Positions 1 through 64,000 of a stretch of 64,000 nucleotides of DNA are shown here, in pieces (the stretch's first letter is position 1; every line of letters starts with the position of its first letter). A model generated the notes under the pieces. It saw only the letters and a list, made by a program, of their open reading frames with translations. It did not search any database and was not told the origin of the DNA. A program made the translations under genes and the position numbers. The stretch comes from Nitrospirota bacterium. GTDB lineage: Bacteria; Nitrospirota; UBA9217. The DNA is taken from contig DATIZR010000117.1 of assembly GCA_035516965.1 (NCBI GenBank), positions 1 to 64,000 on the forward strand, written 5' to 3'.

Positions 1-2
1 CG

Positions 3-827
3 GGGAAAAACCTCTTTCCCTTGATGACCCTCGTCGTGATCCCGATCGTATGGGACTGCGCCCGGAACGGCCAAGCGACGCTCCTGATGACGGCAGTGAT
101 GCTGATGGCCGTGGTTGACGTCAGCCGTTCGCGCTGGTGGAGGGCAACGCTCTGGCTTGCCCTGGCAGTAGCGATCAAACCGCTGGCGATCGTGCTGGTG
201 CTCCTGATCGCCGCGATCGACCGCCCCATGACCTGGCGCGCGTTGCTCGGCATGGTCCTGCTCGCGCTCTTTCCGTTCCTGACGCAGCGTCCCGGCTATG
301 TCGTTGAGCAGTACGTCACGTGCCTCCAGAACATGGCGATCTCGGCGCACGTCGGCGTTGCCGCGCACGGCTGGACGTCGCCGTTCACCGCGCTTCGGGC
401 CGTCACGGGCATCGATGTGCCGGAGAAACTGCAGACCCTGATGCGCCTCGCAGGGGCCCTGGGTACGCTCGTGCTCTGCTTCGTGAGCAGGCGGCGGCAC
501 GATGCAGCAACCTCGGCCATCTTCCTGTTCTCCCTCGCAGCCCTGTACGTGATGCTGTTCAGCCCGCGCACCGAGAACAACACCTACGCAATGCTCAGTC
601 CGGTTCTTGCCCTGTTCCTCGCGCGCGCTGTAAAGATCGAGGGGAGGAGCGGTGAAGCCATCCTGCTCGGTGTCATGGCGCTTGCCCTTGTTGCCAGCCG
701 TCCGATCGAGCGGCTGCTCGCGCCCCATGCGGAGCTGATCTGGCTCTCGCCGCTCGTGGCCGTGTGCCTGGCCGTGTATGTGATCGTAAAGCTCTTTACC
801 GTTCAGAACAAGATTGTTCATTCGTAG
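3..827 (+). CDS. GT87/DUF2029-like polytopic membrane protein, 5' truncated
   Basis: The reading frame is open to the left edge, so the N-terminus lies outside the window; the TTG at 21 is probably internal. The visible ~270 residues are a series of hydrophobic segments with short loops, ending in a basic tail. This fits polyprenol-phosphate-dependent integral membrane glycosyltransferases (GT87/DUF2029), and the downstream GT2-GtrA gene, a likely polyprenyl-phosphate sugar synthase, supports a role in lipid-linked sugar transfer at the inner membrane. No catalytic residue can be pinned down, so the family call is moderate. Confidence 0.6.
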   Translation, partial: GKNLFPLMTLVVIPIVWDCARNGQATLLMTAVMLMAVVDVSRSRWWRATLWLALAVAIKPLAIVLVLLIAAIDRPMTWRALLGMVLLALFPFLTQRPGYVVEQYVTCLQNMAISAHVGVAAHGWTSPFTALRAVTGIDVPEKLQTLMRLAGALGTLVLCFVSRRRHDAATSAIFLFSLAALYVMLFSPRTENNTYAMLSPVLALFLARAVKIEGRSGEAILLGVMALALVASRPIERLLAPHAELIWLSPLVAVCLAVYVIVKLFTVQNKIVHS

Positions 828-891
828 GGGCGGTCCTTGTGGCGGCCCGCAAAAGGGGCAATCAAAGGGCAACTACTAGGGTTGCCCCTAC
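824..891. repeat. REP-like palindromic intergenic element
   Basis: GTAGGGGC at 824-831 is matched by its exact reverse complement GCCCCTAC at 884-891. An inner hairpin GGGCAAC/GGTTGCCC lies near 868-887. The element overlaps the stop codon of the preceding gene and fills the gap before the GT2 gene. It resembles the REP-type palindromes scattered between genes in many bacteria; copy number elsewhere in this genome is unknown. Confidence 0.55.
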
Positions 892-900
892 AGGTGATTC

Positions 901-1995
901 ATGAAGATCGTCGTCATTCTTCCGACCTATAACGAAAAAGAGAACATCGCGCTCATGATCGGAGCGCTCCAGGAGCAGTTCAGGAAGCTCCCTCACGACA
1001 TGAGCATCCTGGTCGTTGATGATAACTCTCCTGACGGGACCGCCGATGTTGTCCGGCTGGAAGCGAAGAAGGCATCGAACATCTTCCTCATCACCGGCAG
1101 AAAGCAGGGTCTGGGCGCTGCTTATATCCGCGGCATGAAGCACGCGGTCAACGAGCTGAAGGCCGACGCCGTGATGGAGATGGACGCGGACTTCTCTCAC
1201 AAGCCCGAGGATGTTCCCCGCCTGATCGAAGCGCTCGATGCCGGCGCGGACTTCGTGATCGGGAGCAGGTACGTTCCGGGAGGGAGGATCCCCGGCGACT
1301 GGAGCTTTCTGCGCAGGATGAACTCCAAATGGGGGAACGTGTTCGCCCGGTACGTTGCAGGGATGTACAGCGTCCGGGACTGCACGGCGGGGTTCCGGGC
1401 GATCCGCGCTTCGACCATCGAAAAGATCGATCCCGATACCCTCAGGGTCAAGGGTTACGCGTTCCAGATATCGCTTTTGCATGAAGCGCTCCTGAACCAC
1501 GCGAAGGTCAAAGAGGTCCCGGTCGAGTTCGTTGACCGGAAGCGGGGAGAGACGAAGCTCGGCATGAGCGACATCGTCGAGTTCATGCTGAACGCGTGGT
1601 GGATCCGGTTCGAGCGGAGCAAGACCTTCCTGAAATTCGCCGCTGTGGGAGCGACCGGCGTGGTCGTGAACCTCGTCTCGTTCACCATGCTGATGAACGC
1701 GGGGCTGAACAAATACATCGCCTCGCCCATCGCGATCGAGTTCTCGATCATCACCAATTTCCTGCTCAATAACTTCTGGACCTTCTCGGAACGGGACATG
1801 AACGACAAGATCCATATCCGGGGCCTCAAGTTCAATATCATCTCCTTCGTAGCTCTCGGTGTCAGCTACACGACCTTCCTCATCTTAAGCATGCTCAATC
1901 CCAACGGCATCCCCCAGGTCCACCAGGCCGCCGGCATCATCCCCGCAACGCTCATCAATTATTTCCTGAATTCCTACTGGACGTTCAAAGAGTAG
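901..1995 (+). CDS. GT2 dolichol/polyprenol-phosphate sugar synthase fused to GtrA domain
   Basis: A 364-residue protein with an N-terminal GT-A glycosyltransferase family 2 domain (about residues 1-235). It starts KIVVILPTYNEKENI, has the nucleotide-binding VVDDNSPDG motif and the metal-binding DAD in MDADFSHKPEDV. The C-terminal third (about 240-364) has four hydrophobic helices with FAAVGATGVVVN and NYFLNSYWTF, typical of GtrA. Such fusions are dolichyl-phosphate mannose synthase-like enzymes that load a sugar from a nucleotide donor onto polyprenyl phosphate and probably help flip it. It follows a GT87-like membrane protein that could use the product. Start ATG at 901. Confidence 0.88.
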   Translation: MKIVVILPTYNEKENIALMIGALQEQFRKLPHDMSILVVDDNSPDGTADVVRLEAKKASNIFLITGRKQGLGAAYIRGMKHAVNELKADAVMEMDADFSHKPEDVPRLIEALDAGADFVIGSRYVPGGRIPGDWSFLRRMNSKWGNVFARYVAGMYSVRDCTAGFRAIRASTIEKIDPDTLRVKGYAFQISLLHEALLNHAKVKEVPVEFVDRKRGETKLGMSDIVEFMLNAWWIRFERSKTFLKFAAVGATGVVVNLVSFTMLMNAGLNKYIASPIAIEFSIITNFLLNNFWTFSERDMNDKIHIRGLKFNIISFVALGVSYTTFLILSMLNPNGIPQVHQAAGIIPATLINYFLNSYWTFKE

Positions 1996-2375
1996 AATCC
2001 GGCAGCACGAGCCCGCTTTTGTCCTTTATCAGCGCCCCGGATTGTTATATACTCGATGCTGCATTGAAAGTATGAATGTTCGGAGCGGGCAGGCGGATGT
2101 CTCGGGGAACAATTCCTGCGGTCGCAAGCCAGGGCAGCGGGCGGACGGTGGGAGCCTGAGAAGAAGCTCTGTTCGTGAAATGCGGCAATATCGTCGGCTC
2201 GCCCCTGAAAAACCATATATATGTAGATAAAACGTAGATGCCTGCGCGAAATCGAAATGATCTACTTGTATATGTAAGAGTGTTATCTACCGGTAGATGA
2301 ATCCATATGCCGATAGATGATCCTATATGTATATAATGAGGTCCGTTTAGATAATATCTGGTTAACCTTCACAAT
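1996..2375. other. AT-rich intergenic region at the left edge of the foreign segment
   Basis: No convincing gene. From about 2200 the sequence becomes AT-rich and carries repeated GTAGAT/ATCTAC words. GTTAACC at 2361-2367 lies 9 bases before the next start codon and resembles an integron core site (GTTRRRY) at 6 of 7 positions. Confidence 0.5.
2223..2298. promoter_or_regulatory. Cluster of GTAGAT/ATCTAC words with a 14-bp perfect palindrome
   Basis: GTAGAT occurs at 2223, 2234 and 2293, and ATCTAC at 2260 and 2285. The last two join into the perfect palindrome ATCTACCGGTAGAT (2285-2298). A related GATAGAT lies at 2312 and AGAT-N3-ATCT at 2349-2359. The spacing and dyad symmetry suggest a dimeric regulator's operator upstream of the 2376 gene; the protein is unknown. 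Confidence 0.4.
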
Positions 2376-3140
2376 ATGATCATGAATCGAAAATTAGCTG
2401 CGAACATTTTATTGCTTTCTTGTGCTATTTTCTTTAGTGCCGACAATTCCTTCGCGGAGGTGAGCTTATCGCGTAAACTCGGCCTCAAAATAAAGACAAT
2501 CTACATTGACCCAGCATATGGCGGCAAAGAACGCGGGCCGAAATTGGCGAAGAATACATATGGCAAGAATATAACATTGCTTGTCGCGCAAAAACTTCAA
2601 GCCCGACTTACAGAAGCCGGCTTTACTGTCTATCTTTCACGTGAGGGGGATCAACATGTTCCTCTCGAAACGAGAACATTTCGATCCAAAGCGAAGGGGA
2701 CAGATATATATTTAGCGATAAGAATCAGCAACCACAAGAAAGACTGTATACGGCTTTTTACAACCACCCTGCCAAAAGAAAGAAAACCGGTTCAGAACAT
2801 TGAGACAAAGAAGTTAAACGAACGCAATAGTGATCTCAATGAAATTCTTAAAAGTATGCAGGTTGATGACAAAATAGAAGAAAGCATCAACCTTGCATTG
2901 AAATTAGAAACAAAATTACAAACCAATCAAAATGTTGGTTGTATTAAAATACAACCGCTCTATGATTACATTTTATTAAACACAGATATGCCAACAGTGA
3001 TTGTCGACTTCGGCATATCGAATCCATCCCATAAGACACCGTATATACTTAACACTGAGACACAGGACCAAGTTGTGGCTGTTATTGCAGCTTCGGTAAA
3101 AGAATATTCTGACGAACGTGCCCCATCTCCAACTCAATAA
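2376..3140 (+). CDS. Exported N-acetylmuramoyl-L-alanine amidase fold, active site lost
   Basis: 254 residues with a signal peptide (hydrophobic core 8-20, likely cleavage after SFA around 27). Residues 40-240 follow the Amidase_3 pattern: YIDPAYGG, a helix then SREGD, and VIVDFGISNP near the end. Amidase_3 enzymes bind zinc through the His of DPGHGG, a Glu of the EKD-type motif and the His of SIHAN. Here these read DPAYGG (Tyr48), GKN and RISNH, so the zinc ligands appear missing. It is probably a peptidoglycan-binding pseudoenzyme rather than a hydrolase. The gene is AT-rich compared with its neighbours and is followed by a cassette-like palindrome, suggesting transfer. No strong ribosome binding site is visible at ATG 2376; ATG 2382 is an alternative. 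Confidence 0.7.
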   Translation: MIMNRKLAANILLLSCAIFFSADNSFAEVSLSRKLGLKIKTIYIDPAYGGKERGPKLAKNTYGKNITLLVAQKLQARLTEAGFTVYLSREGDQHVPLETRTFRSKAKGTDIYLAIRISNHKKDCIRLFTTTLPKERKPVQNIETKKLNERNSDLNEILKSMQVDDKIEESINLALKLETKLQTNQNVGCIKIQPLYDYILLNTDMPTVIVDFGISNPSHKTPYILNTETQDQVVAVIAASVKEYSDERAPSPTQ

Positions 3141-3165
3141 AGATATGCTGTATTGATGAATCATA

Positions 3166-3220
3166 AATTAACTCGCGTCGTGAGGGTCGCGGAAACGCGC
3201 CTCTCACGCGCTCGTTGGAC
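3166..3220 (+). repeat. attC-like recombination site 1 (imperfect palindrome)
   Basis: Left end AATTAAC (RYYYAAC at 6 of 7), right end GTTGGAC (GTTRRRY at 7 of 7), 55 bases in total. Between them is a stem with CGCG-GAAA-CGCG at its centre and GTGAGG pairing near CCTCTCAC. The right half shares ACGCGC-N-TCTCAC-N-CGC-NN-GTT with the site at 3637-3696, so the two are related. It lies 25 bases after the stop of the amidase-like gene, where a cassette attC would lie. Confidence 0.6.
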
Positions 3221-3307
3221 TAACTTATAATAACGCGTAAGAAAGTAAAGCGATACACGGTAATCTTCATTCTCCTGGTCTGCATTGGATGGTGGATTAA
3301 TCCGTCT

Positions 3308-3634
3308 ATGAGAGTCCGTACCGAAGGTGATATTCGACAGAGTCTTATCAAGAAAACACCATTAGGTTCTAAAGCGGATCAGGTGGTGAACGACCTTCGG
3401 ACGAAATGGAGCAAAGAAAATATCATGCTGCTTCAGCGGCCTGGATATGATCGTGGGTCACGGGGTTATACTGTTGCAGTCGGAAATAAATCGATAGGTC
3501 CGATCGAAATTGGGTGGTACTGGACGTCTATTCCTGGTCTCCCGATGATCACCTATGTGTTCGCTACTTGGGTATTTGATGAGAACGACCGTCTCATTGC
3601 TGTTTTGGTGCATAAAGAAATTGATGCACCCTAA
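3308..3634 (+). CDS. Small cassette protein of unknown function
   Basis: 108 residues from ATG 3308, not recognised. The frame is open upstream to 3224, and this stretch encodes a basic segment followed by TVIFILLVCIGWW, which looks like a signal anchor, but it has no ATG, GTG or TTG. Either translation starts at an unusual codon (ATA 3227/3230, ATT 3269 or CTG 3275), or a start has been lost, or the true product begins at 3308. The body has a helical start, then alternating strands (GYTVAVG, GPIEIGWYW, MITYVFATWVFDENDRLIAVLVHKE), like a small periplasmic beta-sheet domain. It sits between two attC-like sites, starts within about 10-90 bases of the first one, and is AT-rich. Confidence 0.6.
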   Translation: MRVRTEGDIRQSLIKKTPLGSKADQVVNDLRTKWSKENIMLLQRPGYDRGSRGYTVAVGNKSIGPIEIGWYWTSIPGLPMITYVFATWVFDENDRLIAVLVHKEIDAP

Positions 3635-3636
3635 GG

Positions 3637-3696
3637 ATCCAACCACCGGGTCGAGTCCGACTCGCAAAAGACGCGCGTCTCACCCGCGGGTTATCT
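3637..3696 (+). repeat. attC-like recombination site 2 (imperfect palindrome)
   Basis: Left end ATCCAAC matches RYYYAAC fully; right end GTTATCT keeps the GTT. AACC-N-CCGGGT-N-GAGTC in the left arm pairs with GTCTCACCCG-N-GGGTT in the right arm, with an unpaired centre around 3661-3672. Length is 60 bases, in the normal attC range. It starts three bases after the stop codon of the 3308 gene and is similar in its right half to site 1. Confidence 0.6.
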
Positions 3697-3725
3697 GGTA
3701 TCTTATTGGCAGCGGAGGTGTTGTT

Positions 3726-4406
3726 GTGACGAGAAGGATTAATGATATCGGTACATTGGATGGGAGAAGGGAATCGATAGAGATAGACAAGTACCCGGAT
3801 TTCTGCCCGATATGCAATCAGCACCAGACGCCTAATTACATAACCGCATTCAAGCAGACGTACGATCGCTTCCAGATTATATTTGGATGCCCGAATCATG
3901 ATTGCTTAAGCTATTTCATCGCCTATTATCTCAAAGGATTTTCTAGCAGTACATACGAATTACGCAATCTGAGGCCTCGAAATTTCGAAGAACTTGAATT
4001 TGAAAATGAGGTATTTAATCTATCCGCGACTTTCTGTGAAATCTACGAACAGGCATTCTTTGCTGAAAAGAGAGGATATCAGCAGGTAGCCGGCTGTGGC
4101 TATAGAAAAGCCTTGGAATTTCTGGTCAAGGATTATTGTATCAGTAAGAACGAGTCCGACGCTGACGCAATCAAGAAATTGATGCTCAAGCCGGTAATCG
4201 AACGATATATAGCCGATGACACTATAAAGGCCTGTGCTGAAAAAGCGACTTGGCTCGGAAATGACGAGACCCATTATGTCAGAAAGTGGGAAGATATGGA
4301 CATGAAGGACCTAAAAGAATTGATCGAATTGACCAAATACTGGATCGTTCAGAAAATCAAAACCGAAAATTATCTCAAGAAAATGGACAAACCAAAACCA
4401 GCCTAA
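3726..4406 (+). CDS. DUF4145-like domain protein
   Basis: The frame is open from 3555, but GTG 3726 is the best start: GGAGGTG at 3713-3719 lies seven bases upstream. The 226-residue product has a Cys-containing N-terminal part with FCPICNQHQ and FGCPNHDC, a probable zinc ribbon at about residues 25-60. It is followed by an alpha-helical domain with FCEIYEQA, GCGYRKALEFLVKDY and a final WLGNDETHY segment. The Arg/Glu pattern of RKALEFLVKDY matches DUF4145, a helical domain often found in restriction or other defence contexts. No nuclease motif is visible. AT-rich, and followed by a third palindrome. Confidence 0.6.
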   Translation: MTRRINDIGTLDGRRESIEIDKYPDFCPICNQHQTPNYITAFKQTYDRFQIIFGCPNHDCLSYFIAYYLKGFSSSTYELRNLRPRNFEELEFENEVFNLSATFCEIYEQAFFAEKRGYQQVAGCGYRKALEFLVKDYCISKNESDADAIKKLMLKPVIERYIADDTIKACAEKATWLGNDETHYVRKWEDMDMKDLKELIELTKYWIVQKIKTENYLKKMDKPKPA

Positions 4407-4467
4407 GGCCGCTCCGGATAGCACGGCTACTATGCGTTTGTGTGAAAGAAGCTGATGCTAAGACAAA

Positions 4468-4524
4468 TGATAACGATGCGTTTCCACGCCGACCGCTTCG
4501 CGGCGTGTGAACTCATCGTTTTCT
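4468..4524 (+). repeat. attC-like palindrome 3
   Basis: From AAC at 4472 to GTT at 4520, two 20-base arms match at 17 positions after reverse complementation, around a short loop (ACCGCTTCG). The ends are AACGATG and CATCGTT. The AAC/GTT triplets and the ~50-60 base size fit an attC, but the flanking RYYY/RRRY bases do not match, and the following TTTTC would also suit a transcription terminator. It lies about 65 bases after the DUF4145-like gene, and the rest of the gap to 4722 is AT-rich with no gene. Confidence 0.45.
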
Positions 4525-4722
4525 CGATGATGATAAAATGGGGAGTGTGCAAGGGGGCCGTTGTTTCTAATTTATTTCTTTTTCTTGATAATAATAGATG
4601 ATATAAACACGGAAACAAGCAACGTCCCCAAAAAAGTTCTCACGCCCATGTTCGCACAAAAGAGCTCATTGAGAGGAGAGGACGCATCAGGCACATCAGC
4701 GTTCCCCGGTGCGGCTGGACTC

Positions 4723-5085
4723 ATGAAGATCGACAATCGGAAAGAGCAGCGGCATGCAATTCCAGATCCGTGCCGGAAGTACCTCACGTTCACGGTGACG
4801 CGGGGACAGGAATTGGTACCAGCGGTTATCGCCAACTTCAGCCGGAACGGCATCCTGTTCGAATGCTCCCGGCAGTTTACTGTGTGCGACCGCACCGAAT
4901 GCTCCCTGAGGGTCAACACGGCCACTCCCCGGGAGATCACGTTCGGGATCGAGGTGAGATATTGCTACGAGAACAGGGGCACCTTCATCACCGGCGCCTC
5001 CATCCACGCAATCTCGCAGGACAAGTGGTTCGACGCTTTCGAAAAGCTGTTCGATATGATTGTCACCCGGCAGGGCACATCGTGA
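4723..5085 (+). CDS. PilZ domain protein (c-di-GMP binding)
   Basis: From ATG 4723 the product is 120 residues and begins MKIDNRKEQRHAIP, which holds the RxxxR-type part of the PilZ binding motif; ANFSRNGILFEC around residues 40-50 is the second part ([DN]xSxxG). Single-domain PilZ proteins bind cyclic di-GMP and pass the signal to motility, polysaccharide or regulatory partners. The frame is open to 4561, and ATG 4648 is another possible start, but the extra residues look non-domain and low complexity. A GEMM-type riboswitch at 10.9 kb also points to c-di-GMP use by this organism. Confidence 0.7.
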   Translation: MKIDNRKEQRHAIPDPCRKYLTFTVTRGQELVPAVIANFSRNGILFECSRQFTVCDRTECSLRVNTATPREITFGIEVRYCYENRGTFITGASIHAISQDKWFDAFEKLFDMIVTRQGTS

Positions 5086-5171
5086 AGGAATAGCGAGCGG
5101 GTCGACGGCGAGGCATCATAAACAGCGCGTGACCCGAATCGTTAACTAGCACAGACTTATTAGGAGACATC

Positions 5172-5863
5172 TTGCGCGTCTTTTCTTCCCGCCATGCCCG
5201 ACTGATCCTCCTGTGCGTCCTGCTCTTCGTCATCAGCTCCGTCCTGGCAAGCGCCGGAGCAGCAGAATCCCGGGATGCGCTCTGGAACATCGTATCAACC
5301 TGCACCGACCTCCACGCTCCCCATTACTGCGACAATTGTTCTGCTCCCAGGGTCGACAGCCCCTGCGGCCAGGGGCGCGCGTGCAAGGAGACAACGGAAG
5401 TCTGGGAAGAAACGACTGACTACGTCGCGATCCGGGACAGGAAGATGTGCGGCTGCGAAGCAGGATTCGTGCACGGTCTTGCCATTCCGCGCACGCGGGT
5501 CATCGGCATCGAAGACCCGAACCGGCCTGACAACATCTGGAGCTTTGCCTGGGCCGCGGCAAAGAAGCGCATCAGCAATGAGGCCGAAATCGCGCTAGCG
5601 GTCAACCCGGCGAGCACGCGCGGCCAGGACCAGCTCCACGTGCACATCGTGCGTCTGCAACCTGATGCCCGCGGACGCTTCGATGATTCCAGGTCCGCAC
5701 GCGTAAGTTCGTTTGGCGACATCTGGAGTGCGGCAGCGAAGAAAGCTGCGCTTTTGGGTCTGAAGGATTACGGCGTGCTCGTGACGAAACAGGCGGAAGG
5801 CGATTTTATCGTGCTGGTCGGGGAGAAAAGCCCTGAGAAGGCATTCACCCAGGGGGAGTGCCG

Positions 5864-5867
<4 letters not shown>
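5172..5867 (+). CDS. cdh: CDP-diacylglycerol pyrophosphatase-like exported protein
   Basis: 231 residues from TTG 5172, with AGGAGA five bases upstream. There is a signal peptide with a strongly hydrophobic stretch at residues 10-30. The central block carries FVHGLAIPRTRVIGIEDP, IWSFAWAAA, and QDQLHVHIVR, the histidine-triad-like HxH motif of Cdh. Cdh cleaves CDP-diacylglycerol to phosphatidate and CMP at the cell envelope. The segment 40-75 holds seven cysteines, more than I would expect, perhaps forming disulfides after export. The stop overlaps the start of the TMEM175-like gene by four bases, so the two are translationally coupled. Confidence 0.82.
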
Positions 5868-6439
<572 letters not shown>

Positions 6440-6494
6440 TGCGGGTCTTCCTGTCGTGCTTGTGTTGACGGAAAAAGCGGAGTATGGCGATGCG

Positions 6495-8090
6495 TCAATC
6501 CGATGTCATTATCGTTTTTCCGTCCAGGACATCCCGCAGTTCATGAAATTCCTTCTTCTTCATTTCCTGCAAGATCAGCAAACTCGCATTGGCAGCCGCC
6601 TTCACCGCGATCGGCACGCCGCCGCCGTACTCCGCCCAGTGCCCTCCCAGCAAGAGGTTCTTGACCGGGGTGTGGTAATGGGCGACCCTGCTGGTTATGT
6701 TCTTCATGGTCGGCTTCTGTCCCATGGTGGTGCCCCCGCGGTTCCTTGAATATCTCCAGTAGGTGACCGGGGTGGCCACTTCCATGACCTCTATGTGCTT
6801 CCGGAGGTCCACACCCATGGCTTTTTCCACGCGGCTGATCAGGACCTGGGCGTACTGTTCTTTGAATTCCCGGTATGCTTTCCCGCGCCCCAGGCCCTCA
6901 TCCGTTTTCCAGTTGTCTTCATAGTCCATCCAGGCGGCAGTGTGGATGGTCAGCGTGGATTTTCCCTGCGGCGCCAGGGAAGGGTCCCGCACGGAAGGCG
7001 CCTGCACGATGAGAGATATCTTGTGAGGGTCCTTTCCCGAATGGTCCGTTCTGTTGGCGCATTCCTCGGTAATGCAGGTCAGTTCCTCATGGAGGCCCAG
7101 GCCGGCAATGTCGCAATCCAGGCCGAGGAATATGTTAACCCCGGAGGGGTAGAGGTCGGCCTTCCGGACATCACGCATCAGCCGGTCCGGCACAACGCCC
7201 GCGGGAAGCATGTTCTCGTACAGATGCTGAAGGTCGCAGGTCGCGATGACGTATTGCGATGAGATCCGGTGGCCGTTGGAAAGACGGACTCCCGCAGCCC
7301 GTCCGTTTTCCAGGAGTATCTTCTCAACAGCCGAGTTCAGGATCACGCGGGATGACGCTGCCTCTATCTGCCTGCACAGCCAGTCCGCAAATACACCCGT
7401 CCCGCCGTCTGGCGGCGACTGGATGTCTCCCGTATAGGCCCAGCAGACCGGCATGATCATGCTCATGAACTTTTCTTCGCTGCAAAACAGCTTCTTCATT
7501 CCCTCCGTACGGAAATACAGGTTCACGCCCTCTTCCGCAGGCATCCTGAAATACTTCCATACCGGCGCGGTCCATCGGGTCATCTTTAATCCGAACCGCA
7601 GCTTTTCCTGAAGGGTCATGGTCTCGATGACCCGCATGCACAGGTTCAGCTTGTCAAAGTGCATGCCGATCCGCCTGCAGTCCTCGAAGAAGCGGACTAT
7701 GCCCTGCCTGTCTTCGGGGTGGTCCCTGATCAGCTGGTCGCGCAGTTTTTCCGGCTCGCTGGTCAGGACGTAATCAAAGGATTTGCCCTTGTACCGGTGG
7801 ATGCGCTTCATGTTCCTGCAGACGGGGAAATCCGGCGCGATATGCCGAAACACCCTGTTGACCAGGCCGCGCGCATTGCACTGGTTGAGCCACTGGATGG
7901 AGCTGTCGAAGACATACCCCTTCCGCCGGAAGCTCACGAGGTACCCGCCGGGCTGCGGCTGCTCCTCGACCAGCGCCACCTTGAGGCCGGATTTTGCCAG
8001 GAGAGCGGAGGCGGTAAGGCCCGCGATGCCGGCGCCGATAACGACGACATCGCATGCGGAAGGCATCGGCTCTGGTGACGTGCTCGTCAT
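6495..8090 (-). CDS. Phytoene desaturase / retinol saturase-type FAD oxidoreductase
   Basis: 531 residues. The N-terminus has the dinucleotide-binding motif VVVIGAGIAGLTASALLAKSG and then EEQPQPGGY, the typical CrtI/carotenoid isomerase FAD fold. The C-terminus has NLLLGGHWAEYGGGVPIAVKAAANAS, the second FAD-contacting segment of this superfamily. Members oxidise, isomerise or saturate polyene lipids. No carotenoid synthase (crtB) or other pigment gene is in the window, so the substrate cannot be named. It is transcribed alone and convergent to the TMEM175-like gene, with a long gene-poor stretch upstream of its start. Confidence 0.82.
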   Translation of the reverse strand: MTSTSPEPMPSACDVVVIGAGIAGLTASALLAKSGLKVALVEEQPQPGGYLVSFRRKGYVFDSSIQWLNQCNARGLVNRVFRHIAPDFPVCRNMKRIHRYKGKSFDYVLTSEPEKLRDQLIRDHPEDRQGIVRFFEDCRRIGMHFDKLNLCMRVIETMTLQEKLRFGLKMTRWTAPVWKYFRMPAEEGVNLYFRTEGMKKLFCSEEKFMSMIMPVCWAYTGDIQSPPDGGTGVFADWLCRQIEAASSRVILNSAVEKILLENGRAAGVRLSNGHRISSQYVIATCDLQHLYENMLPAGVVPDRLMRDVRKADLYPSGVNIFLGLDCDIAGLGLHEELTCITEECANRTDHSGKDPHKISLIVQAPSVRDPSLAPQGKSTLTIHTAAWMDYEDNWKTDEGLGRGKAYREFKEQYAQVLISRVEKAMGVDLRKHIEVMEVATPVTYWRYSRNRGGTTMGQKPTMKNITSRVAHYHTPVKNLLLGGHWAEYGGGVPIAVKAAANASLLILQEMKKKEFHELRDVLDGKTIMTSD

Positions 8091-8780
8091 GAACGCTCCC
8101 TGCCTGATGCGGACGGAGGGTGAACTAGGATAGGTTCTCTGAACTGTCTCAAAGAGGATAGCGGGTTGATGGTATCATACTGCGGGCAAAAAGAGAAGCT
8201 TCTTCTAGCTGTGTTTTCCCGTGTTCAAAAGATTTGGGGTCTTCTCCCGTTTGGGTTGGCACTTTCCTCTTTCTCAGTGCGGGGTGTAGGACCGCTCCGG
8301 GGATATGCGGGGTTTGGGCAAGGACAGAACGACTGCACCTGCGGGAGACCCATGCGGCCATTCCCGGCATGCGACCGAATCCGAGGGTGAAGCATTTCGG
8401 ACTGTCTGAGCCCGCAGGTTGGCGAGCCAGCGGCCAGCGTTTATGCGTGTTTACGCGAATGCAGGCTGTTTCCGAAATGTACCGAGGACGACCGAGCATG
8501 ACGGACGAGAATGGTCGCCGGGTGCCCTTCTTGGGGTCACCTTTCTTGGGCACGCAAGAAAGGTGACTAGAGGCGCGTGCCTGCGCGGACCTGTGAACCG
8601 GGGTGCAGAATAAAGAAAAGCATCTTGAACTTCCCTGGGGGATGATCCTGTCTTTAGCCTATGGTCCTTTCCGCCGGTTCACGGCAATCGACTTCTGTCG
8701 TTCACTCGTTATGGAGATGATCCAACGATATTTTCTTCGATCGGTACTCACCAGCGTTCATCTGTGCTTAAGAATACTTT
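8091..8780. other. Gene-poor region between two minus-strand genes
   Basis: Several short open frames exist on both strands, but none has a ribosome binding site or recognisable protein features. The stretch around 8480-8600 contains a strong hairpin and a GTGCCC-TTCTTGGGGTC block that looks like a dispersed repeat. The remainder shows nothing I can name. Confidence 0.5.
8536..8567. repeat. Perfect 13-bp inverted repeat, likely dispersed element
   Basis: GTCACCTTTCTTG (8536-8548) and CAAGAAAGGTGAC (8555-8567) are exact reverse complements around a six-base loop. Similar hairpins (ACTTTCTT...AAGAAAGT with GGGTGCCC upstream) are, from general knowledge, common mobile-looking repeats in proteobacterial genomes and give rise to spurious predicted proteins. 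It lacks a T-run, so it is unlikely to be a simple terminator. Confidence 0.55.
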
Positions 8781-10646
8781 TTACGATATCTCCGCGAGCC
8801 CGGCGAGCTGCTGATCGAACTCCTTTGCCTTCGCGTCATGCTCGTTCGTAACGGCCTGGAGCTCGGCAAAGCGCGCATCGATCCTTGTCTTGTTGTCGCG
8901 GATTGCCTGCGACAGCCGCTTGATGTCCAGGGCCTTGCCCTTGATCGACACCTCAAGGAGCTTCTGGGTGTCCTGCTCGACATCATACTCCAGCTTCGTG
9001 ATCTCTTCCTCGAGGTCGGCGATCTTCTTCTTGAGAGCGCCGAGGACCCGGGACCTGTCGGACACGATGCCGGTGCGGAGCTTCTTCGCGTCCTTCCTGT
9101 TGCCGTTCCTGTCCCCGTCCTGCTTCTTTCCCTTCTTCGTACGCACGCCGCCCTCGTCGCTCCATCCCACGCGCTCGAGGAAGTCAAGGTAGGTCCCTTC
9201 GAATACCGAAACGGAGTCGTTGTCGTAGACGATCAGCTTGGTCGCCACGGCCTCGAGGATCAGTTCGCTGTGGGTCACGATGATGACCGCTCCGTCGAAG
9301 GCCTCGATGGCCTCGATCAGCGAATCGATGGACTCCATGTCGAGGTGGTTCGTGGGCTCGTCGAGCATGAGCAGGTTCGCCGGGGAGACCAGCAGCTTGC
9401 CGAGGAGCACGCGGCTCTTCTCGCCGCCCGAGAGCACGCTCACCTTCTTGAGCGCGTTGTCGCCCTCGAACATCATGAGGCCGCAGATGGCGCGGGACTC
9501 GCCCTGGGCGTAATCGGGGTGTGCGTCCATGATCTCCTGGAGCGCCGTCTTGTCCGGCCTGAGCCGGTTGATGTTCGTCTGGCCGAAGTAGGCGATCCGG
9601 GTGTTCGGGTGGAGCTTCACCTCGCCGCCCGTGGGCGACATCTCGCGGGCGAGGAGGTTCAGGAGCGTGGTCTTGCCCTTGCCGTTCTTTCCGATCACGG
9701 CGATGCGGTCCTTTTTCCCGACGGCGAACGAGAGCCCGTCGATCAGCGGGGGCCCGTCCGGCGAGAACCCGAAGGAGAGGTCCTCCACGGTCATGAGCCA
9801 CTTCGCCTCGAAGGGCGCGGACCGGAACTTGAAATCGAGCGATCTGATCTCCTCGAGCTTGTCGAGCTGCTCATGCCGGGCGAGCGCCTTGATGCGCGAC
9901 TGGACCGCGCTGGCCTTGGTCGCCTGGGCGCGGAAGCGGTTGATGAACTGCTCGACCTCCTTGCGCTTCTTCTCGTCGTTCTGGCGCGTCTTCTCGTAGA
10001 TCTCCTCTTCCATCAGGATCTGGTCGTAGAGCTTCTGCGTGCCGCCCGCCACCTTCCGCATCTTGTAGCGGTGGATGATCATGGTATGGGTCGTGACGCT
10101 GTCCATGAACTCGCGGTCGTGGGTGATGATGATCATCTCGTTCCGCCAGGCGCGCAGGAACTGGGTGAGCCAGCGGACCGAAACGATGTCCAGGTAGTTC
10201 GTGGGCTCGTCCAGGAGCAGGAGGTTCGGCTCGGACACGAGCACCTTGGCGAGGTTCAGACGCACCTGGTACCCGCCCGAGAGCGACGAGGGGTGCCTGT
10301 CGAAGTCGTCGTTCGTGAACCCGAGGCCGTGCAGGATAGCCTCGGCCTTGTACGTCTCGTCGATGTGGTCCTCGTTCACCGGGAGCGCCAGGCAGGCTTC
10401 CGCGAGCACCGTGTCCTCGGTGAAATGGATGTGCTGGGAGAGATGGCCCACGGTATAGCCCGAGGGCATGGTGATCGTGCCTGCGTCCTGGTGCTCTTCG
10501 CCCAGGATCATGCGGAAAAGCGTTGACTTGCCATGGCCGTTCCTGCCCACGAGCCCGACCCTTTCGCGGGAATTGACGGTGAAACCGACGCCGTCGAACA
10601 GGAGCTGCTTGCCGTAGGATTTTTCGATATTTGTGACTTGAAGCAT
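8781..10646 (-). CDS. ABC-F family ATPase
   Basis: 621 residues with two ABC domains and no membrane segments. Domain 1 has Walker A GRNGHGKST, signature LSGGYQVRLNLAK and Walker B LLLLDEPTNYLD. Domain 2 (from about residue 315) has GKNGKGKTT, LSGGEKSRVLLGK and LLMLDEPTNHLD. A charged linker of about 80 residues (EEIYEKTRQNDEKKRKEVEQ...) joins them, and the last ~90 residues form a coiled coil, as in Uup and related ABC-F factors. ABC-F proteins act on the ribosome or, for Uup, in DNA/ribosome-linked processes; I would not assign EttA, Uup or resistance function from this alone. Confidence 0.9.
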   Translation of the reverse strand: MLQVTNIEKSYGKQLLFDGVGFTVNSRERVGLVGRNGHGKSTLFRMILGEEHQDAGTITMPSGYTVGHLSQHIHFTEDTVLAEACLALPVNEDHIDETYKAEAILHGLGFTNDDFDRHPSSLSGGYQVRLNLAKVLVSEPNLLLLDEPTNYLDIVSVRWLTQFLRAWRNEMIIITHDREFMDSVTTHTMIIHRYKMRKVAGGTQKLYDQILMEEEIYEKTRQNDEKKRKEVEQFINRFRAQATKASAVQSRIKALARHEQLDKLEEIRSLDFKFRSAPFEAKWLMTVEDLSFGFSPDGPPLIDGLSFAVGKKDRIAVIGKNGKGKTTLLNLLAREMSPTGGEVKLHPNTRIAYFGQTNINRLRPDKTALQEIMDAHPDYAQGESRAICGLMMFEGDNALKKVSVLSGGEKSRVLLGKLLVSPANLLMLDEPTNHLDMESIDSLIEAIEAFDGAVIIVTHSELILEAVATKLIVYDNDSVSVFEGTYLDFLERVGWSDEGGVRTKKGKKQDGDRNGNRKDAKKLRTGIVSDRSRVLGALKKKIADLEEEITKLEYDVEQDTQKLLEVSIKGKALDIKRLSQAIRDNKTRIDARFAELQAVTNEHDAKAKEFDQQLAGLAEIS

Positions 10647-10811
10647 ATTTTTCCTTCAACAACCGTAGTATATATAGACTGAAACAAAACGTTATATTAC
10701 ACAAGACCCCGATATATGGCAAATGTTTTTTAAAGGAAATTTTCGATGTCTTGCGTTCGGAGCGCTGGAAAATCAATACATTCCGGAATTCCCCGAATCA
10801 GCTGCCGGCTC

Positions 10812-10840
10812 TTGACAATGTCAGTTCTAAATGCTAAAGT
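10812..10840 (+). promoter_or_regulatory. Sigma70-type promoter for riboswitch-controlled operon
   Basis: TTGACA at 10812-10817, a 17-base spacer, and TAAAGT at 10835-10840. Transcription would begin around 10847, about 30 bases before the first riboswitch stem. The -35 is perfect and the spacing ideal. Confidence 0.7.
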
Positions 10841-10876
10841 TTGTGCTACTTACTGGGTACTACAGCAGTACAGGGA

Positions 10877-10983
10877 CTTTGCTCAGAGCAAACCGCGGGA
10901 AACCGCGGGGCGCAGAGCCGCGAAGCTAAGTACGACAGCACGCCGCCACGGTGCTGTCGTATATGCTAGTCGAGCCGCCAAAG
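10877..10983 (+). promoter_or_regulatory. GEMM / cyclic di-GMP-I-type riboswitch
   Basis: P1 pairs CTTTGCTC (10877-10884) with GAGC (10972-10975) and CAAAG (10979-10983). Then come GCAAACC, the P2 stem CCGCGG-GAAA-CCGCGG (10893-10908) with its GAAA tetraloop, GGCGCAGAGCC, and GCTAAG, the expected tetraloop receptor. P3 is an 11-bp stem TACGACAGCAC/GTGCTGTCGTA (10931-10961). The order and motifs match the GEMM-I family. The base before CAAACC is G, as in c-di-GMP-binding members, whereas cGAMP-type variants have A. The joining segment reads GCAGAGCC, where the Vibrio Vc2 aptamer has GCAAAGCC, so the base at the intercalating position differs. Confidence 0.85.
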
Positions 10984-11012
10984 GATACGTATATTCTTTG
11001 GCGGCTTTTTTG
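10973..11012 (+). terminator. Rho-independent terminator overlapping the riboswitch P1 strand
   Basis: AGCCGCCAAAG (10973-10983) pairs perfectly with CTTTGGCGGCT (10996-11006), followed by a T-run to 11011. The left arm is the same sequence that forms the 3' side of riboswitch P1, so the two structures exclude each other. Ligand binding should stabilise P1, block the terminator and turn the operon on. Confidence 0.85.
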
Positions 11013-11072
11013 TTTTGAATCGGGTATGGTCGGAGCTGCGCGAAGTTAATTCAGGCCAGGAGGAGATGGGAT

Positions 11073-11522
11073 ATGGATCGTGCAAAGTTTCTATTGATCG
11101 CTGTTTTGGCGCTCGGGCTCGGGGCCTGTTCGCCGAAAATATATGGAACGGTTCATCTGCTGGACACGAACCTGCAGCCGATTCCGCCTGCCACGGAGAG
11201 CCCGCAGGGCACGGTGGTGAACATGATCAACACCACGACGACCCTGGAGAAGGCATCCCAGGCCGTGAACGTGGACGTTGAAGGCAAGTTCGAGTCCCTG
11301 AAGGACTACCTGATTCCCGGTATCTACAAGGTCGAAGCGAGCAGGATCGGGTATATGACCGACACCCAGACCGTCGAGGTGACCAAGTTCGGCGGGCACA
11401 AGGTGGAGTTCAAACTCAAGAGGATCCCCGAGGGCAAGCGCAAGAGCATCGAGGGATCGAAGTCCGACGAGGACAAGATCGTGAACCCCGGCGAGGTCAA
11501 CATCCAGCCTCCGACGATGTGA
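11073..11522 (+). CDS. Small lipoprotein with carboxypeptidase regulatory-like fold
   Basis: 149 residues, preceded by CAGGAGGAG. The N-terminus MDRAKFLLIAVLALGLGACS has a lipobox (LGAC), so it is probably anchored at a membrane by Cys19. The body has VNVDVEGKFESLKDYLIPGIYKVEASRIGY, the pattern of a carboxypeptidase regulatory-like beta-sandwich, then a charged, Pro-rich tail. It is the first gene after the riboswitch/terminator and is followed by a second lipoprotein with repeats of the same fold. Likely a structural or surface-attachment component controlled by c-di-GMP; no enzyme motif is seen. Confidence 0.75.
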   Translation: MDRAKFLLIAVLALGLGACSPKIYGTVHLLDTNLQPIPPATESPQGTVVNMINTTTTLEKASQAVNVDVEGKFESLKDYLIPGIYKVEASRIGYMTDTQTVEVTKFGGHKVEFKLKRIPEGKRKSIEGSKSDEDKIVNPGEVNIQPPTM

Positions 11523-11667
11523 CGCTCGACGACCCAAGGCCCAGCGTAACCGTGAGATTCACCACAGGGAAGGCAGAGAAGGCCGGGCGAAGACTGGAAG
11601 GCTGATCTTCTCCAAGGCCTCGGCGACCTCTGTGGCTGCAGCAGTTCCATTTTTAAGGAGGCATTCC

Positions 11668-14238
11668 ATGACGAAGTCAATTCTACGGACGGTTCTGATC
11701 CTGTCTGCATCGCTGCTCGTGTTCGGATGCGCAGGGGAGAAGCTCGAGCTCAAGATAAAAGCCACCATGGACAACAAGCCCGCATCCCGGGCCAAGGTCG
11801 TCGTGGACAACGAGGATCAGGGCTTGACGGACGCCAACGGCGATTTTTCGAAGGTGATCAAAAAGAAGCCGGGAGCCGAAGTGGACGTAACGGTGTCCGC
11901 CGACGTTCCCGGGTACCGGATCACGCCCTGGAAGACGACCTTCCTGATGAAGCTGCCCAAGTCCGGCGCTCCCGACACCTACTCCTTTGACGCGGTCCTT
12001 CCCGCATCGCGGTACGTCACGATCCACGTCACGGACAAGGGCGGTCCCGTGGCCGAGGCCGCGGTCCTGGCCGGAGGCAAGGAAGTGGGCAAGACGGACG
12101 CCAAGGGCGAGTTCGTGTACGAGTACAAGGAGCTCCCCAAGGGCGGAGCCGACCTCGCGGTTAAGAAGTCCGGCTATGGCGTCTGGCGAAAGACCGGAGA
12201 TCTCGAGCCGGCCCAGCGCATCGAGGCCGCGATCTCCAAGCGGGTGCTGCTGACCGTGACGGCCCTTGTCGAGGAGTACGGCCAGGCGAGCGGCATCCCG
12301 GGCGTGACAATGACCCTCAACAACAAGCAGATCGGCAAGACCGACGCCAAGGGCGTGGCCACGTACAGCTACGACGGCGAGCCGGGCAAAAAGGCCCAGA
12401 TCACACTTGCAGCCAGCGGCTACATCCCCCCGCAGTGGAAGGCCTCGGTCATGCTCGAGGGCGAGGTCGATATCCAGCGCTACTTCTATCCCTCTACGCC
12501 GAAGCCGATCCGCGCCGGCATCTACCGTTTCATCGGCAATACGCCGAACGAGGACATGAAAGAGGTCGCGAGCCAGGCCGAAACCGCGGTGGCCGCCCAG
12601 CTCTTCAACAATGCCTGTTTCGTGCAGGTGCCGACCAAGGCCCTCCAGGCGGACATGAAGGCTGCGAAGCTCAACATTGAAAAGATCACCGCGAAGGGAT
12701 GGCGCGAGACGCCGCTGCGAAGGACCGTGGACATGATCATCCTCGGCAGCGTCGCGAAGGACGACAAGGGCCTTTTGATCGAGACCAAGTTCTATACCTC
12801 CGGGGGCAGGCTTATCCTGAGCCAGCTCTCCCGCGCCCGGAGCGCGAGCGACATCAAGAGCGCCGCGAAGGAGATCACGGCGGCGGTGCTCGAGAAATTC
12901 CCCTTCGAGGGCACGGTGATCGGCAGCGATGGCGACCGGTACCGGGTGAACATCGGAAAGACGTTCAAGATCAGCCGCGGCACGGAGTTCGCGCTCATGA
13001 CCCCGCGCCTCGATGAGGCCGGCAGGGTCTCCGGGTACCGCGAGACCGGCAAGCTCAAGGTCAAGAAGTCGGAGGAAAACGGCTCCTGGGCCGAGGTGGA
13101 GGACCTGAAAAAGGGCGAGAAGATCACCGTCGGAGACCGCGTGGTGCGGCATATCTACCGCGAGGGCGAGGAAGAGGCCGCCAGGAACTATTTCGTCCTT
13201 TCCGCCAAGGGCGGCGTTCCGCCCGATGTCGCGCCGCTCGGAGGCGTGAACATCTACGTGAACGATGAGTGGGCCGGCAGCACAGGCGCAGACGGCAAGG
13301 CCGAGGTGCCCGTGCGCATCGGCAAGAACTTCACCCTCGTGCTGTACAAGCACGGCTACCAGCAGGTGAGCGACAAGGTGAGGGTGGAGAAGGCCAGGGA
13401 ACAGAAGGAGTTCGTCCTGAACGTCAACAACTCGGTGTTCAGGATCGAGTCCGAGCCCTCCTCCGCCGATGTATTCGTGGACGGCGAGAAGATCGGGAGG
13501 ACCCCGATCCTCGACGGCAAGCTGGTCAACCTCGGGTTCCATACCGTGAAGGTCTCGGTCGGCGGGGACTACCGCGACTGGGAAGAGGTGATGGAGTTCG
13601 CCAGGAAGACGGAGGACCGGACCGGAAGCGCGAAGGTCATCCTGTACAAGGACTACCTCAAGATAGGCGAACGGGCGCTGCAGCAGAACGACATCGACGG
13701 TGCCATCCGCGCATACAAGAGCGCCGAGAAGGGGCACCCCGACTATTCCGAAGCGCATAACCGCCTCGCGCAGACCTACCTCGACGACAAGGGCGACTAT
13801 GACTCCGCCATCCGCGAGTTCGAGAACGTGCTGTCGCTCCCGGAGAACCAGCAGCTCGTGTACAAGCAGTACGCGGTGGCATTCACGAACCTCGGGCACG
13901 CCTACTATGAGAGGGGCAACGCGCTCGTCCAGAAGGACCGGGACGCCGCGGCGCAGAGCTTCGCGAAGGCGATCGAGAACCTCAAAAAGGCGAAGCAGAA
14001 CACGCGCTTCTTCCCGAACCTGCATTACGACGAAGCCGTGCACGACACCTATTACTATACGGCGCTCTCGTACCACAAGCTCTATCTCGTGACGAAGAAG
14101 AGCACGATCCTGAACGACGCGAACGTGGCGTGGCGGGAGTATTTCGACTTCTTCCCGAAGAGCCTCGAGGGGAACAGTGCTTTCGAAGAGACCCGCGCGG
14201 CCGCCCAGAAGTACTGGGACCAGATAAGGAACCTGTAG
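11668..14238 (+). CDS. Large lipoprotein: Ig-like repeats, CsgG/FlgT-like region, PEGA and TPR
   Basis: The frame opens at 11632, but ATG 11668 has AAGGAGG seven bases upstream and starts a lipoprotein signal ending LLVFGC. 856 residues. Residues ~17-275 hold three regulatory-like repeats marked by GxTDAxG (LTDANGDF, KTDAKGEF, KTDAKGVA). Residues ~285-430 resemble a CsgG/FlgT-type domain with a family-like GSVAKDDKGLLIETKFY. A fourth repeat lies near 525-585 (GSTGADGKAEV), then a PEGA domain (IESEPSSADVFVDGEKIGRTPI, ~590-650) and C-terminal TPR helices. PEGA and TPR suggest binding to cell wall or partner proteins. Second gene of the riboswitch operon. Confidence 0.75.
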   Translation: MTKSILRTVLILSASLLVFGCAGEKLELKIKATMDNKPASRAKVVVDNEDQGLTDANGDFSKVIKKKPGAEVDVTVSADVPGYRITPWKTTFLMKLPKSGAPDTYSFDAVLPASRYVTIHVTDKGGPVAEAAVLAGGKEVGKTDAKGEFVYEYKELPKGGADLAVKKSGYGVWRKTGDLEPAQRIEAAISKRVLLTVTALVEEYGQASGIPGVTMTLNNKQIGKTDAKGVATYSYDGEPGKKAQITLAASGYIPPQWKASVMLEGEVDIQRYFYPSTPKPIRAGIYRFIGNTPNEDMKEVASQAETAVAAQLFNNACFVQVPTKALQADMKAAKLNIEKITAKGWRETPLRRTVDMIILGSVAKDDKGLLIETKFYTSGGRLILSQLSRARSASDIKSAAKEITAAVLEKFPFEGTVIGSDGDRYRVNIGKTFKISRGTEFALMTPRLDEAGRVSGYRETGKLKVKKSEENGSWAEVEDLKKGEKITVGDRVVRHIYREGEEEAARNYFVLSAKGGVPPDVAPLGGVNIYVNDEWAGSTGADGKAEVPVRIGKNFTLVLYKHGYQQVSDKVRVEKAREQKEFVLNVNNSVFRIESEPSSADVFVDGEKIGRTPILDGKLVNLGFHTVKVSVGGDYRDWEEVMEFARKTEDRTGSAKVILYKDYLKIGERALQQNDIDGAIRAYKSAEKGHPDYSEAHNRLAQTYLDDKGDYDSAIREFENVLSLPENQQLVYKQYAVAFTNLGHAYYERGNALVQKDRDAAAQSFAKAIENLKKAKQNTRFFPNLHYDEAVHDTYYYTALSYHKLYLVTKKSTILNDANVAWREYFDFFPKSLEGNSAFEETRAAAQKYWDQIRNL

Positions 14239-14335
14239 AACGCTGAGGGTCGCATTGACAGCATCGCATGAGCGTCCACCCGGACAACAAGGGGGCGCCC
14301 ATCGATCCGCATCAATCGGGTGGAGGAGAACCATC

Positions 14336-15616
14336 GTGAAGTGCTGGACCGGCCATCGTTCCTTGGGGTTTGCCGCGTTGTTCGTCATTTCCCTGGCGAA
14401 GACGGGGCTTGCCGGCGAAGTCCTTTCCCCCCCGGCCAACACCCGCGAAAGCGGGTCGGCAGCGCAAACGAGGACGCTCGGTGAGGCCGTCACCGGCGTC
14501 ACGTCGACGGCTCCTGTTGACCTGTCGACGGCCCCCACGGCGACGGTGACCGAGAAGAAACCGGAGACGATCGAACCGGCCTTTGTCCGGCCCCTCACCA
14601 GGATCGAGCCGGGACGGAACGATGCGAATCCCCAATGGACGCCCGGGGGGACGTTCATCGCCTTTGAACGCAGCATGGGCGAGAAAAAAGAGATCAACAT
14701 CATGTATGCCGACGGGACGCCCGTGGACACCGTGTACTTCCAGCTGTCGGCGGACAAGGACTCCAAGTTCTTCTTTCCCGGGCTGTTCGAGGACGTGAGC
14801 TATAATGCCGGCATCACCTGGTCCCCCGGCAGGGACCGCTTCGTGTTCATGAGCAACGGAGGGGAGGGCAACTATGACCTCTACCTCCAGGAGCTGGGCC
14901 GGACCGCGGTCCGGCTGACGGACCACAAGGAGAAGGACGGCCAGGCCCACTGGTCGCCCGTGGCCGATCAGATCGTGTTCGTGTCGGGCCGCACCGGCAA
15001 CGGCGATGTCTATATCATGGACCTGTCCACCACGTCGCTCACGCGCGTTACCCGGGGAGGCAAGGCATACCTCTATCCGCAGTGGTCGCCGGATGGAAAG
15101 AGGATCGCGGTCATGCACGGCAGCAACGAGAACCACGATATCCTGGTGATCGCCGAACCCGGACGGCCGTCGCAATCGCAGAATGCGCTCACGACGTGGC
15201 CCGCCGACGACCTGCGGCCGGTCTGGTCCCCCGACGGGAAGAAGATCGCCTTTTACTCCAACTACAACGCGGCCAACGACCCGAAGCTCTGGTCCCTGGT
15301 CGTGATCGCCGCGGACGGGTCCGACCCCAAGGAAGGCGACGGCCTCGCTGCCAAGGTTGTTGCTACGGATGTGATCCCGGACATCGAGACCGGTCCGGCA
15401 TGGATGCCGGACAGCGCGCGGCTGGTTTACGTGAAGAATGACCGCGTGGAATACAACCCGATCTACATCGTTGATGTCGCTCAGCGGACGAACATCGGCA
15501 TCAGGACCGATACCAGGATGAACCATGATGTTGCCTGCTCCAGCGACGGCACCATCGCCTTCCGGGCTCAGGTCAACCAGTGGGACCAGATCTATATCAT
15601 GAAGCTGAAACAGTAA
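14336..15616 (+). CDS. TolB-like exported beta-propeller (WD40/PD40 repeats)
   Basis: GTG 14336 with GGAGGAG at 14322-14328 gives a 426-residue protein with a signal peptide ending near LAKTGLAGE; the frame upstream to 14255 is probably not translated. Repeats with the pattern PxWSPDGxxIAF occur through the protein: ANPQWTPGGTFIAF, GITWSPGRDRFVF, AHWSPVADQIVFVS, YPQWSPDGKRIAV, RPVWSPDGKKIAFYS. This is the PD40 beta-propeller of TolB-like periplasmic proteins, usually protein-protein interaction platforms. It is third in the riboswitch operon, between a PEGA/TPR lipoprotein and a TPR protein. Confidence 0.82.
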   Translation: MKCWTGHRSLGFAALFVISLAKTGLAGEVLSPPANTRESGSAAQTRTLGEAVTGVTSTAPVDLSTAPTATVTEKKPETIEPAFVRPLTRIEPGRNDANPQWTPGGTFIAFERSMGEKKEINIMYADGTPVDTVYFQLSADKDSKFFFPGLFEDVSYNAGITWSPGRDRFVFMSNGGEGNYDLYLQELGRTAVRLTDHKEKDGQAHWSPVADQIVFVSGRTGNGDVYIMDLSTTSLTRVTRGGKAYLYPQWSPDGKRIAVMHGSNENHDILVIAEPGRPSQSQNALTTWPADDLRPVWSPDGKKIAFYSNYNAANDPKLWSLVVIAADGSDPKEGDGLAAKVVATDVIPDIETGPAWMPDSARLVYVKNDRVEYNPIYIVDVAQRTNIGIRTDTRMNHDVACSSDGTIAFRAQVNQWDQIYIMKLKQ

Positions 15617-15783
15617 GGGGAAAAATCGGAACCCGCCGCTACCGCGAAGAACAGGTCGGGCGCGAAGGCTCGGAGCGAGGCGAACGTCGTATGACAATGT
15701 CAAAGGGATCTCGGCAGTCTTCGCGGCCTTCGTGGTGCAGGCATTGCTGCGGGTTGCCGGGAGTGAGTTCTCCAGGAGTAACT

Positions 15784-17268
15784 ATGAGGTCTGTCATTGT
15801 TCTTTTCATTCTTTTCTCTGTCTTCGCGCCGGCCGTCCATGCGGCCGACGACGCCGTCGCGAAGGCGATGAGGCTCTATGAAAAACGGCACTACGTCGAA
15901 GCGACAACGCTGCTCCGGTCGGACCTTCCTTCGATCGATCCAGGCAGGCAGTCGGCCGCGCACCTGACGCTCGGCATGATATACCTGAAGAACGCCGAGC
16001 TGCACCGCGCCCTCTATCAGGAATCGCTGACCGTTCACCAGGACTACCTCCAGAAGCTCGCGGCGGCGCAGGGAAAGAGCCGGAGCCGCTTCGTCGATCT
16101 GTACCTGGGCGAGACGCTCCTGGAAGCGGGCAAGCCCGATCAGGCGCTGAAGCATCTCGAGCGGTTCGCTGCCGACGAAAGCGTGGACAGCCGCTCAAGG
16201 GCCGTGGCCAAGGCTGCGATCGGGCTCTGCTACGCGCTCCAGAAGAACATCGAGAAAGCGGATGAGGTCTGGAACGGGCTGGACCGGAACGATCCGGAGA
16301 TCAAGGCCGCCCTGGCCAATGCCTACAGCAAGGCAGGGTTCAGGGACAGGAAGCCTGCTGCGCTGGCCGATGAAAGCCTGGCGGACCTGAAGAAAACAGG
16401 AGCAGCCCCCTCCCTGCGCCAGGTGAAGAACCTCATTTCAGCGTACGTGTCGGCCGGCCTCATTGAAAAGGGGCTCGATAACGCCCGCAGGGCCGACCTC
16501 AAGACATTCTCGCACCGGGAGTCGATGAGCCAGACCAAGGTCATCACGTTCTACGACGTCTCGCTCCTGGGCGGCCTGTCGCAGCTCTACTCGCAGGCTG
16601 CGATCGCCGCTCTTGAAAAAGCAGCAGAGGACGTCAAGCTCCGGGAGACGGCCAACTTCTATCTCGGCGAGGCATACGCTCTTGCGGGCAGCCTCGACCA
16701 GTCCATCAAGGCAACGGCTTCCGTTATCGCTTCCTCGGGCGTGCCGCAGCAATACCGCGATAAGGCCACGGCGCGGCAGGCGGCGAACCAGTACCAGAAA
16801 GGGAAACACTTCGAGGCGATCGGGACCTGGGACGAGCTCTCCAAAAAAACGCCCGAGGACCCCGATCTGCTCGCGGAGATCCTGTTCTCCTGCGGCCGGC
16901 TGCGCATCGAATGTCCCAGGGTCGCCCAGAAGGCATCGGCCTCGGCTGATGCCGGGGAGGGGAAGCGGTACGCCAATCTCAATATCGCTCTGGGCAGGTA
17001 TTACGAGGGCAAGAAGGACTATGCCAAGGCCCTTTCCTGCCTCGAAGCGGGAAGGGACAAGGCGAATAAGAACAAGATCGAGTCGAACGATCCGGTGATG
17101 CTCGTGGCCCTTGCCGACGTCTATTACCGGACCAAGAAATTTGCGGAAGCCCTCGAGATCTATTTCGAGATGAGCAAGCAGTTCCCCGAGGTCCGCCAGG
17201 TTCAGGAGGCGCTCCAGGGCATCTATGCGACGGAGCATAAGAGCGCCGGTGACGTGAAGATCAATTAA
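15784..17268 (+). CDS. Exported TPR protein
   Basis: ATG 15784 follows CAGGAG and starts a clear signal peptide ending VHAAD; the frame extends to 15580 but overlaps the previous gene. The 494-residue mature protein is nearly all helical with TPR-like repeats: ALKHLERFAADE, ADEVWNGLDRN, LGEAYALAGSLDQSIKA, LADVYYRTKKFAEALEIYFEMSK. TPR proteins of this kind scaffold envelope assemblies. It is the last gene of the riboswitch operon, and no enzymatic domain is visible. Function within a c-di-GMP-responsive surface structure is inference from context. Confidence 0.78.
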   Translation: MRSVIVLFILFSVFAPAVHAADDAVAKAMRLYEKRHYVEATTLLRSDLPSIDPGRQSAAHLTLGMIYLKNAELHRALYQESLTVHQDYLQKLAAAQGKSRSRFVDLYLGETLLEAGKPDQALKHLERFAADESVDSRSRAVAKAAIGLCYALQKNIEKADEVWNGLDRNDPEIKAALANAYSKAGFRDRKPAALADESLADLKKTGAAPSLRQVKNLISAYVSAGLIEKGLDNARRADLKTFSHRESMSQTKVITFYDVSLLGGLSQLYSQAAIAALEKAAEDVKLRETANFYLGEAYALAGSLDQSIKATASVIASSGVPQQYRDKATARQAANQYQKGKHFEAIGTWDELSKKTPEDPDLLAEILFSCGRLRIECPRVAQKASASADAGEGKRYANLNIALGRYYEGKKDYAKALSCLEAGRDKANKNKIESNDPVMLVALADVYYRTKKFAEALEIYFEMSKQFPEVRQVQEALQGIYATEHKSAGDVKIN

Positions 17269-17580
17269 AGACCAACGTTGCGGTCCTCGATCATGTATTG
17301 TCAAAAGTTCTCTGAAGACGGAGAGGCACGTACGAAACCGCAGGGGGCGCAGAGGAAACGCTCGGGGAAACCTAAACGCCGAGAAGCTGATTTTTTTGTC
17401 AAGATTCTCTGTGCACTCGCGCCCAAGAACAGGGAAGAAAGAAGAATCAAGAGGGCTACAAAGAGGTCACCGAGGGGGGAGGAACCCTCGAAAACGCATT
17501 TATGCTCTTAATGCAATTTGTTCTCTGTGGTATCTGTGGTCAAAGTTTGACATTACCCGCGATCATTTGAGGAGGATCCT
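17269..17580. other. Intergenic region with dispersed CTCTGTGGT-type words
   Basis: No gene is supported. The end holds TCTGTGGTATCTGTGGTC around 17525-17540, one of several similar words in intergenic gaps of this window. A GAGGAGG ribosome binding site for the next gene ends the region. Confidence 0.5.
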
Positions 17581-19197
17581 ATGAAAAAGCTTGCACTTGT
17601 TCTGCTGTCGCTGGTTTTCATGGCCTGCGCAGTGTCGTTTCCCGCGCTTGCCGAGCCCAAGAAGGACGGCAGGCCGAACGGCGGGTCGCTCAGCTACGGT
17701 GAATACGGGAGGCCGGCCACGCTCGACCCGATCACGAGCAACGAGATGATCTCGCTGCGGCTGACCGAGCTCATCTTCAACGGCCTCGTGGGGATCAACG
17801 AGAAACAGGAGATCGTGCCCGAACTGGCCGAAAAGTGGGACCGCTCCCCCGACGGCCGGACCTATACCTTCCACCTTCGCCGGGACGTGACCTGGCATCC
17901 CCGCGAAGGCGAACAGCCCAAGCCTTTCACCGCCGACGACGTGATCTTCACGTACAAGATCATGATGCATCCGCGGACCATCACCCCCCTCAAGGTGCGC
18001 TACGAGTTCATCGATTCGGTCGAAAAGATCGACGACTATACCGTCAAGTTCACCCTGAAGCGGCCCATCCTGAACGCCCTTGCCAAGTTCAGCTTCAAGA
18101 TCATCCCGAAGCACGGACCGAGCAACCCGAACTATCTCACCCGGGACGACGCCTTCGTGCAGAACCCCATCGGAACCGGGCCCTACATGCTGAAGAACAT
18201 CACCGCCGAACGGGAGATCGTCCTTGTTGCGAACGACAACTATTTCAAGGGCAGGCCGCACATCGACAGGTTCGTGGCCAAGCCCTTTGCCGACCAGAAC
18301 ATCATGACCCAGGCGCTCATGTTCAACGCCATCGACATGATCGTGCTCGTGAACCCCCGCGACATTCCCGAGATCCAGGGCGACAAGCGCTTCATCCTCC
18401 AGCCGTACAACGCGCTGTCCTATTCGTTCTTCGGGTACAATGTCCGGAATCCGCTCCTTGCCGACAAGCGCGTCAGGCAGGCCTTCACCTATGCCGTGAA
18501 CCGGCAGGAGATGCTCGACTCCTTCTTCAACGGCCAGGGGACCATTATTTCAGGCCCCTTTGCGCCCGGCAGCTGGGCCTACAACCTGGACGTGCAGCCC
18601 ATTCCCTTTGATCCGCAGAGGGCGATCGCGCTCCTGCAGGAGGCCGGCTTTGCCCGCGGGTCGGACGGCTTCATGCAGAAGGACGGCAAGAAGCTCGAGC
18701 TTTCGCTCAAGGTGCCCATCGAGAAGGAGAGCGAAGCCGTGAAGCGCGTGGTGCTGGCGTTCAAGAACTACCTCAAGAACATCGGCGTCGACATCAAGGT
18801 CGAATTCAAGGAATGGCAGGCCTGGAAGGAAGACGTGTTCCTCGAGCATGACTTCGACGTCATCTTCGCGTCCTGGGTGTTCGACGATTCGGCCGACATC
18901 TCCTCCCTGTTCCATTCCGGCGAGATCGGGGCCTGGAAGAACAACTTCGGCGGATACTCCAATCCGGAAGTGGACGGCCTGATCAACGAGAGCAAGCTGA
19001 CCCTCGACCACGAGAAGCGGAGGACCATCAATCGCAAGCTCCACGCCATCCTCGCCGAGGAGAACCCCTACACCTTCCTCTGGACGCTCACGAACTACGC
19101 GGGCTATCACAAGAAGGTGCGGCGCGTGGCCATCCATCCGTACAAGTTCTTCTCCTATGCCGATGAGTGGTTCATGGAAGAAAAAGATCAAAAATAA
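17581..19197 (+). CDS. dppA: Peptide/oligopeptide ABC transporter substrate-binding protein (SBP_bac_5)
   Basis: 538 residues with a signal peptide (KKLALVLLSLVFMACAVSF...LAEP; the Cys near 17 could also make it a lipoprotein). GSLSYGEYGRPATLDPITSNE, LAEKWDRSPDGRTYTFHLRRDVTWH and FTADDVIFTYK are characteristic of family 5 solute-binding proteins. These deliver oligopeptides, nickel or other solutes to a Dpp/Opp permease; the ligand cannot be told from sequence. It heads a five-gene transporter set with two permeases and two ATPases, separated by short repeat-containing gaps. Confidence 0.9.
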   Translation: MKKLALVLLSLVFMACAVSFPALAEPKKDGRPNGGSLSYGEYGRPATLDPITSNEMISLRLTELIFNGLVGINEKQEIVPELAEKWDRSPDGRTYTFHLRRDVTWHPREGEQPKPFTADDVIFTYKIMMHPRTITPLKVRYEFIDSVEKIDDYTVKFTLKRPILNALAKFSFKIIPKHGPSNPNYLTRDDAFVQNPIGTGPYMLKNITAEREIVLVANDNYFKGRPHIDRFVAKPFADQNIMTQALMFNAIDMIVLVNPRDIPEIQGDKRFILQPYNALSYSFFGYNVRNPLLADKRVRQAFTYAVNRQEMLDSFFNGQGTIISGPFAPGSWAYNLDVQPIPFDPQRAIALLQEAGFARGSDGFMQKDGKKLELSLKVPIEKESEAVKRVVLAFKNYLKNIGVDIKVEFKEWQAWKEDVFLEHDFDVIFASWVFDDSADISSLFHSGEIGAWKNNFGGYSNPEVDGLINESKLTLDHEKRRTINRKLHAILAEENPYTFLWTLTNYAGYHKKVRRVAIHPYKFFSYADEWFMEEKDQK

Positions 19198-19304
19198 GTC
19201 CTAAACCAGCACAAGGCTCTTGCCACAAAGATCACAGAGTTTATGACATTGAGGTTTTACTCTGGGTCCTCGGTGACCTCTGTGGCCGAATGCATTAAAT
19301 TATT

Positions 19305-20270
19305 TTGAAGCTTTCCGCCATCCGCCCCATAGCCCTGGTGCTGTCCAGGGAGTTGATGATCACGGCACTCTTGCTGCTCGGGGTGAGCTTCGTGGTCTTC
19401 ATCATACTCTACCTCTCGCCGGGAGACCCCTTCAGCGTCCTGCTCGAGGGCCAGGTCTCTTCGGCCGATGCGCGGGCCGGGCTGCGCGAGGCGCTCGGGG
19501 TTCCCAAGTCCTGGTACGTGCAGTATCTGTCCTGGCTCACCGGCATGCTGCAGGGGAACTTCGGCACCTCGATCCGGACCGGGCTTCCGGTCCTGAAAGA
19601 GGTACTGCGCATGGGGCTGAACACGCTCATACTCACGATCGGCTCGCTGTTCATCACGCTCCTGATCGCGGTCCCGATCGCGCTCTACTCGGCGGTGCGC
19701 GGAACGGACAGGATATCCTGGCCGCTCACCATGTTCTCCTACATCATATCGGCCCTTCCCGTGTTCTGGCTCGGCTATATCGTCATCTATTTCTTCACTC
19801 ACAAACTCGGCATTTTCCCCATGGCCTTCGGGTACTCTACGAGCGCGCAGAAGTTCGGCTGGCTCTATGCGCTCCTGCCGATCTTCGTGCTCGGCATCGG
19901 CAACGGCACGATCAGCGAGGTGATCCGCTACCTCCGGAACGAGATGGGCAGGGTCATGGCCGATGACTATATCCGGACGGCCCGCGCCAAGGGGGCCTCG
20001 GTCTGGAAGCACTCCTTCAAGGAAGGGTTCCTCATCCCGGTGACGGAGATCATCGCCTCCAAGATCCCCTTCATCCTCGGCGGCGCCGTCATCGTCGAGC
20101 AGGTGTTCAACTGGCCGGGCATGGGCAAGATGGCGTGGCAGGCTGCCCAGGACCGGGACTACCCGGTGATCATGGGCGTGGCGATCCTTGCTGCGGTCCT
20201 CGTGCGGATGGGAAGCCTGTTCCAGAGCGTTGTGTATGTGGCGGTGAACCCGAGAGCCTCAAAGGAATAG
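19305..20270 (+). CDS. dppB: Dpp/Opp-type ABC transporter permease, first subunit
   Basis: 321 residues with six membrane helices. The N-terminus LLLGVSFVVFIILYLSPGDPF is the standard DppB/OppB opening, and the coupling-loop region reads DDYIRTARAKGASVWKHSFKEG, the EAA motif. It forms the inner membrane channel with the next gene. TTG 19305 is the best start that keeps the usual short N-terminal helix, although no clear ribosome binding site is present. Confidence 0.9.
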   Translation: MKLSAIRPIALVLSRELMITALLLLGVSFVVFIILYLSPGDPFSVLLEGQVSSADARAGLREALGVPKSWYVQYLSWLTGMLQGNFGTSIRTGLPVLKEVLRMGLNTLILTIGSLFITLLIAVPIALYSAVRGTDRISWPLTMFSYIISALPVFWLGYIVIYFFTHKLGIFPMAFGYSTSAQKFGWLYALLPIFVLGIGNGTISEVIRYLRNEMGRVMADDYIRTARAKGASVWKHSFKEGFLIPVTEIIASKIPFILGGAVIVEQVFNWPGMGKMAWQAAQDRDYPVIMGVAILAAVLVRMGSLFQSVVYVAVNPRASKE

Positions 20271-20381
20271 ATCGGACTCCGGAGTTAAAAGAAACAAACT
20301 CAAGACTGGGAACCGCGAAGTCGCCTTTGCGGTGAAAGCATTTTGCTTTTAACCGTGTTCATCCGTGGTTAGAGTAGCTTT

Positions 20382-21275
20382 ATGAAATCCTATTCTCAAA
20401 TAGCCGGCGAGATCAGCGAACTCTCAGACCTGCCGTCTTGGAAGAAGGCGGACCCCATCGACCTTGCCTATGTGGGTTACGGGCTCCTGATCGTGACGAT
20501 CGTCGTGCTATCCTATCTCCTCGGCTCGATCCACCTTCTGCCGCATAATCCCGATGACATCGACCTCGAACTGATGATGGCAGGGCCGGGGACTCCCGGC
20601 CACGTCCTGGGCACGGATTTCATGGGCAGGGACATGCTCTCACGGCTCATCGTCGGCATCCAGGCCTACTTCCTGCCGGGACTCCTTGCCGTGTTCATCG
20701 CGCTCTTCTTCGGCACCGTGCTCGGTGTTCTTGCCGGATACCGGGGCGGCAGGTCCGACACGGCCATCACCTATTTCGCGAACCTCGTCGATTCCTTCCC
20801 GCGCCTCGTGCTGATCCTGCTCGTGATCGCGGCCTTCAAGCCCGACATCTATTACATCATGCTCGTGGTGGGGCTCACGAACGTACCGGTCGTCGTGTCG
20901 CATATCAAGGGCAAGATCCAGTTCCTGAAGCAGAAGAACTTCATCGAAGCCGATACGGCCCTGGGCCTCCCAACGCGAACGATCGTCTTGAAGCATATCC
21001 TCTGGCACAACTGCCGTTCGCTCCTGATCATCCAGGCGACGCTCGGCATGGCGGAAGCCATCCTGATGGAAACGAGTCTCAGCTATCTCGGGTTCGGCGT
21101 GCAGGAACCGACCCCGTCTTGGGGCAACATGGTGCAGGCGGGGGCCAACTACTTCATGCAGGGCAAGTTCTGGCCCTCCACCGCGCCTTCGCTCGCCATC
21201 CTGTTCACCATTCTCGGCTTCCATTTGCTCGGCGACGGGCTGAACAATATCCTTGAAGGCAGGAGAGGCAAATGA
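20382..21275 (+). CDS. dppC: Dpp/Opp-type ABC transporter permease, second subunit
   Basis: 297 residues. HVLGTDFMGRDMLSRLIVGIQ is the signature opening of DppC/OppC subunits, followed by membrane helices and the EAA-type loop IEADTALGLPTRTIVLKHILWH. ETSLSYLGFGVQEPTPSWGNM near the C-terminus is also typical. It pairs with the preceding permease. Its stop overlaps the start of the ATPase gene by four bases (ATGA), so translation is coupled. Confidence 0.92.
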   Translation: MKSYSQIAGEISELSDLPSWKKADPIDLAYVGYGLLIVTIVVLSYLLGSIHLLPHNPDDIDLELMMAGPGTPGHVLGTDFMGRDMLSRLIVGIQAYFLPGLLAVFIALFFGTVLGVLAGYRGGRSDTAITYFANLVDSFPRLVLILLVIAAFKPDIYYIMLVVGLTNVPVVVSHIKGKIQFLKQKNFIEADTALGLPTRTIVLKHILWHNCRSLLIIQATLGMAEAILMETSLSYLGFGVQEPTPSWGNMVQAGANYFMQGKFWPSTAPSLAILFTILGFHLLGDGLNNILEGRRGK

Positions 21276-22384
21276 CCGGGCAGGTGACGACAGCGCCGCT
21301 CCTTCAGATAGGAGACCTCAGGACCTACTTCTACTCGCGAAGCAAGCAGGCCTTCATCCGGTCCGTCGACGGTGTGAGCCTCGAGATCGCCAGGGGCGAG
21401 ACGCTCGGCATCGTGGGCGAGAGCGGCAGCGGCAAGAGCGTCACGGCCCTTTCGGTCATGGGCCTCATCAGCGGCGGTCCGGGCGTGATCAGCGGCAAGA
21501 TCGGGTTCAAGACCGACCGCGTTCAGAAGAACCTGCTCCAGGACCTCAGCGACTACGTAACGCTCACGAAGAAGGACGGCAAGATCATGTACGTGAGAAA
21601 GGACGTGGCGGCGTGGGACCGGAGCTCTGAGCGCGTGATGAGCAATATCCGCGGTAAAGAGATCGCAATGATCTTCCAGAACCCGAAATCATCGCTCAAT
21701 CCCTTCACGCCCGTGGGAAAACAGATCACCGAGGCGATCCGGCTCCATACCGCCATCAAGAACGAAAAGGAAACCAGGGACCGCGCGTTGTACTGGCTCG
21801 ACCGGGTAAAGATCGATTCTCCGCGGCTCAGGTTCGACAACCATCCCTACGGCCTCTCGGGCGGCATGTGCCAGCGCGCCATGATCGCCATGGCGCTCGC
21901 CTGCGAGCCGTCGCTCCTGATCGCTGATGAACCCACGACAGGACTGGACGCCACAATCCAGTCGAAGATCGTGGACCTCCTTGCCGAGCTCAGGTCCGAG
22001 CTGGGCATCACGACCATGCTCATCAGCCATGACATCGGCATCATCTCGCGGCTGTCTGACAGCATCGTGGTGATGTACGGGGGCACCGTGTTCGAGTACG
22101 GTCCGGCAAAGGAGATCCTGTCCGAAGGGTTCACCTCGAAGCATCCCTACACGAGCGCGCTGCTCGCATCCATTCCCAGCGACCGGAACATCAAAGAGAA
22201 GGCGTATTTGCAGGCGATCGAGGGAGACGTGCTGGATACGATCAATATTCCGGCGGGGTGCAGGTTCTACGGTCGGTGCGGCCGCACGACGGACAAGATC
22301 CGTGAAAAGTGCCAAAGGCAGGAACCTGATTTGCGGGATGTCGGGCCCGGGCACAAAGTACGGTGCTGGTTGTATTTTGATTAA
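21272..22384 (+). CDS. dppD: Dpp/Opp-type ABC transporter ATPase, first subunit
   Basis: 370 residues with Walker A GESGSGKSVTALSVMGL, Q-loop IFQNPKSSLNPF, signature LSGGMCQRAMIAMA and Walker B LLIADEPTTGLD. The C-terminus has CRFYGRCGR and KCQRQEPDL, the Cys-containing oligopeptide-transporter extension. Between Walker A and the Q-loop there are about 30 more residues than in E. coli DppD, including LTKKDGKIMYVRKDVAAWDRS. It energises transport together with the next ATPase. Starts four bases inside the permease gene. Confidence 0.92.
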   Translation: MTGQVTTAPLLQIGDLRTYFYSRSKQAFIRSVDGVSLEIARGETLGIVGESGSGKSVTALSVMGLISGGPGVISGKIGFKTDRVQKNLLQDLSDYVTLTKKDGKIMYVRKDVAAWDRSSERVMSNIRGKEIAMIFQNPKSSLNPFTPVGKQITEAIRLHTAIKNEKETRDRALYWLDRVKIDSPRLRFDNHPYGLSGGMCQRAMIAMALACEPSLLIADEPTTGLDATIQSKIVDLLAELRSELGITTMLISHDIGIISRLSDSIVVMYGGTVFEYGPAKEILSEGFTSKHPYTSALLASIPSDRNIKEKAYLQAIEGDVLDTINIPAGCRFYGRCGRTTDKIREKCQRQEPDLRDVGPGHKVRCWLYFD

Positions 22385-22543
22385 GAAAAAGAATTTATTC
22401 ACCACAGATGAACGCCCCCTGCTCTTGCGAAAACGCGGGGGCAGGCAGATGAACACGGATGAAATCTGAAGCGGAGTGTACGAAAGAGGATTTTTTCTTT
22501 ACCGGTGTTCACCTGTGTTAACCTGTGGTTCCAAGAGTCATGT

Positions 22544-23551
22544 ATGCCGAAAACGATCCTCGAAGTCATAGACCTGAAAAAGCACTTCACGGACCGGAAG
22601 AGCCTCTTTTCCGCGTTCAAGGAAAAGCAGCGGTCCATCCCTGCCGTGGACGGGGTGAGCTTTTATCTGAAGGAGCATGAGACCGTCGGGCTCGTGGGCG
22701 AGTCGGGCTGCGGCAAGACGACCATCGGCAGGACCATCCTGCGGCTCACGCCGGCTACCTCGGGCAAGGTCCTCTTTGACGGGAAGGACATCATCGCGAT
22801 GCCGCCCGAGGAACTGCGGCAGCTCCGGGGCCAGATGCAGATGATCTTCCAGGACCTGGACGCCGCCCTCAATCCCCAGATGCGGATCCGCGATATCCTG
22901 CAGGAAGCGATCACGGTGCATGACCGCGTCAGTGACGCAGAGGTCGGCAAGCGCATCGCCGGACTGCTCGAGCAGGTTAATCTGAAAAAGAGCAAGCTTT
23001 CCAACTTTCCCCACGAGCTTTCCGGGGGGGAGAAGCGGCGCGTGGGCATCGCCCGCGTCCTGTCGGTCGGCGCCCGGTTCATCGTTGCCGACGAGCCTAC
23101 CAGCGCCCTCGACGTTTCCATCCAGGCGCAGGTCGTGAACCTCATGCGTGATCTGCAGAAGCGGCTCGGCCTTTCCTACCTTTTCATCTCCCACGATCTG
23201 CGTGTGGTGGAGCTCATCAGTCATAAGGTCGCCGTGATGTATCTCGGCAAGATCGTGGAGATGGGGCTGTCGGGCCGGATCGCGAACAAAGCGAGCCATC
23301 CCTACACGAACATTCTCTGGTCATCCCTGGTCGAAAAGCAGAGCAGGGAGTCGTCGCATGCTTCGGCGAATGTCCCCGTGGGCGCATGGGGCGTGTTCGA
23401 CTTCGAGCGTCCGGTTGCGGGCTGCCGGTTCGCGCCGCGCTGCCCGGTCTATGAATCCAAGGGCAGGCCTGCGGTCTGTGTCGACCCTGCTACGGAACCG
23501 AAACTGACGGACGTTGGCGGCCATCTGGTGGCATGCCATTTTCCGCTCTGA
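22544..23551 (+). CDS. dppF: Dpp/Opp-type ABC transporter ATPase, second subunit
   Basis: 335 residues from ATG 22544 (MPKTILEVIDLKKHF); the frame is open from 22505 but the extra residues are not family-like. Walker A GESGCGKTTIGRTIL, Q-loop IFQDLDAALNPQMRI, signature LSGGEKRRVGIAR and Walker B FIVADEPTSALD are complete. The C-terminal CRFAPRCPVYESKGRP extension is usual for DppF/OppF. It is the last gene of the transporter set and is separated from dppD by a 160-base gap with repeat-like words. Confidence 0.92.
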   Translation: MPKTILEVIDLKKHFTDRKSLFSAFKEKQRSIPAVDGVSFYLKEHETVGLVGESGCGKTTIGRTILRLTPATSGKVLFDGKDIIAMPPEELRQLRGQMQMIFQDLDAALNPQMRIRDILQEAITVHDRVSDAEVGKRIAGLLEQVNLKKSKLSNFPHELSGGEKRRVGIARVLSVGARFIVADEPTSALDVSIQAQVVNLMRDLQKRLGLSYLFISHDLRVVELISHKVAVMYLGKIVEMGLSGRIANKASHPYTNILWSSLVEKQSRESSHASANVPVGAWGVFDFERPVAGCRFAPRCPVYESKGRPAVCVDPATEPKLTDVGGHLVACHFPL

Positions 23552-23617
23552 CCAGCCATTGAAACCGACCGGCAATCTCCTGAGCCCCGGCCATGCTCAA
23601 CAGAAAGAATTGGATTT

Positions 23618-24439
23618 ATGAAGAACGGATGTTATAATTCGGTCATGCCTTGGTACCGTGAAATCCTGATCTGTCTTCCCCTGGTTTTCTTCTGCAGTTC
23701 CGCCGCGCCTGCCGGAACGGCCGGAACCCCTGTCATCGAACACGGTCCGAGGAATTGCACGAAGGTTGCGCTTACCTTTGACGCCTGCCCGACCGGCAGG
23801 TCCGATGAGTACGATGAAAAGGTGATCGACGTCCTGATGCGGGAGCACGTTCCTGCCACGCTCTTCATGAGCGGCAGGTGGGTCCAGAAGAACCCCGGCA
23901 AGGCGAAGTTCCTCGCTGATCAAATTCAGTTCGAGATCGCAGCCCACAGTTTTTACCACCCCCATATGCTGGAAAAAGATGATGAACGGGACATCCGGGA
24001 GTTCAAGGCGACCCAGGCGGAGATCAGGAAGGTGACCGGGAAAACGCCGCGTTATTTCCGGCCGCCCTACGGAGAGGTGGATGAACGGGTGGCGGGGCTT
24101 GCGGCGAATGAGGGGCTTGTCACGGTCCAGTATGACATCGCTTCGGGCGACCCCGACCCGAACCTGTCACCGAAGGCGATTATACGCGGGGTTCTGCGGG
24201 AGGCTCGGGGCGGGAGCATCATCGTGTTCCACATGAACGGGAACGGCGTGCACACCGCGGAGGTCCTGCCTGACGTGATCGAAGGCCTGCGAAAAAGAGG
24301 CTTCACGCTGGTCACCGTGGGAGAACTCCTGCGGGAAGATCAGAAGGGCGAAGCGATCGTTCGGTCTTCACGGACGACAACTGGCGACCGAACCGCAGCC
24401 GCCAAGGCATCTCAACCAGGCGCGGCCTCGCACTTCTGA
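23618..24439 (+). CDS. Exported polysaccharide deacetylase (NodB/CE4)
   Basis: 273 residues with an N-terminal hydrophobic export segment (ILICLPLVFFCSSAAPAG). The CE4 domain shows KVALTFDACP (motif 1), IAAHSFYHPHM (H-S-x-x-H, metal-binding motif 2), TPRYFRPPYGE (motif 3) and SIIVFHMNGNG near the end. The family removes N- or O-acetyl groups from chitin-like or peptidoglycan sugars. Motif 1 is normally TFDDG; here the second Asp, a metal ligand, is Ala, so activity or metal choice may differ. ATG 23645 is an alternative start. Confidence 0.85.
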   Translation: MKNGCYNSVMPWYREILICLPLVFFCSSAAPAGTAGTPVIEHGPRNCTKVALTFDACPTGRSDEYDEKVIDVLMREHVPATLFMSGRWVQKNPGKAKFLADQIQFEIAAHSFYHPHMLEKDDERDIREFKATQAEIRKVTGKTPRYFRPPYGEVDERVAGLAANEGLVTVQYDIASGDPDPNLSPKAIIRGVLREARGGSIIVFHMNGNGVHTAEVLPDVIEGLRKRGFTLVTVGELLREDQKGEAIVRSSRTTTGDRTAAAKASQPGAASHF

Positions 24440-24495
24440 CGGTCGGCCTCTGCCGGGGAGGGGCGACGTTTGCCGTGCCCTGCAGAACAATAAAG

Positions 24496-24521
24496 AGGGC
24501 ATGCCCAATTGGGGCATGCCC
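24496..24521. terminator. Convergent-gene terminator hairpin
   Basis: AGGGCATGCCC and GGGGCATGCCCT pair around AATT, followed by TTTG; on the minus strand the ferritin-like gene could use the same hairpin. It sits between two convergent genes. Confidence 0.65.
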
Positions 24522-24553
24522 TTTGTCTTCGATCAGGGTTGCTTAGGAGTCGA

Positions 24554-25030
24554 TTAGGCGTTTAAACCTCTCTTGAAAGCGTCCAGCCACATGATGTGGC
24601 TCTTTTCCTCGTTGATGACCTCGTCGACGACCTCTTTCTCCTTCACGACGGACCGGAGCTCCCAGAAATAGAGAAGCGTCTCCTTCTCGAAGCCCAGGGC
24701 GAACTTCACGACATCCTGCACGGTTCTCAGGTGGTCCATGGAAGGCAGGGACTTGCTGTTGCCGAGGAAGAACTCCGACTCCACGAAGGCCCGCATGTAG
24801 GTGGTCACGTCCTCCCACTGGACCGGCTCCGTGCCCTTCTTCGCGACCATGTCCTTGAGGTTGCTGAAGGTCTTCTCGTGCACTTTTTCCTTGGAGGCCA
24901 GCGTCGTGAAGAGCTTGACCAGACCCGCATCATGCTTGAACTTGTCGGCCATGCCAACATAGAACTGATACCCGAGCTTTTCCGTCTGGACCGCCATTTC
25001 GAGGACCTCGTCGATCGAATACTTGTTCAT
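24554..25030 (-). CDS. Ferritin-like (rubrerythrin-family) protein
   Basis: 158 residues, all helical. Two ExxH motifs are visible in helices 2 and 4: EKVHEKTF (about residue 50) and NEEKSHIMW (about 145), with Glu residues in EKLGYQFY and EKETLLYFWEL completing a possible di-iron site. Such stand-alone ferritin-like proteins are common in anaerobes and relate to peroxide or oxygen defence and iron handling. No rubredoxin domain is present. A second ferritin-like gene lies at 36.4 kb. Confidence 0.8.
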   Translation of the reverse strand: MNKYSIDEVLEMAVQTEKLGYQFYVGMADKFKHDAGLVKLFTTLASKEKVHEKTFSNLKDMVAKKGTEPVQWEDVTTYMRAFVESEFFLGNSKSLPSMDHLRTVQDVVKFALGFEKETLLYFWELRSVVKEKEVVDEVINEEKSHIMWLDAFKRGLNA

Positions 25031-25450
25031 GGCTTCTCCCTTATGAGTGAAAATAAATCCCGCCTTCGCGTGCCGTGCGGCGACAGGGAAACTATAGCGT
25101 TTCGGCGGGAGGGTGTCAACTTGATTTTTTTACGGGCCGGCGGGGATTGGGAAGAGCTATATACGGGCCGCAGCGTGCAAATTATGTTTGACCACGGATG
25201 AACGGCGCTTGGACCGGATCTCGAAGCAAGCTCTTGAGATCCCTGCACATTCTGAGCAGCATCGGGAAATTCTTCCTTTCGGAGGCACGAACTGCTCTTG
25301 CCGGACGCGGGGAGAATCAATGAGCCGATGGTCGAGACGCTCACATCCCGAGGGCCCGTTCGGGGTTGACAATTATGCCCTGTTTTGTTACATTGGCGCG
25401 TATCGCAGTGCGGAGGAACCTCGAAAGATCGCAACTGCCAGGAGGATCGC
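25031..25450. other. Intergenic region upstream of PPi-PFK
   Basis: No gene is supported. It holds a GACCACGGATGAACGG repeat-like word at about 25190 and a promoter at 25366-25394. An AGGAGG ribosome binding site lies directly before the next start codon. Confidence 0.5.
25366..25394 (+). promoter_or_regulatory. Sigma70-type promoter for the phosphofructokinase gene
   Basis: TTGACA (25366-25371), 17-base spacer, TACATT (25389-25394). This leaves a leader of about 50 bases before ATG 25451. Confidence 0.65.
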
Positions 25451-26686
25451 ATGGGGGAAAAGCTCGCAGTCGTCGTGGGTGGTGGGCCGGCGCCCGGGAT
25501 CAACGGCGTGATCAGCGCCGTAACGTTCGAGGCCGTCAAGCAGGGCATGGAGGTCGTCGGCATCCATGACGGGTTCAAGTGGCTGTCCAAAGGCGATACG
25601 ACCCACACGCTCAAACTCGACAACGGCGAGATCTCGCGAATCCATCTCCGGGGCGGGTCGATCATCGGCACCTCGCGCGATAATCCGACCAAGAGCCCCG
25701 AAAAGATGGCGAACGTGGTGAAAGCGCTGACCAGCCTCGGCATCAAATACCTCGTTACGATCGGCGGCGACGACACGGCCTACACCTCGACGAGGGTCGA
25801 GCAGGAGGCCGGCGGCAAGATCGCGGTCTGCCACGTGCCGAAGACCATCGACAACGATCTTCCCCTTCCGCACGGCGTTCCGACCTTCGGGTTCGAGACG
25901 GCGCGCATGCTCGGCACCCAGCTGGTCGAGAACATCATGGAGGACGCCCGCACGGCAGGCCGCTGGTACTTCGTGATCGCCATGGGGCGGTCCGCCGGTC
26001 ATCTCGCGCTCGGCATGGGCATGGGCGCAGGCGCGACGCTGACGCTCATCCCGGAAGAGCTGGGGAACAAGATCTCGCTGAACAAGGTCGTGTCCATGCT
26101 CTCGGGCGCCATCATCAAGCGCCTGGCTTTCGGCAGGAACCACGGGGTCGTCGTGATCGCCGAGGGCGTTGCCACGCGCCTTGACCCGGAGGAGCTCACT
26201 TTCCTGAAAGACGTGCCCCGCGACGACCATGGGAACATCCGGCTCGCCGAGATCCCGATCGGCGACATGCTGAAGCAGAAGGTGATCGCGGACCTGGAAT
26301 CCCTGGGGGTCAAGATGACGATCATTGCCAAGGACATCGGGTACGAGCTCCGCTGTCAGCCGCCGATCTCCTATGACCGGGAATATACGCGGTACCTGGG
26401 TTACAGCGCCGTGACGTTCCTCGCCAAGGGCGGGACGGGCGCCATGATCATGCTGAAGGACGGCCATTGCCAGCCCATAAAATTCACCAACCTGCTCGAT
26501 CCCAAGACGGGCAAGACCCGCATACGTACCGTGGACATCAAGGCCGATGAGTACCTGATGGCGCGGCGCTACATGATCAGGATCGAGAAGGAAGACCTGG
26601 AAGGCGAGTCGCTCAAGAAGCTGGCCGCGACGACGAACCTGTCGCCGGAGGATTTCAGGAAGCGGTTCTGCGTCTGCGTCGAATAG
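25451..26686 (+). CDS. pfp: PPi-dependent 6-phosphofructokinase
   Basis: 411 residues from ATG 25451, preceded by AGGAGG. VVGGGPAPGINGVISA is the PFK nucleotide-loop motif, IGGDDT (residues 104-109) has the second Asp that marks PPi-dependent rather than ATP-dependent enzymes, and PKTIDNDL (130-137) is the fructose 6-phosphate/catalytic motif. The enzyme converts fructose 6-phosphate to fructose 1,6-bisphosphate reversibly in the cytoplasm, useful for both glycolysis and gluconeogenesis in anaerobes. It has its own promoter and terminator, so is monocistronic. Phosphoryl donor specificity is inferred from GGDD. Confidence 0.9.
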   Translation: MGEKLAVVVGGGPAPGINGVISAVTFEAVKQGMEVVGIHDGFKWLSKGDTTHTLKLDNGEISRIHLRGGSIIGTSRDNPTKSPEKMANVVKALTSLGIKYLVTIGGDDTAYTSTRVEQEAGGKIAVCHVPKTIDNDLPLPHGVPTFGFETARMLGTQLVENIMEDARTAGRWYFVIAMGRSAGHLALGMGMGAGATLTLIPEELGNKISLNKVVSMLSGAIIKRLAFGRNHGVVVIAEGVATRLDPEELTFLKDVPRDDHGNIRLAEIPIGDMLKQKVIADLESLGVKMTIIAKDIGYELRCQPPISYDREYTRYLGYSAVTFLAKGGTGAMIMLKDGHCQPIKFTNLLDPKTGKTRIRTVDIKADEYLMARRYMIRIEKEDLEGESLKKLAATTNLSPEDFRKRFCVCVE

Positions 26687-26704
26687 GGAAGGTTTAATAC
26701 AATA

Positions 26705-26742
26705 AAAAAGGGACGGAGATTGAAATCTCCGTCCCTTTTTTA
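26705..26742. terminator. Bidirectional terminator after pfp
   Basis: GGGACGGAGAT and ATCTCCGTCCC pair around TGAA, with an A-run on the left and a T-run on the right, so it can serve both pfp and the convergent minus-strand gene. Confidence 0.9.
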
Positions 26743-26743
26743 T

Positions 26744-27025
26744 TCAGATGGGGATTCGTTTTTCGCGGGCCACATTTCTCAAAATGATGATCGCATTGTG
26801 CAGCCGCTGAAGCCGCATGTTCCTGTTGCGCACGGAAGCGGAGTCGGTGAGATCGATCTTTGCGGTTCTGGCGCCGGTCATGGCCTTGTTCAGGTGCTCG
26901 AACAGCTCCTTCACCATGTCCTTGTCGAATTTCTTCAGAAACAGCGGGTTCATCGAGACGTAGCCTTCCGCCACATCCGTTGCAACCGCTTTCATGCTCT
27001 TGCCCCTGATCCCGGTTTCCGCCAT
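26744..27025 (-). CDS. Small protein of unknown function
   Basis: 93 residues, not recognised. It is charged and predicted helical, with FDKDMVKELFEHLNKAMTGA and a long amphipathic stretch RNRNMRLQRLHNAIIILRNVA. No signal or membrane segment. It starts eight bases after the stop of the HAMP-domain gene on the same strand, so the two probably form an operon, and it ends at a shared terminator. A partner of the upstream HAMP protein is a reasonable guess but not shown. Confidence 0.6.
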   Translation of the reverse strand: MAETGIRGKSMKAVATDVAEGYVSMNPLFLKKFDKDMVKELFEHLNKAMTGARTAKIDLTDSASVRNRNMRLQRLHNAIIILRNVAREKRIPI

Positions 27026-27033
27026 GACGACGC

Positions 27034-27588
27034 CTATGACCCGCCGAGCGATTCGACCATCTTTTCGAGCACGTCCCGCTTCCCGCGGACACCGTCAAGG
27101 TGTTTCTGCAGCTCCGCCTTGTCTGCGCCGGCCTGCACAGCATGCTGCAATGAGCCGATCGCCTCCGTCAGGTCCTGCGCCGACGCAGCGATCGCGGCAT
27201 GGGAGTTCCGGTGGTGCTGCGCCAGGCGGCAGATCGAATCGACAAGCTCCTTCAGCATGGGATCGTCGGATTCCCTGAGCCTGATGCAAACGGATGTGTC
27301 ACCCTGCGCCAGTTGATCGATGGTCCTGCGGATCCTGAGCATGGGGCCGACGAAGGAGTGGGAATACACCGTGCCTACCACCCCGATGAAGACCAGCAAC
27401 GTTATGAGGGATATGGAGAAGAACAGGGGGAGCTGGAGCATCTCCGCGAGTTTCTGGAACACCCGCAGAAGCAGCGTGTATGCCATCAACACGAATATCA
27501 GGAAGATGATGAACCGGGACTGCGGCCCCGCGAAGTTCAGGTAACCCTTCCCGCGGCCGAGAATACTTCGCTTCAGACTTGTTGACAT
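27034..27588 (-). CDS. Membrane HAMP-domain protein without an output domain
   Basis: 184 residues. Two hydrophobic helices at about 25-50 and 53-78 are separated by a few residues, so there is almost no periplasmic sensor. A HAMP domain follows (GPMLRIRRTIDQLAQGD, with the Pro and the final Glu/Asp region), then a coiled helical tail of ~85 residues. No kinase, cyclase or methyl-accepting hairpin is seen. It may relay a membrane signal to the small protein encoded just downstream. The function is unknown. Confidence 0.7.
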   Translation of the reverse strand: MSTSLKRSILGRGKGYLNFAGPQSRFIIFLIFVLMAYTLLLRVFQKLAEMLQLPLFFSISLITLLVFIGVVGTVYSHSFVGPMLRIRRTIDQLAQGDTSVCIRLRESDDPMLKELVDSICRLAQHHRNSHAAIAASAQDLTEAIGSLQHAVQAGADKAELQKHLDGVRGKRDVLEKMVESLGGS

Positions 27589-27745
27589 TGCTGCCGGCTC
27601 ACCTCATCGCGCAGGGAAAATCAACCGCTTCTGTCACGCTGTCCGATCAGGTCCAGGACAGTGTCAAAATTATACTGATAAAAAAGGGGCAGGTCAAGGT
27701 CATAATTTGCCTTGCAGCGGCTCCGCGCCTGTGGTACATTTTTTC

Positions 27746-28741
27746 ATGGCCCTCGTTGACCGCAATAACCGGTGCATCGACTACCTGCGCATCTCCGTCA
27801 CCGACAGATGCAATCTCTCCTGCCTGTACTGCAAGCCGAAAGCCCGCATCGGGAGCCTCCAGCACCGAGACATTCTCCGGTATGAGGAAATGCTCAGGAT
27901 CGTCTCCGTGGCCGTGCCGCTCGGCATCACGCACGTCCGCATCACCGGCGGTGAACCGCTCGTGCGGCGCGGCATCGTTGACTTCATCCGGTCGCTCCGG
28001 TCCGTCGACGGGATCAGGGACATGAGCCTGACCACGAACGGTGTGCTGCTCGCCGGCATGGTCGGCGAACTTCGTGATGCAGGGATCGGGCGTCTCAACA
28101 TCAGCCTCGACTCCCTCCTTCCGGAAAAGTTCCGCACCATGACGGGAAGCGACCACTGGTCCGACGTCTGGGAAGGTATCCGGCGGGCGGAGGAGGCGGG
28201 ATTTTCCCCGGTCAAGATCAACATGGTCCCGGTCAGAGGCGTCAATGATGATGAAATCCTGGACTTCGCGCGGCTCACGATCGACCGCCCCCTGCACGTC
28301 AGGTTCATCGAGTTCATGCCCATCGGCGCGAACGACCGGTGGCGGAGCGAAGCCTGTGTCAGCGGGGCGCAGATCCGGGAGGTCATCGAACGCGAGTTCG
28401 GTACGCTCGCCCCTGCACGCGGCAATGAGTCAGCAGGCCCCGCCTCGAATTTCCGGATCTCAGGAGCTGCGGGCGTGATCGGGTTCATCAGCCCTATCAG
28501 CAAGCACTTTTGCGCAGCCTGCCGTCGGCTGCGGCTCACGGCCGACGGGAAGATCAGGCCCTGTCTCCTGTCGGATACCGAGATCGATGTGAAGTCGCCT
28601 TTGCGCGGAGGCTGCGATGAGCGGGAACTGGAGCGGCTGCTGAGGCTGGCCCTGGAGATCAAGCCGGAGCACCACTATATCGACCGGGACCGGGGACTGC
28701 CGTACTGTTTCGAACGGACCATGTCGGGGATAGGGGGATGA
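27746..28741 (+). CDS. moaA: GTP 3',8-cyclase MoaA
   Basis: 331 residues from ATG 27746 ([17 protein letters not shown]); the frame is open further upstream but MoaA starts here. The radical SAM cluster motif is CNLSCLYC (Cys22, 26, 29), and the second [4Fe-4S] site is at [18 protein letters not shown]. The protein ends in GIGG, the C-terminal Gly-Gly needed for catalysis. MoaA forms 3',8-cyclo-GTP, the first step of molybdenum cofactor synthesis. moaC, the next enzyme, follows eight bases later. Confidence 0.96.
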
Positions 28742-28748
28742 GCGCGGG

Positions 28749-29252
28749 GTGACGAGTGACAAAGGACAGGAAGCCGGCCCGAAACTGAACCACTTCGACG
28801 AAGAAGGCAGGGCGCGCATGGTCGATGTTTCCGGCAAGGCGGAAACGGTCCGCGAGGCGGAAGCCGAAGCCCGGGTGAATATGCAGCCGGAAACGCTCGG
28901 CCTCATTCTTGACAGGAACATTTCGAAAGGAGACGTGTTCGGCGTTGCCCGCGTGGCCGGCATCATGGCAGCGAAGAAAACGCCTGAACTGGTCCCCCTG
29001 TGCCATCCGGTGATTCTCACGTCCGTCGAGGTCGCATTTGAGCCGGACGCCCCCTCATCGAGTGTCCTTGTCCGCGCGACGGCCCGGACGACGGGGAAAA
29101 CGGGCGTGGAAATGGAGGCCCTGACGGCCGCAGCTGTCGCCGGTCTCACCATCTATGACATGTGCAAGGCCGTGGACCGGGCGATGACGATCACCGGCGT
29201 GCAGCTGATGAAAAAAACGGGCGGTAAGAGCGGGACCTTCAAGCGGTCCTGA
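28749..29252 (+). CDS. moaC: Cyclic pyranopterin monophosphate synthase MoaC
   Basis: 167 residues from GTG 28749. The family opening [29 protein letters not shown] and the C-terminal [23 protein letters not shown] with its catalytic lysines are all present. It converts the MoaA product to cPMP in the cytoplasm. It lies directly after moaA and ends before a strong terminator, so the two-gene operon covers the first stage of molybdopterin synthesis. An N-terminal extension of about 13 residues precedes the conserved start. Confidence 0.95.
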
Positions 29253-29284
29253 CGCGGTGCCTGAACTTACAATCCGGGACAAGA

Positions 29285-29311
29285 AGCGGGGAAAGAGGCC
29301 CCGCTTTTTTT
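29285..29311 (+). terminator. Terminator after moaC
   Basis: AGCGGGG and CCCCGCT pair around AAAGAGG and are followed by TTTTTT. Confidence 0.88.
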
Positions 29312-29398
29312 ATTACTGAAATTGCCGCCTGAACATGGTATTTTATACCAGCATCCGTCATTTGGTTCCGTCCGCAGCGCCGGGGCGGAGATGTCGAT

Positions 29399-29662
29399 AT
29401 GAAGAAAAAACTCCTGGAAGAAGAAAGGAAAATGAGACGCCTCAGGTTCATCGTGGACCTCGCGCAGGCTCTTCTTCTGCAGCAGAAAGACCTGACGCTG
29501 AAGGAGGCGTTCACTATCATGCAGGATACGAAGCGGGCAGCTCTGCTCTTGTTCCCTGACAAAGAATCCGTTTATGAGCTGATTTACACCCCTAGGTTCC
29601 GCAAGATCATAACCGACCGTTTCGTGATACCGGGCGGGTTCACTTCCCGACACACGTCATAG
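29399..29662 (+). CDS. Small hypothetical protein
   Basis: 87 residues, not recognised. It begins with a run of Lys/Glu residues (KKKLLEEERKMRRLR) and continues helical; GGAG at about 29387 can act as a ribosome binding site. No signal peptide, membrane helix or metal motif. It stands alone between the moaC terminator and the CIRCE element of hsp20. Composition matches the neighbours and the frame has no internal oddities, so I treat it as a real gene with moderate confidence. Confidence 0.55.
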   Translation: MKKKLLEEERKMRRLRFIVDLAQALLLQQKDLTLKEAFTIMQDTKRAALLLFPDKESVYELIYTPRFRKIITDRFVIPGGFTSRHTS

Positions 29663-29724
29663 CGAATCCATTTTCCTGTTTATTTAATAAAATATATAAT
29701 AATATCAGTATATTATATTGGTAG

Positions 29725-29751
29725 TTAGCACTCTACTTGACAGAGTGCTAA
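29725..29751. promoter_or_regulatory. CIRCE operator for hsp20
   Basis: TTAGCACTC-N9-GAGTGCTAA, a perfect match to the consensus HrcA operator, 50 bases before the hsp20 start. HrcA encoded 0.8 kb downstream should repress from here. Confidence 0.97.
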
Positions 29752-29801
29752 TATTGTGATATATAGAAAATAGCATGGTGAGTTCGGAAGGAGGGATTAC
29801 T

Positions 29802-30329
29802 ATGAAAAGTCTCGTACGCTGGAACCCCTTTGGGACTCTTCAGAGATGGGATCCGTTGGATGAACTCCGTGGCATGCAGCATGAGATGGACAGGCTTTTT
29901 GACCGGCTTGGCATGGGACGGGATGTTACAGCTGCAGAAACGTTCAATGCCTGGGTTCCCTCGGTGGAGAGCTACATGAAGGGCAGTGACCTGATCGTCA
30001 AGTGCGAACTTCCGGGAATCGATCCCAAAGCCGTCGAGATAACGCTCGATGAGAATGCCCGGCAGCTGATCATCAAAGGTGAGCGCAAAACGGAAAAGGA
30101 CACCAAGGAGGAAGATTACATCCACAGAGAGATGTCGTACGGCAGCTTCGAGAGACGATTCACGCTTCCCGAGGGCGTGAAGGCCGACCAGGTAAAGGCG
30201 AAATTCGCGAACGGCATTCTCGAAGTGAGCTTACCCGTTCCAAAGATCGCTCCGAAGGCCAAAAAGATAGAGATTGAAACACCGAAGATGATTGAAGGGG
30301 AAAAGGCGGACGTAAAGAAGGCCGCCTAA
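29802..30329 (+). CDS. Small heat shock protein Hsp20
   Basis: 175 residues from ATG 29802, which follows GGAGGG; the frame is open from 29775. The N-terminus (SLVRWNPFGTLQRWDPLDELRGMQHEMDRLF split by domain) is typical of bacterial class A small heat shock proteins, and the alpha-crystallin domain includes KCELPGIDPKAVEITLDEN and FANGILEVSLP. The IxI-like anchor may be the late VKKAA region only weakly. It is an ATP-independent holdase in the cytoplasm. It has its own CIRCE operator and terminator, so forms a separate HrcA regulon unit next to hrcA-grpE-dnaK-dnaJ. Confidence 0.95.
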   Translation: MKSLVRWNPFGTLQRWDPLDELRGMQHEMDRLFDRLGMGRDVTAAETFNAWVPSVESYMKGSDLIVKCELPGIDPKAVEITLDENARQLIIKGERKTEKDTKEEDYIHREMSYGSFERRFTLPEGVKADQVKAKFANGILEVSLPVPKIAPKAKKIEIETPKMIEGEKADVKKAA

Positions 30330-30356
30330 ATGTCGGGAAATTCGGTTTCGATGGTG

Positions 30357-30394
30357 ACATCCCGCATCTTATGGACGGATGCGGGATGTTTTTT
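30357..30394 (+). terminator. Terminator after hsp20
   Basis: ACATCCCGCATC pairs with GATGCGGGATGT, followed by TTTTT. Confidence 0.92.
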
Positions 30395-30442
30395 AAGGCC
30401 TTATTTCAAAGGATTTCCGGGTACATGAGGGTGAATGAACGC

Positions 30443-30471
30443 TTGACACGGGAAGTCACGTATGCTAAATT
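30443..30471 (+). promoter_or_regulatory. Sigma70-type promoter of the hrcA operon
   Basis: TTGACA (30443-30448), 17-base spacer, TAAATT (30466-30471). The CIRCE element begins two bases after the -10 box, an arrangement that lets HrcA block initiation. Confidence 0.85.
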
Positions 30472-30472
30472 G

Positions 30473-30499
30473 TTGGCACTCTCGCAGCGTGAGTGCTAA
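30473..30499. promoter_or_regulatory. CIRCE operator for hrcA-grpE-dnaK-dnaJ
   Basis: TTGGCACTC-N9-GAGTGCTAA. Only one base differs from consensus (G for A in the left arm), which may weaken repression relative to hsp20. Confidence 0.95.
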
Positions 30500-30531
30500 C
30501 TTTTTTCCCTGAGCATCCTGGTGAATGCTTT

Positions 30532-31587
30532 ATGGAGTTAGATGAAAGAAATAAAAGGGTTTTACAGGCTGTAATAGACAGTTACATCGCCAATGGTGCT
30601 CCTGTGGGGTCGGCCATTCTGGTCAAACGCTACGACTTCGGACTGAGTTCAGCGACACTCAGGAATATCATGGCCGATCTGGAGGAGCGGGGGTATCTTA
30701 CGCATCCTCATACGTCGGCCGGGAGGGTACCCACAGACCGCGGCTACCGCTACTATATTGACAGTATCATCAACATCCGGAGGGACAGCGAAGACATAGA
30801 GGTCCAGCTACGACAGGTGCCGGAGATTCCCCTCCTGCAGGAGAGGGACCTTCACGGCCTCATGGAGGATGCCAGCCGGTTCCTGGCAACTCTCTCCAAG
30901 TGCGCAGGCGTGGTGGTTGCGCCTTCGGAGCCGGAAGGAACGTTCAAGCATATCGAGTTCGTGCGGCTGCGCGGCAGACAGGTGCTGCTGATCTTCGTGA
31001 CGAATACCGGTATGGTCCAGAACAAGCTGATCGAGCTCGATGCGGCCGTGACGCAGCATGACCTGAACTACTTCAGCGCCTACCTGGACGAGGAACTGGA
31101 ACAGCGGACGCTTGCCGAGATCCGTCAGCGGCTCGTGGAAAAGCTGAGGGAGGACAAGCAGGTTTTCATGCGGGTGATGGAAGAAACCTACCGGGCAAGC
31201 CAGCAGGTCCAGGAACGGGATGCGGAGAAGGTTTTCATCGGCGGCGCGTCGCAGGTCCTCGAGAGCCCGGAATTCGCGAACGTCGAGACGATGAGGAGCC
31301 TGTTCAAAGCGTTCGAGGACAAGTATAAGCTCCTAACGCTGCTTGACCGGAGCGCGGCGGCGGAAGGCGTGAAAGTTTTCATCGGGTCGGAGAACCCTTA
31401 TTTTGAGATGCAGGGATGCAGCATGGTGGTCAGCACCTACCATGCCGCCGGCAACGTCGTGGGCACGCTCGGCGTGATCGGGCCGACGAGGATGCGTTAC
31501 AAACAGGTGATCCAGGTCGTGGACTATACGGCGCAGCTGCTGACGAAACTGCTTGGCGAACGATATCAGCGAGGTCTGAACAAATGA
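30532..31587 (+). CDS. hrcA: Heat-inducible transcription repressor HrcA
   Basis: 351 residues from ATG 30532; the frame is open from 30493 but the upstream part overlaps CIRCE. MELDERNKRVLQAVIDSYIANGAPVGS and LSSATLRNIMADLEERGYLTHPHTSAGRVPTDRGYRYY form the winged-helix DNA-binding region. The later GAF-like part ends TQLLTKLLGERY-like. HrcA binds CIRCE when folded with GroEL help and releases on heat shock. Its stop overlaps the start of grpE (ATGA), giving coupled translation. Confidence 0.96.
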   Translation: MELDERNKRVLQAVIDSYIANGAPVGSAILVKRYDFGLSSATLRNIMADLEERGYLTHPHTSAGRVPTDRGYRYYIDSIINIRRDSEDIEVQLRQVPEIPLLQERDLHGLMEDASRFLATLSKCAGVVVAPSEPEGTFKHIEFVRLRGRQVLLIFVTNTGMVQNKLIELDAAVTQHDLNYFSAYLDEELEQRTLAEIRQRLVEKLREDKQVFMRVMEETYRASQQVQERDAEKVFIGGASQVLESPEFANVETMRSLFKAFEDKYKLLTLLDRSAAAEGVKVFIGSENPYFEMQGCSMVVSTYHAAGNVVGTLGVIGPTRMRYKQVIQVVDYTAQLLTKLLGERYQRGLNK

Positions 31588-32165
31588 AGAACGAATGGGA
31601 CGAACAGTACGAGGACGAAGGACCCCCCGTTCCGCAGGAGGGTGAAGCGGCAGCCTCCGACGAGCGGGAGAGGCTGATCCAGGCCGCCGAGCAGAAGGCG
31701 AAGGAGGCTGCCGAGGCAAACGACAAGTATCTCCGGGTCTACGCGGAATTCGATAATTACCGCAAACGGATGCAGCGTGACATGGCGGAGTACAAGAAGT
31801 ACGCAAATGAGCAGCTCGTGCTTGAGTTGCTGACGGTGGTGGATTCCATGTGTCTCGCCCTGAAGCACGCTGCGGAAGCGGGCGGGGCGGGAGAAGGACT
31901 GCAGCAGGGTGTGGAGCTGGTCTATAAACAGCTTCGGGATCTGCTCGAGAAGTTCGGTGTAAAACGGTTTTCAGCCAAGGGCGAGCCGTTCGACCCGGCC
32001 AAGCACGATGCGATGATGCAGGTCGTTACTGACGAGGTGCCGGAAAACTCCGTGGTGCAGGTATTCCAGGACGGCTACGTATACCACGATAAAGTGCTCC
32101 GCCACGCGAAGGTCAGCGTGTCGAAGAAGCCGCAGTCGGAGGCGGTCGCAGCTTCAGAACCATAA
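31584..32165 (+). CDS. grpE: Nucleotide exchange factor GrpE
   Basis: 193 residues from ATG 31584, overlapping the hrcA stop; the frame is open from 31416 inside hrcA. An acidic N-terminus leads to a long coiled coil (ERLIQAAEQKAKEAAEAND), then LRVYAEFDNYRKRMQRDMAEYKKYA and FDPAKHDAMMQVVTDEVPENSVVQVFQDGY, the family beta-domain signature. GrpE releases ADP from DnaK and acts as a thermosensor. Confidence 0.96.
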   Translation: MKNEWDEQYEDEGPPVPQEGEAAASDERERLIQAAEQKAKEAAEANDKYLRVYAEFDNYRKRMQRDMAEYKKYANEQLVLELLTVVDSMCLALKHAAEAGGAGEGLQQGVELVYKQLRDLLEKFGVKRFSAKGEPFDPAKHDAMMQVVTDEVPENSVVQVFQDGYVYHDKVLRHAKVSVSKKPQSEAVAASEP

Positions 32166-32230
32166 AACAGAACGGGCAGCATGGACGAAAGAGTGAGATG
32201 CAATCATCGTGAATATCCAAGGAGGCTTAT

Positions 32231-34150
32231 ATGGCAAAAGTGATAGGAATTGACCTGGGGACGACCAACTCCTGCGTAGCGATCATGGAAGGCGGCGAGC
32301 CGGTCGTTATCCCGAATTCGGAGGGAAGCCGGACCACGCCGTCGGTGGTCGCGATCACCGAGGGCGGCGAGCGGCTCGTGGGCCAGATCGCCAAACGTCA
32401 GGCGATCACGAACCCGGACAATACCATTTTCTCGATCAAACGGCTGATCGGACGCAAATTCGACTCGGCCGAGGTACAGGAGGCGATGAAGCACCTTCCG
32501 TACAAGATCGAAAAAGCGGCGAACGGCGATGCGCACGTCATGATCCGCGGGAAGGTGTACAGCCCGGCCGAGATATCGGCCATGATTTTGACCAAGATGA
32601 AGCAGACCGCTGAGGACTACCTCGGCGAGAAGGTGACCGACGCGGTCGTGACCGTGCCGGCCTATTTCAACGACAGCCAGCGCCAGGCCACGAAGGACGC
32701 CGGCAAGATCGCGGGGCTCAATGTGCTCAGGATCATCAATGAGCCGACCGCTGCGTCGCTGGCGTACGGGCTGGACAAGAAAAAGGACGAGACCATCGCG
32801 GTCTACGACCTGGGCGGAGGCACGTTCGACATCTCCATCCTGGAGCTGGGCGAGGGCGTGTTCGAGGTGAAGTCGACGAACGGCGACACCTTCCTGGGCG
32901 GCGACGATTTCGACGACAGGATCATCAAATGGCTCGTGGACGAGTTCAAGCGGGACCAGGGGATCGACCTGAGCAAGGACAAGATGGCGCTCCAGCGCCT
33001 GAAGGAAGCGGCCGAGAAGGCCAAGATCGAGCTGTCGAACGTCATGGAGACGGAGATCAATCTGCCCTTCGTGACCGCCGACGCGAGCGGGCCCAAGCAT
33101 CTGCTGTACAAGCTGTCGCGCGCCAAGTTCGAGCAGCTGGCGGACGACCTGATCAGAAAGAGCATCGATCCCTGCAGGAAGGCGCTCAGCGACGCGGGCA
33201 AGACGGTTGACCAGATCAATGAAGCGGTCCTCGTGGGCGGCCAGACGCGCACACCCAAGGTGATCGCCGCGGTGAAGGAGTTCTTCAAGAAGGAACCGCA
33301 CCGGGGCGTGAACCCTGATGAGGTGGTGGCGATCGGCGCGGCGATCCAGGGCGCGGTCCTGACCGGCCAGGTGAAGGACGTGCTACTCCTCGACGTGACG
33401 CCGTTGTCGCTCGGCATCGAGACGCTGGGCGGCGTGACCACCCGGCTCATCGAGCGGAACACCACAATCCCGACCAAGAAGAGCCAGGTATTCTCCACGG
33501 CATCGGACAATCAGACCGCGGTCTCGATCCATGTGGTCCAAGGCGAGCGCGAGATGGCTGCGGACAACAAGACCCTCGGCCGGTTCGAACTCATGGGCAT
33601 TCCCCCTGCGCCGCGGGGGATCCCGCAGATCGAGGTCACCTTCGACATCGATGCGAACGGCATCGTGCATGTGATGGCAAAGGACCTCGGAACGGGCAGG
33701 GAGCAGTCCATCAAGATCACTGCGTCCAGCGGCATGAGCAAGGATGAGATCGACAAGGCCCTCAAAGAGAGCGAAGCGCACGCAGCCGAGGACAAGAAAA
33801 AGCGGGAAATCGCCGAGGCGAGGAACGAGGCGGACACCCTGATCTACTCTGTCGAGAAATCGGTGGCCGATTACGGCTCCAAGCTGACCGAGGACGAGCG
33901 GGCCGACATCCAGAAGGCCCTCGAGGCGGCGAAGGCGGTAAAGGACGGGCAGGATGCCGACGCCATCAAGAAGGCGGTCGCCGACCTGTCGAAGTCGTCG
34001 CACAAGCTTGCCGAGGAAGTCTACGCCAAGATGAACAAGGAGCAGTCACCGGGTGCGGGTGCGTCGGGTCCGGCCGGGGATGGAGGCGCGAAGCCCGAGG
34101 AAAAGGTCGTCGACGCCGAGTTCGAGGAAGTGGACAAGGACAAGAAGTAA
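32231..34150 (+). CDS. dnaK: Chaperone DnaK (Hsp70)
   Basis: 639 residues, usual bacterial length. [33 protein letters not shown] and [12 protein letters not shown] are the three Hsp70 ATPase signatures; the substrate-binding domain starts near [17 protein letters not shown]. The acidic C-terminal tail ends in EEVDKDKK rather than the common EEVKDDKK-like pattern, but is close. AAGGAGG precedes ATG 32231. Works with GrpE and DnaJ encoded on either side. Confidence 0.98.
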
Positions 34151-34164
34151 CGCCGTTACGCACC

Positions 34165-34210
34165 GAGGATAGCGGTTGCCGGGAAAAGCCGGCGGCGCTA
34201 TCCTCTTTTT
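34165..34210 (+). terminator. Terminator or attenuator between dnaK and dnaJ
   Basis: GAGGATAGCG pairs with CGCTATCCTC (34196-34205) around a GC-rich loop with its own GCCGG pairing, followed by TTTTTC. It may reduce dnaJ transcription relative to dnaK. Confidence 0.75.
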
Positions 34211-34279
34211 CTGAAGCATGTCTGTCTCCGCGCGGGAAAGCCGCATCATGAGCGCCGCGGGTAGCCGGTGAAGGGATTT

Positions 34280-35392
34280 ATGGCCAAGGATTATTACGAA
34301 CTGCTGGGGGTCCATCGCAATGCCACGGACGCGGAGCTCAAGCGAGCATACCGCCGGCTGGCCCACGAATTCCACCCGGACAAGAACCCCGGGAACAAGG
34401 AAGCCGAGGACAAGTTCAAGGAGATCAACGAGGCGTATGAGGTCCTGTCGGACGGCCAGAAACGCACCTATTACGACCAGTTCGGTACGGCGCCCGGTGC
34501 GCAGGCCGGACCGGGGGGCTTTGGTGCCGGCATGGGCATGGGCGATATCTTCGGCGATATCTTCGGGGAGTTCTTCGGCACCGGCCGGGGCGGCGCCCGG
34601 GCGGTCGCTGGAGACGACCTCCGCTACAACCTGAAGATCAGCTTCGAGGACGCCGCCTTCGGGACCGCGACCAAGATCCGCGTGCCCCGCTGGGAGCGCT
34701 GCCCCGAGTGCGACGGATTGGGCGCCGCCTCGAAGGATAAGATCATCACGTGTTCCTACTGCCACGGGTCCGGCCAGGTCCGGACGCAGCAGGGTTTCTT
34801 CAGCATCAGCCGTTCATGCCCCCGTTGCGGCGGTGAAGGAAAGATCATCACCGAACCCTGCAAGACATGCAAGGGCCGGAGACGGGTGGAGCGCGAGCGG
34901 ACGCTTTCCATCAAGGTTCCTGCAGGCGTTGAAACGGGGACCACGATCCGCTTGAGCGGGGAGGGGGAACTGGGCGCCTACGGAGGGCCTCCCGGCGATC
35001 TCTATGTGTACCTTGCCGTCGGGGAGCACGCCCTGTTCCAGCGGGAGGGATTGGACATCATCTGTCCGGTCCCGATTACGTTCGTGCAGGCGGCGCTCGG
35101 CGCCGAGATCGAAGTGCCCACGCTCACGGGTCCCATGAAGCTGAAGATACCGGCGGGCACGCAGCCGGGGCACGTATTCCGGCTAAAAGGCAAGGGCGTC
35201 CCGCACCTCCGCGGCTCGGGAACGGGTGACCAGGTCTGCAGGATCATGGTCGAGGTGCCGGCCAAGCTGACGGGGAGGCAGAAAGAGCTTCTCCTGGAAT
35301 TCGATCGCCTGAACGGCGAGCATTCGGCCCCGATCACCACGGGATTTTTTGACAAGGTGAAGGAGATCTTTGGCGACAAGGCGAAGAAATGA
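34280..35392 (+). CDS. dnaJ: Co-chaperone DnaJ (Hsp40)
   Basis: 370 residues from ATG 34280 ([11 protein letters not shown]). J domain with the HPD motif (FHPDKNPG), a Gly/Phe-rich linker ([15 protein letters not shown]), then four zinc-binding motifs: [24 protein letters not shown] and CKTCKGRR, giving two Zn sites. The C-terminal substrate domain follows. A class I DnaJ that stimulates DnaK. Last gene of the heat shock operon. Confidence 0.97.
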
Positions 35393-35475
35393 TCCCCCGG
35401 GTTTCTCCCCACCCTGATCTCATCGAGCACCCCGCGGAAGCCCAGCACGGCGGCATGTCGCGGGAATGGTAATTC

Positions 35476-36264
35476 ATGATCCGTTATCCTTCCATAGATC
35501 CCGAAATCCTGCGCGTCGGACCTTTTGCGATCCGATGGTATGGACTCATGTATGTTCTGGGATTCGTCTCTTCGTACGTGCTTGTTCGCCATCAAGTGAA
35601 GAAACGGCGTCTCCCGCTCACGGGCGACTTTCTCGACTCCTTCTACTCCTCCCTCATCTTCGGCCTGATCATCGGGGCCCGTCTGGGCTATGTGCTCTTT
35701 TACAACCTGGCCTTTTACCTGCAGCATCCTCTCGATGTGTTCGCCCTGTGGCACGGCGGGATGTCTTTTCACGGGGGGTTCATCGGGAGTGTTCTGGCTG
35801 GAGTCTGGTGCTGCAAGCGGTTCAAGACGGACCCCTGGCTGGTGGCCGACCTCGTGGCGGTCACGGCTCCGATCGGGCTCGGGTTCGGCAGGCTTGGGAA
35901 CTTCATCAACGGCGAGCTCTACGGCAGGATCACTGCCGTTCCCTGGGGCATGATCTTTCCCGGCGGAGGCCCGCTCCCGCGCCATCCGTCGCAGCTCTAT
36001 GAATTCTGTCTCGAAGGAGTGGTCCTCTTCACGATCCTGTGGACGATCAAGGATAGGGTGCGTCAAACAGGCGTTGTCATTGCACTGTTCGTCTCACTCT
36101 ACGGCATGCTCAGGATCGTCGGGGAGTTTTTCCGGGAACCGGACCCGCAGCTCGGCTACATCGCCGGTCCGTTCACCATGGGACAGGCGCTCAGCGCCTG
36201 CATGGTCCTTGCCGGCATTGTGCTGCTGTACTTCAGGTCGCATCGGGAAGCGCCGCCTTCCTGA
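35476..36264 (+). CDS. lgt: Prolipoprotein diacylglyceryl transferase Lgt
   Basis: 262 residues, polytopic. WYGLMYVLGF near the start, WHGGMSFHGGFIG and GRLGNFINGELYGR (the Lgt signature with catalytic Arg and Asn/Gly) are all seen. Lgt adds diacylglycerol to the lipobox Cys of prolipoproteins in the inner membrane, so it should mature the lipoproteins at 11 kb. Located after dnaJ with an 83-base gap. Confidence 0.96.
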   Translation: MIRYPSIDPEILRVGPFAIRWYGLMYVLGFVSSYVLVRHQVKKRRLPLTGDFLDSFYSSLIFGLIIGARLGYVLFYNLAFYLQHPLDVFALWHGGMSFHGGFIGSVLAGVWCCKRFKTDPWLVADLVAVTAPIGLGFGRLGNFINGELYGRITAVPWGMIFPGGGPLPRHPSQLYEFCLEGVVLFTILWTIKDRVRQTGVVIALFVSLYGMLRIVGEFFREPDPQLGYIAGPFTMGQALSACMVLAGIVLLYFRSHREAPPS

Positions 36265-36368
36265 GCGCTCCCTTGTGGTATACTAAGAATTACCAGGCGG
36301 TTAAGAGGACCCCTGATGTCCTCTATGACTGCCCGGAGTGCTGCTCAAAACTTCAAAGGGAGGCTCTC

Positions 36369-36857
36369 ATGGATGCTCTGGAACTGGCAATGAGGATGGA
36401 AACGGACGCAATAGCCTTTTACACCGAGGCCGCTCGCAAGACCAGGTACCCGGCGGGGAAAAAGATGTTCGAAGCGATCACCCAGGATGAACGGCGTCAC
36501 CTGGAAATGATCGCAAAGCTCGTGAAAGGCCTCCATATCACCCACAGCGATGTGACCCCCCTGCAGAATGTGAAGACCGTGTTCGAGGCGATGAAGTCCG
36601 AAATGATGCAGAAAGCCGAAGCGACCCAGGATGAGCTCGAAGCGTTCAGGATCGCCATGCGGATGGAAAAAGAAGGGATGGAGCATTATCAGAAGACCCT
36701 CGCGCACGCCACCAAGGACCTGGAGCGGACGTTCCTGGAACAGCTGATCCGGGAAGAGCAGCAGCACTACGACATTTTTGCCAATACCTACCAGTTCCTG
36801 TCCGATACGGGGAACTGGTTCATGTGGGAGGAACGGGGCATTGTCGAGGGCGGATGA
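36369..36857 (+). CDS. Rubrerythrin-type ferritin-like protein
   Basis: 162 residues from ATG 36369, after AAGGGAGG; the frame is open further upstream but that part is not domain-like. The four-helix bundle shows ETDAIAFYTEAARK, QDERRHLEMI (E41-x-x-H44), RMEKEGMEHY and REEQQHYDIFA (second ExxH), a complete di-iron site. No rubredoxin domain. Likely oxidative stress protection or iron storage in the cytoplasm. Followed by a small gene with an SD of its own. Confidence 0.85.
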   Translation: MDALELAMRMETDAIAFYTEAARKTRYPAGKKMFEAITQDERRHLEMIAKLVKGLHITHSDVTPLQNVKTVFEAMKSEMMQKAEATQDELEAFRIAMRMEKEGMEHYQKTLAHATKDLERTFLEQLIREEQQHYDIFANTYQFLSDTGNWFMWEERGIVEGG

Positions 36858-36913
36858 CCGGTATTGCGCGTCCCGGGTCCGTCCAGCGTTGCTCCACGAG
36901 AGGAGGAGCGATC

Positions 36914-37189
36914 ATGGCATATACCACTGTTGCATTGCAGGATAAGATCATGGAGATGTATCCCGAGATCGGGGAACATCATCTGTTGCCGGCCGTAGAA
37001 TTCGATGCGGAAAAGAATGCGTACCTGATCACGGTGAAGCGGGGGAAAGAGGCCCTGACGACACGTTTGGAAAAGAAGGACGCCGACGAGTGCATGAACG
37101 GACTCAAGTGTGTGTATCTCGGCGTTCAGATCGGGCAGTTCATCAGGAACTTTGACGAGCGGGAGGCATTCGGACGGGAAGCGGCATAA
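36914..37189 (+). CDS. Small protein of unknown function
   Basis: 91 residues from ATG 36914, preceded by GAGAGGAGGAGC. Not recognised. It is acidic/basic mixed, with strand-like LPAVEFDAEKNAYLITVKRGKEAL followed by helix, and a single Cys pair (ECMNGLKC). It sits 56 bases after the rubrerythrin-like gene on the same strand, so probably in one operon, and ends before a terminator hairpin. Confidence 0.6.
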   Translation: MAYTTVALQDKIMEMYPEIGEHHLLPAVEFDAEKNAYLITVKRGKEALTTRLEKKDADECMNGLKCVYLGVQIGQFIRNFDEREAFGREAA

Positions 37190-37228
37190 CGCTGGCCCGC
37201 AGTCGGTACTCTCTGCCGGAAATACAAA

Positions 37229-37251
37229 GAGCCCGGACAAGGTCCGGGCTC
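37229..37251. terminator. Bidirectional terminator between convergent operons
   Basis: GAGCCCGGAC and GTCCGGGCTC form a perfect 10-bp stem with a three-base loop. On the minus strand it lies 26 bases after the stop of the small Cys peptide gene and is followed by TTTG. Confidence 0.85.
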
Positions 37252-37276
37252 GTGTTGTTTCTATCCGGTCGACGGT

Positions 37277-37339
37277 TCAGCAGGAGCTTTTGCACTTGCA
37301 GGTGAGCGCCATTTTTTTCGTTACCTTCTTGATCGTCAT
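37277..37339 (-). CDS. Putative 20-residue Cys-rich RiPP precursor peptide
   Basis: ATG at 37339 reads a 20-codon frame to TGA at 37277. The peptide has a basic leader-like half (TIKKVTKKM) and ends in ALTCKCKSSC, so three cysteines in CKCKSSC close the chain. AAAGGAGGAGG lies at the right distance upstream, one of the strongest ribosome binding sites in the window. It starts 53 bases after the stop of a radical SAM/SPASM gene on the same strand, and a perfect terminator follows, so the gene pair is bounded. SPASM enzymes commonly modify such short peptides, often at Cys. The leader is very short for a RiPP, and the coding status rests on context rather than homology. Confidence 0.65.
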   Translation of the reverse strand: MTIKKVTKKMALTCKCKSSC

Positions 37340-37392
37340 TCTATTCCTCCTCCTTTCTCGCGTGACGATGGTATATGGGCATCAGTCAGTGC

Positions 37393-38523
37393 TTAAAGTA
37401 TACCATAGAGAGTACAGCGATAGGGGTCTTTTCCTCCCTCCCCGCTCATGAGCTCCGCACGGTAACGGCATCCTCCCCGGCACACCTCGATATAGTCGCA
37501 GTCGCAGGCAAGGTCCTTCAGGAGGACGGGTTTCATCTTCTGCCAGGCCGGCCTGAGTCCCTGATCTATAGTGCCGATCGCACGATCACCGTAAAAGGTG
37601 CATTTCGCGGCCTTTCCGTCTGCCATTACGGCCATCAGATGCAGTCCGCATCCGAAGCCCTGGCCTGAGGAATGAAGGCCGCCGCCAAATCCGTACCCCA
37701 GGTATTTGCCGCCCTCCTCGGGACTGACGACAAGCTCGGTGTGTTGCTTCAGCCGGCCTACAGCGCAGGGCACGTCAACGGTCCAGTCCTTGATCCCAAG
37801 GTCGCGGAACAACTTTTCCATTGCATCGAAATCCTTCAGATTGGCCCGATGCACCATGGTCGAGACCGATACATCGAAACCGGCATCGAGGGCGAGACGG
37901 ATCGCCTGCAGGGTACGCGTGAACATGCCGGTGCCCCGGACGACATCGTGGGCCGCTTCCAGCCCGTCAATGCTGACCTGTATCTCGTCGGTCTTCAGCG
38001 ACTTAAGCAACTCCTTCCGGAGCAGCACGCCGTTGGTGAACAGCACCTTGCGCAGGAAGAAGTCGGGAAGCATTTCGTTGATCTCGCTAAACCTGCTGTG
38101 CAACAGAGGTTCTCCTCCGGACAGGAGGAGGCGCAGCCCCTGCATCTCCTCGAACTCGGCCAGTATGCCGCGTATCTGTTCAGGCGAAAGTTCATTGCCC
38201 GCCCCTTCCCCGCTGTAGCAGTGCTTGCATCGCAGGTTGCAGGAATCGGTTATCTGGAGCTCCAGATAGCGCAGGGAGGGGACAGGGGCCTGCCGGAGCG
38301 CGGGTCGCCGTGAAACGATTTTTTTCTTGGTGAGAAGATCCTCATCCATGCAGTAGTCGATGAACGCCCCGTCCTTTGACCGGCAGCCTTCGCCGGTCAT
38401 GCACCCTTTCATGAAGCGGAACGAATCGGCATCGAGCTCGTACAGCTCGTCATTGTCGATGTGATAGATCGCCGGTGTTTCCAGCCATTTCAGCACGGCC
38501 CGGCCCGAAAGATGATAGGTCAT
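37393..38523 (-). CDS. Radical SAM/SPASM peptide-maturase-like protein
   Basis: 376 residues. The radical SAM motif is CNLRCKHC (Cys95, 99, 102), followed by LLLSGGEPLLH. The C-terminal SPASM region has GCGLHLMAVMADGKAAKCTFYGD and CDCDYIEVCRGGCRYR plus a final Cys, enough for two auxiliary clusters. Residues 1-70 are separate from the barrel, with ETPAIYHIDNDELYELDADSFRFM resembling a PqqD/RRE-type or leader-binding part, and Cys at 41, 47 and 58. Such enzymes install thioether, C-C or other links in small peptides. The only nearby peptide is CKCKSSC-ending, directly downstream. A TATAAT lies just before the ATG with no Shine-Dalgarno visible. Confidence 0.85.
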   Translation of the reverse strand: MTYHLSGRAVLKWLETPAIYHIDNDELYELDADSFRFMKGCMTGEGCRSKDGAFIDYCMDEDLLTKKKIVSRRPALRQAPVPSLRYLELQITDSCNLRCKHCYSGEGAGNELSPEQIRGILAEFEEMQGLRLLLSGGEPLLHSRFSEINEMLPDFFLRKVLFTNGVLLRKELLKSLKTDEIQVSIDGLEAAHDVVRGTGMFTRTLQAIRLALDAGFDVSVSTMVHRANLKDFDAMEKLFRDLGIKDWTVDVPCAVGRLKQHTELVVSPEEGGKYLGYGFGGGLHSSGQGFGCGLHLMAVMADGKAAKCTFYGDRAIGTIDQGLRPAWQKMKPVLLKDLACDCDYIEVCRGGCRYRAELMSGEGGKDPYRCTLYGIL

Positions 38524-38569
38524 GGGGTTATTATAGCACCGGGCAGGTGAATTTGTTATAATGGGCGGG

Positions 38570-38899
38570 ATGAGAAAAGATCAGGGTATCGGTAAAACAC
38601 TGTGTTTGAATTTCTGTGCCTACTACAAGCCGGGCAGGAATGAAGAGCTTGCCTGCCGGGGGTATCGGGTCATAGAACGCCTTACGAAGCAGGGCAGGCG
38701 CATCCCCCTTGAGCGGAAGGAGCAGGAACGCGACGCCATGACCGATGACGCGGTCATCCGGAGACTGTGCGTTGCCTGTGATTTCAGGAAGGACGGCTGC
38801 GATTTCGCGATGGACCGGAAGGCGCAGCCTTGCGGCGGCTTTCTGCTCCTCGGTCAGCTTCTGAGAGCGGGCATCATCACGCCGGACGATATGGAGTGA
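38570..38899 (+). CDS. Cys-rich small protein divergent from the radical SAM gene
   Basis: 109 residues from ATG 38570; ATG 38561 is an in-frame alternative but overlaps a TATAAT. Not recognised. Seven cysteines in two groups: LCLNFCAYYKPGRNEELACRGY near the start and LCVACDFRKDGCDFAMDRKAQPCGG later, which could bind an iron-sulfur cluster or zinc. It diverges from the radical SAM gene across a 46-base gap with two facing TATAAT boxes, so shared regulation is plausible. The 2-oxoacid oxidoreductase genes follow on the same strand. Confidence 0.65.
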   Translation: MRKDQGIGKTLCLNFCAYYKPGRNEELACRGYRVIERLTKQGRRIPLERKEQERDAMTDDAVIRRLCVACDFRKDGCDFAMDRKAQPCGGFLLLGQLLRAGIITPDDME

Positions 38900-38934
38900 C
38901 GCTCGCGATCATTCCCACCAGAGAGAGAACGCAC

Positions 38935-40665
38935 ATGGACTATACCATAAAGATCGGCGGCGAGGCCGGCCAGGGAATACAGACCATCGGGGACACGATC
39001 GGACGGGTCTTTGCCCGCGCGGGTTATCACGTATTCAGCCACCAGGATTACGAGTCGAGGGTCCGCGGCGGCCACAATTTTTATCAGATACGAATTTCCG
39101 AACGGCCGATCGCCGCGTCGCGTCAGAACGTCGATATCCTGATCGCCCTGGACAAAGAGAGCATCCTGCGTCATGAGCAGGAGCTCGCAGAGAATGGGCG
39201 CGTCGTTTACGACTCTTCAACATTAAAAATGAAACCGGAAGGCCCTGCCTTTTTCGATGTCCCTTTTGTCGAGATTGCCGTCACGAGCGGCGGTGAACGC
39301 ATCATGGAGAACACCGTGGCGACGGGCGCTGTGCTCGGGATGCTCGGCCTTGACATCGATTACCTGCTCACGAACATAGGCGAGACGTTCGCCAGGAAGG
39401 GTGAGAAGATCGTTGCCGGGAACAGGAAGGCGGCCATCGCCGGTTACGACTATGCCGTGAAGAACTGCACCCGGTGCTTATTCTCCTTGGGCGACGTCGC
39501 TTCTCCGCGGCCACGGATGCTGATCGGCGGCGTGGAGTCCATAGCGCTCGGCGCGCTTGCCTCGGGCTGCAGGTTCTACGCGGCCTACCCCATGACCCCG
39601 TCAACGGGCATCATGAACTATCTCGCGTCCAAGGAGCGGGAGTACGGCATCATCGTCGAACAGGCCGAGGACGAGATCGCGGCGATCAACATGGCCCTGG
39701 GCGCGTCCTTCGCCGGCGTCCGCGCCATGACCGGGACCTCGGGCGGGGGGTTTGCCCTGATGGCCGAGGGGCTGTCCCTCGCCGGCATGACCGAGACGCC
39801 CGTCGTGATCGCCATGGGCCAGCGACCGGGACCGGCAACGGGTTTTCCCACGCGGACCGAGCAGGGCGAGCTCCAGTTCCTTCTTTCCGCGGGGCATGGC
39901 GAGTTCCCCCGGATCATCTTCGCACCCGGAACGCCGCAGCAGGCCTTCCTGCTCATGAATAAGGCCTTCGATCTTGCGGAAAAGTTCCAGATCCCCGTTT
40001 TTGTTCTTTTTGACACTTACCTCTCGGACAGCCAGTGGACCATGGACGGGATCGACACGGACAGGACCGTTTATACCGATTACCGGCTGCGGGGCGGCGC
40101 GTTCGAGAATGTCGCCGACTACAAGCGGCATGCCTTCACCGCGAGCGGCGTATCCCCCTTCGGTGTTCCGGGCGATGCGAAACATATCGTTGTCACGGAC
40201 AGCGATGAGCACGATGAGGAGGGCCATATCGTCGAGGACGCGGAGACGAGGGTGAAGATGGTCCAGAAGAGGCTGTTCAACAAGCTGCCCCTGATCCGGC
40301 AGGAGATCGCGCCTCCCTTCCTGTACGGCGATCACGATCCCGAGACCGTCCTCGTCGGCTGGGGGTCGACCTACGGAATGCTGAGGGAAGCCGTGGACGA
40401 AATTGCGAAGTCGCGGAGCATCGCCATGCTTCATTTCAGCGAGGTCTACCCGCTTCCGCTTCTTGAAAAGTTCGATTATGTCCGGTTCCTCGCCGATGCG
40501 AAGGTCGCGATATGCATGGAACAGAACGCAACGGGACAGTTCGAGCGGCTGATCCGCGGAGAGACCGGCTATGAGTTTACGACGCACATTCATAAGTTCG
40601 ACGGCAGGCCGTTTTTGCTCGAAGAACTGGTAGGAGAGATCCGTGCCGCCCTTGGAAAGATATAA
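38935..40665 (+). CDS. korA: 2-oxoacid:ferredoxin oxidoreductase, fused gamma-alpha subunit
   Basis: 576 residues from ATG 38935; upstream frame is not domain-like. Residues ~1-190 are the gamma domain (KIGGEAGQGIQTIGDTIGRVFARAG and RVRGGHNFYQIR), and ~200-570 are the alpha (pyrimidine-binding) domain: GVESIALGALASGCRFYAAYPMTPSTGIM is the start motif. Fused KorA-type subunits oxidise 2-oxoglutarate or similar acids to acyl-CoA and reduce ferredoxin. The beta subunit overlaps the stop by 23 bases. No separate delta/ferredoxin subunit is present, as is usual for two-subunit forms. Substrate is not fixed by sequence. Confidence 0.9.
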   Translation: MDYTIKIGGEAGQGIQTIGDTIGRVFARAGYHVFSHQDYESRVRGGHNFYQIRISERPIAASRQNVDILIALDKESILRHEQELAENGRVVYDSSTLKMKPEGPAFFDVPFVEIAVTSGGERIMENTVATGAVLGMLGLDIDYLLTNIGETFARKGEKIVAGNRKAAIAGYDYAVKNCTRCLFSLGDVASPRPRMLIGGVESIALGALASGCRFYAAYPMTPSTGIMNYLASKEREYGIIVEQAEDEIAAINMALGASFAGVRAMTGTSGGGFALMAEGLSLAGMTETPVVIAMGQRPGPATGFPTRTEQGELQFLLSAGHGEFPRIIFAPGTPQQAFLLMNKAFDLAEKFQIPVFVLFDTYLSDSQWTMDGIDTDRTVYTDYRLRGGAFENVADYKRHAFTASGVSPFGVPGDAKHIVVTDSDEHDEEGHIVEDAETRVKMVQKRLFNKLPLIRQEIAPPFLYGDHDPETVLVGWGSTYGMLREAVDEIAKSRSIAMLHFSEVYPLPLLEKFDYVRFLADAKVAICMEQNATGQFERLIRGETGYEFTTHIHKFDGRPFLLEELVGEIRAALGKI

Positions 40666-41494
40666 AGGCCAAACCCCCGCCTGGTGTCCGGGATGCGGAA
40701 ATTTCCCGATCCTCAAAGCCTTCAATGAGGCCATGGCCGAGCTGGACCTGGAGCCCCACCAGGTGACCGTTGTTTCGGGCATCGGCCAGGCCGCTAAACT
40801 TCCCCACTATACGAGATGCAACACCTTCAACGGACTTCACGGAAGGGCGCTGCCGGTGGCTACCGGCATCAAGCTCGCGAACCATGCCATGCCGGTCATC
40901 GTCACGACCGGCGACGGCGACTGCTACGGCGAAGGCGGGAACCATTTCCTTGCCGCCATACGCCGGAACATCAACATCAAGCTCTTCGTTCACGACAACC
41001 AGATATACGGTCTGACCAAGGGTCAGCCTTCACCCACGACGGCGGAAGGCACTGTCGCGAAGAACGCTCCCCTCGGCGTCCTGTCGGAACAGTTCAATCC
41101 CATGGCCCTCGCCGTGGCCCTCGACTGCAGCTTCGCGGCACGCGCCTTTGCCGGAGACACCGGCCATTTGAAGGGGCTCATGAAGGAAGCGATGAACCAC
41201 CGCGGGTTCGCTCTCATTGACATTCTGCAGCCCTGCGTGACCTTCAACAGGGTCAACACCTACGAATGGTACAGCAGGCGCGTCTATCACATCGAGCCCG
41301 GCTACGAGCCCGGAGACCGTGCCGCCGCGTTCACGAAAGCCCTCGAATGGGGGGACCGGATCCCGCTTGGCGTCATTTACCGCAATCACCGCCAGACCTT
41401 CGAGGAGCGGCTGCCGATGATCTCAGGCAAACCGCTTGTGCACCAGGCCTTCGACGCAACAAAGATCCGGACGACGATCAAGGAGTTTTATTAA
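40643..41494 (+). CDS. korB: 2-oxoacid:ferredoxin oxidoreductase, beta subunit
   Basis: 283 residues from GTG 40643, within the end of the alpha gene. WCPGCGNFPIL carries the first two cysteines of the [4Fe-4S] site, with Cys in YTRCNTFNGLHGRA and LQPCVTFN completing it. The TPP-binding motif is TTGDGDCYGEGGNHF followed by NQIYGLTKGQPSPTT, the KorB/PorB signature. Works with the preceding subunit in low-potential electron transfer to ferredoxin. Confidence 0.93.
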   Translation: MPPLERYKGQTPAWCPGCGNFPILKAFNEAMAELDLEPHQVTVVSGIGQAAKLPHYTRCNTFNGLHGRALPVATGIKLANHAMPVIVTTGDGDCYGEGGNHFLAAIRRNINIKLFVHDNQIYGLTKGQPSPTTAEGTVAKNAPLGVLSEQFNPMALAVALDCSFAARAFAGDTGHLKGLMKEAMNHRGFALIDILQPCVTFNRVNTYEWYSRRVYHIEPGYEPGDRAAAFTKALEWGDRIPLGVIYRNHRQTFEERLPMISGKPLVHQAFDATKIRTTIKEFY

Positions 41495-41503
41495 CAACCG
41501 CTT

Positions 41504-42568
41504 ATGCGCAAGCTCAACAAAAAGCAGACCAGGAAAGCCGGCCTCCCTCCCGGGACCCTGTTGTACACCGGAGAGAGGAAGGAAGAGGCGGTCAAGATCC
41601 ACGTCATCGATTACGACGAGTCGAACTTCCTCAAAACAGAGCTTTCTACCATCGAAGCGTGCATGCCTTACAAGAACAAGCCGACCGTCACCTGGATCAA
41701 CATCGACAGCGTCCAGAATATCCCGGTGCTCGAAAAACTCGGCGAGTGCTTCGGGCTCCACCGGCTCGTGATGGAAGACATCGTGAACATTGACCAGCGT
41801 CCGAAAGCGGAGGATTACGGCGAATACCTGTTCGTCGTGCTCAAGATGCTGTCGAGCGGCAAGAATGGCGATATCGTCACCGAGCAGATCAGCATCATCT
41901 TCGGCGCAAATTTCGTCCTCTCCTTCCAGGAAGGGATCGAAGGCGATGTGTTCAACCTGATCCGCGAACGGCTCAGGAGCGGCAAGGGCCGTATACGGAA
42001 GATGGGCGCCGACTATCTGGCCTACTCGCTTCTCGATGCGGTCGTGGACAACTACTTCGTGATCCTCGAAAAGTTCGGCGAGAAGCTCGAGGTGCTCGAA
42101 ACGGAATTGATCGAGAATCCGACACAGAAAACCGTGCAGCGGATCTACCAGTTGAAGAGAGAGCTGATATTCCTGCATAACGCGGTCTGGCCTTTGCGGG
42201 AGGTCGTGAGCGCCCTGGGGAAGCACGAGTCGCCGCTCATCCGGGAGGCGACGGTCCCGTATTTTCGGGACGTGTACGACCACGTGATCCATGTGATCGA
42301 CAGCGTGGACATCTACCGGGAGATGATCTCCAGCATGCTCGACATGTACCTTTCGAGCGTGAGCAACCGGCTGAACGAGGTGATGAAGGTCCTGACGGCG
42401 ATCTCGTTGATCTTTATGCCGCTCACCTTCATCGTCGGCGTGTACGGGATGAACTTCAAATACATGCCCGAGCTCGAGTGGCGGTACGGGTATTTTCTCA
42501 CGCTCTTGGTAATGCTCGGCATCGGTGTCTCGATGTTCTTTTACTTCAAACGCAAGAAGTGGCTGTGA
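41504..42568 (+). CDS. corA: CorA-family magnesium/cobalt transporter
   Basis: 354 residues. A large cytoplasmic N-terminal domain leads to two C-terminal membrane helices; the pore signature YGMNF (VYGMNFKYMPE) is at the end of the first helix, and the KRKKWL tail is typical. Moves Mg2+ (also Co2+ or Ni2+) into the cell. Starts 10 bases after korB but is probably functionally separate. Confidence 0.95.
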   Translation: MRKLNKKQTRKAGLPPGTLLYTGERKEEAVKIHVIDYDESNFLKTELSTIEACMPYKNKPTVTWINIDSVQNIPVLEKLGECFGLHRLVMEDIVNIDQRPKAEDYGEYLFVVLKMLSSGKNGDIVTEQISIIFGANFVLSFQEGIEGDVFNLIRERLRSGKGRIRKMGADYLAYSLLDAVVDNYFVILEKFGEKLEVLETELIENPTQKTVQRIYQLKRELIFLHNAVWPLREVVSALGKHESPLIREATVPYFRDVYDHVIHVIDSVDIYREMISSMLDMYLSSVSNRLNEVMKVLTAISLIFMPLTFIVGVYGMNFKYMPELEWRYGYFLTLLVMLGIGVSMFFYFKRKKWL

Positions 42569-42607
42569 GAGGTCAAACCTTCCTGCCGGGGAAGGGGAAC
42601 ACCGTTC

Positions 42608-44077
42608 TCAATATCCCGTCTGATACCTCATCCTCACCCGGTAGGTGAGCTTTACTTCCTTGTCTCTGGGAACGGGGATGTTGAATTCCGCTGCGAAGGC
42701 CTCGGTCTTCTTATACTCGTGGGAGGAGTTCAGCATGATCCAGTCCCCGGGGACCGGTTCCACGACCTTTACCATCACGTCCTCCTTCTTATGGTTCCTG
42801 AGCGAGATCTCGAAGGCCGCTTCATAGGTGTCTGAGGCGATCTTTTTCCAGTCCGTCTGCTTCCTGCTTCCGACCACGTCAAAGGCATCGCCGAGCTTGA
42901 TCCTGATCTTCTCGTCCCTGGGCGTATGGTCGATCGAGTCCTCACCTACGAACTGGAGACTTCCTTCCTTGTCGGCTTTGTAGACCCGCACCGTGCCCTT
43001 GGGCAGGGGTATGCCGAGATTGTTCTCCTTCCTATTCCGGATCTCCACGAACACGCCGATCTTCTGGTTTGACATGACATAGCCGAAGCGATTGTAGTAA
43101 TAATAGTTTGCGCCGGAGTATAAAAGCTCCTTCTTGACCGGAATGTCGTCGGCAGCCACCAGGCTGATCTGTTTGGTCTGGTTGTCCTTGACCGTCGCGG
43201 GTCGTTCAAGAGTATATATATGGTACTCGAAGAACGAATCCTCTTTAAACTGCGGTGCCGCAGCTTTCGCTGCCACTTCGGCGGCAAGAATCATCCTGTC
43301 CTCATACACGTGTTTGTCCTTCACGCGGTTCACGTCGCCAGCCACGAGCTTGAGCCTGGCATCCTTATACGTTGCTCCGCTCTTGTTGTCGATGGTCACC
43401 CATCCCGCCAGGGCCGCCTTATCATCCTTGTCGTTCAGCGTGACCACATAATCGGATTGCCAGTTGATGCCGTTCGTGAGATAGGACGCCTCAATCCTCT
43501 GAGTTGTCGGCAGGCTGTTCTCGAGCATCCAGACGAGGGTCGGCTTGGCGTTGAGATTTTCAGGCACGCCGGGGAAGATGATCCTGCCGGGATGGCCGAA
43601 GGTGATTTCGTCGCCGATCTTGAAGATGGGCTGGCCGTTGTTCGATAGAAGTGTGGCCGTAACGATCTCCTCACGCTCGGTGTACGGATTTATCGTAAAA
43701 AGCTTCACCTCTTTGCCCACGTACTTGTCGAGGAGCTTTTGGGGGTTCAGGAGGTCGTACTCGTAATTCTGCTCGAGGACCTGAAGGCTCTCGGGATTGA
43801 CGAGCGATTTGATATGTACGCTCGTCGGCATGATCTGCGAAGCCACATCCATGAACCGCAGGTTCCCTGCGCCTTTGAACAGCTTGATCTGCCGCTGGTC
43901 CTTCACCAGCCCGAGGTTGACGTTGTAGATGGTCAGCGCCATCCCGGTCTGATCGTCCAGAGTGCTTGTTGCTGCCCCGTTTTTTGCTTCCTTATTTTCT
44001 GCTGATGAATCCGAACCATAACCGGCACCGAGCAGGATCATTACCGCTGCAACCGCAATGAATCTTTTGATTTGCAT
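42608..44077 (-). CDS. Exported DUF4139-domain protein
   Basis: 489 residues with a signal peptide (KRFIAVAAVMILLGAGYG). The body is beta-rich: NVNLGLVKDQRQIKLFKGAGNLRFMDVASQI near the start, then SYLTNGINWQSDYVVTLND, which is characteristic of DUF4139, and a C-terminal KVVEPVPGDWIMLNSSHEYKK. The function of the family is not known to me. It follows the ECF sigma and anti-sigma genes on the same strand with a 93-base gap and an AAGGAGG site, so may be part of the regulon controlled by that pair. Confidence 0.82.
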   Translation of the reverse strand: MQIKRFIAVAAVMILLGAGYGSDSSAENKEAKNGAATSTLDDQTGMALTIYNVNLGLVKDQRQIKLFKGAGNLRFMDVASQIMPTSVHIKSLVNPESLQVLEQNYEYDLLNPQKLLDKYVGKEVKLFTINPYTEREEIVTATLLSNNGQPIFKIGDEITFGHPGRIIFPGVPENLNAKPTLVWMLENSLPTTQRIEASYLTNGINWQSDYVVTLNDKDDKAALAGWVTIDNKSGATYKDARLKLVAGDVNRVKDKHVYEDRMILAAEVAAKAAAPQFKEDSFFEYHIYTLERPATVKDNQTKQISLVAADDIPVKKELLYSGANYYYYNRFGYVMSNQKIGVFVEIRNRKENNLGIPLPKGTVRVYKADKEGSLQFVGEDSIDHTPRDEKIRIKLGDAFDVVGSRKQTDWKKIASDTYEAAFEISLRNHKKEDVMVKVVEPVPGDWIMLNSSHEYKKTEAFAAEFNIPVPRDKEVKLTYRVRMRYQTGY

Positions 44078-44170
44078 GATGAACCTCCTTTGTTACTGAA
44101 TTGAACCGCTCTTGGCGAATGAGACAAAGGAGGTGCGGGAAAAGTTCCCGGCGGGGGAATGGCTGGCTTG

Positions 44171-45268
44171 TTAATTTGTTCCTGCAGTAATATCAAGGAC
44201 CTTCAGGAGGACGGTTGTATGGTGGTGCCCCGTATGGGCATGAAATAGTGTGCCTCGCACGGTCACCTGTCTCGCGAGGAGAGAACGATACTCATCATAT
44301 TTTGCTGAATCCAACACCAATTGCATTTCAGCTATGCCGAATTCCGGCTGATTCAATTCATTGTTCGCATCTGCGGATAAGCAAATTGGTCTGTCCAATT
44401 TCAATATCCAATAGGTCTCCCGCTCATTGCCTGACCCAATGCTTTCATAATTGGGTTTCCCTGGAAAGTCTTTTTTGTTGATGATGCCGGCAAGCGAAAC
44501 TATATTCGGCTCATAAGGGAGACATTCCGCATCTTTATCCGCTCCTGCTGCGGCCATGTTCCGCCCCGCCGGAGCAGCGGATTTTAGTTTCGCCTCCGCC
44601 TGAGGTGCCGCGCCAGCCAATTGTACCGACTGCTCTCGCGCGACGCTCGGCCCAGCGGCTTGTGGTGATGCTGCGCGTCTTTCCGGATGAGCTTCATTTT
44701 TTGATGGCGCTGGAGTAGGAGCAGGTGCAGTCCGGCCTTCGGGTACCGGCGGCGCGGGTTTTTCGTACTCCTGCCTCATGTCCAGAGCCTTATACGCCGG
44801 CTTTTGCAGCACCTGTTTCCCGTGGGTGGAATTATCGGCTTTGCCAAGTTCGTCCTTAGCAGTTGCCGGAGGAGAAGTTTCCGCTTTTGGAGAGAACTCC
44901 TGGGTAGGCGACTCGGCGTATTTTGCCGGCTGGTTGTTTTGATACATAAAGAACACCATCACCGCAAGGAGCATAACGCCCAGGGTTTCGAGCGGCAACT
45001 TGACGTGGAGCGGGAAGAACAGCCGGTGGATGAACCACTTCTTCTCCGCTTCGGCGCGTACCTTTGCCATGATCTTCTGCGTCATCCACGCAGGCGGCTC
45101 CACTTCTTCTATATTTTTCATGTGCTCGACGGTCGTCTCAAGTTCTCTCAAGGCCTCGCTGCACAGCGGACAGGTCTTGAGGTGTTCTTCGATCACTGCA
45201 TTCTCTTCGGGCGTGACCGCACCGTCCATATATTCTGACAACTTATGTCGTATATCGTTGTGATCCAT
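44171..45268 (-). CDS. Anti-sigma factor with C-terminal DUF4431-like domain
   Basis: 365 residues from ATG 45268 (MDHNDIRHKLSEYMDGAVTP), overlapping the sigma stop by one base. The zinc anti-sigma motif is HLKTCPLC, followed by one membrane helix (LETLGVMLLAVMVFFMY). A Pro/Ala-rich periplasmic stretch of about 130 residues follows, then a folded C-terminal part: CLPYEPNIVSLAGII, PNYESIGSGNERETYW, LDRPICL and TGHHHTTVLLKV. That last pattern matches DUF4431. ZAS anti-sigmas bind and silence their ECF sigma, and the periplasmic domain may be the sensor. The fusion is unusual. Confidence 0.8.
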   Translation of the reverse strand: MDHNDIRHKLSEYMDGAVTPEENAVIEEHLKTCPLCSEALRELETTVEHMKNIEEVEPPAWMTQKIMAKVRAEAEKKWFIHRLFFPLHVKLPLETLGVMLLAVMVFFMYQNNQPAKYAESPTQEFSPKAETSPPATAKDELGKADNSTHGKQVLQKPAYKALDMRQEYEKPAPPVPEGRTAPAPTPAPSKNEAHPERRAASPQAAGPSVAREQSVQLAGAAPQAEAKLKSAAPAGRNMAAAGADKDAECLPYEPNIVSLAGIINKKDFPGKPNYESIGSGNERETYWILKLDRPICLSADANNELNQPEFGIAEMQLVLDSAKYDEYRSLLARQVTVRGTLFHAHTGHHHTTVLLKVLDITAGTN

Positions 45269-45918
45269 TACAAATCTCCCATTGCCTTTTTCAGACAATC
45301 CTTAACTGCCTCGCGCGCACGGAAGAGGCGGGACTTGACCGTGCCCTCGCGTATTTTCAGAATACTCCCGATCTCATCATAGGAAAAGTCCTGCACATCC
45401 CTTAGCACGATTACCTCCCGGAATTCCGGGTCCAGGGCCTCGATGCACCCTTGCACATTGTTCCGGATGTCCTGATTCTCCAGCCGGTCGAGCGGGGACG
45501 GCTCATTTGATGGCAGACCCCTGGACATTTCTCCGTCATCGGTTTGCACAGGATCGTCCAGGGAGAAAGCCACGCGCCTTTGCCGGGCCCTGACCTGCTT
45601 CAGCCTGTTCTTCGCATGGTTCAGCGTTATTGTCGTAAGCCAGGTCGAGAACTTCGAATCGCCCCGGAACGTCTTGATGTTCCTGTGGGCCGAGACGAAA
45701 GCATCCTGTACTACTTCGCACGCCTCGTCGTAGTCGCCGATCAGCCTGAACGCGATGTTCAGCATCCTTTTCTGGTGCTTAGTCACGAGCTGTTCAAAAG
45801 CGTCCAGGTCGCCTTGACGGGACTGTGCGACGAGTTCGGCATCGTCACCCGCCGTCGGCATGCCGGTTACACCATTATTATAAGACAATCCAGCGAGGGG
45901 ATTTGTTTCATTGACCAT
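45268..45918 (-). CDS. ECF RNA polymerase sigma factor (RpoE-like)
   Basis: 216 residues; ATG 45918 or an internal start near MPTAGDDAELVAQ. Region 2 shows FEQLVTKHQKRMLNIAFRLIGDYDEACEVVQDAFVSAHRNI, and region 4 shows LDPEFREVIVLRDVQDFSYDEIGSILKIREGTVKSRLFRAR, complete for a group 4 sigma factor of the RpoE/SigW type. It is coupled to the anti-sigma downstream by a one-base overlap. Envelope stress is the usual signal for this group, inferred only. Confidence 0.93.
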   Translation of the reverse strand: MVNETNPLAGLSYNNGVTGMPTAGDDAELVAQSRQGDLDAFEQLVTKHQKRMLNIAFRLIGDYDEACEVVQDAFVSAHRNIKTFRGDSKFSTWLTTITLNHAKNRLKQVRARQRRVAFSLDDPVQTDDGEMSRGLPSNEPSPLDRLENQDIRNNVQGCIEALDPEFREVIVLRDVQDFSYDEIGSILKIREGTVKSRLFRAREAVKDCLKKAMGDL

Positions 45919-45951
45919 GATAAAAACGATTCTAGCCCAACAAGTTTACTT

Positions 45952-45979
45952 TTGCATCAGCAAAATGCTAATATATAAT
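45952..45979 (+). promoter_or_regulatory. Sigma70-type promoter for the selenoprotein gene
   Basis: TTGCAT (45952-45957), 16-base spacer, TATAAT (45974-45979), giving a short leader before the GTG start at 46008. Confidence 0.65.
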
Positions 45980-46007
45980 TAATTAAACCGGTAAGAGGAG
46001 GTCTGCC

Positions 46008-46214
46008 GTGACAAACAAAGTCGTTATTTACGGGAAGCAGGGTTGACCCTATACCAGCAAGGCTCGTGAAGCCTTCGGGGACAGGGCGGTTTATTTCGAC
46101 GTGAAGGCTGATAAGGCCAGGCTTGATGAGATGCTCAAAATTACCAAGGGTGTGCGGAACGTTCCGGTCATTGTCGAGGACGGAAAGACAGCGGTCGGCT
46201 ACGGAGGATCGTGA
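46008..46214 (+). CDS. Glutaredoxin-like selenoprotein with in-frame UGA (Sec13)
   Basis: GTG 46008 follows GAGGAGG. The frame reads MTNKVVIYGKQG, then TGA at 46044-46046, then PYTSKAREAFG and continues open to TGA 46212. If the UGA is selenocysteine, the motif is G-U-P-Y-T, the glutaredoxin CPYC position with Sec first and no second Cys; VRNVPVIVEDGKTAVGYGG later is the thioredoxin-fold cis-Pro strand (NVPV). 68 residues in all. A hairpin at 46059-46075 fits a bacterial SECIS. It resembles the Uxx-star glutaredoxin-like selenoprotein family. A PDO-thioredoxin reductase fusion lies 0.8 kb downstream. A frameshift or dead gene is less likely, given the intact fold on both sides. Confidence 0.85.
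46059..46075 (+). promoter_or_regulatory. Candidate bacterial SECIS hairpin
   Basis: AAGGCT (46059-46064) pairs with AGCCTT (46070-46075) around CGTGA. The apical loop, with a G, lies about 19-23 bases after the UGA, in the normal spacing for SelB recognition. The Sec machinery (selA, selB, selC) is not in the window. Confidence 0.65.
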
Positions 46215-46306
46215 GGAATATGAGATCCGGCAGTTTGCCGGAAGGTGTATAATATACATCCGGGCGGCTGAATTAATAATTCCTCTTTTAAAAGGAGATG
46301 GGTGGA

Positions 46307-46861
46307 TTGGACAACAAGTATTTCCTTGAGAAAGACGACTCGGTTCTCCTCATTGTGGACATTCAGGACCGCCTTGCGACGGTCATGCAGGAGCGGGACC
46401 GGGTGGTCAGGAATTGCCTGAATCTGATCGAGCTGGCGAAGATGATCAACGTGCCGGTTGTCGTGACCGAACAGTATCCCAAGGGGCTGGGACATACCGT
46501 CGCCGAGATCCAGTCAGCTCTGCCGGCATATCAGCCGATCGAGAAGACGTCGTTCAACTGTTGCGGCGAGCCGACATTCATCGAGGCGGTCAGGAAGCTC
46601 AGGAGAAAGAAGGTCGTCCTGGCCGGCATGGAGACACACATCTGTTGCCTCCAGACAACGATAGGGTTGCTGCAGGACGGGTTCATGCCTCACGTGGTCC
46701 AGGACGCGGTTTGCTCACGGACCACAGAGAATTGGAAGGCCGGGCTGGAGTATATGCGAGACGTCGGGGCGGTCATCAGTTGCACGGAAACGGTACTGTT
46801 CCAACTCTTGAAAGTTGCGGGTACCGAGGAGTTCAAGAAAATATCGCAGAGAATAAAATAA
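46307..46861 (+). CDS. Isochorismatase-like cysteine hydrolase
   Basis: TTG 46307 is preferred because AAGGAG directly abuts ATG 46298 but lies nine bases before the TTG. 184 residues. LLIVDIQDRLATVM with the catalytic Asp, KTSFNCCGEPTF with the Lys region, and VLAGMETHICCLQTTIGLL with the nucleophilic Cys are the isochorismatase/YcaC triad region. Members hydrolyse amides or act on small metabolites; substrate cannot be told. It lies between the selenoprotein and the thioredoxin reductase genes. Confidence 0.88.
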   Translation: MDNKYFLEKDDSVLLIVDIQDRLATVMQERDRVVRNCLNLIELAKMINVPVVVTEQYPKGLGHTVAEIQSALPAYQPIEKTSFNCCGEPTFIEAVRKLRRKKVVLAGMETHICCLQTTIGLLQDGFMPHVVQDAVCSRTTENWKAGLEYMRDVGAVISCTETVLFQLLKVAGTEEFKKISQRIK

Positions 46862-46962
46862 GGTTATTGACCACGGATGAACATGGTTAAAAAATTGACC
46901 TGACACAGGACCCCGTTTCTTAAACCGTGTGCGAAGCCGGTGGTTGATCCAGAGGTGGCATC

Positions 46963-48618
46963 ATGGCTGAAGAACAATTTCCTGAAGAAGTACAAAAAGT
47001 CATCAAGGACACCTTTTTCAAGGACCTCAGGGAAAAGGTCATGGTAGAGGTTTATACCAAGACCGGGATGAACGACCAGTTCAATGAAGCCGCCGTTTCG
47101 CTCATGAAGGCCCTGTCAATGCTGTCCGACAAGCTAGCGGTTTCATTTCACCAGGTCGGGGACGACCTCTCGATCAAACGGGACGTGCACCGGTCCCCGA
47201 CGGTCCTCATCGCACCCGACAAATACCGGATGCGCTATTCCGGAGCGCCGCTCGGCGAGGAGGGGCGGTCGCTGCTCATCGCGATCCTGATGGCCTCCAC
47301 GGGCAAGAGCATTCTCACCGCGCCGACCATGGAGCGGATCGCGGGTCTGAAGGAAAAAAGGGACATCCAGGTATTCGTTACGCCGACCTGCCCCTACTGC
47401 CCGCAGCAGGCGCTCACCGCCTTTTCTGCCGCGATCGTGAAGCCCGACCTGGTATCGGCGGAGATCGTGGAGCTCTACGAGAACCCGGACCTTGCCGAGA
47501 GCCTCGGATCCATGTCGGTGCCGCAGACCGTCATCAACGGCACGTTCACGGGCATCGGCCTGCAGCCCGAGGAGCTGTTCGTCGAATCGCTCCTCACCCT
47601 GAAAGAGCCCGAATATGTTACGGAACAGATCTCGACGGAACCCATCGAGCGGGACCTCGTGATCGTCGGCGCGGGCCCCGCTGGCCTCACCGCCGCGATC
47701 TATGCGGTACGTGCCGGGTTGAGCACCGTCGTGGTCGAGCGCGAGATGATCGGCGGTCAGGTGGCCATCACGCCCGTGGTCGAGAACTACCCTGGCTACA
47801 TGCGGATCGGCGGCAAGAGCCTCGTTGACCTGATATCGCAGCAGGCGATCCAGTATGCTGACGTTCATGTGGGAGAGCAGGTGAAAGAGATCAGCCGCGA
47901 GCAGAAGGACGGCAGGTTGCACATCAAGACCAACCGGGCGGTCTACATCACCAAGGGCATCGTCCTCGCGACAGGCGTGGGCAACCGGGCGCTCGGCGCG
48001 GCCGGCGAGAAGAGGCTGTACGGCAGGGGGGTCAGCTACTGCGCCACCTGCGACGGCTACTTCTTCAAGGAAGGGAAGCCGGTGATCGTCGTGGGAGGCG
48101 GCAACACGGCTGTCACCGATGCGCTCTACCTCCATAATATCGGCGCGAAGGTCACCCTCGTGCACCGGCGGGAGTTGCTGCGGTGCGAGGCAAAACTGCA
48201 GGAGAGCCTGAAGCAGACGGGAATCCCGGTCTTATGGAACAGCGAGGTAAAGGAGATCGTCGGCGACAAGACCGTCAGGTCCGCGGTGATCGAGAACAAC
48301 AAGACGAAAGCCGTGACGGAACTTCCTGCCGAGGGCGTGTTCGTCGCGATCGGCTACGTGCCGAACAACGAGATCGCCAAGGCGCTCGGGCTGGAGCTCA
48401 CGGCCGAGGGATATGTCAAGGTGGACCTCACCACCATGCGGACAACGATGCCCGGCGTGTATGCGGCAGGCGACATCACCGGAAGCATGAAGCAGATCGT
48501 GGTGGCCGTGGGGCAGGGATCGATGGCGGCCATGAGCGCCTTTGAGGACATATCCAGCCTCTCCTTCACAGGAGCAGGAAGAGAAGGAACGATAGGCGGC
48601 GTCCTGACAAAAGTCTGA
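46963..48618 (+). CDS. Thioredoxin reductase with N-terminal protein disulfide oxidoreductase domain
   Basis: 551 residues. The N-terminal ~220 residues are a double thioredoxin fold of the PDO type: the first half lacks CxxC and the second has TPTCPYCPQQ (Cys143 and 146). The C-terminal part is a TrxR/AhpF-like flavoprotein: VGAGPAGLTAAIYAVRAG binds FAD, CATCDG (Cys360 and 363) is the redox disulfide, VVGGGNTAVTDALYL binds NADPH and YAAGDITGSMKQIVVAVGQG ends it. The layout is like AhpF. It could reduce the nearby selenoprotein or other thiol partners; this is inference from adjacency. No ahpC is present. Confidence 0.92.
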   Translation: MAEEQFPEEVQKVIKDTFFKDLREKVMVEVYTKTGMNDQFNEAAVSLMKALSMLSDKLAVSFHQVGDDLSIKRDVHRSPTVLIAPDKYRMRYSGAPLGEEGRSLLIAILMASTGKSILTAPTMERIAGLKEKRDIQVFVTPTCPYCPQQALTAFSAAIVKPDLVSAEIVELYENPDLAESLGSMSVPQTVINGTFTGIGLQPEELFVESLLTLKEPEYVTEQISTEPIERDLVIVGAGPAGLTAAIYAVRAGLSTVVVEREMIGGQVAITPVVENYPGYMRIGGKSLVDLISQQAIQYADVHVGEQVKEISREQKDGRLHIKTNRAVYITKGIVLATGVGNRALGAAGEKRLYGRGVSYCATCDGYFFKEGKPVIVVGGGNTAVTDALYLHNIGAKVTLVHRRELLRCEAKLQESLKQTGIPVLWNSEVKEIVGDKTVRSAVIENNKTKAVTELPAEGVFVAIGYVPNNEIAKALGLELTAEGYVKVDLTTMRTTMPGVYAAGDITGSMKQIVVAVGQGSMAAMSAFEDISSLSFTGAGREGTIGGVLTKV

Positions 48619-48663
48619 TGCTTTTGCAAAGCCCGGCGATCGGCAGTTGTCGGGTTCTTATGC

Positions 48664-49731
48664 TCACTTCAGTTTGAACGATGACAAATATCTGACGTTG
48701 TCCTCGGAATCGATGAGCTCCTTTGGCGCGATGAGCATGATTTGATACAATCGCTGCCGGACCAGGTAGGCACGAACCTTCAACATCCCTTTTTCGGGGA
48801 CTTCGACCGTGATCTCCCTCCCGGAGTGACCGCCCTCAAGAAACAGGTATTGTTCGCTCAGCAGCTTCCCCTTGCTGTTCGCGACGGCGCCGTCCCGGCC
48901 GCCATCGAGGACCTTGTCCGGCGAAACGCGGGTTATGGCATCCGGGTAATCGGTGTAGATGACAATATATGCCGTTCTGTTCCGGACTTCCCGCGAGAAC
49001 ATGTGCATGTCGAGGAGGCCGGCGGCGGTGCTCACTTGTTTTTTCTCCTGTGCTGGTGTTCCGGGCATCAGGATCGAAAAATTTCCTTCCGGCGAAGAAA
49101 ACTCCGCCCACGAAGGCGTTTCCGGAATAGAGGCTTTGCTGAGAAGCGCTTTGCCGGGTGCGGAAAAGAGAAGAACTGCGGCTGCGGTTGCCGCAACGAC
49201 AACGGCGATCGCCCATCCGAAGGATGAACTTTTCTTTTCCGCTGTCTGCACATTGGCGCCATCACTGACCGGGGAAGCTCCCGGGGGACGCGTCAGCCGC
49301 TCGGCTTTCCATTGCTCATACTCTTCGCGTGTCTTGAATTTCGGTACGGGGGCGGGAGTGCTCTTGGCGGCGGGCGTGGCCGGAGCATCGGCGTTGCTGT
49401 GATAGTCAAAGGTGCCCGTCACACCCTGATAAAAATAATATCCGAAGAGCGCAGCAAGAGGAAATCCCGCAAGCGAACCGGTTTCCTTCCAGAGGTAGAT
49501 CTTGCTGCCGATAAAATAAATCAGCATAATGACGGCACAAGTCCTGCTTTTTTTATAGATTCCGAAGGACAAGCCGAATATCAACACGGCATCGACAAGG
49601 TTCAAGGCCGTGAACCCCATGATGCTGTGTCCGGACATCGCCGCGAGCGTTACGATCAGTGTCAGGACGCCCGATATGATGCCCGCCATCCAGGCCTTTT
49701 TGATTGCCACATCAGCAGTGGTCTGATCCAT
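48664..49731 (-). CDS. Hypothetical membrane protein with C-terminal soluble domain
   Basis: 355 residues, not recognised. The N-terminal part has about four hydrophobic helices (IISGVLTLIVTLAAMSGHSI, LVDAVLIFGLSFGIY, CAVIMLIYFIGSKIY), a Pro-rich linker, another helix (AIAVVVAATAAAVLLFSA) and then ~150 residues beginning SWAEFSSPEGNFSILMPGTPAQE. The latter pattern resembles a widespread PsbP-like or fatty-acid-binding-like beta domain that often follows a membrane anchor. Stand-alone gene, convergent with the TrxR gene. Confidence 0.65.
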   Translation of the reverse strand: MDQTTADVAIKKAWMAGIISGVLTLIVTLAAMSGHSIMGFTALNLVDAVLIFGLSFGIYKKSRTCAVIMLIYFIGSKIYLWKETGSLAGFPLAALFGYYFYQGVTGTFDYHSNADAPATPAAKSTPAPVPKFKTREEYEQWKAERLTRPPGASPVSDGANVQTAEKKSSSFGWAIAVVVAATAAAVLLFSAPGKALLSKASIPETPSWAEFSSPEGNFSILMPGTPAQEKKQVSTAAGLLDMHMFSREVRNRTAYIVIYTDYPDAITRVSPDKVLDGGRDGAVANSKGKLLSEQYLFLEGGHSGREITVEVPEKGMLKVRAYLVRQRLYQIMLIAPKELIDSEDNVRYLSSFKLK

Positions 49732-49865
49732 GGGTATCCACTCCTCCTCAGTATGATCATCACAACCAGGAGCGATTGATCGAGCATACTCTGTGCCGGA
49801 AAGCAGAAAGAAACGAGTGCCGCGCGAACCCGCGCAGCCGGAATACTGCTCGAGAACCTTATATT

Positions 49866-50444
49866 CTACTGGAATTTCACCTTCGGAGCTTCCTTCTCCG
49901 CCTGGGGAATCTCGTAGTACTGCGCCTCGCTGACCCCGGCGAAGGCGGCGATGAACCTTCCCATGAACGACCGCCGGTAGGTGTTCAGCGTCCTCACATC
50001 GTCGTTATACCGCTTCCGCTCCACCGCGATCCTGTTCTCGGTGCCCTCCAGACTGTCCTGCAGCTTGAGGAACGACTCATTCGCCTTGAGCTGCGGGAAG
50101 CTCTCCTGCAGCAGGAGGAGCCGGGAGATCGCACCCTCAAGCTGCTGCGAAGCCTGGATCTTGTCCTTCACGGTCTGCGCCTGGAAATATTTCGTTCGCG
50201 CGTTCGCGATGTTCTCGAAGGTTTCCTTCTCGTGTTTGGCGTACCCCTTCACGGTCTCGACCAGGTTCGGGATCAGGTCGTAGCGCCGCTTCAACTGGTT
50301 CTCGACCTGCGCCCACTGGGATTTGACCTGTTCGTCCATGGCGATGACCCGGTTGTATTGGCCCACGCCCCAGAAGATCACGCCGAGTGCAATGACCGCG
50401 ATGACCGCAAGGAGAATGAGCATAGACTTGATTCCACTGTTCAT
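49866..50444 (-). CDS. lemA: LemA family protein
   Basis: 192 residues from ATG 50444 (MNSGIKSMLILLAV), with AAGGAGG upstream; the open frame extends to 50549 but that part is not family-like. One N-terminal membrane helix, then VIAMDEQVKSQWAQVENQLKRRYDLIPNLVETVKGYA, the LemA helical signature. The downstream region contains FENIANARTKYFQAQ, also family-like. LemA proteins often pair with TPM/YgcG proteins, as here. Function in the envelope is poorly understood. Confidence 0.93.
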   Translation of the reverse strand: MNSGIKSMLILLAVIAVIALGVIFWGVGQYNRVIAMDEQVKSQWAQVENQLKRRYDLIPNLVETVKGYAKHEKETFENIANARTKYFQAQTVKDKIQASQQLEGAISRLLLLQESFPQLKANESFLKLQDSLEGTENRIAVERKRYNDDVRTLNTYRRSFMGRFIAAFAGVSEAQYYEIPQAEKEAPKVKFQ

Positions 50445-50751
50445 GAGAACCTCCTTAAGAATAAAAATATATTTTTGTCCAGCCACTCTCCCGCTGTCTT
50501 CTCGGCAGAAAGGAGAGGGAACTTTAAAAGCAAGACAACCCATCCCCACCTTGGTCCTCCCCTTGAAAGGGAGGAAAGTAATCGAAAACTCACCGTCTCC
50601 TTTGCGAAAGAGAGAAGACTGCTCGAAAACTCACCCTCTCCTTCAAGGAGAGGGACGGGTGAGGATGGGTCTCCTGTTCCCGGAAACTTCCCATCATGGT
50701 TTTTCCGCACGGAGAGAGGGAATCGGCAAGGAGGGTCTTACTTGCATGGCC
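50445..50751. repeat. Gap with repeated CGAAAACTCACC units
   Basis: TCGAAAACTCACC occurs twice (about 50582 and 50624), each followed by a CTCTCCTT block, and CTCTCCTT...AAGGAGAGGG forms a hairpin near 50636-50655. This looks like a degraded dispersed repeat between lemA and the TPM gene. No gene is supported. Confidence 0.5.
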
Positions 50752-51537
50752 CTACCATCCTCCCGAGGCGCCCCCTCCGCCTCCGGAGCCACCGCCTCCA
50801 CCGCCAAAACTGCCGCCCCCGCCCCCGAAGCCGCCACCGCCTCCGGACCAGCCGCCGCCTCTGCCGGTCATGTTGGCCGCGAGGAGCATGAGCAAGCACT
50901 GACGCGGATGGGTTATGAAAAGGATCAAGCCGACCACGATAAAGATGCCGAAGATCACGCTATTCAGGGTCCCGAGCGGTCTGCCCGTCGCTGTGCGTGG
51001 CTGTTGAATGCGCGACAGCCCGGTGATCTCAACGCCCTCATGGCCAGCGATGGTCCCGATCACCGCCTGTGTTGCTGCAAAGATCCCGGTACTGTAATCG
51101 CCCTTTCGGAAATAGGGGACCAGATATTCCCTTCCGATCGTCCCTACGAGGCTGTCCGGCAGCACGCTCTCGAGCCCGTAGCCGACCTCGAAGCGGTACT
51201 TTTTGTCCTTCACCGCGACAGCGAGCAGGACCCCGTTGTCCTTGCCCTTCTGTCCGAGCTTCCACCGCTCCTTGGTGGTGAAGGCGAACTCTTCGATGCC
51301 CTGGCCGTCAAGGCTCTGGACGGTCAGGACGAGGACCTGTGCGCCGGTCTTCCGCTCAAGCTCCTGCAGCAGCGCGTTCAGCCGGACTTGCACGTTGTCA
51401 GCCACGACCCCAGCAAGATCGACGACGTAGTCCCGGGGCACGGCGGGGGGCTCGGGCGTTGAAGCCGCGGAGAACGAGGCGGACAGCGGAACCAGGACCA
51501 GAATGAGGATGAGAAGCCTGTTACGAAGGGAGATCAT
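50752..51537 (-). CDS. TPM-domain (YgcG-like) exported membrane protein
   Basis: 261 residues with a signal peptide. The TPM domain includes YVVDLAGVVADNVQVRLNALLQELERKTGAQVLVLTVQSL and WKLGQKGKDNGVLLAVAVKDKKYRFEVGYGLE, typical of the family. A membrane helix follows, then a Gly-rich tail (GGGGGFGGGGGSFGG-type), as in YgcG. Works with LemA in many bacteria, in envelope maintenance of unknown type. Its 5' end overlaps the stop of the NTase-like gene, and LemA follows after the repeat gap. Confidence 0.9.
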   Translation of the reverse strand: MISLRNRLLILILVLVPLSASFSAASTPEPPAVPRDYVVDLAGVVADNVQVRLNALLQELERKTGAQVLVLTVQSLDGQGIEEFAFTTKERWKLGQKGKDNGVLLAVAVKDKKYRFEVGYGLESVLPDSLVGTIGREYLVPYFRKGDYSTGIFAATQAVIGTIAGHEGVEITGLSRIQQPRTATGRPLGTLNSVIFGIFIVVGLILFITHPRQCLLMLLAANMTGRGGGWSGGGGGFGGGGGSFGGGGGGSGGGGGASGGW

Positions 51538-52267
51538 CGATCATCTTTCTCACTGCTTCCAGTGCCTGATAATACCGCTCGAACATCTCGCGGAGCCCCT
51601 GCCCGGACGGTTTGATGCGACCGTTCTTCAAGGCGAGGAGGTCGCCAAAGATGACCGTCTGGACCCCGCAGCACGCGGCGAACCCGGAAATGACGTCGGT
51701 CCGCGCGATGGGCGGCTCCTTGCCGAGCAGCACGATGACGGCCCGGAAGAACGCCATGGAGCCGGTGAACGACTTGACGAGGATCGATGCGAGACGATCT
51801 TTTTCCCCAAGCGACGAAATGTATCCCTGCCGCAGGCCGATCTGCCTGGTCTTTGTCTCGCGCTCGCACTGCAGCCGGAGGTGGGTCCTGTTCAACTCGA
51901 GTCCCGCGAAAACATCGTCGCCAAAGATTGTTTTATGGATCAGCTTGAAATCGAGGAACTCGACGGGAAACGCGTCGAGCGAGTCGCGGATATATTCCGG
52001 CGTCATGACGAGCGGAGCGGCGATCCTCTTTTTCCCGTACCTGCTTCCGAGGGGCGCGAGGAAATGGAGGAACTTCAGGTCCATATCCTGCAGAACGACA
52101 ACGGAGTTGATGTCCGAGAGCTTTTCATCGTAGTCCGGGATGACGGCGCTCCCTACGACATGGAAGGAATGGATGTTCGCTCCATGCTCCCGCAGCATGT
52201 CATCGATCATGGGCGCGATTTTTTGGGCAACGGAAGGGATGAGTCCGCTCAAGTCTGGTTTTTTCAT
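51521..52267 (-). CDS. Nucleotidyltransferase-fold protein, probably atypical
   Basis: 248 residues. FHVVGSAVIPDYDEKLSDINSVVV near residue 35 follows the NTase-superfamily pattern GS-x(11)-D-h-[DE], but the third acidic residue is Asn (D-I-N), so the metal site may be incomplete. The rest is helical. It may be a sensor, regulator or inactive transferase. Its stop lies inside the start of the TPM gene on the same strand, tying it to the TPM-LemA set. I give the family call moderate confidence. Confidence 0.65.
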   Translation of the reverse strand: MKKPDLSGLIPSVAQKIAPMIDDMLREHGANIHSFHVVGSAVIPDYDEKLSDINSVVVLQDMDLKFLHFLAPLGSRYGKKRIAAPLVMTPEYIRDSLDAFPVEFLDFKLIHKTIFGDDVFAGLELNRTHLRLQCERETKTRQIGLRQGYISSLGEKDRLASILVKSFTGSMAFFRAVIVLLGKEPPIARTDVISGFAACCGVQTVIFGDLLALKNGRIKPSGQGLREMFERYYQALEAVRKMIDDLPS

Positions 52268-52542
52268 AGTGGGTCATTATAGCATATGCAGGTTCCTGGT
52301 AGTTCGTCTTTTTTCGCATCCTTTGATATACTTTACACACCGTACCGGAAAGAGATATGAGGCACATTTGAACGACAGAGGTCGCAGAGGAAACCGGGCC
52401 AGGCCAAGCGAGATATTTGTCCCAATCACAGGAAGTGAGGACACATTCAATCACGGGCTTCACGCGGGCTGCGCTGCACAGATGAGACTTCTAAAATGTC
52501 GAGCGGGTTCTTCCGTGGTCATGACGGGAGGGGGGGTGTCGC

Positions 52543-53079
52543 TTGGAGTCTATTGAAAAGAAGATCGGAAGAACGACAATGCGCCTTGTTTCAGCCGACC
52601 TCACCGAGCGCGACGTGGACGCCATCGTGAACGCTGCGAACAGCCACCTCCAGCACGGAGGCGGGGTGGCCGGCGCGATCGTGAGAAAGGGCGGCCGGGT
52701 GATCCAGGAGGAGAGCGACCGGATCGGCTACGTTCCCGTGGGCGGCGCTGCCATGACCACGGGAGGTAAACTGAAGGCCCGCTCCGTTATCCACGCCGTG
52801 GGGCCGCGGATGGGAGACGGCGATGAAGACAGTAAATTGAAGAAGGCGATCAACAGCGTGCTGGATCTCGCAACCGGGAGGAGGCTAACGAGTATCTCAG
52901 TGCCCGCCATCAGCGCCGGCATCTTCGGCTTCCCGAAGGACCGGTGCGCGCAGATCCTCGTGGGAGAGACTGCGGCATTCCTGAGGAACAGCCCGGAGAC
53001 CTCGCTCGAAATCGTCGAGTTCTGCATATTTGATCAGGAGGCGTTCGGGTTGTTTCAGAAAGAGATCGAACGGATATAA
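52543..53079 (+). CDS. Macro domain (ADP-ribose-binding) protein
   Basis: 178 residues; TTG 52543 is used, but a nearby start cannot be excluded. DAIVNAANSHLQHGGGVAGAIVRKGG is the defining macro domain motif that cups ADP-ribose, followed by VPVGGAAMTTGGKL and VPAISAGIFGFPKDRCAQIL. Bacterial members remove ADP-ribose from proteins or hydrolyse O-acetyl-ADP-ribose. Single gene, divergent from the NTase-like set with a 275-base gap. Confidence 0.93.
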   Translation: MESIEKKIGRTTMRLVSADLTERDVDAIVNAANSHLQHGGGVAGAIVRKGGRVIQEESDRIGYVPVGGAAMTTGGKLKARSVIHAVGPRMGDGDEDSKLKKAINSVLDLATGRRLTSISVPAISAGIFGFPKDRCAQILVGETAAFLRNSPETSLEIVEFCIFDQEAFGLFQKEIERI

Positions 53080-53412
53080 AGAGAGGGAAAAGCTGCTGCA
53101 TTACCTTGAAAAATGTCAGGATGAGGGTCGCCGGAATCTGAATAAAGAGGCAGGTCTGGCTCAATACCTCGGAAACTTGCTATGATATAATAACAGGGGG
53201 ATCGCGTTAGAACGATCGACCTTACGACGTGTTTCTTCGTGGGTAACGCTTGCCTCTTCCTGAAGCCGGCTCATCAAGCGTGTCTGCACTACTGCAGAGG
53301 TGTACCCATAATTTTAATGCATGATCAAGGAAAGGCAACTGCCTTTGAAGATGCAGGTACGTCTGCTGATACAAGAGTGGTTAAGCTTGCCTTTTCATAA
53401 AAGGAAGGAATA
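53080..53412. other. Leader region upstream of the hydroxyacid cluster
   Basis: TATAAT occurs at 53186-53191 without a good -35. A small hairpin AAAGGCA-AC-TGCCTTT lies near 53333-53348. No gene is seen. It probably holds the promoter and leader of the 53.4-62.4 kb operon. Confidence 0.45.
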
Positions 53413-54198
53413 ATGCCCAAGTTTGCAGCGAATTTGACGATGCTCTTTACCGAAGTCCCGTTTATGGAGCGGTTTGCATCGGCAAGGGACGCAGGATTTT
53501 CAGCCATCGAATATTTATTCCCTTACGGATTCGATGCGGTCGAACTGAAAGCTCGGCTGAGGCAAAACAGGTTAACACAAGTTTTGTTTAATCTCCCCGC
53601 CGGAAAATGGGAGGAAGGTGAGCGGGGAATTGCCGCAAATCCGGAACGAGTCGAAGAATTTCGTGCCGGAGTTGCAAAAGCAGTGGAGTATGCTCTTGAA
53701 CTCGGGGTGGGCGGTCTGAATTGTCTGGCTGGTAAGAGAATACGTGGGTATGATGACGACACACACTGGTCGACACTGGTCGGGAATGTGCGCTTTGCGG
53801 CAAAAGTGATGCAAGAAAAAGGTTTGCGACTGATGGTTGAATCGATTAATCACTTCGATATTCCCGGTTTTCTTCTTAACCGGACCGAGCAGGCACTGAA
53901 ACTTATTGACGATGCGGAGATGCCGAACGTCTTTTTGCAGTATGATGTCTATCACGCTCAAAGGGAGGAAGGCGAACTGGCAGCCACATTACGAAAACAT
54001 ATCGATAAAATCGGCCATATCCAGATAGCCGATAATCCCGGGCGCCATCAGCCCGGTACGGGGGAAATAAACTATCCGTTTATTTTAAAAGAAATCGACG
54101 CATCAGGGTACCGCGGACATGTCGGCCTTGAATATGTGCCTATTCCTGACAGCAAGTCCTCTCTTGCCTGGATAACAGAATTCGGCTACAAACTCTGA
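53413..54198 (+). CDS. hyi: Hydroxypyruvate isomerase-like protein
   Basis: 261 residues. FAANLTMLFTEVPFMERFASARDAGFSAIEYLFPY is the Hyi N-terminus, and the TIM barrel has VESIN, QYDVYHAQ and HIQIADNPGRHQPGTGEINY, the xylose isomerase-like metal site (Glu, Asp/His, Glu). Interconverts hydroxypyruvate and tartronate semialdehyde. The next gene, tartronate semialdehyde reductase, would make glycerate, and glycerate kinase ends the operon. Ribosome binding AAGGAAGG at about 53402. Confidence 0.9.
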   Translation: MPKFAANLTMLFTEVPFMERFASARDAGFSAIEYLFPYGFDAVELKARLRQNRLTQVLFNLPAGKWEEGERGIAANPERVEEFRAGVAKAVEYALELGVGGLNCLAGKRIRGYDDDTHWSTLVGNVRFAAKVMQEKGLRLMVESINHFDIPGFLLNRTEQALKLIDDAEMPNVFLQYDVYHAQREEGELAATLRKHIDKIGHIQIADNPGRHQPGTGEINYPFILKEIDASGYRGHVGLEYVPIPDSKSSLAWITEFGYKL

Positions 54199-54261
54199 CT
54201 TGGACTGTAGAGGCCTTTAATCCGTCTTAATCAAATCATTAAGGAAGACGCAGGTAAAAAT

Positions 54262-55146
54262 ATGAAAATCGGTTTTATAGGTCTTGGGATCATGGGGAAA
54301 CCCATGAGCAGAAATTTGTTGAAAGCCGGCTATCAGCTTGTCGTTTTCAATAGAAGCAAGGGCGCAATGAATGAACTTGTCGCTGCCGGGGCAAGCGCTG
54401 CAACGAGTCCCAGGGAAGTGGCGGAGCGGGCAGAGGTCGTCGTTACGATGCTGCCCAATTCCCCCCATGTCAGGGAAGTGGTTTTGGGGGAAGCTGGTGT
54501 TATCGAAGGCGCAGCAAAGGGTTCTGTTGTTATAGATATGAGCTCCATAGCTCCGTTGGTGAGCCGTGAAATAGCCGCCAGGCTTGCTGAGAAAGGCATA
54601 GAAATGCTTGATGCTCCCGTGAGCGGCGGAGAGCCCAAGGCCATCGAGGGCACGCTTTCCGTGATGGTGGGCGGCAAGAAAGAGATTTTTGACAAGTGCT
54701 ACCCTGTCATGAAAGCCATGGCAGGTTCCGTTGTGCTTGTCGGAAGCTCGGGAGCCGGCAATATCGCCAAACTGGCGAACCAGGTCATCGTTGCGCTCAA
54801 TATCGCCGCAGTGTCCGAGGCCCTTGTGCTGTCTGCCAAAGCTGGTGTGGACCCGGACCTTGTCTATCAGGCCATCCGCGGCGGACTTGCCGGCAGCGCT
54901 GTGCTGGATGCCAAAGCCCCGCTCATGATGGACCGTAAATTCAATCCGGGGTTCCGGATCGACCTGCACATTAAGGATCTCAACAATGTCCTGGAGACCT
55001 CGCACTCGATCGGAGTGCCGTTGCAGCTTACCGCCTCCGTTATGGAGATTATGCAGGCCCTTAAAGTCGACGGCCTGGGTAATGCGGATCATGGAAGCGT
55101 GGTCCGCTTTTATGAAAAATTGGCCGGCATTGAGGTAAAACGGTGA
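54262..55146 (+). CDS. garR: Tartronate semialdehyde reductase (2-hydroxy-3-oxopropionate reductase)
   Basis: 294 residues. IGFIGLGIMGKPMSRNLLKAGY binds NAD(P)H, DAPVSGGEPKAIEGTLSVMVGG is the substrate-binding signature of the beta-hydroxyacid dehydrogenases, and GAGNIAKLANQVIVALN has the catalytic Lys. Reduces tartronate semialdehyde to D-glycerate. Adjacent hyi feeds it. Near relatives include 3-hydroxyisobutyrate dehydrogenase, but the neighbours favour glycerate metabolism. Confidence 0.87.
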   Translation: MKIGFIGLGIMGKPMSRNLLKAGYQLVVFNRSKGAMNELVAAGASAATSPREVAERAEVVVTMLPNSPHVREVVLGEAGVIEGAAKGSVVIDMSSIAPLVSREIAARLAEKGIEMLDAPVSGGEPKAIEGTLSVMVGGKKEIFDKCYPVMKAMAGSVVLVGSSGAGNIAKLANQVIVALNIAAVSEALVLSAKAGVDPDLVYQAIRGGLAGSAVLDAKAPLMMDRKFNPGFRIDLHIKDLNNVLETSHSIGVPLQLTASVMEIMQALKVDGLGNADHGSVVRFYEKLAGIEVKR

Positions 55147-55212
55147 TAACAGGCGGGAGTGTCCGCCCGGGACATAGGTAGGGAAATAAAAAGATCTGAC
55201 AGGAGGAAGAAC

Positions 55213-56493
55213 ATGATGGAATCGAAGAATCTTATCAAAGTTGTATCTGTCGCCTTATTATCGTTGCTGCTGGTCCTCGTATTCTTCGTATCCGCGCAAG
55301 CACAGCAGAAGGTGATCAAGATCGGCGCGGTCTATCCCCTGACCGGCAATATCGCCTCGACCGGCCTGGATTGCAAGAGGGGCGTCGATCTCGCGGTGGA
55401 TATTATCAACGGGAAATACGATCTTGATCTCCCCCTGGCGAAGACTGAAGGGCTGCCGAACCTGGGCAACGCAAAAATCGAGATTGTCTATGCCGATACC
55501 AAGGGGGACCCGAAAAACGGAATGTCCGAGGCTGAAAGACTCATAACTTCGGAAAAGGTCGTTGCTATGATCGGGGCCTACCAGAGTGCTGTGACAAAAA
55601 CCGCCAGCCAGATGACCGAAAGGCTGACGATTCCCTATGTATGCTCGGATTCTTCCTCTCCCACGCTGACGGACAGGGGATTCAAGTACTTTTTCAGGGT
55701 CAGCCCCCACGACGACATTTTTGCCCGGAACCAGTTCCAGTTCCTGAAGGACCTGGAAAAGAAGACGGGACAGAAAGTTCAGAACGTAGCTGTGCTTTAC
55801 GAAAATACGGAATTCGGCTCCAATGCAGGCAGGGCCTACAAGAAATATGCCGCTGAATTCGGTTATAACGTGGTTGCCGATATAACATACGCGGCCAACG
55901 CAACAGACGTGACCAGCGAAGTGGGCAAGCTCATCGTAAGCAAACCGGACGTACTGATGCACGCATCGTATATCACCGATGCCATTCTCTTTACCAAGAC
56001 GTTCAAGGATATGGGTTTTCAGCCGAAAGGCATTATGACCATGGCTGGTTATATCGAGCCGGGCTACCTGGCTGCGATAAAAGCCGATGGCAACTACATA
56101 ATTGTCCGGTCGACCTTTGCACTCGATCTGGCCAAGAATAAACCGCTCGTTGCCAAGGTCAACGAACTTTTTAAGAAAAAGTACGGAATAGACATGAGCG
56201 AAAATGCAGCCCGGAGCTTCATGGCCCCCTTTGTCCTCGCCGAGGCCATGAACCGGGCGAAGTCCACAGATCCGGCAGCTATTGTAAAAGCTCTTCATGA
56301 GACGAACATACCCGGCAACCAGACCATCTACCCCTGGGAGGGGATCAAGTTCGACCCGCAAACAAACCAGAACATCTATGCCAGAGGAACGCTTGTTCAG
56401 ATACTCAATCAGGAATATGTAACGATCTGGCCTTTTGACTCGGCCTCGAAGCAGGTAGTCTGGCCGTTCCCGGCATGGAAAGACAGAAAGTAG
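55213..56493 (+). CDS. Branched-chain amino acid-type ABC transporter substrate-binding protein
   Basis: 426 residues from ATG 55213, with AGGAGG seven bases upstream (ATG 55216 is an alternative). A signal peptide ends VSAQAQQ. IKIGAVYPLTGNIASTGLDCKRGVDLAVDIIN and IGAYQSAVTKTASQMTERLTIPYV are the Peripla_BP_6 pattern. Delivers ligand to the LivHM permease encoded next. Surrounding genes for hydroxypyruvate, glycerate and LarA-like functions suggest a hydroxyacid or sugar-acid rather than leucine. Confidence 0.9.
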   Translation: MMESKNLIKVVSVALLSLLLVLVFFVSAQAQQKVIKIGAVYPLTGNIASTGLDCKRGVDLAVDIINGKYDLDLPLAKTEGLPNLGNAKIEIVYADTKGDPKNGMSEAERLITSEKVVAMIGAYQSAVTKTASQMTERLTIPYVCSDSSSPTLTDRGFKYFFRVSPHDDIFARNQFQFLKDLEKKTGQKVQNVAVLYENTEFGSNAGRAYKKYAAEFGYNVVADITYAANATDVTSEVGKLIVSKPDVLMHASYITDAILFTKTFKDMGFQPKGIMTMAGYIEPGYLAAIKADGNYIIVRSTFALDLAKNKPLVAKVNELFKKKYGIDMSENAARSFMAPFVLAEAMNRAKSTDPAAIVKALHETNIPGNQTIYPWEGIKFDPQTNQNIYARGTLVQILNQEYVTIWPFDSASKQVVWPFPAWKDRK

Positions 56494-56508
56494 AGAGGGG
56501 ATCGATCG

Positions 56509-57369
56509 ATGCCTGATCAGGTGCTTCAGCAGATTGCCGATGGCTTATTAATCGGCTTGATGTATTCATTGGTCGCCATCGGGTTGACTCTTATCTGGGG
56601 AGTTATGAACATCGTGAATTTCGCCCATGGCGACTTTCTGATGCTCGGGATGTTCACGTCCTTCTGGCTCTTTACCCTGTACGGCATCGATCCCATTTTT
56701 TCCATCCCCATAAGTTTTATCTGCATGTTTGTCCTGGGTACGCTGATCTACCGCTTTATTGTTAGCAAGGTGATGAAAGGTCCCATGCTGGCCCAGCTGG
56801 TGGTGACCTTCGGAGTGAGCATCTTCATCTCCAATCTTGCCGTTTATTTCTGGACCCCGGATTTCCGGCTTTTGCCGGCAACCATACTCCAGGGCGCGTG
56901 GCAGATCGGCGGCGTCAACCTCAGTGTTCCCAAGGTCGCAGCTTCCTTCGGGAGCGTAATCGCGTCTGTCTGCGTGTTTTTGTTCCTGAAAAGGACGAAA
57001 ACCGGCAAGGCAATTTTGGCGACCGAAATGGACCGCGATGCGGCCCTGCTCATGGGGATCAATACCGAGCGCATCAACTCGCTTTCGTTCGGAATCGGTG
57101 CGGCCCTCGTCGGCGTGGCGGGGGCCTTCTTATCCACGTATTACTACATCTATCCCCAGGTGGGAGGTCTGTTCGGGACCATCGCTTTTTGCGTCGTGGC
57201 CCTTGGCGGGTTCGGCAGCATTGAGGGGGCGTTTATCGCCGGCATACTGGTAGGACTGGCACAGACATTAGGTGGATTCTTCTTTGATCCGTCTTACAAG
57301 TATGCCATCGTCTTCTCGATATATCTCATAACAATCTGGATAAGGCCGCAGGGTCTCCGGGGGTGGTAG
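56509..57369 (+). CDS. livH: Liv-type ABC transporter permease LivH
   Basis: 286 residues with about eight helices. QQIADGLLIGLMYSLVAIGLTLIWGVMNIVNFAHGDFLMLG is the classic LivH start, and YPQVGGLFGTIAFCVVALGGFGSIEGAFIAG is the later signature. Forms the channel with LivM, whose start is four bases after its stop. Confidence 0.95.
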   Translation: MPDQVLQQIADGLLIGLMYSLVAIGLTLIWGVMNIVNFAHGDFLMLGMFTSFWLFTLYGIDPIFSIPISFICMFVLGTLIYRFIVSKVMKGPMLAQLVVTFGVSIFISNLAVYFWTPDFRLLPATILQGAWQIGGVNLSVPKVAASFGSVIASVCVFLFLKRTKTGKAILATEMDRDAALLMGINTERINSLSFGIGAALVGVAGAFLSTYYYIYPQVGGLFGTIAFCVVALGGFGSIEGAFIAGILVGLAQTLGGFFFDPSYKYAIVFSIYLITIWIRPQGLRGW

Positions 57370-57372
57370 CGC

Positions 57373-58338
57373 ATGCGTAATTTTACGGTTCGGCAGATCA
57401 TTGCGGGACTTGCCACCCTCCTGCTGCTCATTTTCTTTCCCCTGGTTGTCCGCCAGTCCTTTCACATTCATGTAATGATCCTTGTGTTCATGTTCGCCAT
57501 GCTGGGCGTTGCGTGGAACATCATGGGCGGCTATGCCGGTATGTATTCTTTCGGGCAGGCGGCCTTTTTCGGTATCGGCGCTTATACTTCTTCCTATCTG
57601 TCTGTCGTCTACGGGGTCAACCCGTGGATAGGACTCGTCGCAGGGGGGTGCGCCGCTGCTCTGGTGGCTGCAGCGATCGGGTATCCCTGTTCCAAACTGC
57701 GGGGCCACTATTTTGCGATCGCCAGTATCGCATTTGCTGAAATCGTCAGGATTGTCTTCAACAACTGGAAAGCCGTGGGCGCGGCGGAAGGTCTGTCGTT
57801 GTCCATGCAGAACGAGTCCTTCGCCAACTTTCTGTTCAACTCTTCAAAACTGCCTTATTACTATATCATGCTTGTCTTTCTTCTGATTTCTCTGGCAGTT
57901 TCTTATTTCGTCGCCACCTCTAAAATGGGCTACTATTTCCGCGCGATCAAGGAGAGCCATCAGATTGCGGGATCCCTGGGTGTTGACGTCGTTTTGTACC
58001 GTCTCATAGCTATTATGACAAGCGCCTTCCTGAGCGCCATGGCAGGCACATTTTACGCGCAATATATTCTTTACATAGATCCCGGGAGCGTCATGCTTCT
58101 CGCCACGTCCATCCAGATCGTTCTCATCGCGATGCTGGGAGGTGCGGGGAGCATCATGGGGCCCGTGATCGGCGCGGCAATACTCATACCTGCATCGGAA
58201 TACACGCGTGTCACGCTCGGGTACAAGGGAACGGGCATGGACATGGTGATATACGGGCTATTGATCACGCTCATTTCCATGTACTACCCCGAAGGGGTCT
58301 GGAAGCTTTTAGCCAGGATAGGCAGGAAAATGAAATGA
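57373..58338 (+). CDS. livM: Liv-type ABC transporter permease LivM
   Basis: 321 residues. LGVAWNIMGGYAGMYSFGQAAFFGIGAYTSS near the start and YCAQYILYIDP-like, SIQIVLIAMLGGAGSIMGPVIGA near the end are typical of LivM. Partner of LivH in the inner membrane. Stop overlaps the ATG of the next gene (ATGA). Confidence 0.95.
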   Translation: MRNFTVRQIIAGLATLLLLIFFPLVVRQSFHIHVMILVFMFAMLGVAWNIMGGYAGMYSFGQAAFFGIGAYTSSYLSVVYGVNPWIGLVAGGCAAALVAAAIGYPCSKLRGHYFAIASIAFAEIVRIVFNNWKAVGAAEGLSLSMQNESFANFLFNSSKLPYYYIMLVFLLISLAVSYFVATSKMGYYFRAIKESHQIAGSLGVDVVLYRLIAIMTSAFLSAMAGTFYAQYILYIDPGSVMLLATSIQIVLIAMLGGAGSIMGPVIGAAILIPASEYTRVTLGYKGTGMDMVIYGLLITLISMYYPEGVWKLLARIGRKMK

Positions 58339-59075
58339 ACAAGGCCATCTGTTTGAACGTCTCGGGGTTGTCGAAGCGGTTCGGCGGCCTGGCCGCGAAC
58401 AACGACATCCACTTCTCCGTGGAGGAAGGGGAAATCGTCAGCATTATCGGTCCCAACGGGGCCGGAAAATCCACCCTGTTCAACTGCGTGACCGGGTTCT
58501 ATAAACCGGACGGCGGCAATGTTTCCTTCTATGGCAGGGACATAACAGGCATGCGGCCCGACAAGGTCTGCAACCTCGGCATCGCGCGCACGTTCCAGAT
58601 TGTGGAGGTGATCGGCGAGATGACGGTCCTTGAAAACGTTACGACGGGTATGCTGTTGCGTTATCGCCGGATCAAGCCTGCCATGGAAAAGGCCGCAGAA
58701 ATACTGTCTTTCACGGGTCTTTATGAGAAAAAAGACTTCCTCGGGACGGAGCTGACCATTGCTGATAAAAAGAGGCTGGAGGTCTCCATGGCGCTGGCCA
58801 CGCAGCCGCGATTGCTCATGCTGGACGAATCCATGGCCGGACTTACGAAAGTCGAGTTGCGGGAGATCATCGATCTCATCAGGAAAATCAGGGACAAAGG
58901 AATGACCCTGATCGTCGTCGAGCACGTGATGGAGGCAGTCATGCAGATCTCCGACCGTGTCGTTGTCCTGAACACAGGTAAAAAAATCATGGAAGGCACA
59001 CCAAAAGAAGTAAGCTCGAACCGGGAAGTCATTCAAGCATATCTGGGGGACAAGTACGGTGCTATCCTTAAATAA
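58335..59075 (+). CDS. livG: Liv-type ABC transporter ATPase LivG
   Basis: 246 residues. Walker A GPNGAGKSTLFNCVTGF and Walker B LLMLDESMAGL (with the catalytic Glu) are intact, as is the H-loop EHVMEAV. The signature region reads LTIADKKRLEVSMALA instead of the usual LSxGQ-type motif, as in a subgroup of LivG proteins; whether it still promotes ATP hydrolysis normally is open. Starts inside livM and overlaps livF by 17 bases. Confidence 0.93.
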   Translation: MNKAICLNVSGLSKRFGGLAANNDIHFSVEEGEIVSIIGPNGAGKSTLFNCVTGFYKPDGGNVSFYGRDITGMRPDKVCNLGIARTFQIVEVIGEMTVLENVTTGMLLRYRRIKPAMEKAAEILSFTGLYEKKDFLGTELTIADKKRLEVSMALATQPRLLMLDESMAGLTKVELREIIDLIRKIRDKGMTLIVVEHVMEAVMQISDRVVVLNTGKKIMEGTPKEVSSNREVIQAYLGDKYGAILK

Positions 59076-59763
59076 TATTTCCGTGGGCTACAAGGGACTC
59101 ATGGCTGTTCAGGATATTTCCTTCAGTATCAACGAGGGAGAGATCGTCAGCCTTATCGGTTCCAACGGTGCCGGAAAATCCACCATCGTCAAAACCATTG
59201 CGGGTCTTATTCATCCCTGGAAAGGGGAAATTCTGTTCAAGAATGCCCCGATCCATCAGGTTCCGCCTTTTGATATCGTAACAAAGGGCATCTCCATGAT
59301 TCCCGAGGGCAGGAAGCTCTTTGGCCGCCTGTCTGTCCTGGACAATCTCCTGTTAGGGGCCTATACCGTCCAATCCAGGAGTGATGTTGAAAAGAACCTG
59401 CATAGCGTCTTCAATCTGTTTCCCATATTGAAGGAACGGCAGGAGCAGCGCTCAGATACATTCAGCGGCGGAGAGCAGCAGGAACTGGCCATTGCACGGG
59501 GACTTATGTCCAATCCTTCGCTGCTCATACTGGATGAGCCTTCGCTGGGGCTGGGGCCAAAGCTGGTCTCGGACATTTTCCGGATCGTCAAAGAGATCAA
59601 TGCCCAAGGCGTCACGGTGCTGCTTGTTGAACAGAATGTCTATGAAGCACTTGATATTTGCACTCGCGCCTGCGTTCTGCAAACAGGCCGCATAGTCATG
59701 GAAGGACAAGGGCAGGAATTGCTGAAGAGCGATCAAGTGAGAGAGGCATACCTCGGGATGTGA
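59059..59763 (+). CDS. livF: Liv-type ABC transporter ATPase LivF
   Basis: 234 residues from GTG 59059, with GGGGGA upstream inside livG. Walker A GSNGAGKSTIVKTIAGL, signature FSGGEQQELAIARGLM and Walker B LLILDEPSLGLGP are complete; VPEGRKLF-like IPEGRKLFGRLSV is also typical. Energises the transporter with LivG. Confidence 0.95.
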   Translation: MLSLNNISVGYKGLMAVQDISFSINEGEIVSLIGSNGAGKSTIVKTIAGLIHPWKGEILFKNAPIHQVPPFDIVTKGISMIPEGRKLFGRLSVLDNLLLGAYTVQSRSDVEKNLHSVFNLFPILKERQEQRSDTFSGGEQQELAIARGLMSNPSLLILDEPSLGLGPKLVSDIFRIVKEINAQGVTVLLVEQNVYEALDICTRACVLQTGRIVMEGQGQELLKSDQVREAYLGM

Positions 59764-59777
59764 AGGGAGATCAGACG

Positions 59778-61064
59778 ATGAATATAAGGTTGAAATATGG
59801 CAAAACCGGACTTTCTCTTGATCTTCCCGGGGATATCGACGTAACGCTGATCCAGAAGAATGCCATGCCTGTCCTCAAAGACCCTGAGGGAGCCATCAAG
59901 GCCGCCTTTGCGAATCCCGTGAACTCCAAAGCGCTCCGTGAAGAGGCGAAGGGCTGCCGCAGCTGCTGCATCCTCATCTGCGATATCACCCGGCCTGTAC
60001 CGAACGGCCTTATTCTCCCTCAATTGATAAAAGAGCTGATTGAGGCCGGGATGGCCCTTGACTCGATCAGGGTTCTCGTTGCAACGGGTCTTCACAGGCC
60101 GAATGAAGGGGATGAGCTTCGTGAACTTGTCGGAAGCGACTGGGTCCTCGGCAACGTGAAAGTCGCCAACCATTTTGCGCGGCGGGATGACGATCATGAA
60201 TACCTGGGAACGACATCCGGCGGCATAGAGATCAGGCTCGACCGCCGCTTTGTTCAGGCCGATCTCCGTATTGTCGTCGGGCTGGTGGAGCCCCATTTCA
60301 TGGCCGGCTACTCCGGCGGAAGAAAAATTGTAGCCCCGGGCGTTGCGCATGACAAGACGATACGTTCGTTCCACTGTGCGCGGGTACTGGAGGATTACCG
60401 GTCTGCGAACTGCATTCTCGAAGGCAACCCGCTGCACGCCGCCCAGATGGAGGTCGTGCAGATGGTGGGAAGGTGTCTGGCTGTCAATACGGTCAACGAT
60501 GAGGACCGCAGGATATCCTTTGTCAATTTTGGCGAAATCGTAGAGAGTCACCTTCAAGCTGTTTCGTTCGTGCGACCCTACGCAGAGGTCCGACTTAAAA
60601 CAAAATTCAAGACCGTCGTGACCAGTTCCGCGGGTTACCCGCTGGATAAGACCTATTACCAGACAGTCAAGGGTATGGTGGGTCCCCTCGACATACTGGA
60701 GCCGGGCGGAAACCTCATCATCGTTTCTGCGTGTTCGGAGGGAATGGGATCGCCCGACTATGCTGAAGCGCAACTTTGCCTGATCGACAAAGGACCGGAA
60801 AAGTTTCTCAGTGGGATCATCGAGAAAAAGTACGCGGCTATCGATGAATGGCAGACGGAGATGCAGGTCAAGGCCATGAAGAGGGTCAATATTTTTCTCT
60901 ATACCGAGGGGTTGACGAAAGACCAGCAGGCACTTACCGGAGTCACCGTGGTAAAATCGCCATTGGCCGCTGTCATGGAGAGCGTGAGGGCACATGGCGA
61001 TCGCCGTGTTGCCGTTATCCCTGAAGGTCCATATGTGATCCCGCTCTTTGTGCCCGGATCTTGA
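59778..61064 (+). CDS. LarA-like (nickel-pincer lactate racemase family) protein
   Basis: 428 residues from ATG 59778 (MNIRLKYGKTGLSLDLP); the frame is open from 59658 but overlaps livF. CDITRPVPNGLIL, ATGLHRPNEGDELRELVG with His, DHEYLGTTSGGIEI and VEPHFMAGYSGGRKIVAPGVA match the DUF2088/LarA N-terminal domain and its conserved His/Lys/Arg. LarA family members racemise or epimerise 2-hydroxyacids with a pyridinium pincer nickel cofactor. No larB, larC or larE cofactor genes are in the window. Context suggests racemisation of a glycerate-type acid. Stop overlaps the next frame. Confidence 0.85.
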   Translation: MNIRLKYGKTGLSLDLPGDIDVTLIQKNAMPVLKDPEGAIKAAFANPVNSKALREEAKGCRSCCILICDITRPVPNGLILPQLIKELIEAGMALDSIRVLVATGLHRPNEGDELRELVGSDWVLGNVKVANHFARRDDDHEYLGTTSGGIEIRLDRRFVQADLRIVVGLVEPHFMAGYSGGRKIVAPGVAHDKTIRSFHCARVLEDYRSANCILEGNPLHAAQMEVVQMVGRCLAVNTVNDEDRRISFVNFGEIVESHLQAVSFVRPYAEVRLKTKFKTVVTSSAGYPLDKTYYQTVKGMVGPLDILEPGGNLIIVSACSEGMGSPDYAEAQLCLIDKGPEKFLSGIIEKKYAAIDEWQTEMQVKAMKRVNIFLYTEGLTKDQQALTGVTVVKSPLAAVMESVRAHGDRRVAVIPEGPYVIPLFVPGS

Positions 61065-61066
61065 GA

Positions 61067-62398
61067 ATGGTACAGATGACAATGGCAGGTGACGGACCCC
61101 GGATTATCATTCGAGAGATTTTCAATAAATCACTTCTGGCAGTAGACCCTTATAAAGCAGTGGCCTCACACTCCGATACAATTCGCAGGGCGTACAAGGG
61201 CGGCAATTTCAGGAGACTTGTCCTCATAGGTTTCGGCAAAGCGGCTTCGCTCATGTCACAAGCTATCGAAGACGATCTAGGAGACTTGCTTGCCGGCGGA
61301 ATTATTGTAACAAAATATGGCCATTCTGTGAGGGGGGACCGAAAAAGCAAGATTATAACCTATGAAGCCGGGCATCCGTTGCCTGATGAAAACGGACTAA
61401 AAGCCACTAAGGAAATTGTGGGGGTGCTCAAAGAGGCGGACAAGGAGACCCTCGTTATTTGCCTTATATCAGGGGGAGGATCTGCTCTTCTCGTAGCGCC
61501 TTACCGCACCATCACTCTGGCAGATAAACAGGAAGTCACCGGCATGCTTCTTAAAGCCGGGGCAGATATTTTTGAGCTTAACACTGTTCGAAAGCACATT
61601 TCGGCGGTAAAAGGAGGCAGACTGGCTGAAACAGCTCGATTGGCCACAATTATATCATTGATACTCTCCGACGTTATGGGAGACAGACTGGATATGATTG
61701 CATCGGGTCCTACAGCGCCAGACAAAACAACGTATAATGATGCTCATGATGTATTCCAGAAGTACAAGCTGGAAAGTAGATTGCCGTCAAGTGTTGTGGA
61801 AATAATAGATAAAGGTAGACGTGGGCTTATACCTGAAACGCCGAAGGATGACGCCCCGGTTTTTCAGAGGGTAAGGAATATCATTATTGGAAGTAATAAA
61901 ATTGCGACGGACACAGCCAGAACGGCCGCGGGGTTGTTGGGATACAGAACAACGGTCATTTCTACCGAACTGAGCGGCGAAGCGTCGATCGTTGCTCGGC
62001 AACTTGCAAGAAAAGCGATTGATGCCCAAAAAGCATTAGCCCCAGGAGACAAGGCGTGTCTTATTGCCGGGGGAGAAACAACTGTTACGGTCAGAGGCAA
62101 CGGCAAGGGGGGAAGGAATATGGAACTTGCCCTTGCTTTCGGAATGGAAATAAAGGGACTCCCCGGTATTACCTTTCTTTCAGCAGGCACCGACGGCACT
62201 GATGGACCGACAGACGCGGCAGGAGCGTTTGTTGACGGTCAAACCGTTGCAAAAGCGGCAGGGGCAGGTATCGTTGCAGAGGAGTACCTGAAGAACAACG
62301 ATTCATATACTTTTTTCAGCAGGACAGGCGATTTATTTATTACCGGGCCGACCGGTACGAATGTAATGGATATACAGATAGTTCTGCTGGACAGCTGA
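61067..62398 (+). CDS. Glycerate 2-kinase (MOFRL / TtuD family)
   Basis: 443 residues from ATG 61067; TTG 61061 is possible and would overlap the LarA stop. LVLIGFGKAASLMSQA, CLISGGGSALLVAPY, NTVRKHISAVKGGRLA and GGETTVTVRGNGKGGRNMELALA with FLSAGTDGTDGPTDAAGAFVDG form the DUF4147-MOFRL two-domain pattern. Phosphorylates D-glycerate to 2-phosphoglycerate, the entry to lower glycolysis. Completes the hydroxypyruvate-to-glycerate route encoded upstream. Confidence 0.92.
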   Translation: MVQMTMAGDGPRIIIREIFNKSLLAVDPYKAVASHSDTIRRAYKGGNFRRLVLIGFGKAASLMSQAIEDDLGDLLAGGIIVTKYGHSVRGDRKSKIITYEAGHPLPDENGLKATKEIVGVLKEADKETLVICLISGGGSALLVAPYRTITLADKQEVTGMLLKAGADIFELNTVRKHISAVKGGRLAETARLATIISLILSDVMGDRLDMIASGPTAPDKTTYNDAHDVFQKYKLESRLPSSVVEIIDKGRRGLIPETPKDDAPVFQRVRNIIIGSNKIATDTARTAAGLLGYRTTVISTELSGEASIVARQLARKAIDAQKALAPGDKACLIAGGETTVTVRGNGKGGRNMELALAFGMEIKGLPGITFLSAGTDGTDGPTDAAGAFVDGQTVAKAAGAGIVAEEYLKNNDSYTFFSRTGDLFITGPTGTNVMDIQIVLLDS

Positions 62399-62785
62399 CT
62401 TGTACGCCCGCAGCCTCAAATGATGTCTTGCTCGCCGAGTGTGGCTGTTAATAATAATGCTTCGACTGAAGTAAAACAATAATACGCATAACTTCCCGGG
62501 AAGCTCTTGACAGCAGCCTATTCATGGGATGTGAAGTTCGTAATTTCTGCTTTTCGCCCATCTGGTCCCCGAGTTATTATCCATAAAACATGCTCGGTCT
62601 TTGACCATTACAGCACGTCAACGAGGCTGATCTTTCAAAACGCCTCTGAAAAGATCGTTGCCCTCCGCAAGGAGTCCTCCGAAAAACCCCAACGGCGCAA
62701 AACACTTATCAATTCACTTATAGATGACCATTCAGAGGGGGAAAAGCAGGAAGGTGAGAATGTGCAAGCCCTTGATTCTAAGTGG
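62399..62785. other. Intergenic region before tRNA-Leu
   Basis: No gene is supported. The open frame 62507-62836 runs through the tRNA antisense and is spurious. I see no clear promoter or terminator. Confidence 0.5.
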
Positions 62786-62869
62786 TGCCGGCGGTCGGAA
62801 TCGAACCGACATGGAGTTGCCCCCGGAGGATTTTGAGTCCTCTGCGTCTACCAGTTTCACCACGCCGGC
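62786..62869 (-). tRNA. tRNA-Leu (anticodon CAA)
   Basis: On the minus strand the acceptor stem GCCGGCG (from 62869) pairs with CGCCGGC before the encoded CCA at 62785-62783. The anticodon loop is CTCAAAA with CAA at 62835-62833, and GGTTCGAATCC is the T-loop. The long variable arm fits a class II leucine tRNA. Confidence 0.95.
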
Positions 62870-63017
62870 ACGGACTCAAACTTACACTAACCTTCAAGTC
62901 TCTGTCAAGCAAAAAGCCCTTATTTCTGATGTCAATTGTGGTTGAATTGTAATGGTGTTTCTGCTACATTTAAAAGCGGTCGCAGCAGTTCATTCTCTCG
63001 AACGAAGGAGGCAGACG

Positions 63018-64000
63018 ATGAAAAGGTTTTTCATGACTATTGCTCTGGTGGCTTTGACGGCAGTCCCGGCATTCGCGGGAGACACGATCAAGATTGCACT
63101 GACCGGACCGTATTCCGGCGGTTCGGCGCCCATGGGCGTTTCCGCGCGCGACGGTTCGAAGCTGGCCATCGCCGAGATCAACGCAGCCGGCGGCATCCAG
63201 GTGGGCGACAAAAAGATGAAGATCGAGATCATCGAGCGGGATGACGAGGCGAAGAATGAGCGCGGCGCCCTGATCGCGCAGGAGCTCGCGTCCATGAGCG
63301 ATCTTTCCGGCATCATCGGCACGGTGAACACGGGCGTGGCGATGGCCGGCGACAAGCATATCATGGAAAAGGGAATCACCAAGATCATCTGCCCCGCCGC
63401 GGGCTCCATGTCCATGATGCAGTGGGTCGACAGGCCCGCGACTGCGGATAAGCCGGCCTTTGCCGGCCCCAAGGATCTCTCGATCTTCCGGTTCGCAGCG
63501 GACGACGGTATCCAGTCCGCCATGGTGGTCGAGGAGGCGATCAACCGGAAATACACCAAGGTGGCCGTCCTCTTCGACTCTACGAACTACGGCGTCTCGG
63601 GCCGCGACGACATGCTGAACCAGATCAAGCTGCAGGGGAACAAGCTCGAGGTCGTGGCGCTCGAGAAGTACAACATTGGCGACAAGGACATGACCGCCCA
63701 GCTCGTCAAGGCGAAATCGAACGGTGCCCAGGCCATCCTGATCTGGGGCATCGGTCCGGAGCTCGCGGCCGTGGCGAACGGCATGGCCAAGCTCGGCATG
63801 AAGGAGCCGCTCATCGGCGGCTGGACGCTCTCCATGTCGAACTACATCGATAACGCGGGAGCGAACGGCAACGGTACGCTGATGCCGCAGACCTTCATCG
63901 AGGAGCCCATCACGCCGCGGGCCAAGAAGTTCATCGAGGACTACCACAAGGCATATAAAGTAACGCGCATCCCGTCGCCGGTCTCTGCCGCCCAGGGCTA
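63018..64000 (+). CDS. Branched-chain amino acid-type ABC transporter substrate-binding protein, 3' truncated
   Basis: ATG 63018 follows GAAGGAGG. The frame is open to the right edge, 327 codons so far. A signal peptide (KRFFMTIALVALTAVPAFA) precedes DTIKIALTGPYSGGSAPMGVSARDGSKLAIAEIN, the Peripla_BP_6 opening, with IIERDDEAKNERGALIAQELA and LFDSTNYGVSGRDDML also typical. It begins a second Liv-type transporter whose other genes presumably lie outside the window. The gene is GC-rich, unlike the slightly AT-richer upstream cluster. Confidence 0.92.
   Translation, partial: MKRFFMTIALVALTAVPAFAGDTIKIALTGPYSGGSAPMGVSARDGSKLAIAEINAAGGIQVGDKKMKIEIIERDDEAKNERGALIAQELASMSDLSGIIGTVNTGVAMAGDKHIMEKGITKIICPAAGSMSMMQWVDRPATADKPAFAGPKDLSIFRFAADDGIQSAMVVEEAINRKYTKVAVLFDSTNYGVSGRDDMLNQIKLQGNKLEVVALEKYNIGDKDMTAQLVKAKSNGAQAILIWGIGPELAAVANGMAKLGMKEPLIGGWTLSMSNYIDNAGANGNGTLMPQTFIEEPITPRAKKFIEDYHKAYKVTRIPSPVSAAQG

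Follow-up and report, generated by a model that had tools for sequence, protein, structure and literature searches.

Does the DNA that follows a radical SAM enzyme gene in a Nitrospirota bacterium encode the substrate of that enzyme in a frame of only 20 codons? Genes of this size are overlooked by standard annotation. We analyzed the question starting from a window of 64,000 nucleotides (the whole stretch of DNA under analysis, from contig DATIZR010000117.1 of assembly GCA_035516965.1). A sequence-only reading of the window had described a SPASM-like enzyme gene, a 53-base gap, a strong Shine-Dalgarno sequence, a 20-codon frame ending in CKCKSSC and a perfect terminator, and all of these features are present in the sequence. 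The gap of 53 bases separates the enzyme stop from the peptide start, and the terminator (37251-37229) falls just beyond the interval which that reading had covered. The locus comprises the following features.

37393..38523, minus strand: radical SAM/SPASM-type enzyme ORF of 376 aa, putative maturase, with a PF04055 match
38299..38523, minus strand: PqqD/RRE-like N-terminal domain of ~75 residues, assigned by motif (DELYELDxxSFxFLxxC...FxDYCxxEGIL); the motif is kept in 86 homologues
38218..38241, minus strand: radical SAM motif C95-x3-C99-x2-C102, invariant in 86 aligned homologues
37414..37650, minus strand: SPASM-like auxiliary cluster region, C292-x10-G-x4-C308 ... C340-x-C342-x5-C348-x3-C352-x17-C370, assigned by Cys conservation
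37346..37356, minus strand: Shine-Dalgarno sequence AAAGGAGGAGG of the peptide gene, read from the sequence
37277..37339, minus strand: precursor-like peptide gene of 20 aa, MTIKKVTKKMALTCKCKSSC, with a conserved, near-invariant tail
37229..37251, minus strand: intrinsic terminator with a perfect 10-bp stem and a T-rich tail, identified from the sequence
38561..38899, plus strand: small Cys-rich protein gene, divergent from the enzyme gene; possible accessory gene, by adjacency in relatives

The Cys-rich protein gene at 38561-38899 adjoins the enzyme gene in 39 of the 61 distinct loci with enough flanking sequence, and its product has no Pfam or NCBIfam match. A rubrerythrin gene (36366-36857, plus strand, in the window; also at L080) lies near the enzyme and the peptide in families f1, f15 and f23, and near the unlinked peptide gene of G017.

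The small frame was searched across 396 Nitrospirota genomes with a DNA pattern for TCKCKx(S/T/C)C-stop, and the reversed pattern served as a control. The tail pattern was found in 112 of the 396 genomes and the reversed pattern in none, well above what chance would give. Part of the tail is set at the amino-acid level by the search pattern that retrieved the loci, so the independent weight lies with the conservation of the upstream half of the peptide, of the Shine-Dalgarno sequence and of the frame length, and with the whole-genome control. The peptides of the 115 distinct loci are 19-20 aa long (one frame was called at 22 aa through an upstream start), a strong Shine-Dalgarno precedes them nearly everywhere, and the consensus reads M-x-I-(K/R)-K-V-S-K-K-x-(A/S)-x-T-C-K-C-K-(S/G)-S-C. 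Hardly any variation is found in the core TC-K-C-(K/H)-x-S-C, where the Ser and Thr beside the cysteines are almost as conserved as the cysteines themselves, and third codon positions vary freely. Across the last eight codons of these loci, entropy at codon positions 1, 2 and 3 is 0.17, 0.12 and 1.07, respectively, which indicates that the peptide is under purifying selection. Most genomes with the enzyme but no match to the pattern contain tail variants that the pattern missed (SCKCK, ICKCK, NCKCK, VCKCK and CKCH). As the sequence-only reading had proposed, we looked for the frame near homologues of the enzyme: a frame of 20 aa that ends in the same tail lies within ~200 nt downstream of most of the first-examined homologues, and the C-K-C-(K/H)-x-S-C tail is kept with synonymous substitutions. 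The peptide sequence is conserved even among relatives whose enzymes share only ~45% identity. The 20-codon frame is a gene. It is usually present in a single copy per genome; at L089 (G305:C26), it occurs in two near-identical copies ~1.5 kb apart. Viral contigs gave no match to the peptide.

A frame this short, with its own Shine-Dalgarno and terminator and with 5' structure in relatives, might alternatively be a leader or attenuator peptide, or simply a chance ORF. This interpretation is contradicted and retains almost no credence: in the window, no frame is translated between the peptide and the terminator, the amino acids are conserved at ~45% enzyme identity while third positions are free, and the peptide gene changes place without the genes around it.

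By sequence, the enzyme belongs to the radical SAM proteins and has what appears to be a variant SPASM domain. PF04055 (Radical_SAM) matches the 376-aa protein (E=1.1e-21) and was found in 26 of the 26 enzyme members tested. Among 86 homologues, C95, C99 and C102 are invariant (CxxxCxxC) and seven further cysteines are ~99% conserved in SPASM order. Relative to the usual arrangement (CX9-15GX4C - CX2CX5CX3C - C), the enzyme has CxC in place of CxxC (CX1C vs CX2C), and the Pfam SPASM model gives a weak match to one of the 26 members. No listed NCBIfam model reaches its equivalog cut-off: the best 25 models score the enzyme at 60-105 bits and their curated cut-offs are much higher (105 vs 400 bits for the best model, 79 vs 265 for mycofactocin, 61 vs 381 for PqqE). 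A geopeptide/GeoRSP system was rejected, the GeoRSP model being far below its cut-off (68 vs 400). SkfB (5e-24) and PqqE (6e-15) are among the proteins of solved structure closest in sequence, and they align over the radical SAM core. SPASM maturases (SkfB, PqqE, MftC and the ScmE, WgkB and GeoRSP models) resemble the enzyme in the radical SAM core, the seven auxiliary cysteines and a nearby short peptide gene; they differ in having CxxCx5Cx3C where the enzyme has CxCx5Cx3C, and the substrate peptide proposed here matches no family. At two loci, L135 (G331) and L138 (G285), stops break the enzyme frame and the peptide is intact, which may reflect assembly error or decay.

The N-terminal ~75 residues of the enzyme appear PqqD/RRE-like by motif, and leader recognition would presumably take place there. 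By eye, the clearest PqqD-like case is the N-terminus of the L033 enzyme, LGDEAAEFLRLCDGTRTLREL (LCDGTRTLREL). The PqqD HMM (PF05402) matched none of the 26 enzyme members at E<=1 and nothing in the genome either. An AlphaFold (AF2) model of the enzyme built from four sequences was too poor for use (pLDDT ~40).

If the peptide is the substrate of this enzyme, the two genes should be distributed together. The enzyme was found in 27 of 60 relatives, in addition to the window's own genome, and at E<=1e-50 in 118 of the 396 Nitrospirota genomes. Enzyme and pattern-defined peptide are found together in 107 genomes (odds ratio ~531, Fisher p ~1e-76, uncorrected for shared ancestry). When the tail variants are counted, 115 of the 118 enzyme genomes possess the peptide, 114 of them in intact form. 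The remaining copy, a CKCHQSC peptide gene (L256, G047:C158), is out of frame by one base when compared with G024; the genome is 65% complete and the frameshift is likely an assembly error. The peptide was not detected in G347 and G008, where the enzyme lies at a contig end, nor in G293 (96% complete), which is the only genome whose lack of the peptide has no obvious reason. Loss or breakage of the frame beside a retained enzyme, the outcome that would have spoken against the pair, is therefore not what was observed. The peptide occurs without a detected enzyme in five genomes, at least two of which are incomplete. Plasmids gave no match to the enzyme.

The sequence-only reading had also placed the precursor downstream of its maturase, as in a minimal RiPP system. 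The pairing is conserved and the peptide gene lies 3' of the enzyme gene at 75 loci (median gap 54 nt, range 26-193), but this layout is not obligatory: at 36 loci the two genes are unlinked and still co-occur, with 10 further loci too close to a contig or locus edge for a call. In f16, f5, f20 and other families, the peptide gene stands alone amid unrelated genes. Co-occurrence without adjacency indicates a functional link rather than mere neighbourhood, and is stronger evidence than adjacency. An encoded precursor conserved with its modifying enzyme is expected of a RiPP system, and such conservation is found here (107 shared genomes out of 112 with the peptide and 118 with the enzyme, or 115 of 118 with variants). 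In our interpretation, enzyme and peptide form a new minimal system of RiPP type, in which the peptide would be modified by the enzyme.

The same data bear on a simpler role, in which the peptide acts unmodified as an intracellular metal binder through its CxC...C cysteines and the enzyme has another target in the same pathway. Three invariant cysteines with Lys/His variation beside them would suit such a peptide, as would the 36 loci where the genes are unlinked and the metal/siderophore-type transport genes that are linked to it in some genomes. We nevertheless consider this improbable, because a free-standing ligand accounts poorly for the almost one-to-one distribution of the peptide with a SPASM-type maturase and for adjacency at 75 loci, and the conservation of the flanking Ser and Thr exceeds the needs of simple thiol ligation.

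The Cys-rich core and the SPASM-type enzyme are shared with SCIFF/ranthipeptides and sactipeptides, from which the system differs in having only three cysteines in a 7-residue tail and a 12-residue leader. None of the models for sactipeptide or Cys-rich-peptide maturases came near its cut-off on the enzyme. A small basic toxin or bacteriocin, matured or neutralised by the enzyme, would likewise be basic, short and rich in cysteine, and its maturase could belong to the sactipeptide-like class. This is very improbable: a single near-invariant core extends across the phylum without the strain-level diversity expected of a weapon, and no immunity or export genes were recognised beside the peptide. 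The conservation of the product instead suggests a housekeeping molecule rather than a strain-specific bacteriocin.

In the RiPP-type system that we favour, the first 12 residues of the 20-residue peptide, rich in lysine, would be the leader that the enzyme recognises. The enzyme would modify the core TC-K-C-(K/H)-x-S-C, and a radical reaction at Cys/Lys or neighbouring residues is the most likely chemistry. No dedicated protease or exporter gene is present beside the locus. General proteases with genes elsewhere would probably cut off the leader, and TldD/TldE are candidates for this step; this pair is encoded in 5 of the 6 genomes tested, including the window's own.

How the peptide gene is expressed provides further indications of its role. 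At many loci, for example L050-L058, the enzyme gene overlaps at its 3' end with a sigma-70-like promoter (TTTACA-16-TATAAT), and a promoter-like match was found at 48 of 115 loci vs 0.7 expected by shuffling, with part of the -35 box also under coding constraint. The position of this promoter in the last enzyme codons suggests that the peptide is transcribed on its own; in the window itself, no sigma-70-like promoter of the peptide gene was found. Many peptide 5' leaders (L050, L078 and others) contain two hairpins with conserved ANGAA loops, mostly AUGAA, spaced 18-21 nt from loop to loop, and most f16 genomes present three such hairpins. The second hairpin, CCCU-AUGAA-AGGG, overlaps the Shine-Dalgarno of the peptide gene. 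The element is absent from the sequences searched in f1, the window's own family.

This element is a conserved RNA structure. In 37 sequences, standard pairs make up 99% of the pair cells, and each of the four pairs in hairpin 1 varies at both positions. The covariation score reaches 0.552, compared with 0.156 for shuffles and no more than 0.214 for slid controls. Because these 37 sequences were selected partly by pairing, the test was repeated on sites selected by the loop motif alone: all four pairs formed in 52 of 67 sites vs 11 expected, with a maximum of 20 in 2000 reshufflings. Two close short hairpins with conserved loops, overlapping a Shine-Dalgarno or the 5' arm of a terminator, are also found in mini-ykkC (guanidine-II) RNAs and ANTAR targets. 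Both were rejected as identifications. The loops here are ANGAA pentaloops rather than the ACGR tetraloops of mini-ykkC, and no Rfam 15 family matches the element. ANTAR targets are tandem hairpins with hexanucleotide loops in which the first base is A and the fourth is G (PMC3369931), whereas the element has pentaloops with G at position 3; the ANTAR protein model PF03861 had no match in 14 genomes, and control genomes were equally silent. We propose the tandem ANGAA-hairpin element as a candidate for a new regulatory RNA class.

The same element is found ahead of other genes. We searched with a covariance model of the element (R1) and with a broader model (R2) whose training included the TonB leaders of G055/G059 type and of G071, R2 being run on 31 genomes; the E-values of both models are rough. 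With R1, the peptide leader was the best match in most genomes tested, and the additional matches, one strong in G071 and two weak in G059, all lie ahead of TonB-dependent receptor genes. With R2, every non-peptide match in f16 up to E ~0.024 precedes a TonB-receptor ORF, in eight further genomes, at distances of 66-190 nt (one at 20 nt, owing to an over-extended start). The element-bearing TonB-receptor leaders are L216, L217, L236-L245 and L213. Other weak R1/R2 matches in f11, besides G071, were inside coding genes where inspected and were taken as chance; the weak R1 matches that were retrieved had no tandem hairpins on inspection. Peptide and TonB-receptor genes therefore share leaders. 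This link comes mainly from one genus (f16, taken as Thermodesulfovibrio-like), whose occurrences are not independent events, together with one f11 genome (G071), and it does not reach the window's own family. The absence of a nearby transporter, as claimed for the window by the sequence-only reading, holds true there, but elsewhere the element common to peptide and TonB-receptor genes provides an indirect link to transport.

In 17 TonB leaders a common layout was found: tandem hairpins P1-P2, a terminator, then P3-P4. The 5' arm of the terminator overlaps the 3' arm of P2, and folding favours the terminator in the TonB leader (-30.2 kcal/mol, z -4.5), which suggests that P2 and the terminator compete, as in tandem-hairpin antitermination. 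At L213 (~9293-9350, minus strand, G071:C5), a 9-codon frame (GTG...TGATG) between the element and the TonB gene overlaps the receptor start; it starts like a degenerate precursor (VIEKILGGV), and translational coupling is possible. The operons encode TonB receptors, Peripla_BP_2, a FecCD permease, an ABC ATPase, a CbiA/ParA-type NTPase, TrmO_N and DUF4198; in G071, they encode CbiM, a CobN-like chelatase and a methyltransferase with weak similarity to CpaM. From these contents, we infer that the peptide takes part in a response of metal, metallophore or corrinoid-like acquisition.

Among known systems, methanobactin and other metallophores resemble this one in their small Cys peptide and, in some genomes, in the presence of TonB receptors in the same apparent regulon; the putative modifying enzyme is here a radical SAM protein rather than MbnB/MbnC. 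The PQQ system (PqqA/PqqD/PqqE) is alike in its precursor of ~20 residues, its radical SAM/SPASM-type enzyme, a TldD-type protease encoded elsewhere and a conserved product. It differs in that the core TCKC(K/H)xSC lacks the Glu-Tyr pair, no PqqB/C/F genes are found alongside, and the PqqD-like region is fused to the enzyme and only motif-like.

The peptide could be modified to a redox cofactor, like PQQ or mycofactocin, that serves an anaerobic enzyme and is no metallophore, in which case the TonB link would reflect a common metal or redox signal. Consistent with this, the gene is usually single copy and spread across the phylum, including genomes without the element in any TonB leader; the enzyme is of the PqqE/SkfB-like radical SAM class and the precursor is as short as PqqA. 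No conserved partner dehydrogenase gene is found beside the unlinked peptide genes, however, and the core has no Tyr or Val-Tyr as in PqqA or MftA. A redox cofactor is conceivable but, in our view, unlikely. In the literature searched, no paper turned up for CKCKGSC or for the combinations tried on Nitrospirae RiPPs and on Thermodesulfovibrio TonB/radical SAM.

We conclude that the locus probably represents a minimal, chromosomally conserved maturase-precursor system of RiPP type in Nitrospirota, with a role in metal or cofactor handling and under control of the element in relatives of the window's genome. Its product would be a housekeeping molecule: a metallophore, a metal-handling peptide or a peptide-derived cofactor. 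In many relatives, the tandem ANGAA hairpins over the Shine-Dalgarno would control translation of the precursor, and in Thermodesulfovibrio-like genomes the element would control TonB-dependent receptors through apparent transcription attenuation. That peptide and receptors have the element in common suggests that both answer to one signal; we infer a ligand for the RNA and a direction of regulation. A bolder version can be offered tentatively, and we give it less than even credence: a phylum-wide, undescribed, radical-SAM-matured peptide product with the core TCKC(K/H)xSC, made and taken up under joint control of a new ANGAA-hairpin RNA class, translationally at the precursor and by attenuation at TonB operons, with the RNA perhaps sensing metal or the product.

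Selection on the peptide is strong throughout a phylum of anaerobic and environmental bacteria, and the peptide provides a specific candidate for the substrate of an orphan radical SAM enzyme without a curated family name. Independently of the peptide, the ANGAA element may represent a regulatory RNA of a new class. Should one switch control both translation of the precursor and the outer-membrane receptors, the cell probably makes the molecule and takes it up, or responds with it when a metal or cofactor is scarce. Together, the pair and the element may point to an undescribed peptide-derived molecule for metal or cofactor handling in these bacteria.
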